A program made the translations under genes and the position numbers. The notes beneath the pieces were generated by a model. The model made no database searches. It was given only the letters and a program-made list of their open reading frames with translations, and was not told the origin of the DNA. DNA of 59,555 bases from Lachnospiraceae bacterium. GTDB taxonomy: Bacteria; Bacillota; Clostridia; Lachnospirales; Lachnospiraceae. Every line of letters starts with the position of its first letter. Position 1 is the stretch's first letter. Below, in pieces: positions 1 through 59,555 of this stretch. The stretch lies in assembly GCA_017525525.1 (NCBI GenBank), contig JAFXSQ010000004.1:1-59555 (forward strand), given 5' to 3'.

Positions 1-1
1 A

Positions 2-80
2 TAAAGAAAAAAGATTCTTTGGGCTAAAGAGGAGGTATTGACACGACGGTGTCAGGTCTTAAGCGAAGCGAAGAGTTTTA
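2..80. repeat. Interspersed repeat module A (copy A1)
   Basis: The stretch contains AAGATTCTTTGGGCTAAAGA near its left end and AAGCGAAGCGAAGAGTTTTA near its right end. It resembles the copies at 8834-8890 and 12609-12676, which have the same order: a left arm AAGATTCTTCGG, a middle with TTGACA-like and GTGTC segments, and a right arm related to GAGCGAAGCGAAGAATCTTA. The two ends are roughly inverted repeats, so it can fold as an imperfect hairpin. It ends directly before the ribosome binding site of the next gene. Confidence 0.6.
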
Positions 81-97
81 ATAGAAAGGAGAGACAA

Positions 98-1927
98 ATG
101 ATGAAACAGCGGTTTCATGACAGTATCAAAAAGAGGAGAACACGGTTTTTGGCGTTGTTGATTGCTGTGCTTATGGTTCTTTCGGCTACACCGCTCACAG
201 ATGGGGATACAGCTATGGCTGCATCGCTTGCACGGAAGAATGCCCCGGGTTACGGGACTGTAAGCGGTATGAACGGTATGCCCTCCGGCATTTCCGGGTT
301 GATTAAACCCAGGGTTATACTAAATGACCCGTGTGATTCGGTTGTTCCGGATCCGCCACCATATGTTCCTGTTTATACCTATTACACCATTACGTGGAAA
401 CAGGATGACGGAACTAAGATTAATACAACCTCGGTAAGAGAGGGAAATATGCCTACCCATGCCAATCCCACCAAGGCAAAAACAGCAGAGTATACATACA
501 CCTTTAAGGAGTGGACGCCTGCAATAACAAGAGCATACAGGAGCGCAACATACACAGCGGTTTATACCGCGACCAAAAACAAGTACACCATAACCTGGAA
601 GGATGATGAGGGAAATACCATAGACACGACTCAGGTTGAGTATGGAGAGGTTCCGACACATGAGGATCCTGAGAAGGAAGCAACGGCGGAGTATACTTAT
701 TCTTTTGCGGGATGGAATCCCGAGCCGGCAGCGGTAACCGGAGATGCGACCTATACCGCCACATTTGATGCGACCAAGAATAAGTATAAAGTGAGCTTTG
801 TGGACGAGGACGGGACTACAAAGCTTATGGAGGATCAGGAGTATGATTACGGTACGGAGCCCGAGGATATAGTCGAGCCGGATACTCCGACAAAAGAAAA
901 AACTGATGAGTTCAGCTATACATTTGCGGGATGGAGTCCCGAGCTTGAAACCGTAACAGGAGATGCAGTTTACAAGGCCACCTACAGCTCTGAGGTGAAC
1001 AAGTATAAGGTAACCTTCGTGGATGATGATGAGCAGACCGTTCTCAAGGATGCAAAGGAATATGACTACGGGACGCCTGCGGATCAGATTGAGAAGCCGG
1101 AGGATCCTGTCAAGGAAGCAACTGACGAGTTCACTTATACCTTTGATAAGTGGGAGCCGGAGATAACAGACGTTATCGCGGATAAGATATACAAGGCGGT
1201 TTATGCGGCTGTTAAGAATAAGTACAGCGTAACCTTCGTGGATGAGGATGGCGAGACCGTGCTTAAGGAGGCGGAGCTCTACGATTACGGTACTCCTGCA
1301 GATGAGATAGCGCAGCCCGATATTCCTACCAAGGAGGCAACAGCTGAGTATACCTATACATTTGCCGGATGGACACCGGTTCTTGATGCGGTAACCAAGA
1401 ATGTCATCTATGCGGCCGGTTATGACGCAGTGAAAAATCAATATACCATAACCTTCTTTGATGAGAACGGAGCGGTGCTTAGCAAAAATATGTATGATTA
1501 CGGTACGCCGGCGTCGGAGATTATTATCCCTGAGGCTCCGCAGAAGGCACCGGACGGCGAGCATGCCTACGAGTTTAACGGGTGGTCTCCTGAGCTGGGA
1601 GTGGTTTCGGGAGATGTGAATTATATCCCGACTTATAAGACTGCTCCGCTTCCGGATGAACCGACTACCGAGGCAACCACAACCGAGGCAACCACAGAGG
1701 CGACAACGGAGGCGACAACCGAGGTTACTACCGAGGCGCCGACGACACAGGCAACAACGGAGGCTGCTCCGGCCAAGGGTGTGGAGGTTGATACGGTTAA
1801 GACCGGAGACGATGCGAGACTGATGATAAGGATATGCTTTATACTTATGATACTGTCGGCAATATCCATGGCCGGCCTGCTTGTGTTCAACTATGGACGC
1901 GAGAAGGTGTCTCATAAGAAAAAATGA
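98..1927 (+). CDS. Surface protein with six InlB-type B repeats and a sortase-like tail
   Basis: Predicted 609-aa exported protein. Start chosen at 98 because AAAGGAGAG lies 5-8 bases upstream. An N-terminal basic stretch and hydrophobic core (about residues 15-33, ending ATPLTDGDTAMAA) form a signal peptide. Residues ~95-520 hold six tandem repeats of 65-75 aa, each opening with Y(T/K/S)(I/V)(T/S)(W/F) and carrying a YTF.GW.P motif. This is the Listeria-Bacteroides (InlB B-repeat) pattern seen in cell-surface adhesins. A Thr/Glu linker (TTEATTEATTEA) follows, then VKTGDDARL, a hydrophobic segment and a basic KKK end. That resembles a sortase signal, with VKTGD in place of LPXTG. Adhesion or wall anchoring is inferred from the family. 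A terminator follows the gene, so it is probably monocistronic. Confidence 0.85.
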   Translation: MMKQRFHDSIKKRRTRFLALLIAVLMVLSATPLTDGDTAMAASLARKNAPGYGTVSGMNGMPSGISGLIKPRVILNDPCDSVVPDPPPYVPVYTYYTITWKQDDGTKINTTSVREGNMPTHANPTKAKTAEYTYTFKEWTPAITRAYRSATYTAVYTATKNKYTITWKDDEGNTIDTTQVEYGEVPTHEDPEKEATAEYTYSFAGWNPEPAAVTGDATYTATFDATKNKYKVSFVDEDGTTKLMEDQEYDYGTEPEDIVEPDTPTKEKTDEFSYTFAGWSPELETVTGDAVYKATYSSEVNKYKVTFVDDDEQTVLKDAKEYDYGTPADQIEKPEDPVKEATDEFTYTFDKWEPEITDVIADKIYKAVYAAVKNKYSVTFVDEDGETVLKEAELYDYGTPADEIAQPDIPTKEATAEYTYTFAGWTPVLDAVTKNVIYAAGYDAVKNQYTITFFDENGAVLSKNMYDYGTPASEIIIPEAPQKAPDGEHAYEFNGWSPELGVVSGDVNYIPTYKTAPLPDEPTTEATTTEATTEATTEATTEVTTEAPTTQATTEAAPAKGVEVDTVKTGDDARLMIRICFILMILSAISMAGLLVFNYGREKVSHKKK

Positions 1928-1950
1928 TAAATATTATATATAATTAATAA

Positions 1951-2011
1951 AAAACACGGCGTGTTCGGTGGAAAATTGTACAAAGTCCACATTGACCACG
2001 CCGTATTTTTA
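1951..2011 (+). terminator. Rho-independent terminator after the repeat protein
   Basis: ACGGCGTG (1956-1963) pairs with CACGCCGT (1997-2004), with a secondary GTGGA/TCCAC pairing inside, followed by ATTTTTAT. It lies about 25 bases beyond the stop codon. Confidence 0.7.
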
Positions 2012-2073
2012 TCATAGAATGTCTGTGTTACTCGTAAACAAATATCTTTTGTGCAAAAAGGAGAGAAAACGAA

Positions 2074-2472
2074 ATGAAGAGCGCTAAGAAGATTATGGTT
2101 GCAGTATGCATGATGGCTGCTATGATGGTTGTACTTTGCAGCTGTGGTGGTGCTAAAAACGACGGTGTCTATGTTGTCCAGAGCTTAGGCGGTATGGATA
2201 TTCAGCAGCTTCTTGATATGTATTCAGGCATGGGTGGCGATGCTGAGAATGTTCCGAAGTCAGCTGAGGATATCATGACCTTAGAGATCAAGGGCAGCAA
2301 CTTCACACTGAATTCAAAGATGGATTCAAGCCAGAATCAGTCAGGTACCTGTGAGATTAGCGGTGAGACAATCAAGCTTACAATAAATGGCGAGACTGCT
2401 TCCGGTACAATCAAGGACGGCGTTGTAACTATTACAGAGGGCGAAACAAGCATGACCTTCAAGAAGAAGTAA
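2074..2472 (+). CDS. Small predicted lipoprotein
   Basis: 132-aa protein with a start backed by AAAGGAGAG. The N-terminus has two lysines, a Met/Val-rich hydrophobic core and the lipobox-like LCSC at residues 21-24. Signal peptidase II would therefore cleave before Cys24 and leave a lipid-anchored exported protein. The mature part begins GGAKNDGVYVV and ends with short strand-like segments (GETIKLTINGETASGTIK, GVVTITEG) typical of small beta-rich lipoprotein domains. I do not recognise a named family. Terminators on both sides make it a single-gene unit. Confidence 0.8.
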   Translation: MKSAKKIMVAVCMMAAMMVVLCSCGGAKNDGVYVVQSLGGMDIQQLLDMYSGMGGDAENVPKSAEDIMTLEIKGSNFTLNSKMDSSQNQSGTCEISGETIKLTINGETASGTIKDGVVTITEGETSMTFKKK

Positions 2473-2490
2473 TACTTCACGCTGTATTAT

Positions 2491-2522
2491 AAAAAAAGGA
2501 CCCCTTCGGGAGGTCCTTTTTT
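2491..2522 (+). terminator. Rho-independent terminator of the lipoprotein gene
   Basis: An A-run, GGACC-CCTTCGGG-AGGTCC hairpin and a seven-T run; it can also work from the opposite strand because of the upstream A-run. Confidence 0.9.
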
Positions 2523-2524
2523 AT

Positions 2525-2574
2525 GTGCACGACCGCGTAATGTAATCAGCCGCTTTGCGGCACGCGGTCGGCAC
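2525..2574. repeat. 50-nt structured element F (copy F1)
   Basis: Nested pairing: GTGC (2525-2528) with GCAC (2571-2574), GACCGCG (2531-2537) with CGCGGTC (2563-2569), and an inner GCCGC-TTT-GCGGC hairpin (2549-2561) behind an 11-nt unpaired strand. A second copy of identical length and layout sits at 52654-52703 with compensatory changes in several pairs. Both follow a T-run ending TTTTTTAT. Confidence 0.6.
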
Positions 2575-2624
2575 GGCGATAAGTGAGACAGGAAATCTTT
2601 GATTTTCGTTGTCGAACTTATACA

Positions 2625-2693
2625 GAGTAGTAGGGTGCGACTGCGTCTTCCCTACTCGATTGCGCAGGGTGCGACTGTGTCTGCACTGCACGA
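2625..2693. repeat. Hairpin module G (copy G1, with a second related hairpin)
   Basis: AGTAGGG (2629-2635) pairs with CCCTACT (2650-2656) around the 14-nt loop TGCGACTGCGTCTT, followed by CGATT. The loop and flank recur at 30852-30893 with a covarying stem. A second hairpin follows directly (GCAGGGTGC against GCACTGC). The rest of the 2575-2785 gap is AT-rich, and I see no gene in it. Confidence 0.5.
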
Positions 2694-2785
2694 TTTTGAT
2701 TTGATAAATCATGTCCTGTATGGTAAAATAGTAACATATCTTGTGACATTTTTGACATATAGTTTTCAATGGGGGGGATGAACTT

Positions 2786-3505
2786 GTGCAAAAGAATGAT
2801 GCATGGAAGGTAATCGTCTGCTTTTTCTATGTTCTTATCATAGCCATGGTGGCTGTGTTCTGTGTGTTGAATTACAACAAAAAACCGACGGATGAAGAGA
2901 TAAGTGAATATATTGCTTCCGGGGGTAAGACGGCTGTGACTACAGGGGTAGACAATAATAAGACCGAAGCGCAGAAGCCGACCACAGAGGAGGCAGGAAA
3001 CCCGTTGCTGCCCGGAGGAGCAACTGCGATGCCGGATGCAACGGTGGCTGACATAGTAGGTTACTATGAGGGCAAGGCTCAGTACAACACTCTTTCCGGC
3101 TATGAGAACATGGATGGAGTGCCGGACAATATAAACGAGATGGTAGCTGCCGAGCTTGCATCTCCCAAGGATGCAATTCTTGTGATAGAGGAGGACGGCA
3201 GATGGGAGCTTAAGATAAAGTCTGATATGGGCATGACCTTAAGCGACGATCTCTTCACAGATAAGGATTTTGACGGAAAGCTCAAATCACTTAACGATGG
3301 ATATTTCAAGATAAACAGAGAGGTCGAAGAGGGTTCCGATCTGGGAAAAATTCTTTTTGAAGGAAAGGTGTACGAGGCTTCGGGCTCGAAGACTATCGCC
3401 GGTCATGCGCATATAGAGATGGAGCATGGCGGAACGAAGATAGTGATAGACTATGAATTCTCCGTAGATTATGTACGAGAGAAAGAAGATGAGGGGGAAT
3501 CGTAG
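2786..3505 (+). CDS. Membrane-anchored protein of unknown function
   Basis: 239-aa protein starting at GTG; a GGGGGGGA tract 8-14 bases upstream acts as the Shine-Dalgarno and no in-frame ATG lies before the membrane segment. Residues ~8-29 (VIVCFFYVLIIAMVAVFCVL) are one TM helix with a short basic N-end. Most of the protein would therefore lie outside the cell, beginning with an acidic, Thr-rich spacer (~30-75). The rest has short beta-like stretches and no motif I recognise. It is the first of three tightly packed genes (gap to the next start: 1 base). Their shared layout of TM anchor plus external domain suggests a common envelope role, which is an inference. Confidence 0.75.
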   Translation: MQKNDAWKVIVCFFYVLIIAMVAVFCVLNYNKKPTDEEISEYIASGGKTAVTTGVDNNKTEAQKPTTEEAGNPLLPGGATAMPDATVADIVGYYEGKAQYNTLSGYENMDGVPDNINEMVAAELASPKDAILVIEEDGRWELKIKSDMGMTLSDDLFTDKDFDGKLKSLNDGYFKINREVEEGSDLGKILFEGKVYEASGSKTIAGHAHIEMEHGGTKIVIDYEFSVDYVREKEDEGES

Positions 3506-3506
3506 T

Positions 3507-4787
3507 ATGAGATGCTTTAATTGCGGAAAGAATATAGATGACGGATCGGTGTTCTGCGAATTCTGCGGAACGAGACTGGATGGCGGAATGTGGCCGCAGC
3601 AGATGCAACCTCAACAGATGCAGTATGGAACACAACAGCCTCAGCAGATGCCGCAGCAGGGGTATAATGCACAGCAACAAATGTCGCAGCAAAGCTATAA
3701 TACGCCTCAGCAGATGCCGCAGCAGGGTTATAATGGACAGCCTCAGCAGCAATACTCCGGACAGAGCGGAATGCTTCAGGGGACGGGGTCTCTTTACGGA
3801 ACGGGACCGAGTTATCCGCAGTACCCGTCAAAGCCTTCCTCGCCCTGGTTTGCAATCGTGTCGATAGTTTTTGCTACCGCGCTTATTACACTTATTGTTC
3901 TCTTCCTGTGGCCGGGAGTGCTTACCAAGAATCACAGGCAGACTCTCATAGAGGAGGCGGCTTCGGAGAGGATGTCGCTTACCGAGGCAAGGAATGGTAA
4001 CGGCAATGCTACCATAGAGCCCGAAACAACCGGCCTCCTTCCGGATACGACAGAGGAAGAAAAAAATACAGATGAAAAGACCGTAGAGGATACAGAGGAA
4101 GAGGAAACCACAGAGAAAAAGAAGACAACGGAAGAAAAGAAAACCACTGAAGAGAAGAAAACTACTGAAGAGAAAACCACAGAGAAAAAGAAAACCACTG
4201 AAGAAAAGAAGACAACGGAAGCCAAGATGACCGTAGAGGAGAAGACCACCGAAGCTAAGAAGACTACTGAAGAAAAGAAGACTACTGAGGCAGCAAAGGA
4301 TCCGGTTCAGGAAGCTTATGAAGAAGCGGCGAGGTATTCGACAACCGTCGAGCCGAACTATTCGGATTTTGACTGGTACACGGTAGACTATTGGTACGGC
4401 GACCTTCCTTACGACAGAATAGACTCGAAGGATAAGCTGGTCGGTTCGTGGAAATGCATGATAATCTGGGATCCGGACAGGTCTGCCACCGGCGCGCAGT
4501 CTTGGGAGTTCATGAATGTCGATGTGTCCTTTGATGATGCTGCGGGCAAGGTTACATTTATGCTTGATTTCTGCTTTACCGACTATGAATACAGCGACCA
4601 TGTCGACGAGAGAAACTTTGACAACTTCTACATAACCGGAAATATTATGCCGCACGGCCTCTTCGTGGATGAACCCTTCCACTTTGAAGTCACCGGGTTT
4701 TACTGTGACGGCGAGAAGCAGTATATGACGGGGCATGCAATCGGACAGAGCGGCGAGCAGGGAGTTGTCGCGCTTGTCAGACCATAG
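3507..4787 (+). CDS. Zinc-ribbon, Q/M/P-rich, single-TM protein with Thr-Glu-Lys repeats
   Basis: 426 aa. Start 3507 is chosen because GAGGGGG ends 9 bases upstream and the protein then opens directly with a zinc ribbon (CFNCG at 3-7, CEFCG at 17-21). Residues ~30-95 are a Gln/Met/Pro-rich low-complexity stretch (QQMPQQGYN repeats). A TM helix lies at ~113-137 (WFAIVSIVFATALITLIVLF), then ~100 residues built from KKTTEE/KTTEEK units, then a C-terminal ~135-aa domain with aromatic and acidic residues. The zinc ribbon and Q-rich part should be cytoplasmic and the repeat stalk and last domain external. The function is unknown. The repeat DNA (about 4110-4290) may vary in length between strains. 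Confidence 0.75.
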   Translation: MRCFNCGKNIDDGSVFCEFCGTRLDGGMWPQQMQPQQMQYGTQQPQQMPQQGYNAQQQMSQQSYNTPQQMPQQGYNGQPQQQYSGQSGMLQGTGSLYGTGPSYPQYPSKPSSPWFAIVSIVFATALITLIVLFLWPGVLTKNHRQTLIEEAASERMSLTEARNGNGNATIEPETTGLLPDTTEEEKNTDEKTVEDTEEEETTEKKKTTEEKKTTEEKKTTEEKTTEKKKTTEEKKTTEAKMTVEEKTTEAKKTTEEKKTTEAAKDPVQEAYEEAARYSTTVEPNYSDFDWYTVDYWYGDLPYDRIDSKDKLVGSWKCMIIWDPDRSATGAQSWEFMNVDVSFDDAAGKVTFMLDFCFTDYEYSDHVDERNFDNFYITGNIMPHGLFVDEPFHFEVTGFYCDGEKQYMTGHAIGQSGEQGVVALVRP

Positions 4788-4802
4788 GAGGTGCCATGAT
4801 AC

Positions 4803-7598
4803 ATGACGAGATTTTGCAAATATTGCGGGAATCAGATAAGCGCAAAGGCCAGGTTTTGTAAACATTGCGGGGGCTTTGTGGGCAAAAGCAGGGAGCTTGG
4901 GAGGAAGAGACTTTTGATCTCTTCTTCCGTTGCTCTTTTTATGGTTGCGGTTTTGGTGATTACCGCTTTCTGGAAGCCGGGTTTCTTCTGGCGTATAAAA
5001 TATCGTGAGACAAACAATGCCCTCAGGATAGCCTTTGTTCCGGACGATGTATTTTCGGAGGGCATGGATAAATACTTCGATGAAACACTGCCGGTTGAGT
5101 CTGAAACAGAGGATACTGAAAATGAATATAATGGAACCCGGAGCGCCCTTAGCTGGTCCGATGAAGAGATGGCCTCGGCAACCGTTCTTACTGCCATGGT
5201 TTCTCCGGATGAACCGAAGGCAGTGTTTGATGGAGGAATAACAGTTGATTTCGGTGATGTCAATCTGAGCACCAATTCAGAGCTTACGGTTCGGGTGTCC
5301 GGGGAGAAGTCTGTTCCCGAGGAGAATATCGTCTCCGCAAGGAGATATGAGTTATCGATGGATGACAGAACCGAGTTTGCGGAGTCGGTTGAGGTAACTG
5401 TTCCGTATAATGCAAAGGGGGAAGGTCAATATCCGGAGGTAAGCTATTATAATTCCGAGACGGGACTGCATGAACCGATGGTGCTCGATTACAACGAGGA
5501 TGAGGGTACGGTTACCTTTTATACCACTCATTTTTCACCGTTTGATGTGCTTACCTCGGAGGTGCCCGACTACAAAGAGCTCTCTCCGAATGTGAAGGTT
5601 AATCCGAATTTCAGGATGTTCGAGCTTGCTTTGCAGGACGCGGATCCAAACGAAATATATGCAAATGCTCTTTTGAAAAACTATGATTACATAGTAAACG
5701 AAGTAAAGGACTATGCGGGAAATGCTTCGGACTTTTGTACATTTTCGGGAATACCTGTATCCTTTATAGATGTAATCTTTGATATGTCAAAAGCCACGGG
5801 GCTTGCAAATGCTTACCCGAGGCTTGCCTTAGCTTCAAAATTCGGAGGCAATTTTATAGCGGGAATAGGCGTTCTTATGGCGGGGGTACAGATACTTGCC
5901 GATGCAAAGAATACCGGAAGCTTATCGGAAGCCTTTATTAAAACTATAAAAAATCATGGTTTTGATCTGGCGGCATGCACCATAAGCATACTGGGAATAG
6001 CGAGCGTTATCAGCGCTCCGGTGGCTTTTGTCGGAGGCCTTGTGGTTACGGCGGCATCTCTTATACAAAGAGTGAACGAAGGCTATAACAGGGAGCTTTA
6101 CAACGGCCATGATACTCCGCAGGAGCTGAGCTACTATACATTTTCAAATTATATTGTGTTTGACAGCTATACGGGAGCAATCCACCTGAAGTACGACAGG
6201 GCTACGCGCAGGAAGCTTCAGGGAGTTAATCCATACATAGACTGGAAGGCGTGCAGTGACGAGAAGGACGCTGAAGAAAGAATCGATTCCATTTACAAGT
6301 ATAATTACAATTTCAATGATTTGCCTGTAAGCGATGAAGATAAACAACAGCTGGAAAAGGCTTTGAGGGACGGCAGGAAAGAAAGAAATGATTTCTTTAT
6401 TGATTATGCCTATGTTCCCGGGACATTGAGTATGACGGACAGCGGCGGATGGACGGAGGTTATGGCTTTCTGCAGGAAGAATTACGGTTTGAACAACGCT
6501 CTGTCATACTTTGAAAAGTATGTGGACACCTACTGTAATTACTTCTGGACAGCTTCCTTAGATGTGAAAAAGGCTTTTACCAAGCTCGGAAACTTAAATA
6601 ACCGAACGCGGGGCGCAGTATATGTAGACTATAGATATGATCCCGATCAGGAAACCATTACCGAGATGAAAAATGCTTTAAAAGCGAAGATTATGCAGAA
6701 CTGCCGACCGCTGTTTGAAAAGGTCTACAAAGACATGTGGGTTGAGGCGAGGCAAAAGTCGAAGCAGGCATTTAAGGGCATGGTTGACGGGCTGAACGCT
6801 ACCGTTACATTTAATATAGATATCAAGGATAAGAACGGCAAAAATCTTACGCTTGAGGAGGCCGGCTATAAGAAAAACTATATAGTTTTGGATAGCTCGT
6901 ATACGAAATACCCGATAAACACTCCTTGGGAGGCAAAAAAAGACAGTCTGACCATGTTTGAGTGTACCTTTGTGTCATACCTTCTTATGGGCGAGCCGGA
7001 TAAGTTCCTCGTGTATAAAGATGAGAAAGCTTATCTTAACGGAGAGAAACCCATTGATACGCTCGGCTTTAAGTTCTCAAATCCGGTAACGACGGTAACG
7101 AAGAGCATTGATATTGATATCTTCGGAACATGGAATATAACACAGACAATCGAAAGTTTGGGTTCACAGAAGACAAACGATCTTGTGGATCAGTCGAAAA
7201 AGACTTATGAGCAGTTTAAGGAAGAGCTTGAAAGGGACGGACAGGTGCTTGATGAAGAACAGATGCTGGAGTACTACAATCAGCTTTATGGCATGTATGA
7301 TCAGTATCTGAATACGACCTATACAGGAAAGCTTGTGATAACGGATGCCGGCGACGGAGCGGTAACGGCAAAGCTGACATATGAAACCGGCGGAGCGCCG
7401 GCGATTAACTACGTCGGAAGCTATGACAAAGAAACCGGAATCATAACCCTGAAAAATACAAGTCCCCAGCAGCTTGATCCGGGACTGACAATTCCGGTAA
7501 AGAATGAGGGAGGAAAGCTCACATTCAGCATAGAAGTGAACTATGAGTCCTACATGGCGACTTACTCCTACAGCATGACAGGCGTGAAGACAGAGTGA
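4803..7598 (+). CDS. Large zinc-ribbon, single-TM protein of unknown function
   Basis: 931 aa. AGGAGGTGCC lies ~10 bases before the ATG at 4803; an earlier ATG at 4796 is out of frame. The N-terminus is a zinc ribbon (FCKYCG at 4-9, FCKHCGG at 18-24) followed by a basic stretch and a TM helix (~36-56, LLISSSVALFMVAVLVITAFW). The large remainder would be external. It includes a segment resembling adhesion or IPT-like beta domains around residues 140-250 and a hydrophobic Ala/Gly-rich stretch near 350-425. The C-terminal ~200 residues have beta character (GTWNITQTIE ... GKLVITDAGDGAVTAKLTYE), as in lipocalin-like domains. I do not recognise the whole. It follows the other zinc-ribbon gene by 15 bases, so the two are probably co-expressed. 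Confidence 0.75.
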   Translation: MTRFCKYCGNQISAKARFCKHCGGFVGKSRELGRKRLLISSSVALFMVAVLVITAFWKPGFFWRIKYRETNNALRIAFVPDDVFSEGMDKYFDETLPVESETEDTENEYNGTRSALSWSDEEMASATVLTAMVSPDEPKAVFDGGITVDFGDVNLSTNSELTVRVSGEKSVPEENIVSARRYELSMDDRTEFAESVEVTVPYNAKGEGQYPEVSYYNSETGLHEPMVLDYNEDEGTVTFYTTHFSPFDVLTSEVPDYKELSPNVKVNPNFRMFELALQDADPNEIYANALLKNYDYIVNEVKDYAGNASDFCTFSGIPVSFIDVIFDMSKATGLANAYPRLALASKFGGNFIAGIGVLMAGVQILADAKNTGSLSEAFIKTIKNHGFDLAACTISILGIASVISAPVAFVGGLVVTAASLIQRVNEGYNRELYNGHDTPQELSYYTFSNYIVFDSYTGAIHLKYDRATRRKLQGVNPYIDWKACSDEKDAEERIDSIYKYNYNFNDLPVSDEDKQQLEKALRDGRKERNDFFIDYAYVPGTLSMTDSGGWTEVMAFCRKNYGLNNALSYFEKYVDTYCNYFWTASLDVKKAFTKLGNLNNRTRGAVYVDYRYDPDQETITEMKNALKAKIMQNCRPLFEKVYKDMWVEARQKSKQAFKGMVDGLNATVTFNIDIKDKNGKNLTLEEAGYKKNYIVLDSSYTKYPINTPWEAKKDSLTMFECTFVSYLLMGEPDKFLVYKDEKAYLNGEKPIDTLGFKFSNPVTTVTKSIDIDIFGTWNITQTIESLGSQKTNDLVDQSKKTYEQFKEELERDGQVLDEEQMLEYYNQLYGMYDQYLNTTYTGKLVITDAGDGAVTAKLTYETGGAPAINYVGSYDKETGIITLKNTSPQQLDPGLTIPVKNEGGKLTFSIEVNYESYMATYSYSMTGVKTE

Positions 7599-7605
7599 TT
7601 TGTGC

Positions 7606-7634
7606 TTGTCAAGGTTTCCTCCGCGTTGTATAAT
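7606..7634 (+). promoter_or_regulatory. Sigma-A type promoter for the transglycosylase gene
   Basis: TTGTCA (7606-7611), a 17-base spacer, then a perfect TATAAT (7629-7634), about 50 bases before the start codon. Confidence 0.75.
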
Positions 7635-7684
7635 AATAGGTTGTTAAAGAATAACACGAGAGTCTTAATAAAGAGGTTCTATGT

Positions 7685-8833
7685 ATGATATATATCAACG
7701 GTTTAGGTCTGATAGACGAGACAAATTCCATAACGCCGGTTGCGAAAACAACCGAGACAACGGCGGAGCAGGCCGTGTCCTTTGACGAGGTGCTCGAACA
7801 AGAGGCTGCCAAGCTAAACGGCTCTTCTTCCTATGACCTGAATGCAATATTCAAGGCAGCTGCGGAGAAGTACGGATTGCCCGAAAGCCTGCTTAAAAGC
7901 GTTGCCTACACGGAGTCCGGCTATGATGTGAATATCGGTTCGCCTGCCGGCGCCCAGGGTATTATGCAGTTGATGCCCTTTGTGTCGGAGAGCATGGGCG
8001 TGACCGATCCTTACGATCCTTACCAGAGTATCATGGCGGGAGCCAAGATCCTTGCCGGTTATCGTGATATGTACGATGGCAACTTAAACCTTATGCTTGC
8101 GGCCTATAATGCCGGCGCCGGAAATGTGGCGCAGTACGGTGGCGTGCCTCCGTTTAAGGAGACTCAGACGTATGTTGCTTTGGTAAAGAAGCGCATGGAG
8201 GAGGGCGTGCCGGAACCGGGACAGGTTACTCTGTCAGGCGACAGCGCAGCTGCGATGGCTGAGGTGTTTAAGGCTCAGGAGCAGAAGGCGGTAGAAACTG
8301 TTGCTCCCGAGAATACAACTCTTAAGGATACTACAGATACAACGGATATTGCGAAGGCAGAGACCGCGCAGGCAGCTGCAACTACCGGAGAGGCAGCTAA
8401 GGCTGCTAAGGCAGCGGACACAAGTGAGGCCGAGAAGATAAAGAAGGATACTGCGAATGCGATAAAGCAGGCGCAGGATATTATAGAGCAGACAAGGCTT
8501 AACGCCCTTTCGAGCATAACAGGCAGCTCGGATGACAGCTCGCTTTACCCGTACAGTCTGTTTGGGACATCCGCTTCAGAGCTTGCAAAGCTTTCGAGTA
8601 CGCTGTACACGGGTTCTTATGTGGGAAACAGCCAGCTTTCGATAGATGAGCTTAATAAGGCGCTTTCCGATGACGAGTATCAGCTTTTGATGTACTTCTA
8701 TGACAATATGCTTGAGATAATAGCATCCATAGGAGGCAGCAGTGAAGAGGAGAAGAATAGCAGCGATAACTCACTGACCGATTTGATACGACTCGGTAAT
8801 GAGTATAACAGGTTGAAGGTAAACGAAGTATAA
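7685..8833 (+). CDS. Lytic transglycosylase (SLT domain) with a long C-terminal tail
   Basis: 382 aa; AAAGAGG lies 8 bases before the ATG. Residues ~50-175 are an SLT-type lysozyme fold: AYTESGYDV holds the likely catalytic Glu77, followed by GAQGIMQLMP and AAYNAGAGNV, the family hallmark motifs. Such enzymes cut the MurNAc-GlcNAc bond of peptidoglycan. No signal peptide is visible; the protein opens MIYINGLGLIDETNS, so export may use another route. The tail contains an Ala/Thr/Lys-rich stretch (~205-265) and a helical C-terminus. In related bacteria similar proteins can be linked to flagellar assembly, but no flagellar gene is in view. Module A begins immediately after the stop codon. Confidence 0.88.
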   Translation: MIYINGLGLIDETNSITPVAKTTETTAEQAVSFDEVLEQEAAKLNGSSSYDLNAIFKAAAEKYGLPESLLKSVAYTESGYDVNIGSPAGAQGIMQLMPFVSESMGVTDPYDPYQSIMAGAKILAGYRDMYDGNLNLMLAAYNAGAGNVAQYGGVPPFKETQTYVALVKKRMEEGVPEPGQVTLSGDSAAAMAEVFKAQEQKAVETVAPENTTLKDTTDTTDIAKAETAQAAATTGEAAKAAKAADTSEAEKIKKDTANAIKQAQDIIEQTRLNALSSITGSSDDSSLYPYSLFGTSASELAKLSSTLYTGSYVGNSQLSIDELNKALSDDEYQLLMYFYDNMLEIIASIGGSSEEEKNSSDNSLTDLIRLGNEYNRLKVNEV

Positions 8834-8890
8834 AAGATTCTTCGGGCCAAAGAGAAAGAATTGACATTAGGTGTCACTCTGAGCTAAGCG
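8834..8890. repeat. Module A (copy A2), left part, interrupted by module B
   Basis: Begins AAGATTCTTCGGGCC and runs to GTGTCACTCTGAGCTAAGCG. The usual continuation GAAGAATCTTA is replaced by module B, after which AGTTTTAGAGAGG follows. This looks like B inserted within A. Confidence 0.6.
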
Positions 8891-9001
8891 ACGCAGACCT
8901 CAATGCGAAGCGTTGAGGTGCCGGCCTTCGATGTCATAAGGAATCCACCGCAAGCGGTACCCCTTATGACGAAATGCGAGGGCTTGCGAAGCAACAGGAA
9001 G
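8891..9001. repeat. Module B, 111-bp structured repeat (copy B1)
   Basis: Three hairpins in a row: CCTCAATGC-GAA-GCGTTGAGG, the long GTCATAAGG...CCTTATGAC stem (8933-8970), and TTGCGAAGCAA near the end. By eye it is identical base for base to 56139-56249, and a diverged copy sits at 55186-55296. It has short open frames in both directions but looks like a structured element, not a gene. Confidence 0.8.
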
Positions 9002-9023
9002 AGTTTTAGAGAGGTTTTGAGAT

Positions 9024-10541
9024 ATGAGATATATAGCTTCCGGCGAGGAGATGGCCGGGATAGATGCTTACACAATAGATGAGATAGGCGTGCCGCAGCT
9101 TGTGCTTATGGAGCGTGCGGCTCTTTGTGTGTATGATTATATAAGAGAGCACTTCGATGAGGGAGCTAAGGTTCTCGTTGTGTGCGAGAGCGGCAACAAC
9201 GGCGGGGACGGTGTTGCCGTTGCAAGACTTTTGTTTCTTGGAGGCTTTGATGTGGAGCTGCACTTCATAGGCGGGCTTTCAAAGCAGTCGGAGGCCTTCA
9301 AGGTGCAGATGAACATGGCAAAGAAGCTTAAGATAAAGATGGCAGATGAGATAGTCAACTACGGTTATGACGTGGTTGTGGACGCTATATTCGGAGTCGG
9401 CTTAAAGCGCGCGGTCAGCGGGAAGCAGGCCGAGGCAGTCAAGCTTATGAACGGTATAGAGGGCTTTAAGCTTGCTGTGGATATGCCTACCGGAATAGAC
9501 ACGGATACCGGATTTATCTTAGGCACCGCATTTAAGGCGGATGTAACGCTGACCTTCGGATTGATGAAGACGGGACTTCTTTCGGGGATGGGCAATGAGT
9601 ATGCCGGAAAGGTAAAGGTTTGCGACATAGGTTTCCCGAAGCAGGCAGTTGATTATGTGAATCCGAGGCTTTATACATACGATTCTGATGAGATAGAGGA
9701 GCTGCTTCCCTTCAGAAGGGGAGACTCTCACAAGGGCAGCTTCGGCAGGGTCAGTGTGATTGGCGGGTCCTTTAATATGGCGGGCGCGCCCATGTTCGCT
9801 GCGGAAGCGGCTTACCGTATGGGCTGTGGCCTGGTAAGGGTGTGTACCGTGGATGCCAACAGGGAGATAGTTCAGACCAGACTTCCGGAGGCGGTTCTTA
9901 CCACCTTTGATCCGGAGGATCCCAATGATGTGAGAAGAGCGGTAAAGGATACCATAGACTGGTCGGATGTTATAGTTTTAGGACCGGGTCTTTCGAGAGA
10001 AGAATACGCGGCGCTTATCTTGGAAGGTGTGCTGCATGATTACGATAAAAAGCTTATTGTCGATGCTGACGGTCTGAATCTTCTTGCTAAGGTAAAGGAT
10101 CTTTTGCTTAAGACCAAAGCGGAGGTGGTGCTTACGCCGCATCTGGCCGAGATGTCAAGGCTTAACGGAGAGAAGATTGCGCATATTAAAGAGCATAAGT
10201 ATGAGATGGCGAAAGCATTTGCATCGGAGTATAAGTGTGTTGTGGCCTTAAAGGACGCAAGAACGGTTGTATCCGACGGCAGCAGACAAGCCTATCTTAA
10301 TACGACGGGCGACAACGGTATGGCTACGGGAGGCTCGGGAGATGTCTTAACCGGAATAATCGCCGGGCTTATGGCGCAGGGGCTTTCCGGTATGGAGGCG
10401 GCAAGCTTAGGCTCACTTCTCCACGGACTTGCGGGCGAGTCGGCTTCGCATGAAATGGGGCTGTACGGCGTGATTGCCGGTGACATAGTCAGAAATGTAT
10501 CGCGTGTTATCGAGAGATTTCGCGAGAGCGAGAAGGAATAG
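9024..10541 (+). CDS. nnrD: Bifunctional NAD(P)H-hydrate epimerase / ADP-dependent dehydratase
   Basis: 505 aa, near the usual length of the fused enzyme. The N-terminal half (~1-215) is the YjeF_N/NnrE epimerase, with ESGNNGGDGVAVARLL binding the hydrate and AVDMPTGIDTDTG further on. The C-terminal half (~220-505) is the ribokinase-like NnrD dehydratase with VLGPGLSR, DADGLNLL, LTPHLAEMSRL and the key GGSGDVLTGIIAG loop. Together they repair NADHX and NADPHX to NADH and NADPH in the cytosol. AGAGG precedes the ATG. Placement before alr is common in Firmicutes. The gap in front is filled by modules A and B, and a short 54-base gap leads to alr. Confidence 0.93.
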   Translation: MRYIASGEEMAGIDAYTIDEIGVPQLVLMERAALCVYDYIREHFDEGAKVLVVCESGNNGGDGVAVARLLFLGGFDVELHFIGGLSKQSEAFKVQMNMAKKLKIKMADEIVNYGYDVVVDAIFGVGLKRAVSGKQAEAVKLMNGIEGFKLAVDMPTGIDTDTGFILGTAFKADVTLTFGLMKTGLLSGMGNEYAGKVKVCDIGFPKQAVDYVNPRLYTYDSDEIEELLPFRRGDSHKGSFGRVSVIGGSFNMAGAPMFAAEAAYRMGCGLVRVCTVDANREIVQTRLPEAVLTTFDPEDPNDVRRAVKDTIDWSDVIVLGPGLSREEYAALILEGVLHDYDKKLIVDADGLNLLAKVKDLLLKTKAEVVLTPHLAEMSRLNGEKIAHIKEHKYEMAKAFASEYKCVVALKDARTVVSDGSRQAYLNTTGDNGMATGGSGDVLTGIIAGLMAQGLSGMEAASLGSLLHGLAGESASHEMGLYGVIAGDIVRNVSRVIERFRESEKE

Positions 10542-10595
10542 CAAAGCGATATTATTATAGTTTAAGAAAAAATGTCTGAAATGAGGAGGACAGCT

Positions 10596-11759
10596 ATGTC
10601 CGGAAGCATGGAATATAACAGAATATATGCGGCGATTGATATGGATGCGTTAAGGTTCAATGTGAGAAAGATGCAGTCCTTAAAGCCGGGCATGAAGACA
10701 CTGGTGGTAATCAAGGCGGATGCATACGGCCACGGCGCCGTGGAGATAGCAAGACGCATAGACTCATTGGCCGATTACTACGGGGTCGCAACGATAGACG
10801 AGGCGGAGGAATTAAGGCTTGCGGGTGTAAACAAGCCAATACTTATAATAGGTTACACGGCCTCCGAGGACTTCGACAGACTGCTGAAGTACGATATAAC
10901 CCAGGCAGTTTACGATGTGAGCGAATGCGAGAAGCTTTCGTGGATGGCGCTTTCCAAGGGCAGGACAGCGAAGGTTCACATCAAGGTTGACACCGGAATG
11001 AGCAGGATAGGCTTCCCTGCGGACGAAAACGGTGTTAAAGAGGCGATAAAGCTTAAAAATATGAAGGGACTTTGCATAGAGGGAATATTTACTCATTATG
11101 CGAAGGCCGACGAGATGGACAAGTCTTACGCTAAGAAGCAGAAGGACAGGTTCCTTTCGTTCATACACGGTATGGAGGAGAGGGGCGTTGAATTTGCTAT
11201 TAAGCACATAGACAACAGCGCCGGAACCATGGAGCTTCCGGACAAGGAATTCGACATGTTCAGGATGGGCATAGTGACCTACGGCCTGTACCCGTCGGAT
11301 GAGGTTTCGAAGGACATAGAGATAAGACCGGTAATGAGCTTGAAGTGCCATGTTGCGCATGTGAAGACGGTACCGGCAGGAGTCGGAGTAAGCTACGGCT
11401 GGACATACGTAACCTGCCGTGACACGAGGATTGCGACCATAACCTGCGGTTATGCGGACGGTTATCCGAGAGCTCTTTCCAATCAGGGAAGAGTTCTGAT
11501 ACACGGTGAGTACGCTCCGATTATAGGGCGCGTCTGCATGGATCAGATTATGGTGGATGTAAGTGAGATTCCGGATGTTAAGGTGGGAGACGAGGTAACG
11601 CTCATCGGACGCGAAGGAAAAAATGTGATTACCATGGAGGAGGTAGCGGCGCCCGCCGCAAGCTTTAATTATGAGCTTTGCTGCAACATTGCGCGTCGTG
11701 TCCCGAGGGTTTATTATGAAAAGGGACAGGCTGTCGCCGTAGTGAATTATCTGGTGTAA
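10596..11759 (+). CDS. alr: Alanine racemase
   Basis: 387 aa from the ATG at 10596, chosen because AGGAGGA lies 5 bases upstream; an upstream in-frame ATG at 10572 has no such signal. PLP-dependent racemase that supplies D-alanine for peptidoglycan. VIKADAYGHG carries the PLP lysine (Lys40), GVSYGWTY the likely catalytic Tyr from the opposite subunit, and GYADGYPR and GRVCMDQIMVD are family motifs. Fold type III barrel plus C-terminal beta domain are expected from the family. It sits between nnrD and a CBS protein on the same strand. A remnant of module A begins just after the stop. Confidence 0.95.
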   Translation: MSGSMEYNRIYAAIDMDALRFNVRKMQSLKPGMKTLVVIKADAYGHGAVEIARRIDSLADYYGVATIDEAEELRLAGVNKPILIIGYTASEDFDRLLKYDITQAVYDVSECEKLSWMALSKGRTAKVHIKVDTGMSRIGFPADENGVKEAIKLKNMKGLCIEGIFTHYAKADEMDKSYAKKQKDRFLSFIHGMEERGVEFAIKHIDNSAGTMELPDKEFDMFRMGIVTYGLYPSDEVSKDIEIRPVMSLKCHVAHVKTVPAGVGVSYGWTYVTCRDTRIATITCGYADGYPRALSNQGRVLIHGEYAPIIGRVCMDQIMVDVSEIPDVKVGDEVTLIGREGKNVITMEEVAAPAASFNYELCCNIARRVPRVYYEKGQAVAVVNYLV

Positions 11760-11762
11760 TAC

Positions 11763-11789
11763 GATTCTTCGCTGCGTTCAGGATGACAC
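11763..11789. repeat. Module A remnant (copy A3)
   Basis: GATTCTTCGCTGCGTTCAGG followed by ATGACAC is the reverse complement of the GTGTCAT-CTGA-CG-AGCGAAGAATC pattern, a few bases after the alr stop. Confidence 0.6.
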
Positions 11790-11818
11790 TTGCAAGTTGC
11801 TAAATATGTGAGAATAAT

Positions 11819-12625
11819 ATGAAGATTTTTAGTAAGAATAAAACTGCAGAAGACCGCATGGAGGAGGAAATACTCTCCATAGTCGAGGAAAACCACGAAC
11901 AGGGCGTGATTGAGGACAATGAGGCGGAGATGATCTCGAATATATTCGAGTTTTCGGACAAGATGGCGAAGGATGTCATGACCAACCGTCAGAGGATTTG
12001 CGCTATGGAGCTTCCGATGACTGTGTCGGAGGCGTTGCATTTTGCTCTCGACAATTCATTTTCCAGGTACCCGGTCTACGAGGAGGACTTAGATAACATC
12101 AAGGGCATAGTCCACCTGCGCGGGCTTATGGAGAGCTACCTCGAGCATCCGGATGCGGAGCTTGCGGATATCTTGGACGAGGCAAAATTCATACATCCTA
12201 CCTACGACATAGGCAAGCTTTTGGAGGATATGCAGAGGGACAAGGTGCATATGTCCATCGTGGTAGATGAATACGGTCAGACCGACGGATTGGTTACCAT
12301 GGAGGATATAATTGAGGAGATAGTGGGCAATATTTCCGATGAGTATGATGAGATAACCGTGGAGATGAAGGAGCTTTCCGACGGAACCTTCGTTATGAAG
12401 GGAGAGGCGGAGCTTGTGGATGTTAGCGATGCCTTAGACCTCGAATTTCCGGATGAGGATATAGACACGCTGAACGGCTTTTTGCTGTATAAACTCGGGC
12501 ATCTGCCGAAGGATGATGAAAAAATTGAGATACTTTATGAAGATTACCTCTTTACACCGGTAAAGATTAAGGATAATATGATAAAGCTTGTTAAAGTGAT
12601 AAAGAAAGAAGATTCTTCGGGCTAA
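11819..12625 (+). CDS. CBS-pair / CorC-HlyC domain protein without a membrane domain
   Basis: 268 aa. Residues ~45-170 form two CBS domains (VMTNRQRICAMELPMTVSEA ... DKVHMSIVVDEYGQTDGLVT), and ~180-262 the CorC/HlyC transporter-associated domain (DTLNGFLLYKLGHLP). Family members with an N-terminal DUF21 membrane domain are linked to Mg2+/Co2+ transport; here that domain is missing, as in soluble CorC-like proteins. Ribosome binding is weak (GTGAGAAT), and the promoter side carries the A3 remnant. The last codons (GAA-GAT-TCT-TCG-GGC-TAA) come from a module A copy, so the repeat supplies the C-terminus EDSSG and the stop. Confidence 0.85.
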   Translation: MKIFSKNKTAEDRMEEEILSIVEENHEQGVIEDNEAEMISNIFEFSDKMAKDVMTNRQRICAMELPMTVSEALHFALDNSFSRYPVYEEDLDNIKGIVHLRGLMESYLEHPDAELADILDEAKFIHPTYDIGKLLEDMQRDKVHMSIVVDEYGQTDGLVTMEDIIEEIVGNISDEYDEITVEMKELSDGTFVMKGEAELVDVSDALDLEFPDEDIDTLNGFLLYKLGHLPKDDEKIEILYEDYLFTPVKIKDNMIKLVKVIKKEDSSG

Positions 12626-12676
12626 AGAGGTAGTATTGACACGAGACATGTCTTACGCTAAGTGAAGAAACTTAAG
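12609..12676. repeat. Module A (copy A4) overlapping the end of a gene
   Basis: AAGATTCTTCGGGCTAAAGA, then TTGACACGAGACATGTC and AAGTGAAGAAACTTAAG. The left arm is translated as the end of the CBS protein. Confidence 0.7.
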
Positions 12677-12701
12677 AATGAATTTAAAAGGAGTATATGA
12701 A

Positions 12702-13445
12702 ATGTCAGGACATTCAAAATTCGCGAACATTAAGCACAAGAAGGAGAAGAACGATGCGGCTAAGGGCAAGATATTCACGATTATCGGTCGTGAGATAGCC
12801 GTTGCTGTAAAGGAGGGAGGAGCGGATCCTGCAAACAACAGCAAGCTCCGTGATGTAATAGCAAAGGCAAAGGCTAACAACATGCCCAACGATACCATTG
12901 ACAGAGGTATCAAGAAGGCAGCCGGCGATGCCGATGCGGTAAACTATGTAAACATTACTTACGAGGGATACGGTCCGAACGGCTCCGCGATAATCGTAAA
13001 TGCGCTTACCGACAACAAGAACCGTACCGCGGCAAATGTCAGGAATGCATTTACAAAGGGCGGCGGAAATGTGGGAACCACAGGATGTGTGTCTTACATG
13101 TTTGACGAAAAGGGTCAGATTATCATAGACAGATCCGAAGTAAAGATGGATGCTGATGAGCTGATGATGCTTGCGCTCGATGCAGGCGCAGAGGATTTCT
13201 CTGAGGAGGAGGACAGCTTCGAGATCACAACGGCTCCGGCTGACTTCTCTCAGGTAAGAGAGGCTCTCGAGAAGGAGGGTATCGCCATGGCTGAGGCTGA
13301 TGTGACCATGATTCCTCAGAATTATGTTGATATCACTGACGAAGAGGATATAAAGAAATTCAACCGTATCATAGACCTGCTTGATGAGGATGATGATGTG
13401 CAGGATGTGTACCACAATGCAAACCTGCCTGACGAAGAGGAGTAA
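12702..13445 (+). CDS. yebC: YebC/PmpR-family DNA- or ribosome-associated protein
   Basis: 247 aa from the ATG at 12702 (AAAAGGAG 8 bases upstream). It opens with the family signature [20 protein letters not shown] (usual: MAGHSKWANIKHRK...), followed by [12 protein letters not shown] and [12 protein letters not shown]. The family forms a three-domain protein described as a transcriptional regulator and, more recently, as a factor easing ribosome stalling. Length and order are normal. The antiporter gene starts 3 bases after the stop, so both are likely on one message. Confidence 0.93.
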
Positions 13446-13447
13446 GA

Positions 13448-14431
13448 ATGTCTACTGTATTAAACATTTTTCTACTTATAGTTGGATTCGTTGCTCTTAT
13501 CAAGGGCGCGGATATGTTTGTTGACGGAAGCGCCGCATTGGCCAAGAACTTTAAAGTCCCGGGAGTTATCATCGGACTTACGATTGTGGCAATGGGAACC
13601 TCGGCTCCCGAGCTTGCGGTAAGCGTGTCCGCTGCGGCTAAGGGTTCTAACGCCATAGCCATAAGCAATGTTGTAGGTTCAAACCTCTTCAATATGCTTG
13701 TGGTGCTGGGTGTGTGTGCACTCATTTCGACTGTGCCTGTCGACAAGGCTATCATAAAGAGGGACTTTCCATTCAATGTAATACTTACGGTATTACTGTT
13801 CCTTTTCCCGTCGATAAAGCTTATCACGGGTGGTGAGCTTTTCTCAACTCCGATGTCCACGGAGGATGCGGGAATTCTGGCACGCTGGGCCGGAATTCTC
13901 TTCCTGGTGCTTTTCGTGGCTTACATAGGATATTTGATCTATGATGCAAGGAAGAACCGCGTGGAGGATGAGGACGAGATAAAGACCATGCCATACTGGA
14001 AGTGCGCGGTGTTCATTGTAGTCGGTATCGCGTGCATCGTAGCCGGCGGTCAGCTCGTAGTCGAGAATGCCAAGGCAATCGCCAGAACCTTCGGCATGTC
14101 GGAGACTCTAATCGGACTTACGATAATTGCAGTGGGAACCTCACTCCCCGAGCTTGTGACTTCGGTTGTAGCGGCAAAGAAGGGTGAGAACGGACTTGCA
14201 GTGGGCAATGTGGTCGGTTCCAATATCTTCAACATTCTGTTGATTTTAGGCGCTTCGGCAACCATCCACCCGATAGTTGTAAGCATGGAGACAATCTTTG
14301 ATCTCGGCTTACTTGTTATATTTACGATTATAACTTATGTATTATCATTTAATAAAAAAATTAGTCGCGCAGAAGGCGCATTTATGCTTATAGCATATAT
14401 CGCTGAGGTAGTCTTCGCAGCTATGAGATAA
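13448..14431 (+). CDS. Na+/Ca2+ antiporter of the CaCA family (YrbG-like)
   Basis: 327 aa integral membrane protein with about ten TM segments in two inverted halves. Each half bears the alpha-repeat: GTSAPELAVSVSAA followed by SNVVGSNLFNMLVVLG, and GTSLPELVTSVVAA followed by GNVVGSNIFNILLILG. The acidic residues in these repeats bind the cations. Cytoplasmic-membrane calcium/sodium exchange is the family role; the exact ion is not determined. GAGGAG at the end of the preceding gene is its ribosome binding site. The 111 bases after it show no gene and no clear terminator. Confidence 0.92.
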   Translation: MSTVLNIFLLIVGFVALIKGADMFVDGSAALAKNFKVPGVIIGLTIVAMGTSAPELAVSVSAAAKGSNAIAISNVVGSNLFNMLVVLGVCALISTVPVDKAIIKRDFPFNVILTVLLFLFPSIKLITGGELFSTPMSTEDAGILARWAGILFLVLFVAYIGYLIYDARKNRVEDEDEIKTMPYWKCAVFIVVGIACIVAGGQLVVENAKAIARTFGMSETLIGLTIIAVGTSLPELVTSVVAAKKGENGLAVGNVVGSNIFNILLILGASATIHPIVVSMETIFDLGLLVIFTIITYVLSFNKKISRAEGAFMLIAYIAEVVFAAMR

Positions 14432-14542
14432 TCTTAAACATAGCAATCATCATAGCGACGAGATAAACCAAAATCATAGTAAGCGCTGGGTAAAAACTAT
14501 ATTCTCGGCGCGTAGCAGTCGCTTCAGTCTAGGAGAAATAGT

Positions 14543-15550
14543 ATGGGTTTTGTCATAACACTGATAATTCTATATAACATATTCGGCAAATCAAACCCGA
14601 AGGTCTATCACAAGGTTCACAGCGATCTTCCGAAGATCATCGGCGGTCTGATCGCGCTGTCGATTTTCGGCTCGGCGATTCCGGCTCTGCTCGGAGCGGG
14701 AATCGGGCTGTTGGTTGCTTTCTCTCCGTTTATTGCAATTGGCTGGCTGATCAAAACTCTTTCGGGTAACAAGAAGCGCGCCTTACAGTATGAGGAATCC
14801 AAGTATACCGGCAGGAGCGGCGGCACAAGCATGTCCTTTGAAAACAAGCTTAAAACTCCGCTTCCGAAGTCGGTAAGAAAACGACGCAAGATAGTGGATA
14901 AGTTCAACAAGCGCTTCGAACTAAATCTGACGGATGCTGAGGTAGACAGAATCGTAGATGCTTCCTACGCTTCGATTGAGTGGGAAGTCGAAATCTACGC
15001 CATGACCAAAGAGTTGACCACTATAAATGAGTGGTACAGGGGCCAGACGGCTTTCGTCCGCGCCTATATGAAGGCCTTTTACGTACAGCAGATATCCTCC
15101 GATTTTGCTATGCAGGAGAGGATATGCTTCGAGGCATTTGACCAAATCATGCGTGAGACGAAGCCTGAGCGCTTTGCTTCGATAGATGCCTGCGTGACGT
15201 ACATCAACAACACCTTTATGACGGGCTTCGACGAGCAGACCTTTATGATTGCTTACAGATACCTTGAGAAGAAGGGCAGGAGGTACAAGCTTCCGCAGCT
15301 CGGTGTGGCAAGGAATGACGGCGGTCTCTCGGATCTTATGAGCAAGTATGACGGTGATGACATCTATGATACTGCTTCCGCATATGACGAGATGAGCATG
15401 GATGATCTTGCGCAGCAGTATGACAGCATGGATGCGAACAATCCGGTTCTTTCGGAAAGTGATGTTGAGGTGATACCTCCTACAAGAAACTTCCCGGATA
15501 AGCAGCCGGAGCCGGAGAAGAGAAGAGCCACAACCTACAGGGGAAGATAA
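14543..15550 (+). CDS. Membrane-associated protein of unknown function at the head of the MoxR operon
   Basis: 335 aa. Start backed by TAGGAGAAAT. Residues ~1-15 are hydrophobic, and ~30-75 (IIGGLIALSIFGSAIPALL ... VAFSPFIAIGWLIKTL) form two close TM helices. The rest is soluble, mostly helical, with a basic stretch (KSVRKRRKIVDKFNKRF, ~113-130) and an acidic, Asp/Met-rich segment before a Pro/Arg-rich end. I do not recognise a family. Its stop overlaps the moxR start by one base (TAATG), so it is probably translationally coupled to the MoxR/DUF58 genes and takes part in the same envelope-related process. Confidence 0.75.
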   Translation: MGFVITLIILYNIFGKSNPKVYHKVHSDLPKIIGGLIALSIFGSAIPALLGAGIGLLVAFSPFIAIGWLIKTLSGNKKRALQYEESKYTGRSGGTSMSFENKLKTPLPKSVRKRRKIVDKFNKRFELNLTDAEVDRIVDASYASIEWEVEIYAMTKELTTINEWYRGQTAFVRAYMKAFYVQQISSDFAMQERICFEAFDQIMRETKPERFASIDACVTYINNTFMTGFDEQTFMIAYRYLEKKGRRYKLPQLGVARNDGGLSDLMSKYDGDDIYDTASAYDEMSMDDLAQQYDSMDANNPVLSESDVEVIPPTRNFPDKQPEPEKRRATTYRGR

Positions 15551-16494
15551 TGGACGTACAGAAGATAAGGGAAAAGTCCGAGAGCTTCGTGAAGGAGGCT
15601 TCCTCGGTTATAGTGGGCAAGGATGAGGAGATAAGACTTCTTCTGACAGCGCTTTATTCGGGCGGGCATGTGCTTATAGAGGACCTTCCGGGCACCGGTA
15701 AGACCATGCTGGCAAGAACGGTAAGCGCTCTTCTTTCGGGAGAGATGCGGCGCATACAGTTCACTCCGGATCTTATGCCGTCGGATGTGACGGGACTTAA
15801 TATCTATAATCAAAAGAGCGGGGAGTTCGTGCTTGTCAAGGGACCTATATTCACGGATATTCTGCTTGCTGACGAGATAAACAGGGCAACTCCGAGAACC
15901 CAGTCGGCTCTGCTTGAGGCGATGCAGGAAAGGCAGGTCACGATAGACGGAAAAAGGCTTCCTCTTGCCGATACATTTATGGTAATCGCTACTCAAAACC
16001 CGGTGGAGACCACGGGTACTTATCCGCTCCCCGAGGCGCAGCTTGACCGTTTTACCATGAAGCTTTCTTTAGGAAGGCTTTCGGAGGAGGACGAATTAAA
16101 GCTTATAGACAGGTTTATGAATGATGAACCTATAGCGCGTCTTGAACCGGTTATGAGTTCGGAAACGCTTGCGAAGATACAAAAGAGTGTAAAAGGAGTA
16201 CATGTTCACGAGGCATGCCGCAGGTATGTGGTTAAGCTTGCGAATGCCACTCGTGAGAGCTCGGGCTTTAAGAGCGGAGTGAGCGGCAGGGCAGTGCTTG
16301 CGCTGGTTGCCTGCGCGCAGAGCTATGCAGCCTTAAAAGGGCGTGAGTTCGTAACTCCGGATGATATAAAGTACCTGGCGCCATTTGTATGGGCGCACAG
16401 ACTCTCGGGAACGGGGCTTAAAAGCGAGAGCGTAAAGCTGCTTAACAACCTGATCAAGGGCGTTGAAGCTCCCGTGGAGGAATGGAGCAGATAA
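15550..16494 (+). CDS. MoxR-family AAA+ ATPase
   Basis: 314 aa, typical length. Walker A EDLPGTGKTML, Walker B ILLADEINRA, the MoxR-typical ATQNPVE sensor-1 region and PEAQLDRF, then the C-terminal lid with SGRAVLALV. MoxR ATPases act as chaperone-like machines for maturing protein complexes, commonly encoded with DUF58 and transglutaminase/DUF4129 membrane proteins, as here. The start overlaps the previous stop; the next gene begins 1 base after its stop. Confidence 0.93.
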   Translation: MDVQKIREKSESFVKEASSVIVGKDEEIRLLLTALYSGGHVLIEDLPGTGKTMLARTVSALLSGEMRRIQFTPDLMPSDVTGLNIYNQKSGEFVLVKGPIFTDILLADEINRATPRTQSALLEAMQERQVTIDGKRLPLADTFMVIATQNPVETTGTYPLPEAQLDRFTMKLSLGRLSEEDELKLIDRFMNDEPIARLEPVMSSETLAKIQKSVKGVHVHEACRRYVVKLANATRESSGFKSGVSGRAVLALVACAQSYAALKGREFVTPDDIKYLAPFVWAHRLSGTGLKSESVKLLNNLIKGVEAPVEEWSR

Positions 16495-16495
16495 A

Positions 16496-17617
16496 ATGCA
16501 GCTGGTTGTAGCGGTTTTTATCGGAATAATAGTATACGCAATACAGAGCAGGCTCTACAGAAGGTTGTGGGATCACAAGCTTTTTGTGGAGCTTAATTTT
16601 AATGAGGAATATGTTGTCGCAGGCGGCAGCGGAACGCTTACGGAATGCGTGACGAATGCCAAGAAGCTTCCGCTTCCGATATTGCATGTGAAGTTCTCGG
16701 CACCGAAAAGCTTTACATTTGAGGATGCGGCTAACTCTTCGGTGACGGACTACTATCACAGGAACGATGTCTATTCCGTTATGGGAGAGCAGAGGATAAA
16801 GAGAACCTTCGCCTTTAAGGCGGGAAAGCGGGGATATTATTCCATATCGGCTATGAATATAATATCAAAGTCCCTCTTTTTGAACGGAACTTTCGCCAAG
16901 ACGGATGACTGCGACACCTGTATCTATGTGCTGCCGGAGAAGCTGACCATCGAAGCGGGAAGGGAGCTTATTGCTACCGTGACGGGAGAGATACAGGCGC
17001 GAAGAAGCTTGGTAGAGGATCCGTTTTTGTTCAGGGGCATGAGAGAGTATATGAGCACCGATCCTGTGAGGAGCATAAACTGGAAGGCCTCGGCAAGACA
17101 GGAAAGCCCTATTGTTAATCTGTATGGCTATACTGCGGAACACAGGGTAAAGCTGATGCTCAATGTGGAGCCGAACGTGATGGTGAGGGCGGACTACATG
17201 TATGAGCTGTGTGTGTCACTCGCAAGTACGCTTGCATGCAAACTGATCGAAACGGGCGTGCCGGTTGAAATAGTGTCTAACGGTTTAGACGAATTGACTA
17301 ATGAAACAGGCACTGTTGAGTGGGGAGCTTCAAAGGAGCACGAGCTTACCTGCGACAGATACTTGGCCAGAATTAACGGCAGCGCAGGACAGGAATACTT
17401 CAACGGTCTTCTTCGGGATGAACTTAAAGCGGCTGACAGCTCGATAACTTATGTAATTATCTCCTCATATATGAAGGAGGACATGGTAAGCTTGCTTGAT
17501 GCAATGACTGCGGCCGGCGCAGACCTTTACATGATAGCTCCGTATTTTGATATAGATGACGCGAGGGTAGTCAGAGATTACATAAGAGGAATGGAGGTGA
17601 AGCTTGATGAAGCGTAG
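16496..17617 (+). CDS. DUF58 protein (VWA-like fold, N-terminal membrane segment)
   Basis: 373 aa from the ATG at 16496; GGAG lies 9 bases upstream, and an earlier TTG in frame lacks one. Residues ~2-17 are hydrophobic (LVVAVFIGIIVYAIQS), followed by a beta-rich region. The hallmark DUF58 motif FLFRGMREY..TDPVRSINWKASAR lies at ~178-205, and a VWA-like end follows. DUF58 proteins are the regular partners of MoxR ATPases. The end overlaps the next start by 11 bases. Confidence 0.88.
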   Translation: MQLVVAVFIGIIVYAIQSRLYRRLWDHKLFVELNFNEEYVVAGGSGTLTECVTNAKKLPLPILHVKFSAPKSFTFEDAANSSVTDYYHRNDVYSVMGEQRIKRTFAFKAGKRGYYSISAMNIISKSLFLNGTFAKTDDCDTCIYVLPEKLTIEAGRELIATVTGEIQARRSLVEDPFLFRGMREYMSTDPVRSINWKASARQESPIVNLYGYTAEHRVKLMLNVEPNVMVRADYMYELCVSLASTLACKLIETGVPVEIVSNGLDELTNETGTVEWGASKEHELTCDRYLARINGSAGQEYFNGLLRDELKAADSSITYVIISSYMKEDMVSLLDAMTAAGADLYMIAPYFDIDDARVVRDYIRGMEVKLDEA

Positions 17618-18632
17618 CCTGTTTTTCATAAGGAGGTTTTTGAGGCTTCTTGAGACCTTTTACACTCTTACAGCGTTCATATTCTTCGCGGAGTTGTTTT
17701 TTATAAAGAACGAAAACGGCGGAGGAGCTATATGTGTTGCAGCCTTCGTGATATGTGTATTGTCCTATGTGGTAAGAGAGCTTATGGACAGGGGAGTATT
17801 CATAATGCTTATACACATCGCTTTCGCAGCAATAGGCTTCGTACTTCCTTTTTCTCTTGCGGAAGGTGTACTGCTTATGATAATATGCGGACTGATGTGC
17901 GGCGGGGCCCTGATGTACCTGGGACGTGGCTGTACATTAAAGCCTTACGATGAGGCGCCTTGGGAGAAGATAGTGTTCACCGTGGTGATACATCTTATGG
18001 GCATATACCTGCAGAGTTCTCTTTTGATGAACATAAGCTATGCATGCACCATGCTGATCTTTATAAATTATCTCCTGGTACTCTACGCGGACGGAATAGA
18101 AAAGTACATGGAGTCCACGAAGGATGTGACCGGCCTTCCGGTAAGGTCGATGCTCACGGCAAATTCCTACATAGTCGGTTTTGTGGTTGTAATCCTGACA
18201 CTGGGGATGCTGCTCGGACAGGTGATAGATGTATCGGACTCCGTCGAAGCGATAAGAAAGCTACTTGTATCAACCGTGAAGGCGATCTTTTACTTCTTCA
18301 AGTATCTGTTCATTATGTTCATGTTTATTGTGGGTGGCAGGAATGATGATGAACTGGAGGCCGGAAAGGCGGCTCTTGCGGCTGCGGAAACCGAAGCAGG
18401 TGTCCTGGCGCAGGTGATTGACGCACTGATTAAGCTCGGTGTGACAGCAGTCGTATTATACTTTACGGTGAAGCTTCTGATACGCTTTGTAAAATGGCTT
18501 ATGGCAAAGCAGGTAAGATACGGGGATGTAGTTGAGTCCCTTACCGAGGGGAGACTTAAGGATAAGGGAGACAGGGACGGAGGAGAAAAGCGCAGGTTAT
18601 GCTTTATGAGAACACCTGAGGAGACCGCGTGA
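17607..18632 (+). CDS. Polytopic membrane protein of the MoxR operon, truncated by an in-frame TGA
   Basis: 341 aa from the ATG at 17607 (GGAGG about 10 bases upstream). About seven hydrophobic segments are visible, e.g. VAAFVICVLSYVV, LLMIICGLMCGGALMYL, YIVGFVVVILTLGMLLG and AIFYFFKYLFIMFMFIVGG. The last part (from ~300) is soluble and basic. It ends MRTPEETA-stop. The same frame continues after the TGA for 68 codons with the sequence expected of a DUF4129-type C-terminus, so the protein seems cut short (see next entry). No transglutaminase domain is present, though MoxR operons often have one. The role is unknown. Position next to moxR and DUF58 genes implies membership of that envelope complex. 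Confidence 0.8.
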   Translation: MKRSLFFIRRFLRLLETFYTLTAFIFFAELFFIKNENGGGAICVAAFVICVLSYVVRELMDRGVFIMLIHIAFAAIGFVLPFSLAEGVLLMIICGLMCGGALMYLGRGCTLKPYDEAPWEKIVFTVVIHLMGIYLQSSLLMNISYACTMLIFINYLLVLYADGIEKYMESTKDVTGLPVRSMLTANSYIVGFVVVILTLGMLLGQVIDVSDSVEAIRKLLVSTVKAIFYFFKYLFIMFMFIVGGRNDDELEAGKAALAAAETEAGVLAQVIDALIKLGVTAVVLYFTVKLLIRFVKWLMAKQVRYGDVVESLTEGRLKDKGDRDGGEKRRLCFMRTPEETA

Positions 18633-18839
18633 AGAGCATATAAGCTCAGGGTGCTGCGGCATCGCGATACATTTATCCCGGATAAGACCATGACCTGCGG
18701 GGATATAAAAGAGATAATAGACGGGCGCGAGCTCGATGATATAACAGAGTTAAGCGGACTCTACGAGCAGGTTAGATACGGGGCGAAGCCCTGTGACCGT
18801 GAGACCGCGAAAAAAATGACAAATCTGTCCAGGATGTAG
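18633..18839 (+). pseudogene. In-frame C-terminal remainder of the preceding membrane protein
   Basis: Directly after the TGA at 18630-18632, the same frame reads RAYKLRVLRHRDTF and continues to YEQVRYGAKPCDRETAKKM before a TAG at 18837-18839. A charged RRAYK..LRHR start and a ..LYEQVRYG end fit the C-terminal domain of DUF4129-like proteins. TGA differs from CGA (Arg) by one transition, and Arg would restore ETARRAYK. A GTG at 18651 exists without a good ribosome site. A nonsense mutation, a sequence error or read-through could explain it; I favour the first two. Confidence 0.65.
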
Positions 18840-18967
18840 TTAAAATTCATCAGACATAAACAGATAAGTTTATTCGAGGCGCGAGGAGCATGTGTTTTGA
18901 GGGAGTATCGACCGAAAAACACATGTCCGGGAGACGAGCCATAATCTTGGTGTCTGATGAATTTTAA
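18840..18967. other. 128-nt nested inverted-repeat element before fumC
   Basis: A perfect 17-bp inverted repeat (TTAAAATTCATCAGACA at 18840-18856 with its complement at 18951-18967) encloses a second perfect 10-bp pair, CATGTGTTTT (18889-18898) with AAAACACATG (18916-18925). Between them GAGGCGCGAGGAG and GGGAGACGAGCC flank the inner stem. It fills the gap between the MoxR operon and fumC and could be a structured RNA, a terminator/leader or a small mobile element. No known RNA class was recognised. Confidence 0.6.
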
Positions 18968-18990
18968 CGTAATATTAGGAGGAAAAAGAA

Positions 18991-20367
18991 ATGGAATTTC
19001 GAGAAGAACACGACTCTATGGGTACGGTTATGGTGCCGGCCGACAAATACTGGGGAGCACAGACGGAGCGAAGCCGTATGAATTTCCCGATAGGAGTGGG
19101 AAGGGAGACCATGCCCGTCGAGATAATAAAGGCTTTTGGCATACTTAAGGAGGCTGCAGCGAGGGTAAACCATGAGCTTAAACCCGACAAGATGACCGAT
19201 AAGAAGCTTGAGGCCATAATACAGGCCTGCGACGATATAAGGAATGATAAGCTTGACGGTAACTTCCCTCTGGTGGTGTTCCAGACCGGAAGCGGAACCC
19301 AGTCCAATATGAATGTCAATGAGGTAATAGCGGGAAGAGGCAATGAGATTTTAGGCGAAAAGCTGCTTCATCCGAATGACGATATCAACATGAGCCAGTC
19401 GAGCAACGATACGTATCCTACGGCCATGCATATCGCAGCGGTGCTTGAGCTTGAGAACGGGGTAATCCCGGCGATAGATGAGCTTGTAAGCACCTTGGAG
19501 CGTCTTGAAGCGGAGAATGCTGATGTAGTTAAGAGCGGGCGCACACACCTTCAGGATGCGGTTCCCATAAGCTTTGCCCAGGAGATAAGCGGCTGGCGTA
19601 CCTCGCTTTTACAGGCAAGGAAGATGATAGGAATGGCGGCCGATCAGCTTAAATATCTTGCGCTTGGCGGCACGGCGGTCGGTACGGGATTAAACGCTCC
19701 CGCAGGTTTTGACGTAAAGGTTGCGGAGGAAGTGAGCGGGCTTTCGGGTATAAGCTTTAAGACTGCCGAGAATAAATTCCATGCCCTTTCCTCCAAGGAT
19801 GAGATGGTTTTTGCTCATGGTGCGTTAAAGTCGCTTGCTGCTGACATGATGAAGATGGCAAATGATGTAAGGTGGCTTGCCAGCGGCCCGAGATGCGGTC
19901 TCGGTGAGATTACCATCCCCGAAAATGAACCGGGAAGTTCAATTATGCCGGGCAAGGTTAACCCGACACAGTGTGAGCAGGTGACCATGGTTGCTGTTCA
20001 GGTTATGGGCAATGACGCTGCGGTCGGTATTGCGGCTTCACAGGGCAATTTTGAGTTAAATGTATTTATGCCTGTCATAGCCTACAACTTCCTTCAGTCA
20101 GCCAGACTGCTTAAGGATTCTTTGAGAGCCTTCAACAATAACTGTGCTTACGGCATCAAGGCCAACAGGGAGAAGATGAGAAGCAATCTTCACAACTCGC
20201 TGATGCTTGTTACGGCGCTTAATCCCTATATAGGATATGAAAATGCGGCAAAGACCGCAAAGCTTGCCTACAAGGAGAATATATCGCTTAAGGAAGCCTG
20301 CGTTAAGCTGGGGTTCTTAAGCGAGGAGAAGTTTGATGAGGTATTCAAACCGGAGGAGATGATATAA
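18991..20367 (+). CDS. fumC: Fumarate hydratase, class II
   Basis: 458 aa, normal for the iron-free tetrameric enzyme interconverting fumarate and (S)-malate. Motifs: WGAQTERSRMNFPIG near the N-end, TGSGTQSNMNVNE, SSNDTYPTAMHIA, SGRTHLQDAVPI with the catalytic His, and the signature GSSIMPGKVNPTQCE with the catalytic Ser. TAGGAGG lies about 9 bases before the ATG. The stop overlaps the pyrC start by one base, so the two are coupled. The 5' side has the nested inverted-repeat element. Confidence 0.96.
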   Translation: MEFREEHDSMGTVMVPADKYWGAQTERSRMNFPIGVGRETMPVEIIKAFGILKEAAARVNHELKPDKMTDKKLEAIIQACDDIRNDKLDGNFPLVVFQTGSGTQSNMNVNEVIAGRGNEILGEKLLHPNDDINMSQSSNDTYPTAMHIAAVLELENGVIPAIDELVSTLERLEAENADVVKSGRTHLQDAVPISFAQEISGWRTSLLQARKMIGMAADQLKYLALGGTAVGTGLNAPAGFDVKVAEEVSGLSGISFKTAENKFHALSSKDEMVFAHGALKSLAADMMKMANDVRWLASGPRCGLGEITIPENEPGSSIMPGKVNPTQCEQVTMVAVQVMGNDAAVGIAASQGNFELNVFMPVIAYNFLQSARLLKDSLRAFNNNCAYGIKANREKMRSNLHNSLMLVTALNPYIGYENAAKTAKLAYKENISLKEACVKLGFLSEEKFDEVFKPEEMI

Positions 20368-21641
20368 TGATTCTGATCAAAAACGGAAGAGTGGTTGATC
20401 CCGTTACGGGAACCGATGAGGTCCTTGATGTGCTTGTCGGTGAAAACATGATAGCAAGGGTTGAAAAGAGTATTCCGGAAAGCGAGATGGCAGAGGATAC
20501 AAAGGTGATTGACGCTGCCGGTCTCTGCGTGACACCGGGCCTGGTTGACGCTCATGTACATTTTCGTGATCCGGGATTTACTTATAAAGAGGATATCGAG
20601 AGCGGCGCAAAGGCTGCCGCAAAAGGCGGAGTGACGACGGTTATCTGCATGGCGAACACAAAGCCTGTGGTGGATAATGTCGAGACCCTTTCATATATAC
20701 AGGAAAAGGGAGAGAAGACCGGTATACATGTGCTTCAGACCGCAACCGTGACTAAGGGCATGGAAGGAAAGGAGCTTGTAGATATGGAGCTGCTCGCGCA
20801 AAACGGAGCGGCAGGCTTTACCGATGATGGTCTTCCGATAATGGATGCAAAGCTCTTATATGAGGCTATGCTTAAAGCCAAAGAGCTTGACCTTCCCATA
20901 AGCCTGCACGAGGAGGATCCGGCGTTTATAAAGCAGCCCGGAGTAAATATGGGCAAGGTGTCTAATCAGTTAGACTACGGCGGAGCTTCAAGAACTGCCG
21001 AGGATGTGATGGTGGCTCGTGATTGCGCGCTTGCAATCGAGACCGGTGCGAGCGTGTGCATTCAGCATATAAGCTCCAAGAACAGCGTGGCCTTTGTCAG
21101 AGCGGCAAAGCAGCTTGGAAGCGATGTTCACGCCGAGGCTACGCCGCATCATTTCACACTGACCGAGGAAGCGGTTATAAAATACGGAACAAACGCGAGG
21201 ATGAACCCGCCTGTCAGAACCGAGGAGGACAGACTTGCCATAATAGAAGGAATTAAAGACGGAACCATAGACATGATCGTGACGGACCATGCTCCCCACA
21301 GCGAGGAGGAAAAGAAAAGACCGCTCGACAAGGCACCGAGCGGAATAACCGGACTTGAGACCTCCCTTGCCTTAGGAATAAAGGAGCTTGTCCAGCCCGG
21401 TCATATATCTTTGATAAAGCTTATAGAGCTTATGAGTAAAAAACCGGCGGAGTTCTACCGTCTTATCCCGGAAAGCATTCGCCCGGGAGAGCCGGCGGAC
21501 ATAATTATCTTTGGTGAAAATGAACTCTGGACCTTTGACGAACATGCATCAAAGGCCGGGAACAGCCCTTTTACCGGCTGGGAACTCCCGGGCAGAATGC
21601 ACTATTGTATATGTGGCGGCAAGATCGTCTACGAGGGGTAA
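20367..21641 (+). CDS. pyrC: Dihydroorotase (class I)
   Basis: 424 aa. Zn amidohydrolase making dihydroorotate from carbamoyl-aspartate in pyrimidine synthesis. DAHVHFRDPG carries the HxH metal ligands, MANTKPVVDN the substrate loop, a His in SLHEED and HISSK complete the metal site, and TDHAPHSEEEK holds the catalytic Asp. Length and order match bacterial PyrC/PyrX of about 425 aa. Coupled to fumC by TAATG. The 34 bases to the convergent ABC gene contain no clear terminator. Confidence 0.95.
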   Translation: MILIKNGRVVDPVTGTDEVLDVLVGENMIARVEKSIPESEMAEDTKVIDAAGLCVTPGLVDAHVHFRDPGFTYKEDIESGAKAAAKGGVTTVICMANTKPVVDNVETLSYIQEKGEKTGIHVLQTATVTKGMEGKELVDMELLAQNGAAGFTDDGLPIMDAKLLYEAMLKAKELDLPISLHEEDPAFIKQPGVNMGKVSNQLDYGGASRTAEDVMVARDCALAIETGASVCIQHISSKNSVAFVRAAKQLGSDVHAEATPHHFTLTEEAVIKYGTNARMNPPVRTEEDRLAIIEGIKDGTIDMIVTDHAPHSEEEKKRPLDKAPSGITGLETSLALGIKELVQPGHISLIKLIELMSKKPAEFYRLIPESIRPGEPADIIIFGENELWTFDEHASKAGNSPFTGWELPGRMHYCICGGKIVYEG

Positions 21642-21675
21642 GACAAAGTATCGCACTTGATTTACATCCCTTGAC

Positions 21676-23445
21676 TTACGCGGCCTGTGCGGTGTAAAGC
21701 CTGTAGTAGAATCCTTTTTTCGCCATGAGCTCGTCATGGGTTCCGCTCTCCATGATGCCGCCGTCATCTATATAGAGTATCCTGTCGCAGTTTCTTATGG
21801 TTGAGAGACGGTGCGCTATTATAAATGATGTACGGCCTTTGAGCATGGTATTAAGACCTTCCTGAAGCGATTTCTCAGTAGCGACATCTATGCTTGAGGT
21901 TGCTTCATCCAAGATCAGTATAGCGGGATCGGAGAGTATGGTTCTTGCAAAGGAGACAAGCTGTTTTTCTCCTTCACTCAAGGATGAACCTCTCTCGTTA
22001 ACTTCGGTATCATAGCCGTTGGGCATGCTGCTGATAAAGCTGTCTGCGCAAGCAAGCGCGGCAGCTTTTTTTATGTCCTCGTCGGTGGCGTCAAGCCTTC
22101 CGTAACGGATATTATCGTTAATAGTTCCGGAGAAGATAAAGGAATCCTGCATCATGATGCCCATCTGCGTGCGGAGGCTTGAAAGAGTAACCTCTTTTAT
22201 ATCGTGGCCGTCGATGGTGATTCTTCCGCTGCCGGCGTCATAGAAGCGGGAGATGAGGTTGACTATGGTGCTCTTTCCGGCACCCGTTGGACCTACTAAG
22301 GCAATGCTTTCTCCGGGTTCGGCCGTAAATGAGACGCTGTGCAGAACCTCCTTGTCATCTTCGTAAGAAAAGCTTACGTTCTCGAAACATACCCGTCCTT
22401 TGACCGGGGGAAGTGCTTCGGCACCGTCTTTGTCCTTTATGGTTACGGGCTCATCGATGGTTTCAAATATCCTCTCGAGATAAGCTATGTTGTTGATGAA
22501 GTTGTTGAAGGTATTGCCTAAGTTCATTATGGGCTGCCAGAAGTAAGCCGCATAGCTTGATATGGCTACTATGGTGCCGAGGGATTTGCTGCCATGACCG
22601 AAGAGGATAAGACCGAATATGAATATACACGCTCTTATGAATACCGAGATGGTATCTATCCCGGGCCACACTAGGTTTGAGTACCTGACAGCGGTTTTCC
22701 AGGTCTTCCTGCAGTCCTCCGAAAGCTTCTCGAAGGTCTTCTTGTTCTCGTCCTCCCGGGCGAACATCTGCGTGACCGCAGCACCGGTTATATTCTCCTG
22801 GAGATAGGCATTGAGGTTTGAATTCTTGTTCGATACCGCCTGCCATGCTTTTCGCTGTTTGTTTTTGATCCAAAGCATAAAGAAGGCAAGTATGGGGACG
22901 CCGAACATTACCACGGAAGCGAGCTGTACGTCTACGGCATACATAAATCCGATTATAAAAAGCAGATTGAAGCCCTCGAGCACTATTGTGACTAATCCAT
23001 TAGACAACATATCCGACACAGAGTTGACATAGTTTACAACCCTTATCAGTATCTTGCCGTGAGGACGGTTGTCATAGTATGTGAAGGGAAGCTCCTGAAG
23101 ATGGGCGAAGAGATCCTTTCTGATATCATATATTATGTCCTGGCTGACATTGGCCATGATATAGCTTCGGACGGTTGTAAACACGATGCTTAATGCGTAA
23201 ACGCCGGCGAGCAGAGCTGTGAGTGAGAGCAGCATGCCCTTGTCGTCTGCGGGAACGGCCACGTCTAAAGCGCGTCTTACTATGACCGGTGCTATTAAGC
23301 CGAAGGCTCCTCCGAGTCCGCTTAAGGTAAGAGCAAGGATCATGAGCTTTATGTACTTTTTGATGTAGCCCGAGGCACGGAGCAGATGCTTTATGTTAAA
23401 AGGCTCTATAAGCTCCTCGTCCTCTTTGAAGGTGTTTCTTGCCAT
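21676..23445 (-). CDS. ABC exporter half-transporter, partner with the intact catalytic ATP site
   Basis: 589 aa. Six TM helices (~35-330) of the type I exporter fold, then an ATPase domain: Walker A GPTGAGKSTIV, signature SSLSEGEKQLVSFAR (LSEGE in place of LSGGQ), Walker B ILILDEATSSID with the catalytic Glu, H-loop IIAHRLSTI. It pairs with the upstream gene (31-base gap) as a MdlAB/BmrCD-like heterodimer. Its Walker A/B and H-loop make the competent site with the partner's LSGGQ, whereas its odd signature belongs to the degenerate site. GGGAG precedes the ATG. Lipid or drug export is usual in the family; the substrate here is unknown. Confidence 0.92.
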   Translation of the reverse strand: MARNTFKEDEELIEPFNIKHLLRASGYIKKYIKLMILALTLSGLGGAFGLIAPVIVRRALDVAVPADDKGMLLSLTALLAGVYALSIVFTTVRSYIMANVSQDIIYDIRKDLFAHLQELPFTYYDNRPHGKILIRVVNYVNSVSDMLSNGLVTIVLEGFNLLFIIGFMYAVDVQLASVVMFGVPILAFFMLWIKNKQRKAWQAVSNKNSNLNAYLQENITGAAVTQMFAREDENKKTFEKLSEDCRKTWKTAVRYSNLVWPGIDTISVFIRACIFIFGLILFGHGSKSLGTIVAISSYAAYFWQPIMNLGNTFNNFINNIAYLERIFETIDEPVTIKDKDGAEALPPVKGRVCFENVSFSYEDDKEVLHSVSFTAEPGESIALVGPTGAGKSTIVNLISRFYDAGSGRITIDGHDIKEVTLSSLRTQMGIMMQDSFIFSGTINDNIRYGRLDATDEDIKKAAALACADSFISSMPNGYDTEVNERGSSLSEGEKQLVSFARTILSDPAILILDEATSSIDVATEKSLQEGLNTMLKGRTSFIIAHRLSTIRNCDRILYIDDGGIMESGTHDELMAKKGFYYRLYTAQAA

Positions 23446-23476
23446 ATTGTTAATCTCCCGTAAGTTGTAGGTCGCT

Positions 23477-25270
23477 TTATTCGGTTCCCATCTGAAGCTT
23501 TACAAGCTCGCTATAATAACCGTTCCTTATCGTAAGCTCTTCATGGGTGCCTGCCTCGGTGATACGGCCGTCCTTCAATACTATGATTCTGTCGGCGGTC
23601 CGTGCTGTCGAGACCCGCTGCGCAATGATCAGCTTCGTACAGAAGAAGGGCAGTTCGGACAGAGACTTTCTTATCTCGTTTTCGGTCTCGGAATCCACAG
23701 CCGATGTCGTGTCGTCTAATATAAGTATCGATGGACGGACGGCTAAGGCGCGAGCAAGCGATATGCGCTGCTTTTGACCGCCCGAAAGTCCAACGCCTCT
23801 TTCGCCCACCACGGTATCGTAGCCGTCAGGCAGGGCTTCTATAAATCTTGAAGCAGCAGACAGTCCCGCAAACTGCATGACCTCTTCTCTTGTAAGCCGG
23901 CTGTCACCGTAAGCGATATTGCCTTCTATAGTGTCGGAATAGAGCAGTACCTCCTGTGAGGCCAGTCCGATATTCTTTCTCAGTGTCTTTAGAGAATAGT
24001 CAGTGATCGGAACATCATCTATAAGTATGCTGCCACCGGTCGGAGTGAAGAACCTCGGAATGAGCTGAATCAAAGTGCTCTTTCCGCAACCGGTCTCTCC
24101 CATGATTGCAATCGTCTGTCCGGGCTCGATCGTAAAGGATACATTTTTAAGAACCTCCTTTGAGCCGTCCGCGTAGGAGAAGGAAACATCTCTGAATTCA
24201 AGCTTTCCGCTAAAGCGTTCCGGGTCATTTACCGCACCTTCTTTGTCTTTGATCTGAGGTTCTGATTCATAGATCTCGATAACCTTGTCGCAGGCTGCCG
24301 CAAAGCGCTGGAATTCGTTCATGATATTGCCCATAAGTCTCATGGGGTTGGATATGGCCCATATCAGTCCGGAGATAGCCACATACTCACCCATGGAAAG
24401 CTCACCGCTCATTAAGAATAATCCGCCGACTAAGAGCATCAGCAAAGGCATAAGGTTGGCAAAGGTTTCCACGTATGGGAAGAAATGTATCCAGACCATA
24501 GCCGTCTTTTTGTTGGTTTCTTTATAATCCGTATTGGATTTGTCAAATCGTGCTATCTCATAATGTTCGCGTGCAAAAGCCTTCACAACTCTGTTGCCGG
24601 AGATATTCTCCTGCGCGATAGTATTCATATCGGCAAGCTTTTCTCTTAGTCGTTCGTGCATGGGGCCGACACTTTTTTTGAATAAGACAATGATCATGAA
24701 AAGCAATGGTGATACCGCGAGCAGTGTGAGGGCCATCTTTACATTTATTATGAGAAAATAAACCGCGGCTGCAAGGTAGAGTGAGAAGGACTCGACAATA
24801 GCCCTTACCACCCATGCAAGCATATGTCTTATGGCATCGAGGTCGCCGGTAACTCTTGTCATCAGATCTCCGGTGCGGTATGTTCGATAGAAAGTCATAT
24901 CCTGCCGCTGTATCCTGTCGTAGAGGTAATTTCTTACGTTGTACAGAACCTTTTGCGATACATGTTCGTAGGTCATACAGTCGAAATACACAATCACGGT
25001 GCGAAGTATCGTAAGTCCGACCATAAGCAGGATCAGTGTAAAGAAGACATCCCTGTGAAGCTTCAGGTTCTGAGCGGCGTCCTCGCCGGTAAGAAAGCGG
25101 TCTACTATCTCGCCGGAAAAGTAGGGAACTGTGAGCTGCATCACATTGTACAGTACGGTGCCTAAGATAGCGACAAGGTAGAGAGCACGGCTTCCCTTCA
25201 GATTGTCGTAAAGCCATCTCATGCGCTTGTTTTTGTTATTTGCTTTTTTATCTTTATTATCTGTTCTCAT
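23477..25270 (-). CDS. ABC exporter half-transporter, partner with a degenerate ATP site
   Basis: 597 aa from the ATG at 25270; a longer frame to 25315 would need a TTG without ribosome site. After a Lys/Asn-rich N-end come six TM helices, then an ATPase domain: Walker A GETGCGKSTL, a normal signature GLSGGQKQRISLARA, but Walker B ILILDDTTSAVD has Asp for the catalytic Glu and the H-loop IIAQRVSTA has Gln for His. Both changes mark the regulatory site in heterodimeric exporters (TM287/288 type). It is the first gene of the two-gene unit and is divergent from the AraC gene, whose product may control it. Confidence 0.9.
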   Translation of the reverse strand: MRTDNKDKKANNKNKRMRWLYDNLKGSRALYLVAILGTVLYNVMQLTVPYFSGEIVDRFLTGEDAAQNLKLHRDVFFTLILLMVGLTILRTVIVYFDCMTYEHVSQKVLYNVRNYLYDRIQRQDMTFYRTYRTGDLMTRVTGDLDAIRHMLAWVVRAIVESFSLYLAAAVYFLIINVKMALTLLAVSPLLFMIIVLFKKSVGPMHERLREKLADMNTIAQENISGNRVVKAFAREHYEIARFDKSNTDYKETNKKTAMVWIHFFPYVETFANLMPLLMLLVGGLFLMSGELSMGEYVAISGLIWAISNPMRLMGNIMNEFQRFAAACDKVIEIYESEPQIKDKEGAVNDPERFSGKLEFRDVSFSYADGSKEVLKNVSFTIEPGQTIAIMGETGCGKSTLIQLIPRFFTPTGGSILIDDVPITDYSLKTLRKNIGLASQEVLLYSDTIEGNIAYGDSRLTREEVMQFAGLSAASRFIEALPDGYDTVVGERGVGLSGGQKQRISLARALAVRPSILILDDTTSAVDSETENEIRKSLSELPFFCTKLIIAQRVSTARTADRIIVLKDGRITEAGTHEELTIRNGYYSELVKLQMGTE

Positions 25271-25381
25271 GGTCTTCCTGCCTGTTTTTTGAAAATGCTT
25301 GTGATAATATAGCAACTAAGGCTTTTTTGTGCTATAATGGTGCTATAAAAAAGTATAATAAATCTATTATGAGGATAGAAA

Positions 25382-26263
25382 ATGAAAGGTTTATTCGAGT
25401 ATAACGACAGACTCAATGCGCCTATAGAAGCGTTCACTTGTGACAAGGAGAGTATGAGCCTTCCGGTGGAGGCTCACTGGCACTACTATATGGAGCTTAT
25501 ATACATGACCTCGGGTACCGTGCACATAAGCTGTAATGAGAAGGAGTTTGAACTTAAAGAGGGCACTATGCTGATCATACCTCCACAGACGGTGCACAGC
25601 ATCTACTGTGACGAGGATTCCGACTATCATTACATCTGTATAAAGTTCAACACCGTAAGGCTTCAGTTTGTCGAAAGCTATCTGCCTAATCCGGCGATAT
25701 TATTCCGATCTATTTTAAAGCAACCAAATCCGCCGCTTGCCTTTACCGCGGAGGATCTGGACGAGCCAAGGCTTCGTGACTATTTTGAAAAATCGGTCGA
25801 GGAGGTAAGGAATAAGGACTACGGTTACAACACCCTTGTATATTCCATGCTCTCCGGGCTTGTTATAAGGATTATAAGATACTGGTTTGCGATGGGACTT
25901 ACCATAGCTCCGAAGACTCACACGGATGCGGAAAACTATTCCATTGAGGATGTCATAAGCTATATCGACGGCCATGCTCATGAGAATATAAGCGTAAATA
26001 CTCTTGCCGAAATGTGCCATATGAGCTATTCCTATTTCGCCAAGGTATTCCGAGAGCAGTACGGACAGAGCTGCAAGCAGTATATAGAATTCATAAGGCT
26101 GTGCAAGGCGGAGAACCTGCTTTTGTTCACAGACAGGGATCTGACTGCGATAGCTGCGGACACCGGCTTTTCCGATTGCAGCCACCTTATCAGGTGCTTT
26201 AAGAAAAACTATGGCACGACGCCAAAACAGTACCGGCTCGCGCATAGCAGCGTCAGAAGCTGA
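25382..26263 (+). CDS. AraC-family transcriptional regulator
   Basis: 293 aa. N-terminal cupin-like sensing domain (HWHYYMELIYMTSGTVHI ... GTMLIIPPQTVHSIY) and a C-terminal double helix-turn-helix from ~190: INVSVNTLAEMCHMSYSYFAKVF-type first HTH and LTAIAADTGFSDCSHLIRCF second, ending TTPKQYR, the family hallmark. It should bind a small ligand and DNA. The 111-base gap to the divergent ABC exporter contains two TATAAT sequences (25333 and 25354) but no matching -35 that I can support. The ribosome site is weak (GAGGAT). Control of the exporter is an inference from position. Confidence 0.9.
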   Translation: MKGLFEYNDRLNAPIEAFTCDKESMSLPVEAHWHYYMELIYMTSGTVHISCNEKEFELKEGTMLIIPPQTVHSIYCDEDSDYHYICIKFNTVRLQFVESYLPNPAILFRSILKQPNPPLAFTAEDLDEPRLRDYFEKSVEEVRNKDYGYNTLVYSMLSGLVIRIIRYWFAMGLTIAPKTHTDAENYSIEDVISYIDGHAHENISVNTLAEMCHMSYSYFAKVFREQYGQSCKQYIEFIRLCKAENLLLFTDRDLTAIAADTGFSDCSHLIRCFKKNYGTTPKQYRLAHSSVRS

Positions 26264-26270
26264 CAAGACC

Positions 26271-26322
26271 GACCGGGCAGGATTGCTTTAGCAATCGTGC
26301 CAATACATATTATACGAGGAGG
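26271..26322 (+). repeat. Module E (copy E0) supplying a ribosome binding site
   Basis: GACCGGGCAGGATTGC-TTTA-GCAATCGTGCC hairpin followed by ATACATATTATACGAGGAGG. The final AGGAGG is the Shine-Dalgarno of the gene at 26331. Same module as 49797, 51561, 51653 and 51790. Confidence 0.75.
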
Positions 26323-26330
26323 ATTCTTTC

Positions 26331-28163
26331 ATGCATTCACATACAGTGATCTACAAGAATGAAATGAATGAAAAGACCATGAAATTTCTTGAGCGCTTTG
26401 TCAAGCGCGTTAAGGGTAACCCGCCGGGCGTATGCCCCATAGCTGTGCAGCTTTCGTTCCTGCAGAGCGCAAGAAGCCAGACCTGCGGAAAGTGCGTTCC
26501 CTGCCGTGACGGTTTGGAGCAGGTGGAGCATATGATGAGCTCCATCGTCGAGGGCGAAGCGGATATGCAGGTACTTGAGGACATGATCGAGCTTTGCCAT
26601 ATGATAGAGGATACCGCCGACTGCGCCATAGGCTATGAGGCGGCAAGGACGGTGCTTGAGAGCGTCGAGCTCTTCCGCGATGAGTATATGAGCCACATAG
26701 AGCAGCACCGCTGCCAGAGCGAGGTGGGACAGAAGATTCCCTGTGTTTCCTATTGTCCGGCGCATGTGGACATCCCGAACTATATAGCCCTGATAGGCGA
26801 GCATCGTTATGCCGATGCAATCAACTGTATTCGCTTGGATAATCCCTTCCCTACTGCCTGCGCATTTATCTGTGAGCATCCGTGCGAGGAAAAGTGCCGC
26901 AGGGATTTCCTTGACGGCCCGATCAACATACGCGGCTTAAAGAAGTTTGCCGTGGATCAGATATCAGCCGATCAGGTGGAGGTGCCCGAATGCAATGTCT
27001 CCACGGGCAAGAAGGTTGCGGTCATAGGCGGAGGTCCTTCGGGACTGACGGCGGCTTATTATCTTTCTCTGATGGGACATAAGGTTGTGATCTTCGAAAA
27101 GAGGGATCATCTCGGAGGCATGCTTCGCTACGGCATACCGAACTACCGACTGCCTAAGGACAGGCTGGATCAGGATATTACGGCCATCCTTTCGACGGGC
27201 AATATCGAGGTTCGCTACAATACAGAGATACCGGCAGATATAACCATGGATGAGATACGCAGTGAGTATGATGCGGTTTATATCTCCATAGGCGCGCAGG
27301 CAGGAAAGAGCATGGATGTACCGGGTTCGGACGCAAACGGCGTTTACTCGGCGGTAGACATACTCGGCCGGATAGGCCGCGGAGATATACCGGACTTCTC
27401 GGGTAAAAGAGTAGTAGTCATAGGCGGAGGAAATGTGGCTATGGACGCCTGCCGAAGTGCGGTCAGGTGCAAGGCCTCCGAGGTGACTGTGGTCTACAGA
27501 AGAAGGCAGACCGATATGACTGCACTGCCGAGCGAGATACAGGCAGCCATAGAGGAGGGCGTGGAGCTCCTTACCTTAAATGCGCCTGAGGCGATACTTA
27601 AGGACGAAAATAATAATGTGTGCGGCTTTGAGATGCAGCCGCAGATCATATCCGTATATAAGGGAGGAAGACCAAGTGTTGTGAACGCCAAGGCGGACAA
27701 GACGGTTATTCCCTGTGAGGTAGTGCTGATCGCAATCGGGCAGGATATAGTATCCGGGCCGTTTGCTGATTATGATGTGGACGAGAGAAGAGGAACCTTC
27801 AAGATACTTCCGACTGCAAGGCTTAATAGCTATGAGAATGTGTTCGCGGGCGGTGACTGTGCCTTCGGACCGGCGACCGTGATCAAGGCGGTCGGTGCGG
27901 GCAAGGTTGCTGCGATAAATATCGATGAGTACCTTGGATATCATCACAAGATCTTAGGTGCCATAGATTACCCGGAACCCAAGCAAAACGACCGTACTCA
28001 CATCGGAAGAGTCAGCCTGACGGAGCGCTCCGCCAGGGAGAGAAAGAAGAGCTTTGAGCCTGTGGAGAACGGAATGACCTATGACGAGGCTATGCAGGAA
28101 TGCAGGAAATGCCTGCGCTGCGATCACTTCGGCTGCGGTGTGGTGGAAGGAGGAAGAGTATGA
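26331..28163 (+). CDS. Flavoprotein electron-transfer subunit (NuoF-tail / GltD-like) of a formate dehydrogenase
   Basis: 610 aa. Residues ~25-125 resemble the NuoF C-terminal iron-sulfur domain (CGKCVPCRDGLEQVEHMM with a later Cys). Residues ~130-200 form the Fer4_20 domain of glutamate synthase small subunits (CVSYCPAHVDIPNYI, CEHPCEEKCRR). From ~220 comes an FAD/NAD(P) oxidoreductase with VAVIGGGPSGLTAAYYL and a second VVVIGGGNVAMDACRS dinucleotide site, then GDCAFGPATVIKAVGAGK. The end has CRKCLRCDHFGCG. It should pass electrons between NAD(P)H and the next subunit via Fe-S and FAD. Start uses AGGAGG from module E; the stop overlaps the next ATG by 4 bases. Confidence 0.85.
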   Translation: MHSHTVIYKNEMNEKTMKFLERFVKRVKGNPPGVCPIAVQLSFLQSARSQTCGKCVPCRDGLEQVEHMMSSIVEGEADMQVLEDMIELCHMIEDTADCAIGYEAARTVLESVELFRDEYMSHIEQHRCQSEVGQKIPCVSYCPAHVDIPNYIALIGEHRYADAINCIRLDNPFPTACAFICEHPCEEKCRRDFLDGPINIRGLKKFAVDQISADQVEVPECNVSTGKKVAVIGGGPSGLTAAYYLSLMGHKVVIFEKRDHLGGMLRYGIPNYRLPKDRLDQDITAILSTGNIEVRYNTEIPADITMDEIRSEYDAVYISIGAQAGKSMDVPGSDANGVYSAVDILGRIGRGDIPDFSGKRVVVIGGGNVAMDACRSAVRCKASEVTVVYRRRQTDMTALPSEIQAAIEEGVELLTLNAPEAILKDENNNVCGFEMQPQIISVYKGGRPSVVNAKADKTVIPCEVVLIAIGQDIVSGPFADYDVDERRGTFKILPTARLNSYENVFAGGDCAFGPATVIKAVGAGKVAAINIDEYLGYHHKILGAIDYPEPKQNDRTHIGRVSLTERSARERKKSFEPVENGMTYDEAMQECRKCLRCDHFGCGVVEGGRV

Positions 28164-30850
28164 CTGTTCAGGTTACGATAGACGGAAAGACAATAAAATG
28201 CGATGATAGCTCCACCATACTTGAAGCGGCGAAGAGAGCAGAGGTTAAGATACCCACGCTCTGTTACTTAAAGGATGTGAATGAGATAGGCGCCTGCAAG
28301 ATGTGTGTTGTGGAGGTGGAAGGACAGGATCATCTGATCACCTCCTGTAATACAAGAGTGAAGGACGGTATGGTGATAAGGACTGACTCCGAGCGTGTGA
28401 TAAAAAGCCGCAAGCAGGTCTTGAACATGCTGCTCGCAAACCATGATGTCCGTTGCTTTTCCTGTGCCAAGACAGGTGACTGCAGGCTGCAGGATCTTGC
28501 CAACGAGTATGAGATAACCGAGTCTGTGTACTCGGGAGGCGGAGCTAAGCTTCCTGCAAAGAAGGAAAATCCCTTCCTTACATACTATCCCGAGCTTTGC
28601 ATAAACTGCCAGCGATGTGTGAGCACCTGCAATAAGGTGGCCGGAAACGGTGTGCTCCACAACGCAAAGATCGGTACGAGAACTCTTATAGATGCGCCCT
28701 TCGGCCCTGACTGGAAGAGCACGGATTGCGAGTCCTGCGGCAACTGCGCCGAGGCTTGTCCTACAGGCGCATTAGTCTCAAAGAACCGCAAGAAGTATCA
28801 GCCGGGCCGAGTGAAGAAGGTGCTGACCACCTGTCCTCACTGTGCAACAGGCTGTCAGTATTATCTGGTAGTCAAGGACAATACCATAGTTGACGTGGAG
28901 CCTGCTGACGGACCTTCGAATAAGGGAATGCTCTGTGTAAAGGGGCGCTTCGGTTCATTTAACTTCGTTCATTCACCCGAGCGCTTAAGGACTCCGCTTA
29001 TCAGGAACAAGGATACCGGGAAGCTCGAAGAGGCAGGCTGGGACGAGGCTATGGAGCTTATAGCTTCCAAGTTCCTTGCTATAAAGAAGGAATACGGACC
29101 TGATTCACTGGCGGGCTTTGCCTGCTCAAGGTCTACGAATGAAGACATATACATGTTGCAGAAGATGGTGCGTTGCGCATTCGGAACAAATAATGTAGAT
29201 AACTGCGCGCGTGTGTGCCACTCCGCGTCCGTACACGGACTTGCGATGACTTTGGGAAGCGGTGCCATGACCAACCCCATCGGTGACATCACATCGGATG
29301 TGGATGTTATCATGCTGGTCGGTTCCAACCCGGAGGAGGCTCACCCTGTCGTAGGTATGCAGATTAGGCAGGCAGTGGCGAGAGGAACCCGCCTGATCGT
29401 GGTGGATCCGAGAGACATAGGGCTCTCACAGGTGGCGGATGTACATCTTAAATTAAAGCCCGGTACCAATGTCGCCTTTGCAAACGGCATGATGAATGTG
29501 TTCATCAATGAGGGCTATGTGGATGAGGCCTTTGTAAAGGAGCGCACCGAGGGCTTTGAAGAATTAAAGAAGATAGTTATGGAATACACCCCGGAAAGGG
29601 TGGGAGAGATATGTCATATAGATCCCGACCACCTGCGCGAGGCTGCAAGGATGTACGCCAAGGCAGCCAAGGCTCCGATCATCTACTGTCTCGGCGTTAC
29701 CGAGCACTCGACCGGAACAGAGGGTGTAATGAGCATGTCCAATATGGCAATGATGGTCGGAAAGCTCGGCCGCAGCGGCTGCGGAGTTAATCCGCTTCGA
29801 GGCCAGAACAATGTGCAGGGTGCCTGCGATATGGGTGCTATGCCGGGACATTTCCCCGGGTACCAGAAGATAACAGATGAGGCTGTTATGGCCAAGTTTG
29901 AGAAGGCATGGGGTGTGGAACTGAACAAAAAGCCCGGAGTCTTCGCAACGGATGTATTCGGCGCAGCCATAAGAAAGGAGATAAGAGGGCTCTTTATCTT
30001 CGGAGAGGATCCGATAGTGACCGATGCGGATCAAAATCATGTGAGAAAGGCACTTGAAAGTCTGGACTTCTTAGTTGTGGATGACCTGTTCCTGACAGAG
30101 ACAGCAGAGCTTGCGGATGTGGTTCTTCCCGGAAGGAGCTATGCGGAAAAGGAGGGGACCTTCTCCAACACCGAGAGGAGAGTGCAGAGGGTTCGCCGTG
30201 CCGTGACCTTAGAGGGAGATTCGCGTCTTGACACAGATATATTCATTGACCTTATGAACCGCATGGGCTACAAACAGCCAATGCTTACATCAGAGGATAT
30301 AATGGATGAGATAGCGACGCTCACTCCGAGCTTCGGCGGTATAAGCCATCGAAGGCTTGACAGGGAGGGAGGACTTCAGTGGCCCTGCCCGGACAAGAAG
30401 CACCCGGGAACGCCCATACTGCATGTCGGCATGTTCACCAGAGGGCGTGGCTGGTTCTATCCTGCGGAGTATGTGGAGAGTGCCGAGCTTCCTGATGAGG
30501 AATATCCGTTTATATTGATGACCGGACGAATACTGTATCACTACAATACCAGAGCCATGACCGGCAAGACTCCCGGACTTATGGAGAGGGAGGGACACTC
30601 CTTCATAGAGATCAACGAGGAGGATGCCGCAAGACTTGATATCAAAACGGGTGATAAAGTACGCGCATCGTCAAGGCGGGGAAGCATAATAACCACGGCG
30701 AGAGTGGGCTCCAAGGTTTCACCGCGCGAGTGCTGGATGCCGTTTCACTTCCCAGATGGCAATGCAAATGTTCTGACCAATGCGGCGCTTGATAAATATG
30801 CAAGGATACCGGAGTATAAGGTCTGCGCGATAAAAATAGAAAAGCAGTAA
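28160..30850 (+). CDS. fdhA: Formate dehydrogenase catalytic subunit (molybdopterin, Cys type)
   Basis: 896 aa. Ordered domains: N-terminal 2Fe-2S ferredoxin (CYLKDVNEIGACKMC ... C), NuoG-like HDVRCFSCAKTGDC, two 4Fe-4S clusters (CINCQRCVSTC, CESCGNCAEACPTGA), the Mo/W-bis-MGD 4Fe-4S motif CPHCATGCQY, then the molybdopterin domains. The active-site region DNCARVCHSASV has Cys353 (codon TGC at 29216), so this is a cysteine, not a selenocysteine, enzyme. It catalyses formate/CO2 interconversion in the cytosol, coupled to the flavoprotein subunit. Related molybdo-enzymes could share this layout, but CARVCHS plus C-terminal RTGTGRMHYN-like RILYHYNTRAMTG fit FDH best. GGAGGAAG precedes the ATG. 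Confidence 0.88.
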   Translation: MTVQVTIDGKTIKCDDSSTILEAAKRAEVKIPTLCYLKDVNEIGACKMCVVEVEGQDHLITSCNTRVKDGMVIRTDSERVIKSRKQVLNMLLANHDVRCFSCAKTGDCRLQDLANEYEITESVYSGGGAKLPAKKENPFLTYYPELCINCQRCVSTCNKVAGNGVLHNAKIGTRTLIDAPFGPDWKSTDCESCGNCAEACPTGALVSKNRKKYQPGRVKKVLTTCPHCATGCQYYLVVKDNTIVDVEPADGPSNKGMLCVKGRFGSFNFVHSPERLRTPLIRNKDTGKLEEAGWDEAMELIASKFLAIKKEYGPDSLAGFACSRSTNEDIYMLQKMVRCAFGTNNVDNCARVCHSASVHGLAMTLGSGAMTNPIGDITSDVDVIMLVGSNPEEAHPVVGMQIRQAVARGTRLIVVDPRDIGLSQVADVHLKLKPGTNVAFANGMMNVFINEGYVDEAFVKERTEGFEELKKIVMEYTPERVGEICHIDPDHLREAARMYAKAAKAPIIYCLGVTEHSTGTEGVMSMSNMAMMVGKLGRSGCGVNPLRGQNNVQGACDMGAMPGHFPGYQKITDEAVMAKFEKAWGVELNKKPGVFATDVFGAAIRKEIRGLFIFGEDPIVTDADQNHVRKALESLDFLVVDDLFLTETAELADVVLPGRSYAEKEGTFSNTERRVQRVRRAVTLEGDSRLDTDIFIDLMNRMGYKQPMLTSEDIMDEIATLTPSFGGISHRRLDREGGLQWPCPDKKHPGTPILHVGMFTRGRGWFYPAEYVESAELPDEEYPFILMTGRILYHYNTRAMTGKTPGLMEREGHSFIEINEEDAARLDIKTGDKVRASSRRGSIITTARVGSKVSPRECWMPFHFPDGNANVLTNAALDKYARIPEYKVCAIKIEKQ

Positions 30851-30851
30851 T

Positions 30852-30893
30852 TAAATCGAGCAGGGTGCGACTTCGTCTTCCCTGCTCGATTTA
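30852..30893 (+). repeat. Hairpin module G (copy G2), likely transcript end of the fdh genes
   Basis: Perfect 14-bp stem TAAATCGAGCAGGG / CCCTGCTCGATTTA with the 14-base loop TGCGACTTCGTCTT. It begins 2 bases after the fdhA stop. No long T-run follows, so it is a terminator only in a weak sense; the loop is shared with 2636-2649. Confidence 0.65.
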
Positions 30894-30898
30894 TACTC

Positions 30899-30927
30899 TT
30901 GACAATCAGGCGATGATGTGGCATACT
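30899..30927 (+). promoter_or_regulatory. Predicted sigma-A promoter of the symporter gene
   Basis: TTGACA (30899-30904), a 17-base spacer and CATACT (30922-30927), a weaker -10. It leaves a leader of roughly 135 bases. Confidence 0.55.
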
Positions 30928-30935
30928 GTTCAAGT

Positions 30936-31022
30936 CGCTGCTTTAGTGCGTTAAAGCGTTACGCAATTAAAGTGATAAAGCAGCGGCACACAAAAGACAA
31001 AACGGATCCGTCTTCGGGTCCG
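30936..31022 (+). other. Structured leader of the symporter mRNA
   Basis: CGCTGCTTTA (30936-30945) pairs perfectly with TAAAGCAGCG (30976-30985), enclosing TGCGT/ACGCA (30947-30951, 30961-30965). A second hairpin follows, CGGATCC / GGGTCCG (31003-31009, 31016-31022). No T-run follows, so a simple attenuator is not evident. I do not recognise a riboswitch class. Confidence 0.45.
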
Positions 31023-31069
31023 GAAGCGTATTATATCATATCAGATAAAAGAGAAAGGAAGCTTCAATC

Positions 31070-32593
31070 ATGGTTATCAAGATCCTGATGCTTGTGGTAT
31101 TCTTCGGCGTGATGATCGGCGTCGGACTCTACTGCAGAAAAAATGCAACTGATGTAAACGGTTTTGTGCTCGGAGGAAGGAGCGTGGGCCCGTGGCTTAC
31201 GGCCTTTGCCTACGGTACATCATACTTCTCGGCGGTTATCTTCATAGGATATGCCGGACAGTTCGGCTGGAAATTCGGACTTGCGTCCACCTGGATTGGA
31301 CTGGGCAACGCATTTATCGGATCGCTTCTTCCGTGGCTTATCTTAGGAAGAAGAACAAGGACCATGACGCATTATCTTGATTCAAAGACCATGCCGGAGT
31401 TCTTCGGTCAGCGCTTTGATTCAAAGTTCCTGAAGATACTTGCTTCTATTATAGTATTTATTTTCCTCATACCTTACACCGCATCGCTTTATAACGGTCT
31501 TTCAAGAGTGTTCGGTATGGCCTTCAACATCGACTACACAGTCTGCATCGTGGTAATGGCGGTACTCACCGGTATCTATGTTATTGCAGGCGGTTACATG
31601 GCAACAGCCATGAATGACTTCATACAGGGTATAGTAATGCTCTTTGGCATAGTAGCGGTCATCGCAGCTGTGCTCAATTCAAACGGCGGTTTCATGGAGG
31701 CTATCAAGGGCCTTGCAAATGTAAACGACAGTGCAGTATCAACTACACCGGGTGTATTCGCAAGCTTCTTCGGCCCGGATCCGTTCTCACTCTTCTGCGT
31801 AGTCATCCTTACCTCACTCGGTACCTGGGGACTTCCGCAGATGGTTCAGAAGTTCTATGCCATCAAGGATATCAAGGCTATAGAGAAAGGAACAGTTATC
31901 TCTACTGTCTTCGCTATAGTTGTTGCCGGCGGCTGCTATTTCCTCGGAGGCTTTGGTCGTCTCTATGACATAGACGTGGCAAATGTAGGTTACGACGCTG
32001 TAGTACCTGCTATGCTCGAGAAGCTTCCTTCGATCCTTATAGCTCTCGTTCTTATCCTTGTGCTTTCGGCTTCGATGAGTACACTTTCATCACTGGTGCT
32101 CACCTCAAGCTCGACACTTACCCTTGATCTTATCAATGGAACCATAGTGAAGGATATGAAGGAGAAGAAGCAGGTTCTCGTGATGAGAGTCTTCATCGTG
32201 GTATTCATAGTGATCTCTGCTGTTATAGCGGTAGTTCAGTACAAGAGCAAGGTGACCTTCATAGCGCAGCTTATGGGTGTGTCATGGGGCGCTCTTGCCG
32301 GTGCCTTCCTTGCACCTTACATGCTCTCCCTCTTCTTCAAGGGCATCACAAAGATTGCCGTAGCCGTAAACTTCGTATTCGGTTCGGTGCTCATGCTCTT
32401 AAATATGCTCACTCCGGATATCTTCCCGGCAGTGCTTAAGAGCCCGATTAACTGCGGTGCATGTGCAATGATAGCAGGCCTTATAATAGTTCCGCTTGTG
32501 AGCCTTATCACTCCAAAGCCTGACAGGGCTCGCGTGGATAAGATATTCACCTGCTTTGACTATATGGAGACCGAAAAGAAGAAAGAAATCTAA
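31070..32593 (+). CDS. Sodium:solute symporter (SSS family)
   Basis: 507 aa, with about thirteen TM helices. The N-terminus (VVFFGVMIGVGLYCRKNATD, then VLGGRSVGPWLTAFAYGTSYFSA) is typical of the PutP/PanF group, with the conserved GGR..GP motif and small residues of the Na+ site. The second half has VLSASMSTLSSLVLTSSSTL, the core motif that binds sodium. It should couple Na+ entry to uptake of an organic solute (proline, pantothenate or a carboxylate are common); the substrate cannot be read from sequence. AAAGGA lies 9 bases before the ATG. It has its own promoter and terminator. Confidence 0.92.
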   Translation: MVIKILMLVVFFGVMIGVGLYCRKNATDVNGFVLGGRSVGPWLTAFAYGTSYFSAVIFIGYAGQFGWKFGLASTWIGLGNAFIGSLLPWLILGRRTRTMTHYLDSKTMPEFFGQRFDSKFLKILASIIVFIFLIPYTASLYNGLSRVFGMAFNIDYTVCIVVMAVLTGIYVIAGGYMATAMNDFIQGIVMLFGIVAVIAAVLNSNGGFMEAIKGLANVNDSAVSTTPGVFASFFGPDPFSLFCVVILTSLGTWGLPQMVQKFYAIKDIKAIEKGTVISTVFAIVVAGGCYFLGGFGRLYDIDVANVGYDAVVPAMLEKLPSILIALVLILVLSASMSTLSSLVLTSSSTLTLDLINGTIVKDMKEKKQVLVMRVFIVVFIVISAVIAVVQYKSKVTFIAQLMGVSWGALAGAFLAPYMLSLFFKGITKIAVAVNFVFGSVLMLLNMLTPDIFPAVLKSPINCGACAMIAGLIIVPLVSLITPKPDRARVDKIFTCFDYMETEKKKEI

Positions 32594-32607
32594 AAATGTC
32601 AAGATAT

Positions 32608-32645
32608 GGCGGCATTATCATAATCGGTGATGCCGTCTTTTTTTT
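32608..32645 (+). terminator. Rho-independent terminator of the symporter gene
   Basis: GGCGGCATTATC pairs with GGTGATGCCGTC, followed by a T8 run. Confidence 0.88.
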
Positions 32646-32717
32646 CTGTTCATTATGTGTAAAATATGGTAAAATCAACAGTTGGGATTACATTTCTTTT
32701 GGGAGAGGGAAATAGTT

Positions 32718-33257
32718 TTGTTCACAGATGATGAACTTTATAAAAGTTTCATAGCAGGAGACAGAACATGTCTTGACGAGCTCATGCTTCGATACGGTGA
32801 CAGTTTGATCTGTTATCTGTACGGGTACTTAAAGAGCATGGAGGATGCGGAGGATCTGATGATAGACACCTTTGCAAGGCTTATGGTTAAGCGTCCTTCC
32901 ATAAAAAACGGCTGCTTTAAAGCGTACCTTTATAAGATTGCCAGGAATCTGGCGGCACGTCATTACACAAGGCAGCACAGGGCGGAGGTCTTCTCCATGG
33001 ATGGTCTTGAGACCGAACCCGAGGGTGCGGAGTTGATAGAGGATACGGTCCTCAGTTCGGAGAAAAAACACATTTTGAATATGTGTTTAGACAGCATAAA
33101 TCCGCAGCTTAAGGAAGCGCTGTGGCTTGTGTATGTCGAGGACTTGAGCTATGCGCAGGCGGCTGAGGTCATGCGGATAAGTGTGAAAAAGCTTGACCAC
33201 CTTCTTCAAAAAGGCAAGAAGGAACTTAAAAGTGAGCTTGTCAAAGAGGGGATATAA
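32718..33257 (+). CDS. ECF-type sigma factor
   Basis: 179 aa from a TTG at 32718, chosen because GGGAGAGGG ends 8 bases upstream; a TTG at 32682 gives 12 more residues without such a site. Region 2 (YLKSMEDAEDLMIDTFARLM, FKAYLYKIARNLAARHY) binds core polymerase and the -10 element. Region 4 (LKEALWLVYVEDLSYAQAAEVMRI..KLDHLLQKGKKEL) binds -35. Group IV sigma factors respond to envelope signals. No classical anti-sigma gene follows; instead there are a 7-TM protein and a PrsW-like protease on the same strand, a pairing worth attention. Confidence 0.88.
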   Translation: MFTDDELYKSFIAGDRTCLDELMLRYGDSLICYLYGYLKSMEDAEDLMIDTFARLMVKRPSIKNGCFKAYLYKIARNLAARHYTRQHRAEVFSMDGLETEPEGAELIEDTVLSSEKKHILNMCLDSINPQLKEALWLVYVEDLSYAQAAEVMRISVKKLDHLLQKGKKELKSELVKEGI

Positions 33258-33281
33258 CCCCTTCTTACTAAGGATGATTCT

Positions 33282-33908
33282 ATGATTGAGACTATAGAAA
33301 ACGGTTTACAATTGGCATTGACGGTGGTATGCATCACCGTAGCTATAAGTAAGGCTTATTTTTCGCGTAGCAGAACCTGGGCGATTCTTGCGTTTTTCTC
33401 GGGAATCTGGTTTCTCGGTGATCTGTACTGGGTGCTTTTTCTCGTGTTCTTCGGAGATACTCCCGATCCTTCGTACATTACGGACTTAAGCTGGTTTGCG
33501 GCTTATCTCTTTTTACTTCTTCTGATGAACAGTGTGGAAACCGAAAAGAAAAAGATGAGCAAGGTACTTCTTCTCGTGCCTTTGTTTACCATAGGGATGG
33601 GTGTGTACTATATGCAGTGGGGACAGTACCTGACTAATATAATAGACATCTTACTTATGTCGATGCTCATAGCACATTCCATACATGGACTGATGAAGCT
33701 TACCGAACGAAAAAATAGAAAAAACCGTATGCTTTACGGGACGGTGCTTTACTTCTGCATTATGGAATACGGCGCGTGGACCGCATCATGTATTTTCGAG
33801 GGCGATACGCTTGCAAATCCGTACATATGGTTCGATATAGGCTTATCACTGGCGTTTGTACTGCTGATTGTGGCAGTGGGGAAGGCGGTGGACAATGAAT
33901 TATATTGA
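33282..33908 (+). CDS. Seven-TM membrane protein of unknown function
   Basis: 208 aa with seven hydrophobic segments (e.g. LALTVVCITVAISKAYF, AILAFFSGIWFLGDLYWVLF, SWFAAYLFLLLLMN, LLLVPLFTIGMGVYYM, DIGLSLAFVLLIVAVGK). It contains no metal-binding or enzyme motif I can name; the overall shape recalls YhhN/lysoplasmalogenase-like proteins, but that is a weak resemblance. AAGGA precedes the ATG by 7 bases. It starts 24 bases after the sigma factor and overlaps the PrsW-like gene by 14 bases. It may be a sensor or anti-sigma substrate in this module, which is inference. Confidence 0.7.
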   Translation: MIETIENGLQLALTVVCITVAISKAYFSRSRTWAILAFFSGIWFLGDLYWVLFLVFFGDTPDPSYITDLSWFAAYLFLLLLMNSVETEKKKMSKVLLLVPLFTIGMGVYYMQWGQYLTNIIDILLMSMLIAHSIHGLMKLTERKNRKNRMLYGTVLYFCIMEYGAWTASCIFEGDTLANPYIWFDIGLSLAFVLLIVAVGKAVDNELY

Positions 33909-34539
33909 GAATGTGTTTATATGTCTTGCGATACCGCTTTTTATATCGATCATCTTCACAAGGTCGACGGTGCGTTTGGTACTCACGTTTATGTTGAGCG
34001 GAATGGTGGTCTGCCTTCTTTCGTCGTACATAAGTACATTTCTCTCAGGCAGTTTGGAGATTGATTCATTTACGGCAAGCCTTACGCTTGTGCCGATAGT
34101 TGAAGAGCTGATGAAGATGGTACCGTTGGTGCTTTTTATACTGCTGTTTGAACCTGATGTGGAGATGCTTCCCTGCAGTGTGCTGATGATAGCAGTGGGC
34201 TTTGCTACTTTTGAGAATGCCTGCTATCTTGCGCAAAACGGTGCGGAGAGCTTTCAGCACCTTCTGATAAGGGGCTTTGGAACAGGAGCGATGCATGTGG
34301 TCTGTGGGGCTCTTGTGGCAATCGGGTTGATGCTTCTTTGGGATAAGCTGTGGCTTAGGATGGCCGGTGCTCTCGGGCTTCTGGTGGTGGCTACGACCTT
34401 CCACGGCGTATATAATATTCTTGTATCCCAGAAGAGCTCGACCGCGATAATCGGATATGTGATCCCTATGGTGACATCGGTTATAGTTTTGATAGCGGAA
34501 AGGAAGCTGGAAAAAAACAGTAATCTCAGGCAGGATTAG
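33895..34539 (+). CDS. PrsW-like intramembrane glutamic protease
   Basis: 214 aa, starting at the ATG (33895) inside the end of the previous gene. Motifs fit PrsW: VPIVEELMKM (EExxK), GFATFENACYL, RGFGTGAMHV with a membrane His, and TTFHGVYN. About seven TM segments are expected. In Bacillus subtilis PrsW starts cleavage of the anti-sigma factor RsiW and so frees sigma-W. Here the gene is 3rd after an ECF sigma factor, which suggests a similar release circuit. A terminator overlaps its last codons. Confidence 0.82.
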   Translation: MNYIENVFICLAIPLFISIIFTRSTVRLVLTFMLSGMVVCLLSSYISTFLSGSLEIDSFTASLTLVPIVEELMKMVPLVLFILLFEPDVEMLPCSVLMIAVGFATFENACYLAQNGAESFQHLLIRGFGTGAMHVVCGALVAIGLMLLWDKLWLRMAGALGLLVVATTFHGVYNILVSQKSSTAIIGYVIPMVTSVIVLIAERKLEKNSNLRQD

Positions 34540-34563
34540 ATAAGCTATATCCTGCCTTTTTTT
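34528..34563 (+). terminator. Rho-independent terminator of the sigma/PrsW unit
   Basis: AGGCAGGAT (34528-34536) pairs with ATCCTGCCT (34549-34557), followed by a T run. Its left arm is the coding end of the protease gene. Confidence 0.85.
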
Positions 34564-34581
34564 GCTTTTTTAGGGGAGATT

Positions 34582-34611
34582 TTGGTTTTTATGTATCTGT
34601 ATATATAGAAT
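34582..34611 (+). promoter_or_regulatory. Possible promoter of the calpain-like gene cluster
   Basis: TTGGTT (34582-34587) and TAGAAT (34606-34611) with an 18-base spacer, after the terminator and about 50 bases before the start codon. Only a moderate match to sigma-A. Confidence 0.4.
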
Positions 34612-34662
34612 GGTATTTGAAGGGCATCAATATGTATCATTTAATGCAGGGAGGTAAAAAAC

Positions 34663-37600
34663 ATGCCGAATGGAGAACAGAACAAATCAGAACGTAAGGT
34701 TGTAAAGAGTGGTATCAAAACACAGACAGAGCACAAGGTGGCAGAAATGTTTCTGCAGGCAAACTCCGGCTGGTCGATGAAGGATCAATCCGCGAGACGG
34801 ATAATGGAGAGAGAGGCCCGTGATTTCTTTAACAGGATTGATGAACGCTACAGGAAGAGTGAAGCGGGAGGGGTACCGGCACTCGTTCCTGAGGGTGATT
34901 TCGCAAAGAAGTTTACGACTCCGAAGGAGCCGGAGCTTTCTTATAAGGACAGCAAAAAAAAGAGCGGTAAGATGAAGGAGGCGCGGGAAGCGCTTAAAAA
35001 GGAAAAACCATCTGCCGAGATGACTAAATACAGCGGCTACATTCTTCAGGTTTATGAGGAGAAGCGTGATGCCGAAGATGAGGAAGAAGCTCCTGAAATT
35101 GAAAAGAAAGAAATCTTCACTACGAAGATTAATCCGAACATTTTCAGACCGGATTATTTTGGAAAGAATTTTGAGTATGTATATGATCAGCTCAGGCATA
35201 TGCAGGACGTGATTGAAAAATTCTCACCCGTTGGCGGAGAATACGATACGCTTACCGAGGCTGAAAAGGCAGCGTATGACGTGCTTGTGAAAAACAACGA
35301 ACTTGCGATGATCTGCTTCCATAATGCACTTCGGGTTCATAATATTTACGGAGGGGACAAGAAGCTTATTGATTCGGGTTTAAACTTTGGATATTCTGTT
35401 ATACTCGATGTGCCTTATGATGAAACAAAGACACCCGAAGAGGGGGTGGAAGCCGCCATTAACGAATACGCCGCATTTATTGTTAAAAGCAATCCTGAGC
35501 TTACTGCAAAGGTTGCCGGGGATGTGGATAAGAGCGTTGCGTCAAAGCAGGGTGAGCTTGATGAAAGAATAAAGGATGCAAAGGCGCAGTGTACTCTATC
35601 GAAGGACAGAGACTATTACTATGCACAGACATACAGGGATGTTGAACAGTATTTAAATGCTTTGGATGACATGAAGCTTATGCGCTCATTAGGGATTGAT
35701 GCCCGTAGCGTAATGAAGGCTTTAGCTGATTTTATGAGTTATGCCGAGCTTCAAAAGGATTACCGGCTTAAGGCAGACGGGTTTGCAGACAGGATGCACA
35801 AATATATTGAGGCTTTCGGAGATCCTGCCTTATATTCGGGAGAAAACAAGGCTTACTATGATGAGCTGATGAGATTAAAGCAGGAAAACTATACCAGCCT
35901 TGTTATCTATAACAGACAGGTTGCAGAGCTTAAGATTATGCTTGACAACATACTCCTCGGAAACAAGGAAGAAAATGAAGTAACGAAGGCTCTGAAGGTA
36001 AAGTATAATATAAGCAAAGAGATTTCAAAGCAGGAGCGGGAGCAGAAGTCTGCTGAGTTTGTACCATCGGCTATGCTTGAGAAGGATGCATTATTAAAGA
36101 ATCAGCTGGGTAATATAGGCTTTAAGTCTGAGGAGGCGATGAACAAGGCGTTTGAGATAATCCGAAATGAACCCTTCAGAATGCTTCTTGAGGCGGGGCA
36201 GACCGAAAAGAATGAGGCATTAATCCTGATGATGATAGTTTTGCATAAGGAGCAGTTTGGCAAAGACAGTATAGAATTGACACATATAAGGGGCATAAAG
36301 ATTCCTGCGGCTGATCTCTCAAAGACAAGTGACGAAATCGCCTCTAAGATATTATCCGATATCACTAAAACTTATGTAAAGCCCGAACTTGACAGCTTTC
36401 TTAATGACGGACCGCTTTCTACAAAGAGTTATACAAAGGAAGAGCTTATTGCTGCACAGCCTGAGTTTTTGAAAAGGTATTATCAGGGTAGTGTATTCAA
36501 CAGACTTGATGAGGTTTCCGAGAGATTCTTTAAAAACGATGAACTGACTATAGGAGAGAGTATAAATAAACTGTTCGCGTATTACAAAAAAGAGGGAATC
36601 AGATCTATGATCCTTAATAATGATGCTCTTCTACAGCAGGCAAGGGCAGCAAGTCTGCTCTCCCTTGACCTGATCACAGAGAAGAGTGATAAAAGGCTTC
36701 TCATGCCTTTTGAGAAAAAGGCTTTGGAACAGGGGGCATACGGAAAAGGAAGCAGGGAAGAGCAGATCAAGGCTTTCGCAAGGGCTATGTACGAAACCGG
36801 AGTGCAGAGAAAGAAGCTTGCTATGGACGGACTCTGCAGGGATGAGAACGTGAAAGAATTCTATCGTCAGCTGGGAGGCACGACAAGGGTTCTGTCAAAG
36901 TCTCCTCATACGGTGGATGAGATGGTAAAAAAGGCTGAAAAGCTTGTACATGAGCGTATGCGGAGACTTGAGGAGCAGGGTGTACCTGAGGAGCTTCGTA
37001 CTGAGGATTATGTTGCAAAGCAGCTTTATAAAATGGCAGAAGGTGAAAAGGGTCAGGAGGATGTGGCTCTTGGACTTGCGGTTCATGAGAGGCTTATGAA
37101 TAATGAGTACAGGGTTGCCGGAGATGAAGGAAAAATACTTTCAGAGGCCTTCTTCAGATCGTTCGCTGCGCTGGACAGAGTAAAGACTGTGCGCTATATG
37201 GAGGAAAAGCCTTATGTGGATATGATGAGAAATCTCTCTGCGGGAGCTTATTTTGATAAAGATACTCCTAAGGAAGAGGTCGATAAGGCAAGAAAGATGA
37301 ATAAAAGCGGAATACGCACCTATTATGATCAGATGCGTGTTCATTATGAAATGTTAGAACAAAAGTATGGCTATGAGCTTCCTGACCTTCCGTGGATAGT
37401 CGCTCACCGTGATGAATGGCTTGAGGATTTCATTGGTTGTCAGGTTGACTTTAGGCTTATTACCAGGGATCCGTATGTTTTTAAGGAGAATACACCGGGT
37501 GACGCAAGGCTTCTTATGCTTGTTGACTTTTATAATCTTTACGGTGCTGTCCTGGACGGTTTTATACCCAGTGCCATAATGGGAGGGGCAGACTCATATG

Positions 37601-39156
37601 ATGCTATTCTTTCCATGGATCTTCTTTCGACCATACAGGACAGTAAGAATTATCTGATTGAGCATCCCCGGGACAAAGCGGCTAAAAAGGTTACCGCGGC
37701 AGATCTGGCGTTGATCAGAAAGAAAAGGAATCCTATAGCGGTTGAAGGAGCAAAGAAAGCTGCGACAGAGGTTTCTAAAAAGAAGAAGGCTGCGGCAAAG
37801 AAGGAAGATGAATTAAAGCTCGAAGAAGAAAGAAGGCTTAAAGCTGAAGATAGGAAAAAGAAAGCTGAGGAGAGAAGAAAGGCCGAGGAGGAAAGAAAAA
37901 AGAAGGAAGAGGAGAAAAAGAAGAGAGCTGAGGCCAGAAAGAAGAGGCTGGCTGAGGAGGCTGCGCAGAAAGAAGCGCAGAAAGAAGCGAAAAAGCCGAA
38001 AGAGACGGTAAAGCAAAAGGTAGAAGTGAAACCGGCAGAGACGGTAAAACAAAAGGTAGAAGTGAAACCGGCAGAGACGGTAAAGCAAAAGGCAGAAGTG
38101 AAACCGGCAGAGACGGTAAAACAAACAGTTAGCGGTTATGAGAAAAGAGAAACCGGCATAGAGCGCGTGAGAAATATTGTTTACAGCGGCTTAAGAGGTA
38201 TAGGTATGCTCAAACCTCAGAAGATGGCAGAATTTAAGGATCCGGATTATGTTATAGAATTTACGGATGATGTCTTTGTGGCAGGCGAGCTTGAAAGCGA
38301 TGTTACCGAGAAGAAGCTTTTTGGGAAGGATGGGGAACCGAAACTTGAACATGTTAAGCAGTCAAATCTGACAGACTGTTACCTGATTTCTACTCTTGCA
38401 GGCATGGTGATGAAAGATCCGGCGTACATAAAGAATATTCTCGTCAGGGATGATGAGAACCCCGAATATGCCCAGGTAAGGCTTTATGATCATAAAGGCG
38501 ATCCTCAGGTTATCAGGGTAAAGAAAACAAGGAGAAAAGATGATAAAAGGCAGCTTTGGATACAGATGGTTGAGAAGGCGGCCCTGGTCATGATAGGAAG
38601 CATGCAAACGCAAGACCAGAAAAAAATAAATGCTGCGATTATGAGGTATCCCAAGGAGGAAAAGAAGGATTGGAGAAAACCGGGCTTTATAAAGAATTCG
38701 GTTGAATTCTCAGAGCTTAATATGGGTGGCGAGATGCTGGCTTCCGAGGTTCTGCTCGGAATAGACGGTATGATGGACACAATCGGATCGGCGCTGAAAA
38801 AACTGGATGATAAGGAGGATGAGAATGACATTATGGCAAGTGACATCCTAATAGGTGAAGCGCTCGAGTGGAGTAAAAGAGGGAAAATAGTCACTGCTTC
38901 AACTGACAGAGTTGATTTTGGAGGAGTTGATCATCCTCTTAAGGACATATTAAGACCTACTCACGTATACCTTATTTTGGGTGATGGTGATGTGATAAAC
39001 GGCAGAAAGACAGTAAGGGTTCGTGATCCTTACATGGATATGGGAAACGAGGGCGTGTATGACATAACATATGAAGATTTTGCAAGATTCTTTAAGGATG
39101 TGTACACCTCGGGCATTCCCATGGGGACAAAAAGCAAAGATGGATTTAGCATGTAG
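34663..39156 (+). CDS. Giant protein with a C-terminal calpain-like cysteine protease domain
   Basis: 1497 aa; GGGAGG precedes the ATG by 8 bases. There is no signal peptide or TM helix. Residues ~1-1020 are mostly helical with no family I recognise. Residues ~1027-1113 are a highly charged coiled coil (KAEERRKAEEERKKKEEEKK), and ~1114-1155 are 12-residue repeats PAETVKQKVEVK. The last ~280 residues resemble calpain/C2 proteases: KQSNLTDCYLISTLAGM puts a nucleophile at Cys1239 (calpain: QGxLGDCW), RPTHVYLIL gives His1434, and VRDPYMD gives Asp1455 where calpains have Asn. A cleaving C-terminus on a large helical body resembles effector toxins. It heads a six-gene block. Confidence 0.8.
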   Translation: MPNGEQNKSERKVVKSGIKTQTEHKVAEMFLQANSGWSMKDQSARRIMEREARDFFNRIDERYRKSEAGGVPALVPEGDFAKKFTTPKEPELSYKDSKKKSGKMKEAREALKKEKPSAEMTKYSGYILQVYEEKRDAEDEEEAPEIEKKEIFTTKINPNIFRPDYFGKNFEYVYDQLRHMQDVIEKFSPVGGEYDTLTEAEKAAYDVLVKNNELAMICFHNALRVHNIYGGDKKLIDSGLNFGYSVILDVPYDETKTPEEGVEAAINEYAAFIVKSNPELTAKVAGDVDKSVASKQGELDERIKDAKAQCTLSKDRDYYYAQTYRDVEQYLNALDDMKLMRSLGIDARSVMKALADFMSYAELQKDYRLKADGFADRMHKYIEAFGDPALYSGENKAYYDELMRLKQENYTSLVIYNRQVAELKIMLDNILLGNKEENEVTKALKVKYNISKEISKQEREQKSAEFVPSAMLEKDALLKNQLGNIGFKSEEAMNKAFEIIRNEPFRMLLEAGQTEKNEALILMMIVLHKEQFGKDSIELTHIRGIKIPAADLSKTSDEIASKILSDITKTYVKPELDSFLNDGPLSTKSYTKEELIAAQPEFLKRYYQGSVFNRLDEVSERFFKNDELTIGESINKLFAYYKKEGIRSMILNNDALLQQARAASLLSLDLITEKSDKRLLMPFEKKALEQGAYGKGSREEQIKAFARAMYETGVQRKKLAMDGLCRDENVKEFYRQLGGTTRVLSKSPHTVDEMVKKAEKLVHERMRRLEEQGVPEELRTEDYVAKQLYKMAEGEKGQEDVALGLAVHERLMNNEYRVAGDEGKILSEAFFRSFAALDRVKTVRYMEEKPYVDMMRNLSAGAYFDKDTPKEEVDKARKMNKSGIRTYYDQMRVHYEMLEQKYGYELPDLPWIVAHRDEWLEDFIGCQVDFRLITRDPYVFKENTPGDARLLMLVDFYNLYGAVLDGFIPSAIMGGADSYDAILSMDLLSTIQDSKNYLIEHPRDKAAKKVTAADLALIRKKRNPIAVEGAKKAATEVSKKKKAAAKKEDELKLEEERRLKAEDRKKKAEERRKAEEERKKKEEEKKKRAEARKKRLAEEAAQKEAQKEAKKPKETVKQKVEVKPAETVKQKVEVKPAETVKQKAEVKPAETVKQTVSGYEKRETGIERVRNIVYSGLRGIGMLKPQKMAEFKDPDYVIEFTDDVFVAGELESDVTEKKLFGKDGEPKLEHVKQSNLTDCYLISTLAGMVMKDPAYIKNILVRDDENPEYAQVRLYDHKGDPQVIRVKKTRRKDDKRQLWIQMVEKAALVMIGSMQTQDQKKINAAIMRYPKEEKKDWRKPGFIKNSVEFSELNMGGEMLASEVLLGIDGMMDTIGSALKKLDDKEDENDIMASDILIGEALEWSKRGKIVTASTDRVDFGGVDHPLKDILRPTHVYLILGDGDVINGRKTVRVRDPYMDMGNEGVYDITYEDFARFFKDVYTSGIPMGTKSKDGFSM
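38002..38127 (+). repeat. 36-bp tandem repeat inside the calpain-like gene
   Basis: Unit starts at 38002, 38038, 38074 and 38110 (GAGACGGTAAARCAAAAGG...), coding PAETVKQKVEVK linkers. Three near-identical units plus a partial one; copy number could vary. Confidence 0.85.
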
Positions 39157-39185
39157 TATACTACGGGAAGGACGGTGAGAGCGTT

Positions 39186-39563
39186 ATGAGGACTCAGGAA
39201 GAGCGGATAATGCTCATGCACAGCAGGGCAAAGGAAATAAGGATTGAACACGACCGTGCTGTCCGGCGCGTGTTAGGAGTTGTATCGATAATGCTCTTTG
39301 TCTGCTTGGTGGGCCTGACTACCGTATTAAGCGGTGTGGGACATGGTATAGCCGATACCTACGCCGCAGGCGCATCAATGCTTGCCGACAGTGTTGGCGG
39401 TTATGTGCTTGTTGCGGTTATCGCATTTGTTTTAGGAGTTTTGGTAACTGTCATTATAAAGGATTATGTTTGGAAAAAAGCAGATAAGAGCAATGCCGGA
39501 GAAGTGCTTGGAGAAAAAAAGGAGGAAGAGCAAAATGTTGTGCAGTATCACACGGATAAATGA
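39186..39563 (+). CDS. Small two-TM membrane protein
   Basis: 125 aa. A charged N-end (RTQEERIMLMHSRAKEIRIE) precedes TM1 (~30-50, VLGVVSIMLFVCLVGLTTVL). A short loop then TM2 (~72-93, YVLVAVIAFVLGVLVTVII), and a charged tail that overlaps the next gene by 29 bases. GGACGGTGAGAG is a modest ribosome site. No recognised family. Its position between the calpain-like protein and the GNAT-like genes could suit a membrane partner, an anchor or an immunity factor; I cannot tell which. Confidence 0.75.
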   Translation: MRTQEERIMLMHSRAKEIRIEHDRAVRRVLGVVSIMLFVCLVGLTTVLSGVGHGIADTYAAGASMLADSVGGYVLVAVIAFVLGVLVTVIIKDYVWKKADKSNAGEVLGEKKEEEQNVVQYHTDK

Positions 39564-40443
39564 GACGAACTATAATTATTACCTTCCTATGTTTCCGGAT
39601 AATCTTGCGGAGCTTGCAGAGGAAGAAAATGTATTGCTTTTTGGTATAGAAAGCTTCGGCAGAGCAGCGGGTGCCGTCGTGGTGAGAATGGTATCCCTTG
39701 ACGCAGAGATAATATGGTTTTATGTGGATGAGAATCGTCGTGGAATGGGAATAGGCTCTGAGGGGCTGATGTGCCTAATGCAGCATATGAGATCGGATTA
39801 TGGCATGAGCAGTATCTCCATGGACATATACGCAGGTTCGAATAAAGCGTTAAAGAGACTGTTTGATGGGTTTCCTGTGCAGCGTATCAGCATTCCACAG
39901 AAGATTTATACTACAACACTGGGTTTTCTTCTGTCTTCGTCCAAACTCAAGAGAGGTAGTAAAAAATGTATTAGTTTGGCGGAACTTGACAGCAAAGGTT
40001 TAAATAATCTCTGCGGAGAGCTTATAAAGCGAGGCGAGGACCTTGTGGAAATGCCTATAATACCGGACGATTATCTCAAAAACCAGTCGGCTGTATTTAT
40101 GGAAAACGGTGTTGCAAAAGGTGTGATGCTCTTAAAGAAGCTGGAAGAGAAAATAGTAATATCACTGCTTGCTTCGTTTGCTTCAAATGTTGCTGCTATA
40201 ATGGATATGATGTGCTTTTGCGCCGAAAGATCAGAGCGTTTTGACAGTGGAACAAAGGTTACGGCTGCTTTGGTTGATGAGCGCATGGAGAGCGTGATAA
40301 GAAAGCTTCTTTCGGTGGAGGACGATGAAGGCTTTGAACAAAGCGAGAGAGTGTCACTTGACCTTTCGTATTTAGAAATAGCAGAGAGGGAAGCGCAGAG
40401 GATGATAGAGCTTTGGAAGTCACTGGATGAAAAAATCGCGTGA
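39535..40443 (+). CDS. GNAT-like acetyltransferase, first of a tandem pair
   Basis: 302 aa from the ATG at 39535 (AGGAGG 8 bases upstream). Residues ~1-115 look like a GNAT N-acetyltransferase: WFYVDENRRGMGIGSEGL contains the acetyl-CoA motif (RRGMGIG). The second half (~130-302) is unlike a plain GNAT and has a repeated beta/alpha layout, possibly a second, degenerate GNAT lobe. The substrate is unknown. Acetylation of a cluster protein would be speculation. The next gene is a diverged relative. Confidence 0.7.
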   Translation: MLCSITRINETNYNYYLPMFPDNLAELAEEENVLLFGIESFGRAAGAVVVRMVSLDAEIIWFYVDENRRGMGIGSEGLMCLMQHMRSDYGMSSISMDIYAGSNKALKRLFDGFPVQRISIPQKIYTTTLGFLLSSSKLKRGSKKCISLAELDSKGLNNLCGELIKRGEDLVEMPIIPDDYLKNQSAVFMENGVAKGVMLLKKLEEKIVISLLASFASNVAAIMDMMCFCAERSERFDSGTKVTAALVDERMESVIRKLLSVEDDEGFEQSERVSLDLSYLEIAEREAQRMIELWKSLDEKIA

Positions 40444-40515
40444 TTAAAGAATTGCTTTGTATGGACTTTGAATAATCGGGTTCAGGCTTGGATGATAAGG
40501 CAATGGAGGGTATTT

Positions 40516-41541
40516 ATGAACACCGGAATACTTGATGACGGATCGTTAAGCTCCAGATTAAAGGGCGACATATATTGGAAGAAGCAGAAGCTTATTCTCA
40601 GGGCTGAAGAGGCTACACAGAGGGAGAATAAGGCGAGAGCTCATTTTTATTCAAAATTTGCAGAGAGAGGCAGTTATGATGGACCGGGCTTATTTGAAGA
40701 AAACGTGCATTTTAGTGAAAGCTGTCTTTCTCCGACGCAAATATCCGCTTACTCGGAGCTTATACCTGAAAACTATGTATCTCAGATAAAGAATGCTTCC
40801 CTGAAGGTCACTGTGTATAAAAGGGAGGAAGAGTTCGCGGGACTTGCAATAACCGGAATACACAGCGGATGGCTGGAGATAGTGTGGGTGGCACTTCCGC
40901 AGGATAAACCGGACGGAGTGCATACGAAAGAATTGATGACTCATATAATCTTAAATGCGAAAGAATTCGGGGGGTATAAAGGAGTATTTGCCGAGCTTCA
41001 TATGTCTCCGGAGGAGAACAGGATGAAGGATATCCTTTCTGAAATCGGAATGGATATCATAGAGAAAAAGAACAACCTGTATGAGTTTAGAATACGGGAT
41101 ATGGAAAAGACAAAAACCCTTTTGGATGCTGCTGACAGAATCCCGTGCGTTCCGCTTCTGTTTTTGACGGACAGGGAGAAGGATGAAATTGAAAATATGC
41201 TGTATAACGAAGCAGGAAGTGTGCCGGTTCAGATGCCGGTACCATGGAGCAGTTTTCGGCAGGACCTGAGTCTCGTACATTATGATTCGGCAAAGAAGAC
41301 ATTGGGACTGATGCTTGTGTCGCAGGTGGGGGATTCGCTGGTTATCGATCTGCTCTATGGAAAAAATCCTATGATCACCGCGGCAATCCTCGGAACAGCT
41401 ATAAGGATGGCATCAGACGAGCTTCCCGCATCACAGAAGGTGCTTGTGCCAATCGTTTTAAGCGCTACAAGACCGATAGTGGAAAAACTTGCTCCGGATG
41501 CCACAAGAGAGGAGCTGGTAGAAGCGGTATTCAGATTTTAG
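40516..41541 (+). CDS. GNAT-like protein without the acetyl-CoA motif, second of the pair
   Basis: 341 aa from the ATG at 40516 (GGAGGG upstream); an ATG-less longer frame upstream is unlikely. Layout follows the previous protein: a beta segment LEIVWVALP, then a helix TKELMTHIILNAKEFGGYKG where RxxGxG/A would be expected, then ELHMSPEENRMKDILSEIGM. A second half with LVIDLLYGKNPMITAAILGTAIRMA also matches the previous protein's final part in style. Loss of the acetyl-CoA loop suggests a structural or regulatory role. I am moderately sure of the relationship. Confidence 0.65.
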   Translation: MNTGILDDGSLSSRLKGDIYWKKQKLILRAEEATQRENKARAHFYSKFAERGSYDGPGLFEENVHFSESCLSPTQISAYSELIPENYVSQIKNASLKVTVYKREEEFAGLAITGIHSGWLEIVWVALPQDKPDGVHTKELMTHIILNAKEFGGYKGVFAELHMSPEENRMKDILSEIGMDIIEKKNNLYEFRIRDMEKTKTLLDAADRIPCVPLLFLTDREKDEIENMLYNEAGSVPVQMPVPWSSFRQDLSLVHYDSAKKTLGLMLVSQVGDSLVIDLLYGKNPMITAAILGTAIRMASDELPASQKVLVPIVLSATRPIVEKLAPDATREELVEAVFRF

Positions 41542-41596
41542 ACGGGAGTGCTTACATATTGATCATACATCCATATAATTAATGAGAGGTAAAAAT

Positions 41597-43606
41597 ATGT
41601 GTACGAGTAATAATGTTCAACAAATGATTGATGGCGGACATCAGCCCGAATCAATCCGGATTCAAGTTCGAGCGACGGACAATCCGGCTAATCAGGTTGC
41701 CCCGCCTCCGGTGCCGGATCAGGTGCAGGTACAACACCGGCAACCGATACAGCAGACTCCGTCCGAAGCCTGGGTTAGAAATCTCGCGGCAATCGGACAA
41801 AATGTCGTGATAGATGACAGGCAGCTTGATGATGCTGCCGAAAGGGCAGATGCTGTAGTAAAAGAATTTGCTCCGCAGAGCGGTGTCGGACTGATCTCAA
41901 AGTGGAAAAGAAAAAGGGCATTTAAGGAAAAGAAAAAAATATACGATAGTCAGGCGGCTACGGACTGGAGAAGCCAAAGGAACGGTCAGCAGCCTGCACC
42001 GCCTGCAGCGCAGATGTCTTTTAGGAATCCGTCACAGCTTAATCCGGCCGAACGTGTCAAAATATATGACATGATGCATGAAGACATCGATTTTATGGGT
42101 TATACGGATGACAGAATCTTTGTGGATCGGTTTGATGTGCTATACAAAAAGCTTAAAATCTATGAACAGATACAGCAGGACCTCGAGGATCCGGCGTGGT
42201 CTGCACCGGGTGCCGAAGCTATATTGAGGGGATATCCGATGCTGGGGAGCTTTACACTTGAGGATGTGAAAGCAAGGGCAAGAGAGTGTGCGACAAGCAA
42301 GCAGTTCTATGAAGCGAAAATGGATCTGATTACCAATCCGTTTTATCTTATACTCAGAAAATCGGATACACATGATCTTGGTGGTCAGGAGCTTGATGAT
42401 AAGATCCGAGATCTTTCGACCGCGAGTCCCGCGCTTTCGGAATATCTGAGTATTATGCGCAGACTGAAAGCCCTTGAGGCGAATGGAATAAAAAGAAAGC
42501 ACGCTGATTATGCGGCGCTTTACAAAACAGAGGTTGCTGACGGGCTTGACAAGCATTTAAAGGGGCATTTTGCCGTAGGAACCGTTCGCAAATCTTTGTC
42601 GGTTACCGGTCCGAAGTATGATATGGGCTTCTATGAAGTGAAGGCAAAGGACCGTAACTCCGAAAAAGAAGAAGACAGAAAGTTTAAGCAGGATACATCC
42701 CTGAATCATGAAGGAAGCCTGGAACTTGAAGCCGGGTTAACACTCACCGCGGTTGAGGGAAGTATAGAGAAAACCACTGAAGACGGTCGTGGTAAGGCGA
42801 GCGCAGACATTCAGGTGGGTGAGGTCAAGGTTTATGGTAAAATCGGAGCCTCAGTATTCTCGGATGTATTTAAGGAAAAGAAAAAAGATTCTGACGAAGA
42901 GACAAAAACAGATCTTACATCAGCTTATGTCGGAATTGAGGCCGGTGCATCGGCAACAGGCGTTAAGGCGAAGGGTTCGGCAAGTTTTGATAGCAAAATC
43001 AAATGGTATAACCGTATTAAAAATGATAAGGCAAGAAATGCTCTTTCGCAGATCAAGTTTTTGGGTGTCAGTGTTACGGCAAGCGGTGAAGCGTTCAAGG
43101 CTAGCGCGACCGCGTCTGCAAAAGCAGGAAAATTCGTAGACAAAAAGGAAAAGGATGATGTATTGGTTGAAGGAGCTGCTATTAAGGCGGGCGTCTCAGC
43201 TTCCTTGCTTTCGGGAAAGATAAAAGGCGAGATAACATTTATGGGTGTAAAGATCGGGTTGTCGGTTACCGGCAATGTCGGAAGCGTCGGCGCATCGGTT
43301 GGCTTAAAGGCAAAAGGCGGCAGGATAGGAGCGTCTCTTTCCGCTAACCTCGGAGTAGGTGCCAAGCTTGGTTTTTACATAGATGCGAGTGCATGGGTTT
43401 CGCTGTTTAAGGACGTTATTGCTGAACAAACTGCTGATATGCGTGAGTCGATAAAGAAGTCTCTTGACCAAGCATTTGAAGGAGCGAAAAAGGATTTCAA
43501 AAGGTCGATGGATGAGATTCAAGGCTACGCCGGTCAGATGGCGGATTATCTGAGCGATAAGATGTCTCGAGTGAAACGGCTGTTCAGAAGAAATGCAGTA
43601 AGATAA
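41597..43606 (+). CDS. Protein with long Gly/Ala-rich beta-patterned region
   Basis: 669 aa from the ATG at 41597 (AGAGG 7 bases upstream). N-terminal ~1-75 is Pro/Gln-rich and disordered-looking, followed by a basic stretch (KWKRKRAFKEKKK) and helical ~130-360. Residues ~370-600 alternate small and polar residues in strand-like units (GASATGVKAKGSASFDSK, GLSVTGNVGSVGASVGLKAK, GASLSANLGVGAKLGF), the style of central stalks in polymorphic toxins. The last ~65 residues form an amphipathic helix (SIKKSLDQAFEGAKKDFKRS). No signal peptide. The family is unknown; an effector-like or pore-like nature is inferred from pattern and from the DUF4176-like neighbour. Confidence 0.75.
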   Translation: MCTSNNVQQMIDGGHQPESIRIQVRATDNPANQVAPPPVPDQVQVQHRQPIQQTPSEAWVRNLAAIGQNVVIDDRQLDDAAERADAVVKEFAPQSGVGLISKWKRKRAFKEKKKIYDSQAATDWRSQRNGQQPAPPAAQMSFRNPSQLNPAERVKIYDMMHEDIDFMGYTDDRIFVDRFDVLYKKLKIYEQIQQDLEDPAWSAPGAEAILRGYPMLGSFTLEDVKARARECATSKQFYEAKMDLITNPFYLILRKSDTHDLGGQELDDKIRDLSTASPALSEYLSIMRRLKALEANGIKRKHADYAALYKTEVADGLDKHLKGHFAVGTVRKSLSVTGPKYDMGFYEVKAKDRNSEKEEDRKFKQDTSLNHEGSLELEAGLTLTAVEGSIEKTTEDGRGKASADIQVGEVKVYGKIGASVFSDVFKEKKKDSDEETKTDLTSAYVGIEAGASATGVKAKGSASFDSKIKWYNRIKNDKARNALSQIKFLGVSVTASGEAFKASATASAKAGKFVDKKEKDDVLVEGAAIKAGVSASLLSGKIKGEITFMGVKIGLSVTGNVGSVGASVGLKAKGGRIGASLSANLGVGAKLGFYIDASAWVSLFKDVIAEQTADMRESIKKSLDQAFEGAKKDFKRSMDEIQGYAGQMADYLSDKMSRVKRLFRRNAVR

Positions 43607-43626
43607 ATTGAAAGGAGAATAATAAA

Positions 43627-43932
43627 ATGTATAAGGATTTATTGCCGATTGGCTCAATAGTAGTATTAAAGGGAGGAAATGTAAAGCTTATGATCACCGG
43701 AAGGATTCTGTCCGATGACAAGCTGGAGGAGGTCTACGATTATGTAGGATGCATATATCCTATTGGTATTACGGCTGACGATGAGCAGTACTTCTTTAAC
43801 CGTGACGGAATAGAGAACGTATTGTTCATAGGATATCAGGATGAGGATGAGCTTACCTTAAGGAAAGAGGTATTTGATAAGCTCGGTGCGTTAAAGATGC
43901 AGGACGGAGAGATAGTTTCGGCAGAGGAGTAA
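43627..43932 (+). CDS. DUF4176-like small protein
   Basis: 101 aa; AAAGGAG 9 bases before the ATG. The opening LLPIGSIVVLKGGNVKLMI, the YDYVGCIYPIGI segment and FNRDGIENVLFIGYQDEDE match my memory of the DUF4176 family, which is encoded next to LXG-type and other type VII secretion effectors in Firmicutes. The function is not established; a chaperone or accessory role is assumed. It closes the cluster and a strong terminator follows. Confidence 0.75.
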   Translation: MYKDLLPIGSIVVLKGGNVKLMITGRILSDDKLEEVYDYVGCIYPIGITADDEQYFFNRDGIENVLFIGYQDEDELTLRKEVFDKLGALKMQDGEIVSAEE

Positions 43933-43947
43933 TTATAACAATCTTTT

Positions 43948-43992
43948 AAAGGCGGCAATGGGTTAATAAACCTGTTGCCGCCTTTACTTTTC
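43948..43992 (+). terminator. Rho-independent terminator closing the cluster
   Basis: AAAGGCGGCA (43948-43957) pairs with TGCCGCCTTT (43976-43985), extended by GGTT/AACC inside the loop, followed by ACTTTTC. Confidence 0.85.
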
Positions 43993-44011
43993 GTGCGAAA
44001 TAAAGTATAAT
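43983..44011 (+). promoter_or_regulatory. Possible promoter of argH
   Basis: TTTACT (43983-43988), a 17-base spacer and a perfect TATAAT (44006-44011); the -35 lies in the right arm of the preceding terminator. Confidence 0.5.
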
Positions 44012-44047
44012 TCGGTTTTGTATTATTATGAAAAAGAGGTGACTGAA

Positions 44048-45436
44048 ATGGCACAGCTCTGGGGCGGAAGATTCACAAAAGAGACGGAAAAAGAGGTATA
44101 TGATTTCAATGCGTCTATTTCGTTCGACAAGAGGTTTTTAAAGCAGGATATAAGGGGAAGCAAGGCGCATGTTACCATGCTTGCGGCTTCCGGGATTCTT
44201 TCGGATGAGGAAAGAGATAAGATAATAGAGGGACTTGACGGGATACTTGAGGATACGCTTGCCGGCAAGCTTGTTATAACGGAGGAGTATGAGGATGTCC
44301 ACAGCTTTGTGGAGTCTAATCTGATAGACAGGATAGGCGATGCGGGCAAGAAGCTTCATACAGGGCGTTCGAGGAACGATCAGGTTGCGCTTGACATGAG
44401 GCTTTATATACGCGATGAGATAGATGAATTAAAGGGGCTTGTAATCTCATACATGAAGGTGCTTCACAACCTGATGAAGGATAATCTGCATACCTATATG
44501 CCGGGCTTTACACATCTGCAGAAAGCGCAGCCGGTTACATTTGCGCATCATATAGGCGCTTATATGGAGATGGCAAAGAGAGACTGTGAAAGGCTTATAG
44601 GCATCAGAAAGCGCATGAATTACTGCCCTCTCGGAGCAGGAGCCTTGGCAGGAACGACTTACCCGTTAGACAGGGAGTTGACTGCGAGGCTGCTTGATTT
44701 TGAGGGGCCGACGCTCAACAGCATGGACTCCGTTGCGGACAGGGATTATGTGATAGAGCTTCTGAGCGCGCTCAATACGATAATGATGCACCTTTCCAGA
44801 TTCTCAGAGGAGATAATCATGTGGAACTCCAATGAGTATGGTTTTGTGGAGTTAGACGATGCCTACAGTACCGGCAGCTCGATTATGCCTCAGAAGAAGA
44901 ACCCTGACATAGCTGAGCTTGTGCGCGGCAAGACGGGAAGGGTGTACGGCGCTTATATTTCTCTGATTACAACCATGAAGGGCATACCTCTTGCGTATAA
45001 CAAGGATATGCAGGAGGATAAGGAGATGACCTTCGATGCCATAGATACTGTGAAGAGCTGCATAAAGCTTTTTGGCGACATGGTTGCGACCATGCGTATC
45101 AACCCGGCAAGGATGGAGGCCAGCGCTGCGGGCGGCTTTACTAATGCAACCGATGCAGCCGATTACCTTGTCAATCACGGAGTGCCCTTTAGGGATGCTC
45201 ACGGAATAGTGGGAAGACTGGTATTAAAGTGTATAGATAAGGGCATAAGCATGAACGAGCTTTCGCTTGAGGAGTATAAAGCCGAGAGCGATGCATTTGA
45301 GGAGGATATCTACGAGGCCATAAGCATTAAGACCTGCGTGGAGAAGAGAAATACCATAGGGGCGCCCGGCCCTGAGGCAATGTCTAAGGTGTTAGACAAA
45401 AATGAGGAATACCTTAAGAATATAGTGGGAGAATAA
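44048..45436 (+). CDS. argH: Argininosuccinate lyase
   Basis: 462 aa from the ATG at 44048 (AGAGGTGA 6 bases upstream), the usual length. Final step of arginine synthesis, splitting argininosuccinate into arginine and fumarate. Starts MAQLWGGRFTKET; TGRSRNDQVALDMR, GFTHLQKAQPVTFAHH with the catalytic His, and GSSIMPQKKNPDIAEL with the catalytic Ser are the family signature. The homotetrameric fold is shared with FumC earlier in the window. No other arg gene is near. The next small gene begins 4 bases after the stop. Confidence 0.96.
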   Translation: MAQLWGGRFTKETEKEVYDFNASISFDKRFLKQDIRGSKAHVTMLAASGILSDEERDKIIEGLDGILEDTLAGKLVITEEYEDVHSFVESNLIDRIGDAGKKLHTGRSRNDQVALDMRLYIRDEIDELKGLVISYMKVLHNLMKDNLHTYMPGFTHLQKAQPVTFAHHIGAYMEMAKRDCERLIGIRKRMNYCPLGAGALAGTTYPLDRELTARLLDFEGPTLNSMDSVADRDYVIELLSALNTIMMHLSRFSEEIIMWNSNEYGFVELDDAYSTGSSIMPQKKNPDIAELVRGKTGRVYGAYISLITTMKGIPLAYNKDMQEDKEMTFDAIDTVKSCIKLFGDMVATMRINPARMEASAAGGFTNATDAADYLVNHGVPFRDAHGIVGRLVLKCIDKGISMNELSLEEYKAESDAFEEDIYEAISIKTCVEKRNTIGAPGPEAMSKVLDKNEEYLKNIVGE

Positions 45437-45440
45437 TACT

Positions 45441-45719
45441 ATGAACAAGACAACAAAGGCAAAGTACGATGTCGCTGAGCGCATGCTCAAGGGCAGGATA
45501 GATGTGGACGAGGTTGTGATGATGACCGGGCTTGACAAAAAGCTGGTAGAGGAGCTCAAAGAGAAGGTGGTTCCGCGCAACCCTGATGCAGAAGTATTGG
45601 AGAAGCTTGATACCGTGGACCTTGATATAGGACCTATCATCTACGATAACACACCGGCCGAGAGTCCGGGAATTGAGTCACTTGCGGTAGAGGATGATCC
45701 GAACGTACCGGAGGATTAA
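45441..45719 (+). CDS. Small acidic protein with a helix-turn-helix-like segment
   Basis: 92 aa. ERMLKGRIDVDEVVMMTGLDKKLVEELKE looks like the short HTH tail that ends many Lachnospiraceae PD-(D/E)XK or Rpn-type nucleases (DIEMISKYTGLS..EI), here as a free-standing protein. The rest is acidic and Pro-rich (NTPAESPGIESLAVEDDPNV) and probably disordered. GGGAG lies before the ATG. It is probably co-transcribed with argH, but it has no obvious link to arginine synthesis. Confidence 0.65.
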   Translation: MNKTTKAKYDVAERMLKGRIDVDEVVMMTGLDKKLVEELKEKVVPRNPDAEVLEKLDTVDLDIGPIIYDNTPAESPGIESLAVEDDPNVPED

Positions 45720-45725
45720 AAGCTT

Positions 45726-45890
45726 ATGCATATTATGAATACCGCGCTTCTTGCGGCAACAGGTGACAGTGGAAAGCCGCTTCTTATAGCCATATGTCTT
45801 ATAGCCTCCATAATTCTTATGGTGGTGCTTTTTGTGACCGGAAGACACGGCGGACATAACGGCGATGACGAGGATGAAGATGATGAATAG
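45726..45890 (+). CDS. Small single-TM protein (54 aa)
   Basis: Begins MHIMNTALLAATGDSGKPLL, then a TM helix (IAICLIASIILMVVLFV) and a polar, acidic end (GRHGGHNGDDEDEDDE). A TGD just before the membrane segment and the helix itself recall the tails of sortase-sorted proteins from this family of bacteria. The ribosome binding site is poor (AAAGCTT), so an alternative ATG at 45735 is possible. It fits tightly between two genes and overlaps the next start region. Confidence 0.5.
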   Translation: MHIMNTALLAATGDSGKPLLIAICLIASIILMVVLFVTGRHGGHNGDDEDEDDE

Positions 45891-46965
45891 AAGGAACGGT
45901 CCGAAGGTTTATATCATAGTTCCGGTTTTGGTTGTGATAGTTATTTTTGTGTATTACATTTTCGGCTTTAAGATCATGAGTACGATCCATGCCGATAAAA
46001 GCGCGCATGATATAGCGGAGCTGACACGGCTTGCGATTGCGCAGATAGATGCGGGCAAGGAGTCGGCGACCTTTTATGTGAGCGGAATAACCGAGGAACA
46101 AATCAGGAATATTAACGATTATATTGTAAGCATAAACGGAATGGTCGATCAATATACGGTAATGGAGAAGATGAACGGTGGCATGAGGATAATGCTGAAG
46201 TTTGAGATATCCGACAATTACTACGTGCTCGACAAATACCTGCATGACCGTGACATACCCGAAGACAGGCTCGAAGCAAAGAAGCTTTATGATAAGACGA
46301 CAGAGGTGTTAAAGCTTGTGGTCAGGACTTCAATGACCGATTATGAGAAGGAGCTTGCCATACATGATTATATTGTGTCGCATTGCGAGTACGGTTATGT
46401 GGATACCGCGAAGAAGTACGCCTACAGGGCTTATGGCGCGCTGGTAAATGAAAAGGCGGTTTGCAACGGCTATGCCGAGGCAATGGCCCTGTTGCTTTCA
46501 TGTGCAGGCGTTGAAAACAGGATAATCAACGGTTACGCCGATGATGAACCGCATGCCTGGAATTTAGTGTACATTGAGGGACGCTGGTATCAGGTGGATT
46601 CAACATGGGATGATCCGCTTCCAGACAGAGGGGCTTTCGCAGGACATATGTACTTCAACGTGACTGACGAAATAATGGATGAAAGGCATGATTGGGACAA
46701 GAATGAGTATGTCGAGTGCAAGGACACTGTTGACAACTATTACGAAAAGGGCCATCTTGTGGTTACCCATCCGAGCTTCGAGGGTGTGGTGCAGATGGGG
46801 CTTACACGTAACATCAAAGCGCCTGTCGAGGTTGTGGTCACTGATTACAGCGAAAGCCTCTACGACCTGCAGTTTATCTACGAGATTAACGGAGTGAACA
46901 AGGTCAGCTTTACGAACGAACCCTACGGAAAGAACAACCTTATAACGATATATGTAAATCAATAG
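45880..46965 (+). CDS. Transglutaminase-like protein with N-terminal membrane anchor
   Basis: 361 aa from the ATG at 45880; earlier in-frame ATGs at 45865 and 45874 are possible, and GAGG ends 6 bases before 45880. One TM helix (VYIIVPVLVVIVIFVYYIFGF), then an external region. The transglutaminase-like core carries the triad: KAVCNGYAEAMALLL (Cys), DDEPHAWNLVYI (His) and YQVDSTWDDP (Asp). Such bacterial domains act as proteases or in envelope remodelling more often than as crosslinkers. It overlaps the small TM gene by 11 bases, so they are likely coupled. Confidence 0.85.
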   Translation: MMNRRNGPKVYIIVPVLVVIVIFVYYIFGFKIMSTIHADKSAHDIAELTRLAIAQIDAGKESATFYVSGITEEQIRNINDYIVSINGMVDQYTVMEKMNGGMRIMLKFEISDNYYVLDKYLHDRDIPEDRLEAKKLYDKTTEVLKLVVRTSMTDYEKELAIHDYIVSHCEYGYVDTAKKYAYRAYGALVNEKAVCNGYAEAMALLLSCAGVENRIINGYADDEPHAWNLVYIEGRWYQVDSTWDDPLPDRGAFAGHMYFNVTDEIMDERHDWDKNEYVECKDTVDNYYEKGHLVVTHPSFEGVVQMGLTRNIKAPVEVVVTDYSESLYDLQFIYEINGVNKVSFTNEPYGKNNLITIYVNQ

Positions 46966-46983
46966 TTAAGAGCTTAAGGCCCA

Positions 46984-47070
46984 GTGTCATTCTGAGCGAA
47001 GCGAAGAATCTTAATACACGATGAACTTGGAATACCGTGTCATTCAGAGAAAGCAGTCCGAAGAATCTTA
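46984..47070. repeat. Two module A copies in tandem (A5, A6)
   Basis: GTGTCATTCTGAGCGAAGCG then AAGAATCTTA (46984-47013), and a diverged copy GTGTCATTCAGAGAAAGCAG ... AAGAATCTTA (47037-47070), in the gap after the transglutaminase-like gene. Confidence 0.8.
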
Positions 47071-47089
47071 ATACGAAGAATATAATACT

Positions 47090-47545
47090 ATGAAAATATT
47101 TGAGATAACAGACAAAAAAGCATATTTGAACGAGCTCTTTGCCGGCGATAGGTTTGAGAGCTTCTACCTCTATGAACTCAGGTGTCGGTCTGACATGGAT
47201 TATTATGTAAGCGGGAAGCTTGCTGAGACGGAGGAGGCAGCCGATACATCGGGCTATGCGGTATGGGGAGAGGTAAGAAAGAAGCTCCTCACGGTAATAG
47301 GAACCGAGGATATCCCGAAGACCATGAAGCTTGTGCTCATGTTCAACCGCGACAACATCCTCCGCCTGATAGAGATGAACAATATTCCTCTGTCCCCCGA
47401 AAGTGTGGGCGGTCTGTTCATCAATATCAGTCTTGACCAAAACGGAATGACAGCGACAACAGGTACATCCATAAAGGAATTTACCATGGACAAGACCTTG
47501 GAGCACACCTGGGACAGCACGGTTGAGAAGTATTATACTGTTTGA
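47090..47545 (+). CDS. DUF5721-like protein
   Basis: 151 aa. The shape MKIFEITDKKAYLNELFAGD, then GLFINISLDQNGMTATTGTS and FTMDKTLEHTWDSTVEKYY agrees with my recollection of DUF5721, a family common in Lachnospiraceae and of unknown function. It has no signal peptide or TM helix, so it should be cytosolic. The ribosome site is poor (AATACGAAGAATATAATACT). It stands alone between repeats and a GNAT gene. Confidence 0.7.
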   Translation: MKIFEITDKKAYLNELFAGDRFESFYLYELRCRSDMDYYVSGKLAETEEAADTSGYAVWGEVRKKLLTVIGTEDIPKTMKLVLMFNRDNILRLIEMNNIPLSPESVGGLFINISLDQNGMTATTGTSIKEFTMDKTLEHTWDSTVEKYYTV

Positions 47546-47593
47546 GGGAATAGGGGAGCTGCACCGGGAAATTATAAATAAGGAGATAAGCCA

Positions 47594-48199
47594 ATGATTG
47601 AAAATAATACCGGAGTATCTCATTCCGGCAATACAGTGCCTTTACAGAGCGTGCTTGAAACAGAACGCCTTATCATGCGTCGCTGGGAAGACAGTGATGC
47701 AGAAGACATGTATAAATATGCTTGTGATCCGGATGTGGGTCCAATCGCGGGATGGCCCGCTCATCAGAGTATAGATGAGAGCAGGAATATAATAAAGAAT
47801 GTCCTTAATGGCAAGGAAGCTTATGCCATTTGCCTGAAGAAGGACGGAAAAGCGATTGGTACGATAGAGCTAAAGTTGAACGGCCATACGGACATGACGG
47901 ACAGGGATGATGAGTGCGAATTGGGATACTGGCTCGGAAAGCCTTTTTGGGGACAGGGCATCATGCCGGAGGCGGTAAAAGAGATGCTTCGTCATGCTTT
48001 TGAGGATTGCGGAATGCAGAAGGTTTGGTGTGGATATTATGAGGGAAATAACAAGTCGAAGCGGGTGCAGGAAAAGTGTGGTTTTAAGTACCAATGGACC
48101 ACGGAAGGTGTGGATGTGCCTCTGATGCATGAAAAAAGGACGGGGCATGTGAATCTGATGACGAAGGAAGACTGGGAACAGATAAATACATTTGGATAA
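47594..48199 (+). CDS. GNAT N-acetyltransferase (RimJ/RimL type)
   Basis: 201 aa; AAGGAG 7-8 bases upstream. LETERLIMRRWEDSDAEDMY is the typical start of the RimJ/RimL/Acetyltransf_3 group; CELGYWLGKPFWGQGIMPEA holds the acetyl-CoA motif (QG-G variant), and CGYYEGNNKSKRVQEKCGF the conserved C-end. Acts on the N-terminus of a protein or on a small amine; the substrate is unknown. A terminator follows. Confidence 0.9.
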   Translation: MIENNTGVSHSGNTVPLQSVLETERLIMRRWEDSDAEDMYKYACDPDVGPIAGWPAHQSIDESRNIIKNVLNGKEAYAICLKKDGKAIGTIELKLNGHTDMTDRDDECELGYWLGKPFWGQGIMPEAVKEMLRHAFEDCGMQKVWCGYYEGNNKSKRVQEKCGFKYQWTTEGVDVPLMHEKRTGHVNLMTKEDWEQINTFG

Positions 48200-48223
48200 A
48201 ATAATAAATGAAGCGCGCAAGAG

Positions 48224-48255
48224 AGAAGAACCGGAAGCCGGTTCTTCTTTTTTAA
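48224..48255 (+). terminator. Rho-independent terminator after the GNAT gene
   Basis: AGAAGAACCGG pairs perfectly with CCGGTTCTTCT around an AAG loop, then TTTTT. Right after it begins the TetR promoter region. Confidence 0.9.
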
Positions 48256-48271
48256 TCTGTGAAAATATGTC

Positions 48272-48299
48272 TTGACAAACAAACATATTTATATATAAT
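48272..48299 (+). promoter_or_regulatory. Promoter of the tetR-CPBP operon
   Basis: TTGACA (48272-48277), 16-base spacer, TATAAT (48294-48299). Consensus at both hexamers. Confidence 0.85.
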
Positions 48300-48303
48300 T
48301 ATC

Positions 48304-48313
48304 GTTATATAAC
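48304..48313. promoter_or_regulatory. Possible TetR operator
   Basis: Perfect palindrome GTTATATAAC 5 bases after the -10, followed by AAAAGTTAT, which repeats one half. Its place suits autoregulation by the TetR protein; inference only. Confidence 0.4.
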
Positions 48314-48349
48314 AAAAGTTATAAAAAACAGTATAATAGGAGGACGGAT

Positions 48350-48913
48350 ATGCCGCCGAGAGTGAAAGTGACAAAACAGATGGTTGCGGATGCCTCGTTT
48401 GAGGTTATCAGGGCAAGCGGGCATGAGAGCCTGAATGCCAGAGCGATTTCGGAATATCTCGGGTGCTCAACCCAGCCGGTACTTTACAGCTTCAAGACTG
48501 TTGATGAGATCAGGGAAGCTGCTTATGAGATTGCGGACAATTATCATACAGAGTTTATTATGCCTAAGGAGAAGGATGAGAACCCGATGCTGGCGCTGGG
48601 GCTTAACTATGTGAGGTTCGGGCAGGAGGAAAAGAACCTGTTTCGTTTTCTCTTCCAGACTGATAAGTTTGGCGGAAAGGATGTAGCGGTTCTTATGTCC
48701 GATCCCGGTTTGTCGGAGATAATGGGAATCATGACTGCAGCTCTTAAGGTAGATACAGAGCGGGCAAGGGAGATGTTCATGGCATTCTTCTGCGTGGCGC
48801 ATGGAATGGCGAGCCTGCTTGCAAATAATTCCATGGAATATGATGAAGCGCAGTGCAAGAAGATGCTTGAGAATGTATTCTACGGAATGATAGCGGTTAA
48901 GAAAGGGGTATAA
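48350..48913 (+). CDS. TetR-family transcriptional regulator
   Basis: 187 aa. AGGAGGA before the ATG. The N-terminal HTH is VTKQMVADASFEVIRASGHESLNARAISEYLGCSTQPVLYSF. The C-terminal ligand domain (GLNYVRFGQEEKNLFRFLF ... MFMAFFCVAHGMASLLANN) is of the TetR_C_33 style. Likely a repressor of its own operon; see the palindrome at the promoter. The CPBP protease gene starts 1 base after its stop, implying joint control. Confidence 0.88.
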   Translation: MPPRVKVTKQMVADASFEVIRASGHESLNARAISEYLGCSTQPVLYSFKTVDEIREAAYEIADNYHTEFIMPKEKDENPMLALGLNYVRFGQEEKNLFRFLFQTDKFGGKDVAVLMSDPGLSEIMGIMTAALKVDTERAREMFMAFFCVAHGMASLLANNSMEYDEAQCKKMLENVFYGMIAVKKGV

Positions 48914-48914
48914 T

Positions 48915-49625
48915 ATGCGTAAATTATATGAAACAAAGGAAATACTGTTCGCAGTGCTTTGGATTGTTGCATACTGCGTGATTTTAGGAACAATAAGGGG
49001 AAATCTAGGGATTGACAGTGTTGTCATGATGATTGCTTTGATTGTTTTTACGGCAGGAATAACAGCATTTGTAAAAGTGAATCATCTGGAAGAAAAATAC
49101 GGTCTTGCCGGATGGCCGAAGGATATGAAAAAGTATCTGTTCTTCATACCGATGTGGATTTTGGCTACGGGAAATATCTGGGGTGGATTTGCCACGGCAT
49201 ATGAGGGAGCTTCATTGGTGTTCGCAGTTGTTTCCATGATTCTTGTAGGCTTTGTGGAGGAGATGATTTTCAGGGGCTTTCTCTTCAGGGCGATGCTTGC
49301 AAACGGTAGGACAATTGTGGCAATCATAGTTTCGGCCCTGACCTTCGGAGTCGGTCATATAATCAATCTGTTTACAGGACAAGCGAGCTTAGAAACTTTA
49401 ATACAGATCGTGTTTGCCATAAGCTGGGGCTTTATATTTACAATGGTTTACTATAAGAGCGGCAGCATTATCCCGTGTATTATAGCTCATTCCGCAATCG
49501 ATGCTTTATCGGTATTCAGCGCGTATGATAATGATGAGCTTGTAGCTTGGATATATATCGGGGCTACGATTGTAGTTGCGATAGTTTACTGTTTATATCT
49601 GTCCAAGATAAAAAGTGAAGAATAA
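48915..49625 (+). CDS. CPBP-family intramembrane metalloprotease
   Basis: 236 aa with about eight TM helices. Family motifs: VEEMIFRGFLFRAML (EExxxR), FGVGHIINLFTG, and IIPCIIAHSAIDALS, giving the two Glu and His residues of the active site. CPBP (CAAX) proteases act in the membrane, for example in bacteriocin self-immunity or envelope control. It is encoded right after a TetR gene, so its level is probably switched by a small molecule. AAAGGGG lies 7 bases before the ATG. Confidence 0.9.
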   Translation: MRKLYETKEILFAVLWIVAYCVILGTIRGNLGIDSVVMMIALIVFTAGITAFVKVNHLEEKYGLAGWPKDMKKYLFFIPMWILATGNIWGGFATAYEGASLVFAVVSMILVGFVEEMIFRGFLFRAMLANGRTIVAIIVSALTFGVGHIINLFTGQASLETLIQIVFAISWGFIFTMVYYKSGSIIPCIIAHSAIDALSVFSAYDNDELVAWIYIGATIVVAIVYCLYLSKIKSEE

Positions 49626-49645
49626 ACTGTCGGACAGATATCAGG

Positions 49646-49673
49646 TTGACAATGCTTCTGAAAAGAGTATATT
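49646..49673 (+). promoter_or_regulatory. Promoter of queC
   Basis: TTGACA (49646-49651), 16-base spacer, TATATT (49668-49673). The leader downstream carries modules D, C and E. Confidence 0.7.
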
Positions 49674-49708
49674 TTATATGCATCGGCGAAAACATATATT
49701 ACGAGGGA

Positions 49709-49746
49709 GGTGCGATTATGACGAAGTCATAATTTTGCATCGCACC
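49709..49746 (+). repeat. Module D (copy D1) with a four-codon reading frame
   Basis: GGTGCGATTATGAC-GAA-GTCATAATTTTGCATCGCACC: outer GGTGCGAT/ATCGCACC and inner TATGAC/GTCATA stems. A GGGAGG precedes ATG-ACG-AAG-TCA-TAA, a possible mini-ORF (MTKS). Confidence 0.7.
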
Positions 49747-49753
49747 GACTTTC

Positions 49754-49792
49754 GTCATAAGGGGTACCGCGAAGCGGTGGATTCCTTATGAC
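49754..49792. repeat. Module C (copy C1), inverted core of module B
   Basis: GTCATAAGGGGTACCGC-GAA-GCGGTGGATTCCTTATGAC is the reverse complement of the central hairpin of module B, apart from the apical loop. Second copy at 51747-51785. Confidence 0.75.
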
Positions 49793-49796
49793 ATTA

Positions 49797-49847
49797 GACT
49801 GGGCAGGATTGCTTTAGCAATCGTGCCATTACATATTATACGAGGAG
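49797..49847 (+). repeat. Module E (copy E1) supplying the queC ribosome site
   Basis: GACTGGGCAGGATTGC-TTTA-GCAATCGTGCC hairpin and ATTACATATTATACGAGGAG; AGGAG sits about 11 bases before the queC ATG. Confidence 0.8.
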
Positions 49848-49857
49848 ATAAATAATT

Positions 49858-50517
49858 ATGAAGAATAAAAACGAAGCGGTAGTGGTATTCTCGGGTGGGC
49901 AGGATTCCACGACATGCCTGCTGTGGGCAAGGGAAAGATATGACACTGTATACGCAGTAAGCTTTGACTATGGGCAGAGGCATAAGCTCGAGCTTTCCTG
50001 CGCAAAAAAGATATGTGACAAGTTAGGCGTGCAGCAGACCATACTCGATATGAGCCTGCTCAATCAGCTTGCGCCTAATTCACTGACAAGAGCTGATATA
50101 GCGGTAGACGAGGAGAAGCCTGAGGGAACGCCTCCGAATTCCGTTGTGGACGGAAGAAATATGCTCTTTCTTACATTTGCGGCGGTATATGCAAAGCAGA
50201 AGGGGATAACGGATATTATAACCGGCGTGTCGCAGACGGATTTCTCGGGTTATCCCGATTGTAGGGATGTATTTATTAAATCACTTAATGCAACGCTTAA
50301 TTTGGCAATGGAGTATGAATTTGATATAATAACTCCGTTGATGTGGCTCGACAAGGAGGAAACCTGGGAGCTTGCCGACAGCCTTGGTGGCTTTGACATG
50401 GTAAGGTACGATACGCTTACCTGCTACAACGGTGTGCCGGCTGACGGCTGCGGACATTGCCCTGCTTGTATCCTGAGAGAGAAGGGACTTGAAGCGTACC
50501 TTAAAAGAAGGGGCTAA
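49858..50517 (+). CDS. queC: 7-cyano-7-deazaguanine synthase
   Basis: 219 aa, normal length. ATP-dependent conversion of 7-carboxy-7-deazaguanine to preQ0 for queuosine synthesis. [16 protein letters not shown] is the PP-loop, [10 protein letters not shown] and [14 protein letters not shown] are family motifs, and the end [16 protein letters not shown] binds zinc. No queD, queE or queF is seen in the window. A leader with modules D-C-E precedes it, and the ribosome site comes from module E. Confidence 0.95.
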
Positions 50518-50525
50518 GACACCTT

Positions 50526-51476
50526 ATGAAGAAGCTTTTGTTCATAGTCAATCCCAATGCGGGGAAGACTGCGATCAAAAATGATATATTTGAGATTGTG
50601 CTTACCTTTCAAAGAGGCGGTTATGAAACGGTAATATATCCTACTACCGGTCCCGAGGATGCGGAGAGAAAGGTTATTGCCGAGGGCGCGGAATATGACC
50701 TTATTGTGTGTGCCGGAGGTGACGGTACCCTGAACAATACCGTCAACGGCTATATGCGCTTAGGAGAGAATAAACCGCCTATAGGCTATATTCCGGTAGG
50801 CACCACTAACGATTTTGCAAAGGGACTCTGCATACCCAATAAGCCGGTCGAGGCGGCCGAGCTTATAATGAACAGCGAGCCTGTGAAGATAGATGTCGGA
50901 AGCATGGGTGAAAAGGGCTTCGTGTATGTGGCGGCCTTCGGCGCATTTGCTGATATATCCTACAGTACCAGCCAGTCTATGAAGAAGGTGATGGGACACA
51001 CAGCCTATCTGATAGAAGGCATAAGGAACATCGCTAATTATAAGGCAATCTCTTTGAAGGCTCAGCTTGACGATATGCTGATCAGCGGCGATTACATCTT
51101 CGGCATGATTACGAATTCTTTTTCTGTGGGTGGTTTTAAGCTGAGAGGCGCAAAGCATGTCGTGTTAAATGACGGAAAGTTTGACTGTATCTTTGTAAAG
51201 TGGCCGAAGAATGCGGCTGAGGTTCAGAGGATAGTCAGCGCGGCCATGTCCAATGATTTTAACGACAATGAATTGTTTTTCATGACAAAGGCCGGTAAGA
51301 TAACGATAGAGAGCGAGCAGGAGATAGCCTGGGCTTTGGACGGTGAGAGCGGAGGAAGCTTTAAGAGCGTCGAGATTACGGATCACAAAAAAGCGCTTGA
51401 AATGATGATAGATATCAACGTAGCGAGAGGAATAGCCGAACGCACAGATGTACTATACGCGGAGGATGACAAATAA
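50526..51476 (+). CDS. Diacylglycerol kinase-like lipid kinase (DagK/YegS/BmrU group)
   Basis: 316 aa. LFIVNPNAGK, DLIVCAGGDGTLNNTVNGY (GGDGT nucleotide motif) and GYIPVGTTNDFAKGL are the DAGK catalytic-domain signature; the C-terminal beta domain has ITIESEQEIAWALDGE. It would phosphorylate diacylglycerol or a related lipid with ATP at the membrane. It follows queC by 8 bases; AGAAGGGG is the ribosome site. A module A remnant and the long module array come after it. Confidence 0.92.
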   Translation: MKKLLFIVNPNAGKTAIKNDIFEIVLTFQRGGYETVIYPTTGPEDAERKVIAEGAEYDLIVCAGGDGTLNNTVNGYMRLGENKPPIGYIPVGTTNDFAKGLCIPNKPVEAAELIMNSEPVKIDVGSMGEKGFVYVAAFGAFADISYSTSQSMKKVMGHTAYLIEGIRNIANYKAISLKAQLDDMLISGDYIFGMITNSFSVGGFKLRGAKHVVLNDGKFDCIFVKWPKNAAEVQRIVSAAMSNDFNDNELFFMTKAGKITIESEQEIAWALDGESGGSFKSVEITDHKKALEMMIDINVARGIAERTDVLYAEDDK

Positions 51477-51477
51477 A

Positions 51478-51510
51478 GTGTTATTTTGAGCGTAAGCGAA
51501 TAATCTTTTT
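51478..51510. repeat. Module A remnant (copy A7)
   Basis: GTGTTATTTTGAGCGTAAGCGAATAATCTTTTT, a diverged module A 1 base after the lipid-kinase stop. Confidence 0.6.
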
Positions 51511-51518
51511 TAGAGGGA

Positions 51519-51840
51519 GGTGCGATTATGACGAAGTCATAATTTTGCATCGCACCGACCGACTGGGCAGGATTGCTTTAGCAATCGTGCCATTACATAT
51601 TATACGAGGAGGTGCGATTATGACGAAGTCATAATTTTGCATCGCACCGACCGACTGGGCAGGATTGCTTTAGCAATCGTGCCATTACATATTATACGAG
51701 GAGGTGCGATTATGACGAAGTCATAATTTGCATCGCACCGACTTTCGTCATAAGGGGTACCGCGAAGCGGTGGATTCCTTATGACATTAGATTGGGCAGG
51801 ATTACGAAGTAATCATGCCATTACATATTATACGAGGAGG
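51519..51840 (+). repeat. Tandem hairpin array D2-E2-D3-E3-D4-C2-E4
   Basis: Order: D2 51519-51556, E2 51561-51612, D3 51611-51648, E3 51653-51704, D4 51703-51739 (one T shorter), C2 51747-51785, E4 51790-51840. The D+E unit repeats with an exact 92-base period (51519, 51611, 51703). Each E ends in AGGAGG, which precedes the MTKS mini-ORF of the next D; the last E gives the deoD ribosome site. E4 has a covarying stem (GATTAC/GTAATC for GATTGC/GCAATC). Confidence 0.85.
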
Positions 51841-51850
51841 ACTTGTAAAG

Positions 51851-52558
51851 ATGACACCACATAACAAAGCAAATAAGGGAGATTTTGCTAAGACGGTTCT
51901 TATGCCCGGAGATCCGAACCGATCGAGGTTCGTGGCGGAGAATTTCTTAGAGGACGCAGTCCTTGTAAATGATGTAAGAGGAGTGCAGGGTTACACCGGA
52001 AAGTATAAGGGAGTGCCGGTATCGGTCATGGCAAGCGGCATGGGTGTCCCGTCAATATCGATATATTCCTACGAATTATTTACCGAATATGATGTGGAGA
52101 ACATAATACGCATAGGTTCTGCGGGAGCTCTTAAGCGGGATATGCAGCTTGGCAGTGTGGTTGCGGGAATGGGCGCTTGTTCGGATTCGAACGCAGCCTC
52201 ACAGTTTGAACTCAATGCCTCCTTCGCGCCGATAGCAAGCTTCGAGCTTCTTAAAGCGGCAGTTAAAAGCGCGGAAGAGATGGGCGTCAATATGCCGGTT
52301 GGAAATATATACACAAGCGATATGTTCTATGACAAGGCAGGCAGAGCTTTAAAGATGGCCGAGTACGGAGTGCTTGCCGTTGAAATGGAGGCCGCGGGAC
52401 TTTACCTGACTGCTGCAAAGACCGGAAAGAATGCGCTTACTATCTGTTCGATATCGGACAATTTGGTAACCGGGGAGGAGCTTTCACCCGACGCGAGGGA
52501 AACCTCATTTACAAACATGATCAAGGTTGCGCTTGAGACTGCGGTAAAGATGAATTAA
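51851..52558 (+). CDS. deoD: Purine-nucleoside phosphorylase, DeoD type
   Basis: 235 aa from the ATG at 51851 (AGGAGG 9-10 bases upstream, from module E). It splits purine nucleosides with phosphate into base and ribose-1-phosphate. MTPHNKANKGDFAKTVLMPGDPNR is the family start, then GSAGALKRDMQLGSVV, TSDMFYD, VEMEAAGLY and SDNLVTGE with the catalytic Asp. Hexameric class I enzyme by length. The 5' leader carries the module array; a module-A-derived terminator follows. Confidence 0.94.
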   Translation: MTPHNKANKGDFAKTVLMPGDPNRSRFVAENFLEDAVLVNDVRGVQGYTGKYKGVPVSVMASGMGVPSISIYSYELFTEYDVENIIRIGSAGALKRDMQLGSVVAGMGACSDSNAASQFELNASFAPIASFELLKAAVKSAEEMGVNMPVGNIYTSDMFYDKAGRALKMAEYGVLAVEMEAAGLYLTAAKTGKNALTICSISDNLVTGEELSPDARETSFTNMIKVALETAVKMN

Positions 52559-52578
52559 ATATACATGATAAAGCATAG

Positions 52579-52651
52579 TGTCATTCTGAGCGAAGCGAAG
52601 AATCTTAAATAAGATGAGATCCTTTGCTGACGCTCAGGATGACATTTTTTT
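52579..52651 (+). terminator. Terminator formed by two halves of module A
   Basis: TGTCATTCTGAGCG (52579-52592) pairs with CGCTCAGGATGACA (52631-52644) with a single T.G wobble, then TTTTTTTA. The loop holds GAAGAATCTTA and the matching AAGATGAGATCCTTT, so the whole repeat folds. Confidence 0.75.
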
Positions 52652-52653
52652 AT

Positions 52654-52703
52654 GCGCACACCCGCGCAGTGTGTTTTGTCACTTAGTGACACGCGGGTGG
52701 CGC
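52654..52703. repeat. 50-nt structured element F (copy F2)
   Basis: GCGC/GCGC outer, ACCCGCG (52660-52666) with CGCGGGT (52692-52698), and inner GTCAC-TTA-GTGAC (52678-52690). Each segment length equals F1 at 2525-2574, and at least four pairs differ in a compensated way. Confidence 0.6.
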
Positions 52704-52705
52704 AA

Positions 52706-52733
52706 CGAACAGGGTGACTTTGTCACCTGTTCG
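52706..52733. repeat. Hairpin module related to G
   Basis: CGAACAGGGTGAC pairs with GTCACCTGTTCG (one bulge), followed by ATTATGATTT; the AGGGTG core and CGATTxTGATTT flank recall module G at 2625-2693. Confidence 0.5.
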
Positions 52734-52743
52734 ATTATGATTT

Positions 52744-52761
52744 AATTATTATTTAATAATT
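52744..52761. promoter_or_regulatory. Palindrome before the ABC permease gene
   Basis: AATTATTA-TT-TAATAATT, perfect 8-bp arms, about 48 bases before the start. Could bind a regulator such as the OmpR-type protein encoded downstream, or be an AT-rich promoter part; not proved. Confidence 0.3.
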
Positions 52762-52808
52762 GTCGTGTTATCATCACTCCAACATAACAAGAAAGGGGCA
52801 TGAAAGGT

Positions 52809-55169
52809 ATGCTGTTCAGAATTCTAAAAAAGGATCTAAAACGAAAGAAGACAATGAATGTAATCCTGCTTTTGTTTGTGATACTTGCTTCCATGTTTGT
52901 TGCGAGCGGTCTCTCAAATGTGGTCACCGTTTTAAACGGGACAGAGTATTATCTCGATAAGGCAGAGCTTGGAGCCTACATCATTTTTACACAGGGAAAT
53001 GCGGAGGACAAAAAGCTTGAAGATATACTGGATAAAACCGAAGCTGTAGAAAGCTACCGCCTTGAGAGAGCTGTTTACTGCGGTCAGGAAAACTTTGAGG
53101 CGAAAGGTGAGCTGCTTGAATCAAAAGGATCCACGATGCTTATTCCTTCAGGTGACAACGGACTTAACTACTTCGACAAGGAAAACAACATAATAGGATT
53201 GGTAAAGCCCGGACATGTGTATGCTAAGAAGACATTTCTTAACAGATTCAAGCTTGAGGTCGGCGATACACTCACCGTTAAGAGTGGCAATACGGAGAAG
53301 AATCTTGTGATAGACGGCTGGTTCAAGGATGCTCCGCTTGGCTCCGAGATGCTCGGTAACGAGAGATTCCTTATGGCCAACGAGGACTTTGATGATTTTT
53401 ACAATGACAAAGAGATAAACCTGCTTTCAAAGGGCAAGGGAGCTTACATCTCTTCGGAGAACGAAAAGGATGTGGCAGCGGCAATTGTGGATGTGGACGG
53501 TATACTGTTCACGGCAGGAAGAAGCCTTATCAAGCTTTCTTATATAATGTCGCTTCTGATAGCCTTTATAGTGCTTATCCTGTCGGTAGCCCTTATCATA
53601 GTAGCCTTTGTGGTTTTGAGGTTCGTGATCAACCTTTCGGTAACCGAGGACTTCAGGGAGATCGGAGTGATGAAGGCAATCGGTATAAGGAACGGCAAGA
53701 TAAGGGGCATATATCTGGTAAAGTATATGGCAATCGCGATAATAGGAACTATAATTGGCGGAGCTTTAAGCTTCCCCTTCGGTAAGCTTCTTATCGCTTC
53801 GGTAAGCGACACCATGGTGCTCGGCAATGACAATGACATCATGTTCCATATCATCGGACTTGTTATTGTGGCAGCGCTGATAGGCCTCTTTGCCTGGGGC
53901 TGCACAAGGAAGATAAAGAGGATGTCTCCGGTAGACGCTATAAGGAACGGAAACAGCGGTGAGCGCTTTAAAAAGAAGAGGAGCAGGGGCATCAGACTTA
54001 AGAATCATACAGAGCGCTTCCTGGCTGTAAATGATCTGCTCTGTAAACCCAAAAGGTATATGTCGGTATTCCTTTCAATACTCATATGTACGCTGTTGGT
54101 ACTCACGATAGTCAATACATCAAACACAATGAAGTCGGACAGCTTTGCATATACCTTCGGTGCGAGAGGTGACCTTTATACATTTTCGTTAAAGGTAATA
54201 AACAGGCTTCAGGCCGAAGGAAAAGAAGCGGAGCTTGAGTATATAAAGGAGAATGAGGAGAAGCTTGCTGAGGCCGGTATGCCATGCGTGATCAAGCACG
54301 ATATTCAATACAAGTACACGCTTTCATTTGAAGGAAATGAATACAAAGAAGGTTTTCAACAGGGCCTTCAGGCGATGATGGAGGACTATGAGTTTATAGA
54401 AGGCTCGGCGCCGCAAAATAAAAACGAGGTTGCGATAACGGAGGTTATAACAAGCAAAACCGGACTTCGCCTCGGCGATACATTTACAATGAAGTACGAT
54501 GATCATGATGAACAGTTCTTGGTCACCGCAATCTATCAGACCATGAACAACGCCGGAGATATGATCCTGATGCATCCGGATGCGGATACGGATTTCTCCA
54601 AGATGGCCTCCAGCATGATGTTTGCAATCAAATTCACGGACAATCCGGACAAGAAGACTATAGAGGAACGTAAGGCAAAGGTAGCGGAGATTTTTGAGAC
54701 AAAGGAAAAGGATGTTTTGAATGCGGAGGAATACTGCGTGAAGAACATGGGAGCTGCCGACACTATGGTAGCGGTTCAGAACCTGCTTTTGGTTATAACC
54801 CTGATAGTGGTAATCTTAGTAACCGTACTTATGGAAAGATCCTTTATGGCGGATGAGAAGACAGATATCGCGCTGTTAAAGGCGGTCGGATTTAAAAATA
54901 GTTCAATCATACGCTGGCACATGATAAGGTTCTTCATCTGTTCTGTAGCAGCGGTGGTTGTGGCACTTTTAATCTCAATCCCGGTTACACATCTTACCAT
55001 AACACCTATATTCAAGATGATGGGACTTGTGTCGGTTGAGTATAAATACAACCCTGTGATGCTGGTGCTCTATCCGGGAATTATATGCGCCTTTACAGTT
55101 CTGGTAAGCTTCCTGATGGCACAGTGCACAAGAACTATAAAGAGCAGAGATACGGCGAATATTGAATAA
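52809..55169 (+). CDS. ABC transporter permease, FtsX type, two FtsX domains
   Basis: 786 aa from 52809 (AAAGGGG 10 bases upstream); an in-frame ATG at 52800 is also possible. N-terminal TM, external MacB-like periplasmic domain, first FtsX domain (~240-360: IAFIVLILSVALIIVAFVVL, with VTEDFREIGVMKAIGI), a second external domain and second FtsX domain (~650-770: LLLVITLIVVILVTVLMERS, DIALLKAVGFKNSSIIRW). Total TM count about 8. The layout fits antimicrobial-peptide or lipoprotein-type ABC exporters (YtrF/SalY/BceB-like). It belongs with the ATPase at 55327 and the two-component pair that follows. Confidence 0.88.
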   Translation: MLFRILKKDLKRKKTMNVILLLFVILASMFVASGLSNVVTVLNGTEYYLDKAELGAYIIFTQGNAEDKKLEDILDKTEAVESYRLERAVYCGQENFEAKGELLESKGSTMLIPSGDNGLNYFDKENNIIGLVKPGHVYAKKTFLNRFKLEVGDTLTVKSGNTEKNLVIDGWFKDAPLGSEMLGNERFLMANEDFDDFYNDKEINLLSKGKGAYISSENEKDVAAAIVDVDGILFTAGRSLIKLSYIMSLLIAFIVLILSVALIIVAFVVLRFVINLSVTEDFREIGVMKAIGIRNGKIRGIYLVKYMAIAIIGTIIGGALSFPFGKLLIASVSDTMVLGNDNDIMFHIIGLVIVAALIGLFAWGCTRKIKRMSPVDAIRNGNSGERFKKKRSRGIRLKNHTERFLAVNDLLCKPKRYMSVFLSILICTLLVLTIVNTSNTMKSDSFAYTFGARGDLYTFSLKVINRLQAEGKEAELEYIKENEEKLAEAGMPCVIKHDIQYKYTLSFEGNEYKEGFQQGLQAMMEDYEFIEGSAPQNKNEVAITEVITSKTGLRLGDTFTMKYDDHDEQFLVTAIYQTMNNAGDMILMHPDADTDFSKMASSMMFAIKFTDNPDKKTIEERKAKVAEIFETKEKDVLNAEEYCVKNMGAADTMVAVQNLLLVITLIVVILVTVLMERSFMADEKTDIALLKAVGFKNSSIIRWHMIRFFICSVAAVVVALLISIPVTHLTITPIFKMMGLVSVEYKYNPVMLVLYPGIICAFTVLVSFLMAQCTRTIKSRDTANIE

Positions 55170-55185
55170 TGTGTCTTCCTGAGCG

Positions 55186-55296
55186 ACGCGGACCGTAATG
55201 CGAAGCGTTACGGTGCCGGCCTTCGACGTCATAAGGAATCCACCGCAAGCGGGACCCCTTATGACGAAATGCGAGGGCTTGCGAAGCAACAGGAAG
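55186..55296. repeat. Module B (copy B2) inside a module A
   Basis: Lies between GTGTCTTCCTGAGCGA and CGAAGGATCTTA (halves of module A). Compared with B1, the first stem is CCGTAATGC/GCGTTACGG in place of CCTCAATGC/GCGTTGAGG; both changed pairs stay paired. Confidence 0.8.
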
Positions 55297-55326
55297 CGAA
55301 GGATCTTATATAAGGAGGATAATAAA

Positions 55327-56091
55327 ATGAGTACAATTCTTGAAGCAAAGGACTTATGTAAATCATATGTAATAGAGAAGAGACAGAACCATGTATTAAA
55401 GAATGTTAACCTCATGGTGGAGGAGGGCGAGATGGTTGCTGTTATGGGACCTTCGGGTTCGGGCAAGTCAACCCTGCTTTACTCGATCTCGGGTATGGAC
55501 AAGGCTACTGCGGGAACGGTGTTGTTCGACGGCAAGGAGATTACCTCCCTTTCCGAGAAGGAGATGGCGGATGTAAGGCTTGATGACATGGGCTTTATCT
55601 TCCAGCAGATGTTTATGATGAAGAACTTAACCATCATGGATAACATCCTTCTTCCGGCTATCCAGAGCAGGAAGGACAACAAAAGCCGTGAAGAGAAGGT
55701 AAGCCGCTGTGAGGACCTTATGAGAAAGCTCGGTATAATCGAAACCGCAGATCATGATATCAACGAGGTGTCCGGCGGTCAGCTTCAGAGGGCGTGTATA
55801 TGCCGCAGCATGATCAACAATCCGAAGATAATATTCGCGGATGAGCCGACCGGCGCCTTGAACAGAACATCCTCCGAGGAGGTAATAGATGAGCTTGTAC
55901 GTCTCAATAAGGAGGGAACGACTGTATTCATGGTTACCCATGACGCCAAGGTGGCCGCAAGGTGCTCGAGAGTGATTTACATAGTAGACGGAAACATTCA
56001 GGGAGAGTATAATAATACCGATAACGAAACAAAGTCACAGAAGGAAAGAGAGAAGGCGCTTAATAACTGGCTTATGGATTTAGGTTGGTAA
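55327..56091 (+). CDS. ABC transporter ATP-binding protein
   Basis: 254 aa from the ATG at 55327 (AAGGAGG 8-9 bases upstream); an open frame continuing upstream into module B is not believed. Walker A GPSGSGKSTLL, signature EVSGGQLQRACICR, Walker B IIFADEPTGALN and H-loop VTHDAKVAARC, all intact, in the LolD/MacB/BceA style. It powers the FtsX permease encoded before it. The C-end is charged and helical. The 157-base gap from the permease is filled by modules A and B. Confidence 0.92.
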   Translation: MSTILEAKDLCKSYVIEKRQNHVLKNVNLMVEEGEMVAVMGPSGSGKSTLLYSISGMDKATAGTVLFDGKEITSLSEKEMADVRLDDMGFIFQQMFMMKNLTIMDNILLPAIQSRKDNKSREEKVSRCEDLMRKLGIIETADHDINEVSGGQLQRACICRSMINNPKIIFADEPTGALNRTSSEEVIDELVRLNKEGTTVFMVTHDAKVAARCSRVIYIVDGNIQGEYNNTDNETKSQKEREKALNNWLMDLGW

Positions 56092-56093
56092 TC

Positions 56094-56249
56094 GTGTCAT
56101 TCAGTGCAAGATGAACGATTGTCATCCTGAACGAATTGACGCAGACCTCAATGCGAAGCGTTGAGGTGCCGGCCTTCGATGTCATAAGGAATCCACCGCA
56201 AGCGGTACCCCTTATGACGAAATGCGAGGGCTTGCGAAGCAACAGGAAG
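56094..56249. repeat. Module A fragments with module B (copy B3)
   Basis: 56094-56138 holds GTGTCATTCAGTGCAAGATG and TGTCATCCTGAACGA fragments; 56139-56249 is B3, identical to B1 over 111 bases. The last AGGAAGG serves as the ribosome site of the next gene. Confidence 0.8.
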
Positions 56250-56259
56250 GATCTTAAAT

Positions 56260-56925
56260 ATGCTAGATATCCTGATAGTAGAAGACAACAAAGATATATC
56301 AACCTTGCTTGCGGATTTCCTCAGAAAAGAGGGATATGCCGTAAGCGTGGCCGATAGCGGTGAGAAGGCTCTTGACCTGTACGAGCGCTACGGAGCAAAG
56401 CTGTTGATCCTCGACATTAATCTGCCGGGGATCGACGGCTTTTCCGTGCTTTCGAAGGTTCGTGAGAATTCTAACACGCATGTTTTGATCACGAGCGCAA
56501 GGACGGGCAAGGAGGATCAGCTCAAAGGTCTGATGACAGGCGCGGATGATTATATAGAGAAGCCCTACGACATAGATATCCTGATTGCGAAAATAAAGGG
56601 GATATTCAAGCGTAAGTTTTCGTTGGATGAGATAACCGCAGGTGATATCAGGCTTAATACGGTAACAGAGAAGCTCTATGTTGGCGATAAGGAAAAGGAG
56701 CTTACCGCCAAGGAATTTGAGCTCTTAAAGCTGCTTATGGAGAACAAGGGCACTACCATGAAAAAGGAATTCCTTTTTAATTCCGTATGGGGGAGCGATT
56801 CGGAATCTGAGCTTCAGACGCTTACAGTCCATATTAAGTGGCTCAGGGAGAAGATTGAAAAGGATGTCAAGAAGCCGGAACACATACTTACCGTGTGGGG
56901 AGTAGGGTACAGATTTGAAGAATAG
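56260..56925 (+). CDS. OmpR-family response regulator
   Basis: 221 aa. Receiver domain ILIVEDNKDIS (acidic pair), phospho-acceptor LLILDINLPG (Asp52), Thr/Ser ITSARTG, Lys-Pro YIEKPYD; winged-helix C-end from ~125 (KELTAKEFELLKLLMENKGT ... ILTVWGVGYRFEE). Ribosome site from module B/A. It overlaps the kinase start by 11 bases. Likely controls the ABC transporter genes just before it, as in BceRS-type circuits. Confidence 0.94.
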   Translation: MLDILIVEDNKDISTLLADFLRKEGYAVSVADSGEKALDLYERYGAKLLILDINLPGIDGFSVLSKVRENSNTHVLITSARTGKEDQLKGLMTGADDYIEKPYDIDILIAKIKGIFKRKFSLDEITAGDIRLNTVTEKLYVGDKEKELTAKEFELLKLLMENKGTTMKKEFLFNSVWGSDSESELQTLTVHIKWLREKIEKDVKKPEHILTVWGVGYRFEE

Positions 56926-58153
56926 CGAGTACAAATTAAGTAAAAGGATACCGGTCTTTGTGTGGGTGCTTATAGCAGAGGTTTTGCTCTGCGTTTTAAG
57001 CAACCTGCTTTTTTTGAATTCAAACGCCGGTACCGGCAGTGATGCCTACAGAGTAGATATCTCGCGTGCATTTAACCGCATCAGAAACGGTGACATGCCT
57101 TCTCCGGGTGAATATGAGTTTATAACCGTGATCGAGCCTTTTGACGAAGAAAGGGTATACGCCGGTGATTACGCTCCCGTTAAGGCGGCTGACGGAAGTA
57201 TGTACATTATATCATATACTGTGAATAAGAATAATAAAGGTATATTTATCTTAAATGCGGTATGGGCAGCAGTCTTTGTTTTGACTATTGTGGTAGTCAT
57301 CTACATAGAGATCAAGATACTAAAGCCATTTAGAGTTGTCTCCGAGCTGCCGATAGAGCTTGCAAAGGGTAACCTGACCGTTCCGGTAAATGAGGAAAAG
57401 GACAGGTATTTTGGTAAATTCCTCTGGGGCATGGATGTGTTAAGGGAGCACATGGAGGAGGAGAAGGAAAAAAACCTTGCTTTAGAGCGGGAAAAGAAGA
57501 CACTCATACTTACGCTTTCTCACGATATCAAAACCCCGCTCTCAGCTATCAAGCTATACAATAAGGCACTATCACGCAAGTTGTATGACACGGAGGAAAA
57601 GCAGCTTGAGGCCTACGCGGGCATAGAAAAGAACACCGACGAGCTCGAGGCTTATGTAGAGGACATAAGAAATGCGGTTCGTGAAGACTTCCTTAAGATA
57701 GAAGTAAAGAACGAAGAGTGGTACATGTCAGAGGTGATAGATGATCTGAGTTCATTATATAAGGAGAAGACTGCACAGCTTCATACAGAATTAAAGATAG
57801 AGAGTTATGACGACTGTCTGCTGAAAGGGGACAGGGACAGAGCTCTTGAGGTATTGCAGAATCTGATGGAAAATGCTATAAAATACGGAGACGGAAAAAG
57901 GATTGCCGTATCATTTGCAGACGAGGAGAACTGCAGACTTATTACCGTGAGCAATACGGGAGGTGGATTTGACAAAAAGGAACTTCCTAATTTGTTCGAT
58001 TCTTTTTACCGCGGCAGTAACGTTGGCAAGCAAAAGGGGAGCGGCCTTGGACTTTACATAGCCAAGAACCTTATGCGTGCGATGGACGGGGATATATATG
58101 CCGAGGCTTACGACAATACATTTTCGGTTACGGCTGTGTTCAGAAGAGAATAG
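56915..58153 (+). CDS. Sensor histidine kinase
   Basis: 412 aa from the TTG at 56915 (GGGGAGTAGGG upstream; no ATG fits). TM1 (~13-33, VFVWVLIAEVLLCVLSNLLFL), an external loop of ~75 aa, TM2 (~109-130, GIFILNAVWAAVFVLTIVVVIYI), a HAMP-like linker, HisKA with LSHDIKTPLSAIK (His203), then HATPase (LMENAIKYGDGKRIAV, GGGFDKKEL, GSGLGLYIAK). It should phosphorylate the preceding response regulator. The loop is longer than in BceS-type intramembrane sensors, so it may bind a ligand outside. Confidence 0.92.
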   Translation: MKNSEYKLSKRIPVFVWVLIAEVLLCVLSNLLFLNSNAGTGSDAYRVDISRAFNRIRNGDMPSPGEYEFITVIEPFDEERVYAGDYAPVKAADGSMYIISYTVNKNNKGIFILNAVWAAVFVLTIVVVIYIEIKILKPFRVVSELPIELAKGNLTVPVNEEKDRYFGKFLWGMDVLREHMEEEKEKNLALEREKKTLILTLSHDIKTPLSAIKLYNKALSRKLYDTEEKQLEAYAGIEKNTDELEAYVEDIRNAVREDFLKIEVKNEEWYMSEVIDDLSSLYKEKTAQLHTELKIESYDDCLLKGDRDRALEVLQNLMENAIKYGDGKRIAVSFADEENCRLITVSNTGGGFDKKELPNLFDSFYRGSNVGKQKGSGLGLYIAKNLMRAMDGDIYAEAYDNTFSVTAVFRRE

Positions 58154-58187
58154 GAATGTTAAAGGATATTATACGAGGTGGCTTAAG

Positions 58188-59039
58188 ATGAAAAAAGGAC
58201 TTATTTTAGAAGGCGGAGCAATGCGAGGGATGTTCACCTGTGGCGTAATGGATGTCTTTATGGAGAACGGCATTACATTTGACGGAGCGGCAGGGATATC
58301 GGCAGGCGCAATCTTCGGATGTAATTACAAATCCGGACAGATAGGAAGAGGAGTGCGTTACAACAAAAAGTACGGACAGGATAAAAGGTATTGCAGTCTT
58401 AAGTCATTGATCAAAACAGGCGACCTGTATGGGGCGGAGTTTTGCTATGAGACACTGCCAAATGAGCTGGATATATTCGACCGCGATGCATTTGCTGCAA
58501 ATCCGATGGAATTTTATATAGGCGCAACCAATATCGAGACTGCCGAGACGGAGTACCACAAGTGCTCCGACGGCGGAGATAGGGACCTCTTATGGATGAG
58601 GGCCTCAGGTTCAATGCCTGTAGTTTCGAGACCGGTCAATATAGACGGTAAGCTTTACTTGGACGGAGGCATAACCGATCCTGTGCCGCTTAAATTCATG
58701 GAGTCCATCGGTTACAACAGAAATGTAATAGTACTGACGCAGCCTGACGGTTACATGAAGGAGAAGAGCTCGTCGCTTCCGGTAATGAGGATTGCTCTAA
58801 AGGATTATCCCAAGACCTTTGAAGCGATGGCAAAAAGGCATATGCTTTACAACGCTCAGATGAAGGCTGTAAAGAGGAGGGAAGAGAAGGGCTATGCGCT
58901 TGTTGTCCGTCCGCCGGAGTCACTCGGAATAAGCAGAACCGAAAATGACCCCGATGAACTTGAGAGAGTATATCAGATAGGAAGAACCGAAGGAGAAAAG
59001 CGTCTCGAGGATGTAAAACGGTTTCTTGAAAAAGCCTGA
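58188..59039 (+). CDS. Patatin-like phospholipase
   Basis: 283 aa from the ATG at 58188. Oxyanion loop EGGAMRGMF, nucleophile elbow GISAGAIFG (GxSxG) and catalytic Asp in LDGGITDPVPL form the Ser-Asp dyad. Similar to the YjjU/RssA-type hydrolases of the cytosol that cut acyl lipids. A fragment like the end of module E (TATTATACGAGGTGG, 58167-58181) supplies the ribosome site. It starts 34 bases after the kinase stop, on the same strand. No terminator is evident before the rRNA promoter. Confidence 0.92.
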   Translation: MKKGLILEGGAMRGMFTCGVMDVFMENGITFDGAAGISAGAIFGCNYKSGQIGRGVRYNKKYGQDKRYCSLKSLIKTGDLYGAEFCYETLPNELDIFDRDAFAANPMEFYIGATNIETAETEYHKCSDGGDRDLLWMRASGSMPVVSRPVNIDGKLYLDGGITDPVPLKFMESIGYNRNVIVLTQPDGYMKEKSSSLPVMRIALKDYPKTFEAMAKRHMLYNAQMKAVKRREEKGYALVVRPPESLGISRTENDPDELERVYQIGRTEGEKRLEDVKRFLEKA

Positions 59040-59117
59040 AACATAAGGAAAATACAGCGTTTATATGCTTGTCGAAAACAACTTAAAAAAATATTTTATA
59101 TTTTTTGAAAAAAGTTA

Positions 59118-59146
59118 TTGACAAGCATATAACGTTGTGATATATT
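59118..59146 (+). promoter_or_regulatory. rRNA operon promoter
   Basis: TTGACA (59118-59123), 17-base spacer, TATATT (59141-59146), in an AT-rich stretch with A/T runs just before it (59085-59115), as in UP elements of rRNA promoters. Confidence 0.85.
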
Positions 59147-59534
59147 GTACAAGCTGTCGCGTGAGACAGACATCAACAAGAGGATACAAGATAGGAATTA
59201 TTACAGTAGAAAGGCTTAAAAAAAGTTAATACTGAACACCGTTTAATTTTTTTGCCCTTCAGTATCTAAAGTCGATGAAACCTTGACAACTTAATATCAT
59301 GTCAACCCCGAAATTTCTTGACAAAGTTCAAAGCAAAAGTGCTTTGGAAAAAAAGATTTGCAAGCTTGCTTGCGAAAATCTTTTTGAAAAGCACCTTGGC
59401 GCGAACGTCAAGGATGAACAATACGAAGTATTGTGAGTGCTTTGAACGAGAAGAATTTTTGGAACAAAACCTTAAAACAGTAAGTTAGGGAACTTATAAG
59501 CCAGATGGCATATGGGTTTCAGGACATACAAACT
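59147..59534 (+). other. rRNA leader with processing stems
   Basis: Hairpins: ATACTGAA/TTCAGTAT (59229-59236, 59258-59265); a large domain closed by GTTCAAAGCA (59326-59335) and TGCTTTGAAC (59438-59447). Inside it is the AAAAAGATTT/AAATCTTTTT stem (59350-59385) and ACAATAC-GAA-GTATTGT (59418-59434). Two extra TTGACA sequences (59283, 59318) have no good -10. No gene is present. Confidence 0.6.
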
Positions 59535-59555
59535 TTTTATGAGAGTTTGATCCTG
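59535..59555 (+). rRNA. 16S ribosomal RNA, 5' end (partial)
   Basis: GAGAGTTTGATCCTG matches the universal start of 16S rRNA (E. coli positions ~7-21), so the mature 5' end is near 59535. The gene runs off the window. Confidence 0.93.

Follow-up and report, generated by a model that had tools for sequence, protein, structure and literature searches.

How contractile injection systems (CIS) choose and load their cargo, especially when the cargo genes lie at a distance from those of the machine, is a current research topic (PMC11495950, PMC11297309), and a hydrophilic N-terminus is described in the accessible part of one of these reports as a property of the signal peptides of extracellular CIS (eCIS) (PMC11297309). 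For the haloarchaeal CIS known as aT6SS (9ezm), the corresponding part of the source reports a membrane-bound machine with a contact-dependent mode (PMC11566945). In another secretion context, type VII, DUF4176 proteins are presented as Ltc-type chaperones of LXG toxins in the parts seen of two reports (PMC13355648, PMC11481500). Here, we analysed a 59,555-nucleotide stretch of DNA (the window) from a Lachnospiraceae bacterium (assembly GCA_017525525.1, contig JAFXSQ010000004.1), in which a six-gene block looks like one of about two dozen scattered cargo loci of a phage-tail-like injection machine. Contigs of this assembly, other genomes and fetched loci are denoted below by C, G and L numbers, respectively.

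The open reading frames of the window include six co-oriented and tightly packed genes, A to F, on the forward strand between two terminators, as the preliminary description had stated. The upstream intrinsic terminator (about 34529 to 34563; seven T residues after the stem GGCAGGAT..ATCCTGCC) was read from the sequence, is missing from the list of the terminator scan owing to its loop of more than 8, and divides the block from sigma factor and PrsW genes on its 5' side. A strong intrinsic terminator with an 18-pair stem, obtained by the terminator scan at positions 43947 to 43986, ends the block. The start codons of the six genes were chosen by eye from ribosome-binding sites. Genes B and C share 29 bases, and the remaining intergenic gaps are 20 to 72 bases. 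The exact six-gene order occurred in no second place among the fetched loci and was unique to this genome there. A smaller unit, a large protein plus a GNAT, recurs in other Lachnospiraceae and in several cases carries a calpain domain. In a sample of 299 genomes of the family, 14, 7 and 2 genomes, each count including the own genome, matched the queries A, E and D, respectively, and the matches to A and E were mostly partial; G180, the one same-genus genome, had no match to A or E.

Gene A (34663 to 39156) encodes a cargo candidate of 1497 amino acids with a hydrophilic N-terminus (MPNGEQNKSERK), a helical core, a Lys/Glu-rich linker and a C-terminal calpain-like domain. No Pfam calpain match was obtained for A, and its calpain part had no match among PDB sequences; its C-terminus matched two Pfam-calpain proteins in BLAST (2.1e-7 and 1.4e-6). 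By alignment, Cys1239 (codon 38377 to 38379) occupies the position of the calpain nucleophile and His1434 (codon at 38962) that of the calpain His, and Asp1455 (codon at 39025) is found where calpains have Asn. The C-terminal domain is a candidate for a diverged, calpain-like protease. The helical core also occurs in a protein of contig C62 (locus L035) and in a G006 protein whose gene immediately precedes that of a CIS-type ATPase. The idea that this core is a general cargo domain was rejected; its profile recovered only its own four source proteins. Gene B (39186 to 39563; 125 amino acids) encodes two TM-like segments, had no relatives in the fetched loci, and may be guessed to be an immunity protein or a membrane accessory.

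Genes C (39535 to 40443; 302 amino acids, with a longer ORF from 39466) and D (40516 to 41541; 341 amino acids, with a longer ORF from 40468) both encode tandem-GNAT proteins, in agreement with the GNAT pair noted earlier. C was assigned by Pfam (PF00583, 6.9e-8) and by an AlphaFold model of two GNAT domains (pLDDT 91.3) with a Foldseek match to 2wpw, near 2wpx; VipF structures were also among its fold matches. D had no Pfam match, and its assignment as a two-domain GNAT is by profile and BLAST alone: it matched the tandem-GNAT profile at 4.0e-88, a value to be read with D itself as one of the 14 profile rows, and, independently of the profile, its paralogues in BLAST (32% over 280 amino acids, 3.5e-49). 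Over 25 amino acids, the N-terminus of D also resembles (48%, E 0.007) the beginning, RxKGDIYWxKxK, of a distinct protein of 490 to 507 amino acids, whose gene immediately precedes a GNAT gene in C60 and G180. That these GNATs are members of a family present in dozens of copies in the genome had not been mentioned in the preliminary description; 33 tandem-GNAT genes were present in the fetched neighbourhoods, and the family is spread over 22 contigs of the assembly, often adjoining large hydrophilic proteins, some of which have effector-type domains. The family also occurs in genomes that are not marked as MAGs, namely those of Lachnospiraceae bacteria AD3010 (13 matches) and XBB2008 (18) and Butyrivibrio sp. 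AE3009 (6), all at E <= 1e-10, and isolates with tandem GNATs may therefore be at hand.

A secretion machine had been expected elsewhere in the genome, and a CIS was found on another contig, C30. It comprises Pvc16_N, DUF4280/PAAR, sheath, gp19 tube, CIS_tube, spike base and gp25 genes together with a CIS13-type protein (7.9e-27, under the curated cut-off), whose alignment had no match among PDB sequences. The best solved-structure match of the sheath was 9ezm (5.5e-106). Several large proteins encoded in the CIS stretch also have TM-like segments, a hint that the machine may be cell-anchored. Links between this machinery and the tandem GNATs were found at the operon level. On contig C50, a gene for an AAA/WHD ATPase directly adjoins a tandem-GNAT gene, and relatives of this ATPase are encoded within or close to the CIS genes of G129, G208, G041 and G016. 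A GNAT adjoins a CIS-type ATPase in G129, GNATs lie upstream of CIS13 and sheath in G041, and in G006 the relative of A is directly upstream of a relative of the C50 ATPase. In G277, the gene for a calpain protein (PF00648, 6.3e-18) and a GNAT gene overlap by 4 bases, the CIS13-type gene comes next in the row, and the gene after that looks, judged from its beginning, like the next CIS gene; the G277 sheath sits on other contigs than this row. Effector-type domains found directly beside GNATs were calpain (C28, C12, C64 and G277), Ntox11 (C62, G277, G129 and G080), ADP-ribosyltransferase (C53 and G129) and an ABC1 kinase-like domain (C31 and G180), and no DUF4157 match was obtained among the scanned cargo proteins, which are part of all GNAT neighbours.

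Linkage of the tandem GNATs to a CIS subtype was also seen at the genome level. The family was present in 41 of 42 genomes picked for a CIS13-type gene, G308 being the exception; these genomes are mutually related, so that the co-occurrence is not phylogenetically independent, and the marker had been chosen for the GNATs adjoining it in G277 and G041. Of 80 named loci, 42 were used for this set, namely every second one (40, with L208 in place of L207) together with L258 and L262, and at most 30 candidates were scored per genome. In the even sample of the family, tandem GNATs were present in 10 of 299 genomes, comprising eight strong genomes, G146 and G023. The sheath was present in 27 genomes of this sample, which included eight of the ten (Fisher, 6e-8). 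The other two are G146 (68% complete), with a tandem GNAT and without a sheath, and G023 (60% complete), whose match is weak (45 bits, positions 4 to 201) and which is without a sheath and a CIS13-type gene. Profile A1 matched 198 of the 299 genomes at 1e-5; among the matches listed, the weaker ones, most of which span a single GNAT domain, were left out of the count. Nineteen genomes with a sheath (up to 76% identical) were without a tandem GNAT beyond weak matches. In a comparison group of 19 sheath-positive and 19 sheath-negative genomes, strong tandem GNATs were found in 0 of 38 and matches at E <= 1e-10 in 8 of 38 (best 1.4e-16), the former count repeating, under the improved profile A3, a test of genomes already without a strong match under A1 and thus not being an independent control. 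Because the 38 genomes were preselected for having no strong tandem GNAT, the Fisher value for 41 of 42 versus 0 of 38 (4e-22) is not usable. A CIS13-type gene was found in both tested genomes of the 19 sheath-positive ones (G016 and G022; 29% identity) and was absent from the 15 tested of the 19 sheath-negative ones.

Tandem-GNAT genes often had large neighbours. A co-oriented neighbour of at least 600 amino acids was found for 42 of 68 tandem-GNAT genes compared with 68 of 267 background genes, leaving 26 of the 68 without one. In addition, the GNAT tree tracked cargo type, with 15 changes versus 31.3 after shuffling and none of 200 shuffles as low, in a set of 42 tandem GNATs whose cargo was assignable to one of 11 groups (others were omitted), with two trimmed rows, those of D and of the L035 fusion, and with some near-copies that favour clustering. 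C grouped with the C62 fusion on long branches, outside the main calpain group, and the whole calpain group requires four changes. The N-termini of the cargo candidates were very hydrophilic in composition (median -1.12 versus -0.36, p 2e-16), a result that the hand curation of the set could favour. The starting set of 71 large neighbours, into which the C44 calpain had been placed manually, was cut to 56 by manual removal of 13 entries that were components of the CIS, fragments, or membrane or housekeeping proteins, and by omission of two more, a CIS ATPase and a protein without a clear start; later removal of the L142 ATPase left 55. Five starts were shifted to internal Met codons.

The reading that we prefer, at a probability of about 0.6, is that the six genes form an orphan operon with cargo (effector) genes for a CIS encoded elsewhere in the genome, in which C and D are cognate cargo partners and F is a chaperone of E. 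The calpain-like protease A and the beta-domain protein E would be the cargo and would be injected. C and D would each bind their own cargo inside the producing cell, hold it soluble, inactive or modified, and pass it to the machine for loading, perhaps via the AAA+ ATPase of the CIS. They would be adaptors, possibly with acyl transfer, and not effectors or immunity proteins; the best reading of the tandem-GNAT role is adaptor, chaperone or acyl-modifier. F would serve E as a chaperone of the type VII kind, and B could be a membrane immunity or accessory protein. In favour of this reading are the CIS of the genome, the linkage at the operon and genome levels, the effector-type domains beside GNATs, the pairing of GNAT subtype with cargo type and the hydrophilic N-termini; against it stand the diverged calpain domain of A, the position of C outside the main calpain group, the tandem-GNAT genes that have no large neighbour, the sheath-bearing genomes without tandem GNATs, the relatedness of the genomes with the CIS13-type gene, the E/F-type pairs in genomes without a sheath match and the uniqueness of the operon.

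RTX toxin activators have a GNAT fold, and the tandem GNATs could, at clearly less than even odds, be enzymes of a similar kind, acylating or acetylating the cargo so as to activate or mask it rather than serving as loading adaptors. The model that places C confidently as a tandem GNAT near 2wpw/2wpx, and the pairing of GNAT subtype with cargo, are consistent with such enzymes. The acetyl-CoA motif (pattern R/Q-x-x-G-x-G/A) is intact in the first domain of C (RRGMGIG) and is kept in 35 of 58 aligned tandem GNATs. However, it is missing in the other 23, including D, in which it is degenerate, and nine of the motif-less proteins form a class with a gap at the motif site. Several GNAT pairs consist of one motif-bearing and one motif-less member, and this combination fits a binding role. 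Alternatively, the tandem GNATs could themselves be injected, as Legionella VipF is, and the block could be a multi-effector operon; effector operons are common in CIS, and VipF structures are among the fold matches. This is unlikely, since the many degenerate motifs and the tracking of cargo type by GNAT subtype across genomes fit a partner role better.

Gene E (41582 to 43606; 674 amino acids, with an internal ATG at 41597 as a possible start) has a helical N-terminal half, part of which is related to a GNAT-linked 907-amino-acid protein of G080 (28% over 124 amino acids), and a predicted Gly/Ala beta domain at about residues 374 to 601 (secondary structure of an AlphaFold model from 7 rows, with a low-confidence pLDDT of 42). 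Gene F (43627 to 43932; 101 amino acids) is certainly the DUF4176 protein recognized earlier (PF13780, 2.6e-26) and the sole DUF4176 match in the genome. The beta domain of E is common to proteins with DUF4176 neighbours, and in L047 and L051 such beta-patterned proteins and DUF4176 adjoin WXG100-type genes, so that the type VII hint drawn from DUF4176 in the preliminary description was sound. Together with the chaperone function cited above (PMC13355648, PMC11481500), this would suit a T7SSb toxin module in which EssC exports E, an LXG-like toxin with F as its Ltc/DUF4176 chaperone. In this genome, which is 99.7% complete, no EssC match exceeded the family cut-off (best 104 bits versus 778), and the block has no Pfam match to LXG or WXG100. 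The type VII reading was therefore rejected for this genome on the EssC search and is very improbable; the machine found is a CIS, and the export route probably differs from type VII. The earlier inference of an effector system was largely right in its effector-type block and was not supported in its type VII link. Homologues standing alone among unrelated neighbours had been named as evidence against it, and this was half borne out: the exact gene order did not recur in the loci seen, and E/F-type pairs stand alone beside unrelated genes in G075 and G160. Such pairs are present in G075, G160, G137 and G013, all without a sheath match, and E and F may therefore be a passenger from another context. 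It is highly doubtful that the block encodes a protease or stress machine of the cytosol that uses GNATs as modifiers and has no relation to secretion: no TM-like segment was found in A or E, and an intracellular role is conceivable given that a cytoplasmic Streptomyces CIS acts on its own producer according to the part seen of one report (PMC10066040), but the linkage to CIS genes and the toxin-type domains Ntox11 and ADP-ribosyltransferase at sister loci argue against it.

No description of tandem-GNAT partners of CIS was found by our searches of one open-access library, one of which was loose. A partner family beside cargo genes provides a genomic handle for CIS effectors anywhere in a genome and offers a testable loading mechanism. 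It also suggests that common rumen bacteria possess an injection arsenal, with ciliates, fungi or other bacteria as plausible targets. A wider picture, which we hold tentatively and at somewhat under even odds, is that Lachnospiraceae, many of which come from ruminants, have a cell-anchored, T6SS-like contractile machine that fires a large and scattered set of giant effectors, with a dedicated acyl-modifying tandem-GNAT adaptor to recruit each of them; the GNATs would then be a new class of CIS cargo loaders, and the present operon would reflect uptake of a toxin-chaperone pair of the type VII kind.

Among known systems, the adaptors and chaperones of T6SS (Tap/DUF4123, DUF2169 and Eag) are similar in that a cognate partner gene lies beside the effector gene, whereas the machine is different and none of them is known to have a GNAT fold. 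The eCIS PVC and Afp share a phage-tail machine with sheath, tube, Pvc16 and AAA ATPase, and their toxins are likewise large, with hydrophilic N-termini and toxin domains such as ADP-ribosyltransferase. Unlike the eCIS toxins with DUF4157 (EATs), the scanned cargo here was without DUF4157 and had the tandem GNAT as its repeated partner; moreover, the tandem-GNAT genes lie on 22 contigs rather than at the end of one operon, and the CIS stretch contains several large TM-like proteins. The haloarchaeal aT6SS is alike in its sheath, the best match being 9ezm, and in the presence of Cis13, but belongs to another domain of life, and tandem-GNAT cargo is not mentioned in the accessible part of its description (PMC11566945). 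The resemblance to the Ltc chaperones of T7SSb lies in F, a DUF4176 protein whose gene directly follows that of a beta-domain protein, but the genome is without EssC over the cut-off, and E is without an LXG match and lies beside tandem GNATs. Finally, 2wpw/2wpx of the clavulanic acid pathway and VipF have the same two-domain GNAT fold at about 10 to 12% identity, whereas the present family comprises dozens of paralogues, many of them beside large proteins.

The block (34663..43932) is enclosed by two intrinsic terminators and contains six genes, A to F, all co-oriented, on what is contig 42 of its own assembly (3.19 Mb, 99.7% complete). The 1497-aa product of A has a hydrophilic N-terminus, followed by a long helical-looking part and a linker rich in Lys and Glu; its C-terminus is calpain-like but diverged. 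Gene B encodes a 125-aa protein in which two segments are TM-like. The tandem GNATs C and D are paralogues, the 674-aa product of E has a helical-looking first half and then a Gly/Ala beta domain, and F is a DUF4176 gene (Pfam, 2.6e-26). The block is real and unusual. Its exact six-gene order, whose recurrence in other Lachnospiraceae was raised as a question in the preliminary description, appeared in none of the other fetched loci, and the same-genus genome G180 gave no match to A or E. Directly upstream (32682-34539) are genes for a sigma-70-type factor, a membrane protein, and a PrsW-type protease, a possible regulatory unit divided from the block by a terminator.

A profile (A1) built from C, D, and twelve relatives matched the genome of the window at 39 places (E <= 1e-3), and 33 tandem-GNAT genes on 22 contigs were recognized in the fetched neighbourhoods (E cut-off 1e-11, coverage of 190 positions or more). 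Of 68 tandem-GNAT genes from seven genomes, 42 directly adjoin a co-oriented gene for a protein of 600 aa or longer, compared with 68 of 267 mid-sized background genes from the same loci. In the window's genome, tandem GNATs adjoin calpain-domain proteins (contigs C28, C12, and C64; in C44, three genes intervene), an Ntox11-domain protein (C62), an ADP-ribosyltransferase-domain protein (C53), and an ABC1 kinase-like protein (C31); the neighbour in C60 is presumably kinase-like, judging from its motif. Many other large neighbours had no Pfam match. The same cargo types recur in other genomes, each with its own GNATs.

Several further loci were observed. A calpain/GNAT pair lies within what, on inspection of the sequence, is a flagellar/csrA-type locus of the same genome (L045:6369-9989). 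Giant proteins of 2599-3047 aa without a Pfam match stand beside tandem GNATs (L121:10178-19321, L112:318-8774, and L128:1-7797) and could be rulers or multi-domain cargo. BLAST-related cargo candidates (L036:12180-14081, L145:9113-12367, L144, and L132:4605-8429) share what we take to be a kinase-like motif (TDRHMGNY..FDNDLSFG in L036); the members scanned gave nothing over the Pfam cut-off, and one weakly matched Fam20C (0.0017). In L116, L117, L133, L139, L285, L290, and L291, tandem GNATs have a multi-TM protein as neighbour; several of these GNATs fall into the class that has a gap where the acetyl-CoA motif would be. One of the multi-TM neighbours gave a weak match, slightly below the cut-off, to the histidine kinase 7TM region (PF16927, 3.1e-6). 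STAS, RsbW-like, and SpoIIE-like partner-switching genes, assigned by inspection of the sequence, near the GNAT-cargo loci L132, L138, L125, and L116 suggest stress-type regulation.

The GNAT family provided the route to a contractile injection system (CIS) as the probable machine behind the block. A CIS13-type protein adjoins tandem GNATs in genomes G277 and G041, and a search of 40 genomes detected it in 9 of 10 tandem-GNAT genomes (the exception being G023) and, at 29% identity, in 2 of 30 others. In the window's genome, its gene is the first of a contig 30 stretch encoding Pvc16_N, DUF4280/PAAR, sheath, gp19 tube, CIS_tube, spike base, and gp25 proteins (Pfam), as well as baseplate-type proteins; by NCBIfam, the first protein is related to CIS13 (7.9e-27, under the curated cut-off). 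The best match of the sheath among solved structures was 9ezm, which is named in a paper describing a CIS bound to the membrane in haloarchaea (PMC11566945). Because all six genes between CIS13 and Pvc16, one of which encodes a MORN-repeat protein, carry TM-like segments (N-terminal in four), there are hints that the machine may be cell-anchored. An AAA/winged-helix ATPase gene lies directly beside a further tandem GNAT on contig 50; since other genomes have its relatives within or close to their CIS genes, it is taken as the putative CIS ATPase.

The sheath was found in 27 of 299 family genomes; of the 10 genomes with tandem GNATs in this sample, 8 are sheath-positive (Fisher 6e-8). Conversely, 19 sheath genomes lack the GNAT family, and in two of them the sheath is 75-76% identical. 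Among 42 genomes reached via the CIS13-type gene and not selected for GNATs, 41 contain tandem GNATs (best E <= 4.4e-28; between 1 and 30 or more matches per genome with E <= 1e-10), and G308 gave none. This co-occurrence is an association and not an independent replication, because the genomes are related to one another. A re-test of 38 genomes, preselected for the lack of a strong tandem GNAT in the first screen, gave eight matches at E <= 1e-10 (best 1.4e-16); the linkage argument stands without this group, because 41/42 compared with 10/299 carries the point. In G277, a calpain gene, a GNAT, and the CIS13-type gene stand in a row; in G041, GNATs lie upstream of CIS13 at a distance of a few genes; and in G006, the gene immediately upstream of an ATPase relative is a relative of A. 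Of 80 named loci, 10 have a full tandem GNAT no further than 10 kb from the CIS13-type gene; thus, most members of the family lie away from it.

Most likely, the block is a cargo operon of a Lachnospiraceae CIS, in which the tandem GNATs would act as cargo partners. The earlier proposal of an effector system largely holds, and its type VII lead fails for this genome, in which EssC had no match over the cut-off. The beta domain of E occurs at five other loci (G075, G160, G137, G013, and G006), and a DUF4176 gene follows directly in all five (6/6 counting the window). Excerpts of published work describe DUF4176 proteins as chaperones of LXG toxins (PMC13355648, PMC11481500); one of the fetched loci (L047) contains a WXG100 gene (Pfam) and another (L051) similar small genes, and four of the five genomes gave no sheath match. 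For these reasons, E/F is probably a toxin-chaperone unit able to serve different export routes. The pairs at L048:489-2952 (G075) and L049:4811-7363 (G160) are in genomes without a CIS sheath match, and the stretches fetched there contained no tandem GNAT. The E/F pair of the window has tandem GNATs as neighbours, and a stretch within the N-terminal half of E weakly resembles a GNAT-linked G080 protein (28% over 124 aa, E ~3e-6).

Grouping in the GNAT tree agrees with the type of cargo (15 changes against a shuffled mean of 31.3; none of 200 shuffles as low); the calpain and coil cargo groups are split in this tree. C joins a GNAT fusion of contig 62 (support 83, long branches), whose downstream neighbour has a core in common with A. 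The closest BLAST matches of D are GNATs placed after an independently encoded RxKGDIYW protein; D itself seems to carry a piece of this protein (weakly; 25 aa, E 0.007). The acetyl-CoA motif is kept in 35 of 58 tandem GNATs, and several pairs, including C/D, have one member with it and one without. Because of their place beside cargo, the pairing of subtype with cargo type, their fast divergence, their adjacency to the ATPase gene in two genomes (C50 and G129), and these mixed-motif pairs, we favour tandem GNATs as binding partners of their cargo that may also acylate it.

Cargo candidates have strongly hydrophilic N-termini (GRAVY -1.12 vs -0.36), which begin with MD in 23 of 55 cases compared with 4 of 92, in agreement with the eCIS loading segments described in PMC11297309. 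In PVC, according to PMC11495950, the AAA ATPase Pvc15 loads cargo via N-terminal segments, and in eCIS a role as cis or trans chaperone has been suggested for the DUF4157 domain (PMC11297309, PMC8213781). No DUF4157 was seen in the cargo scanned here; in comparison with DUF4157 of eCIS, the tandem GNATs appear to hold the corresponding place, that of the partner gene beside the cargo.
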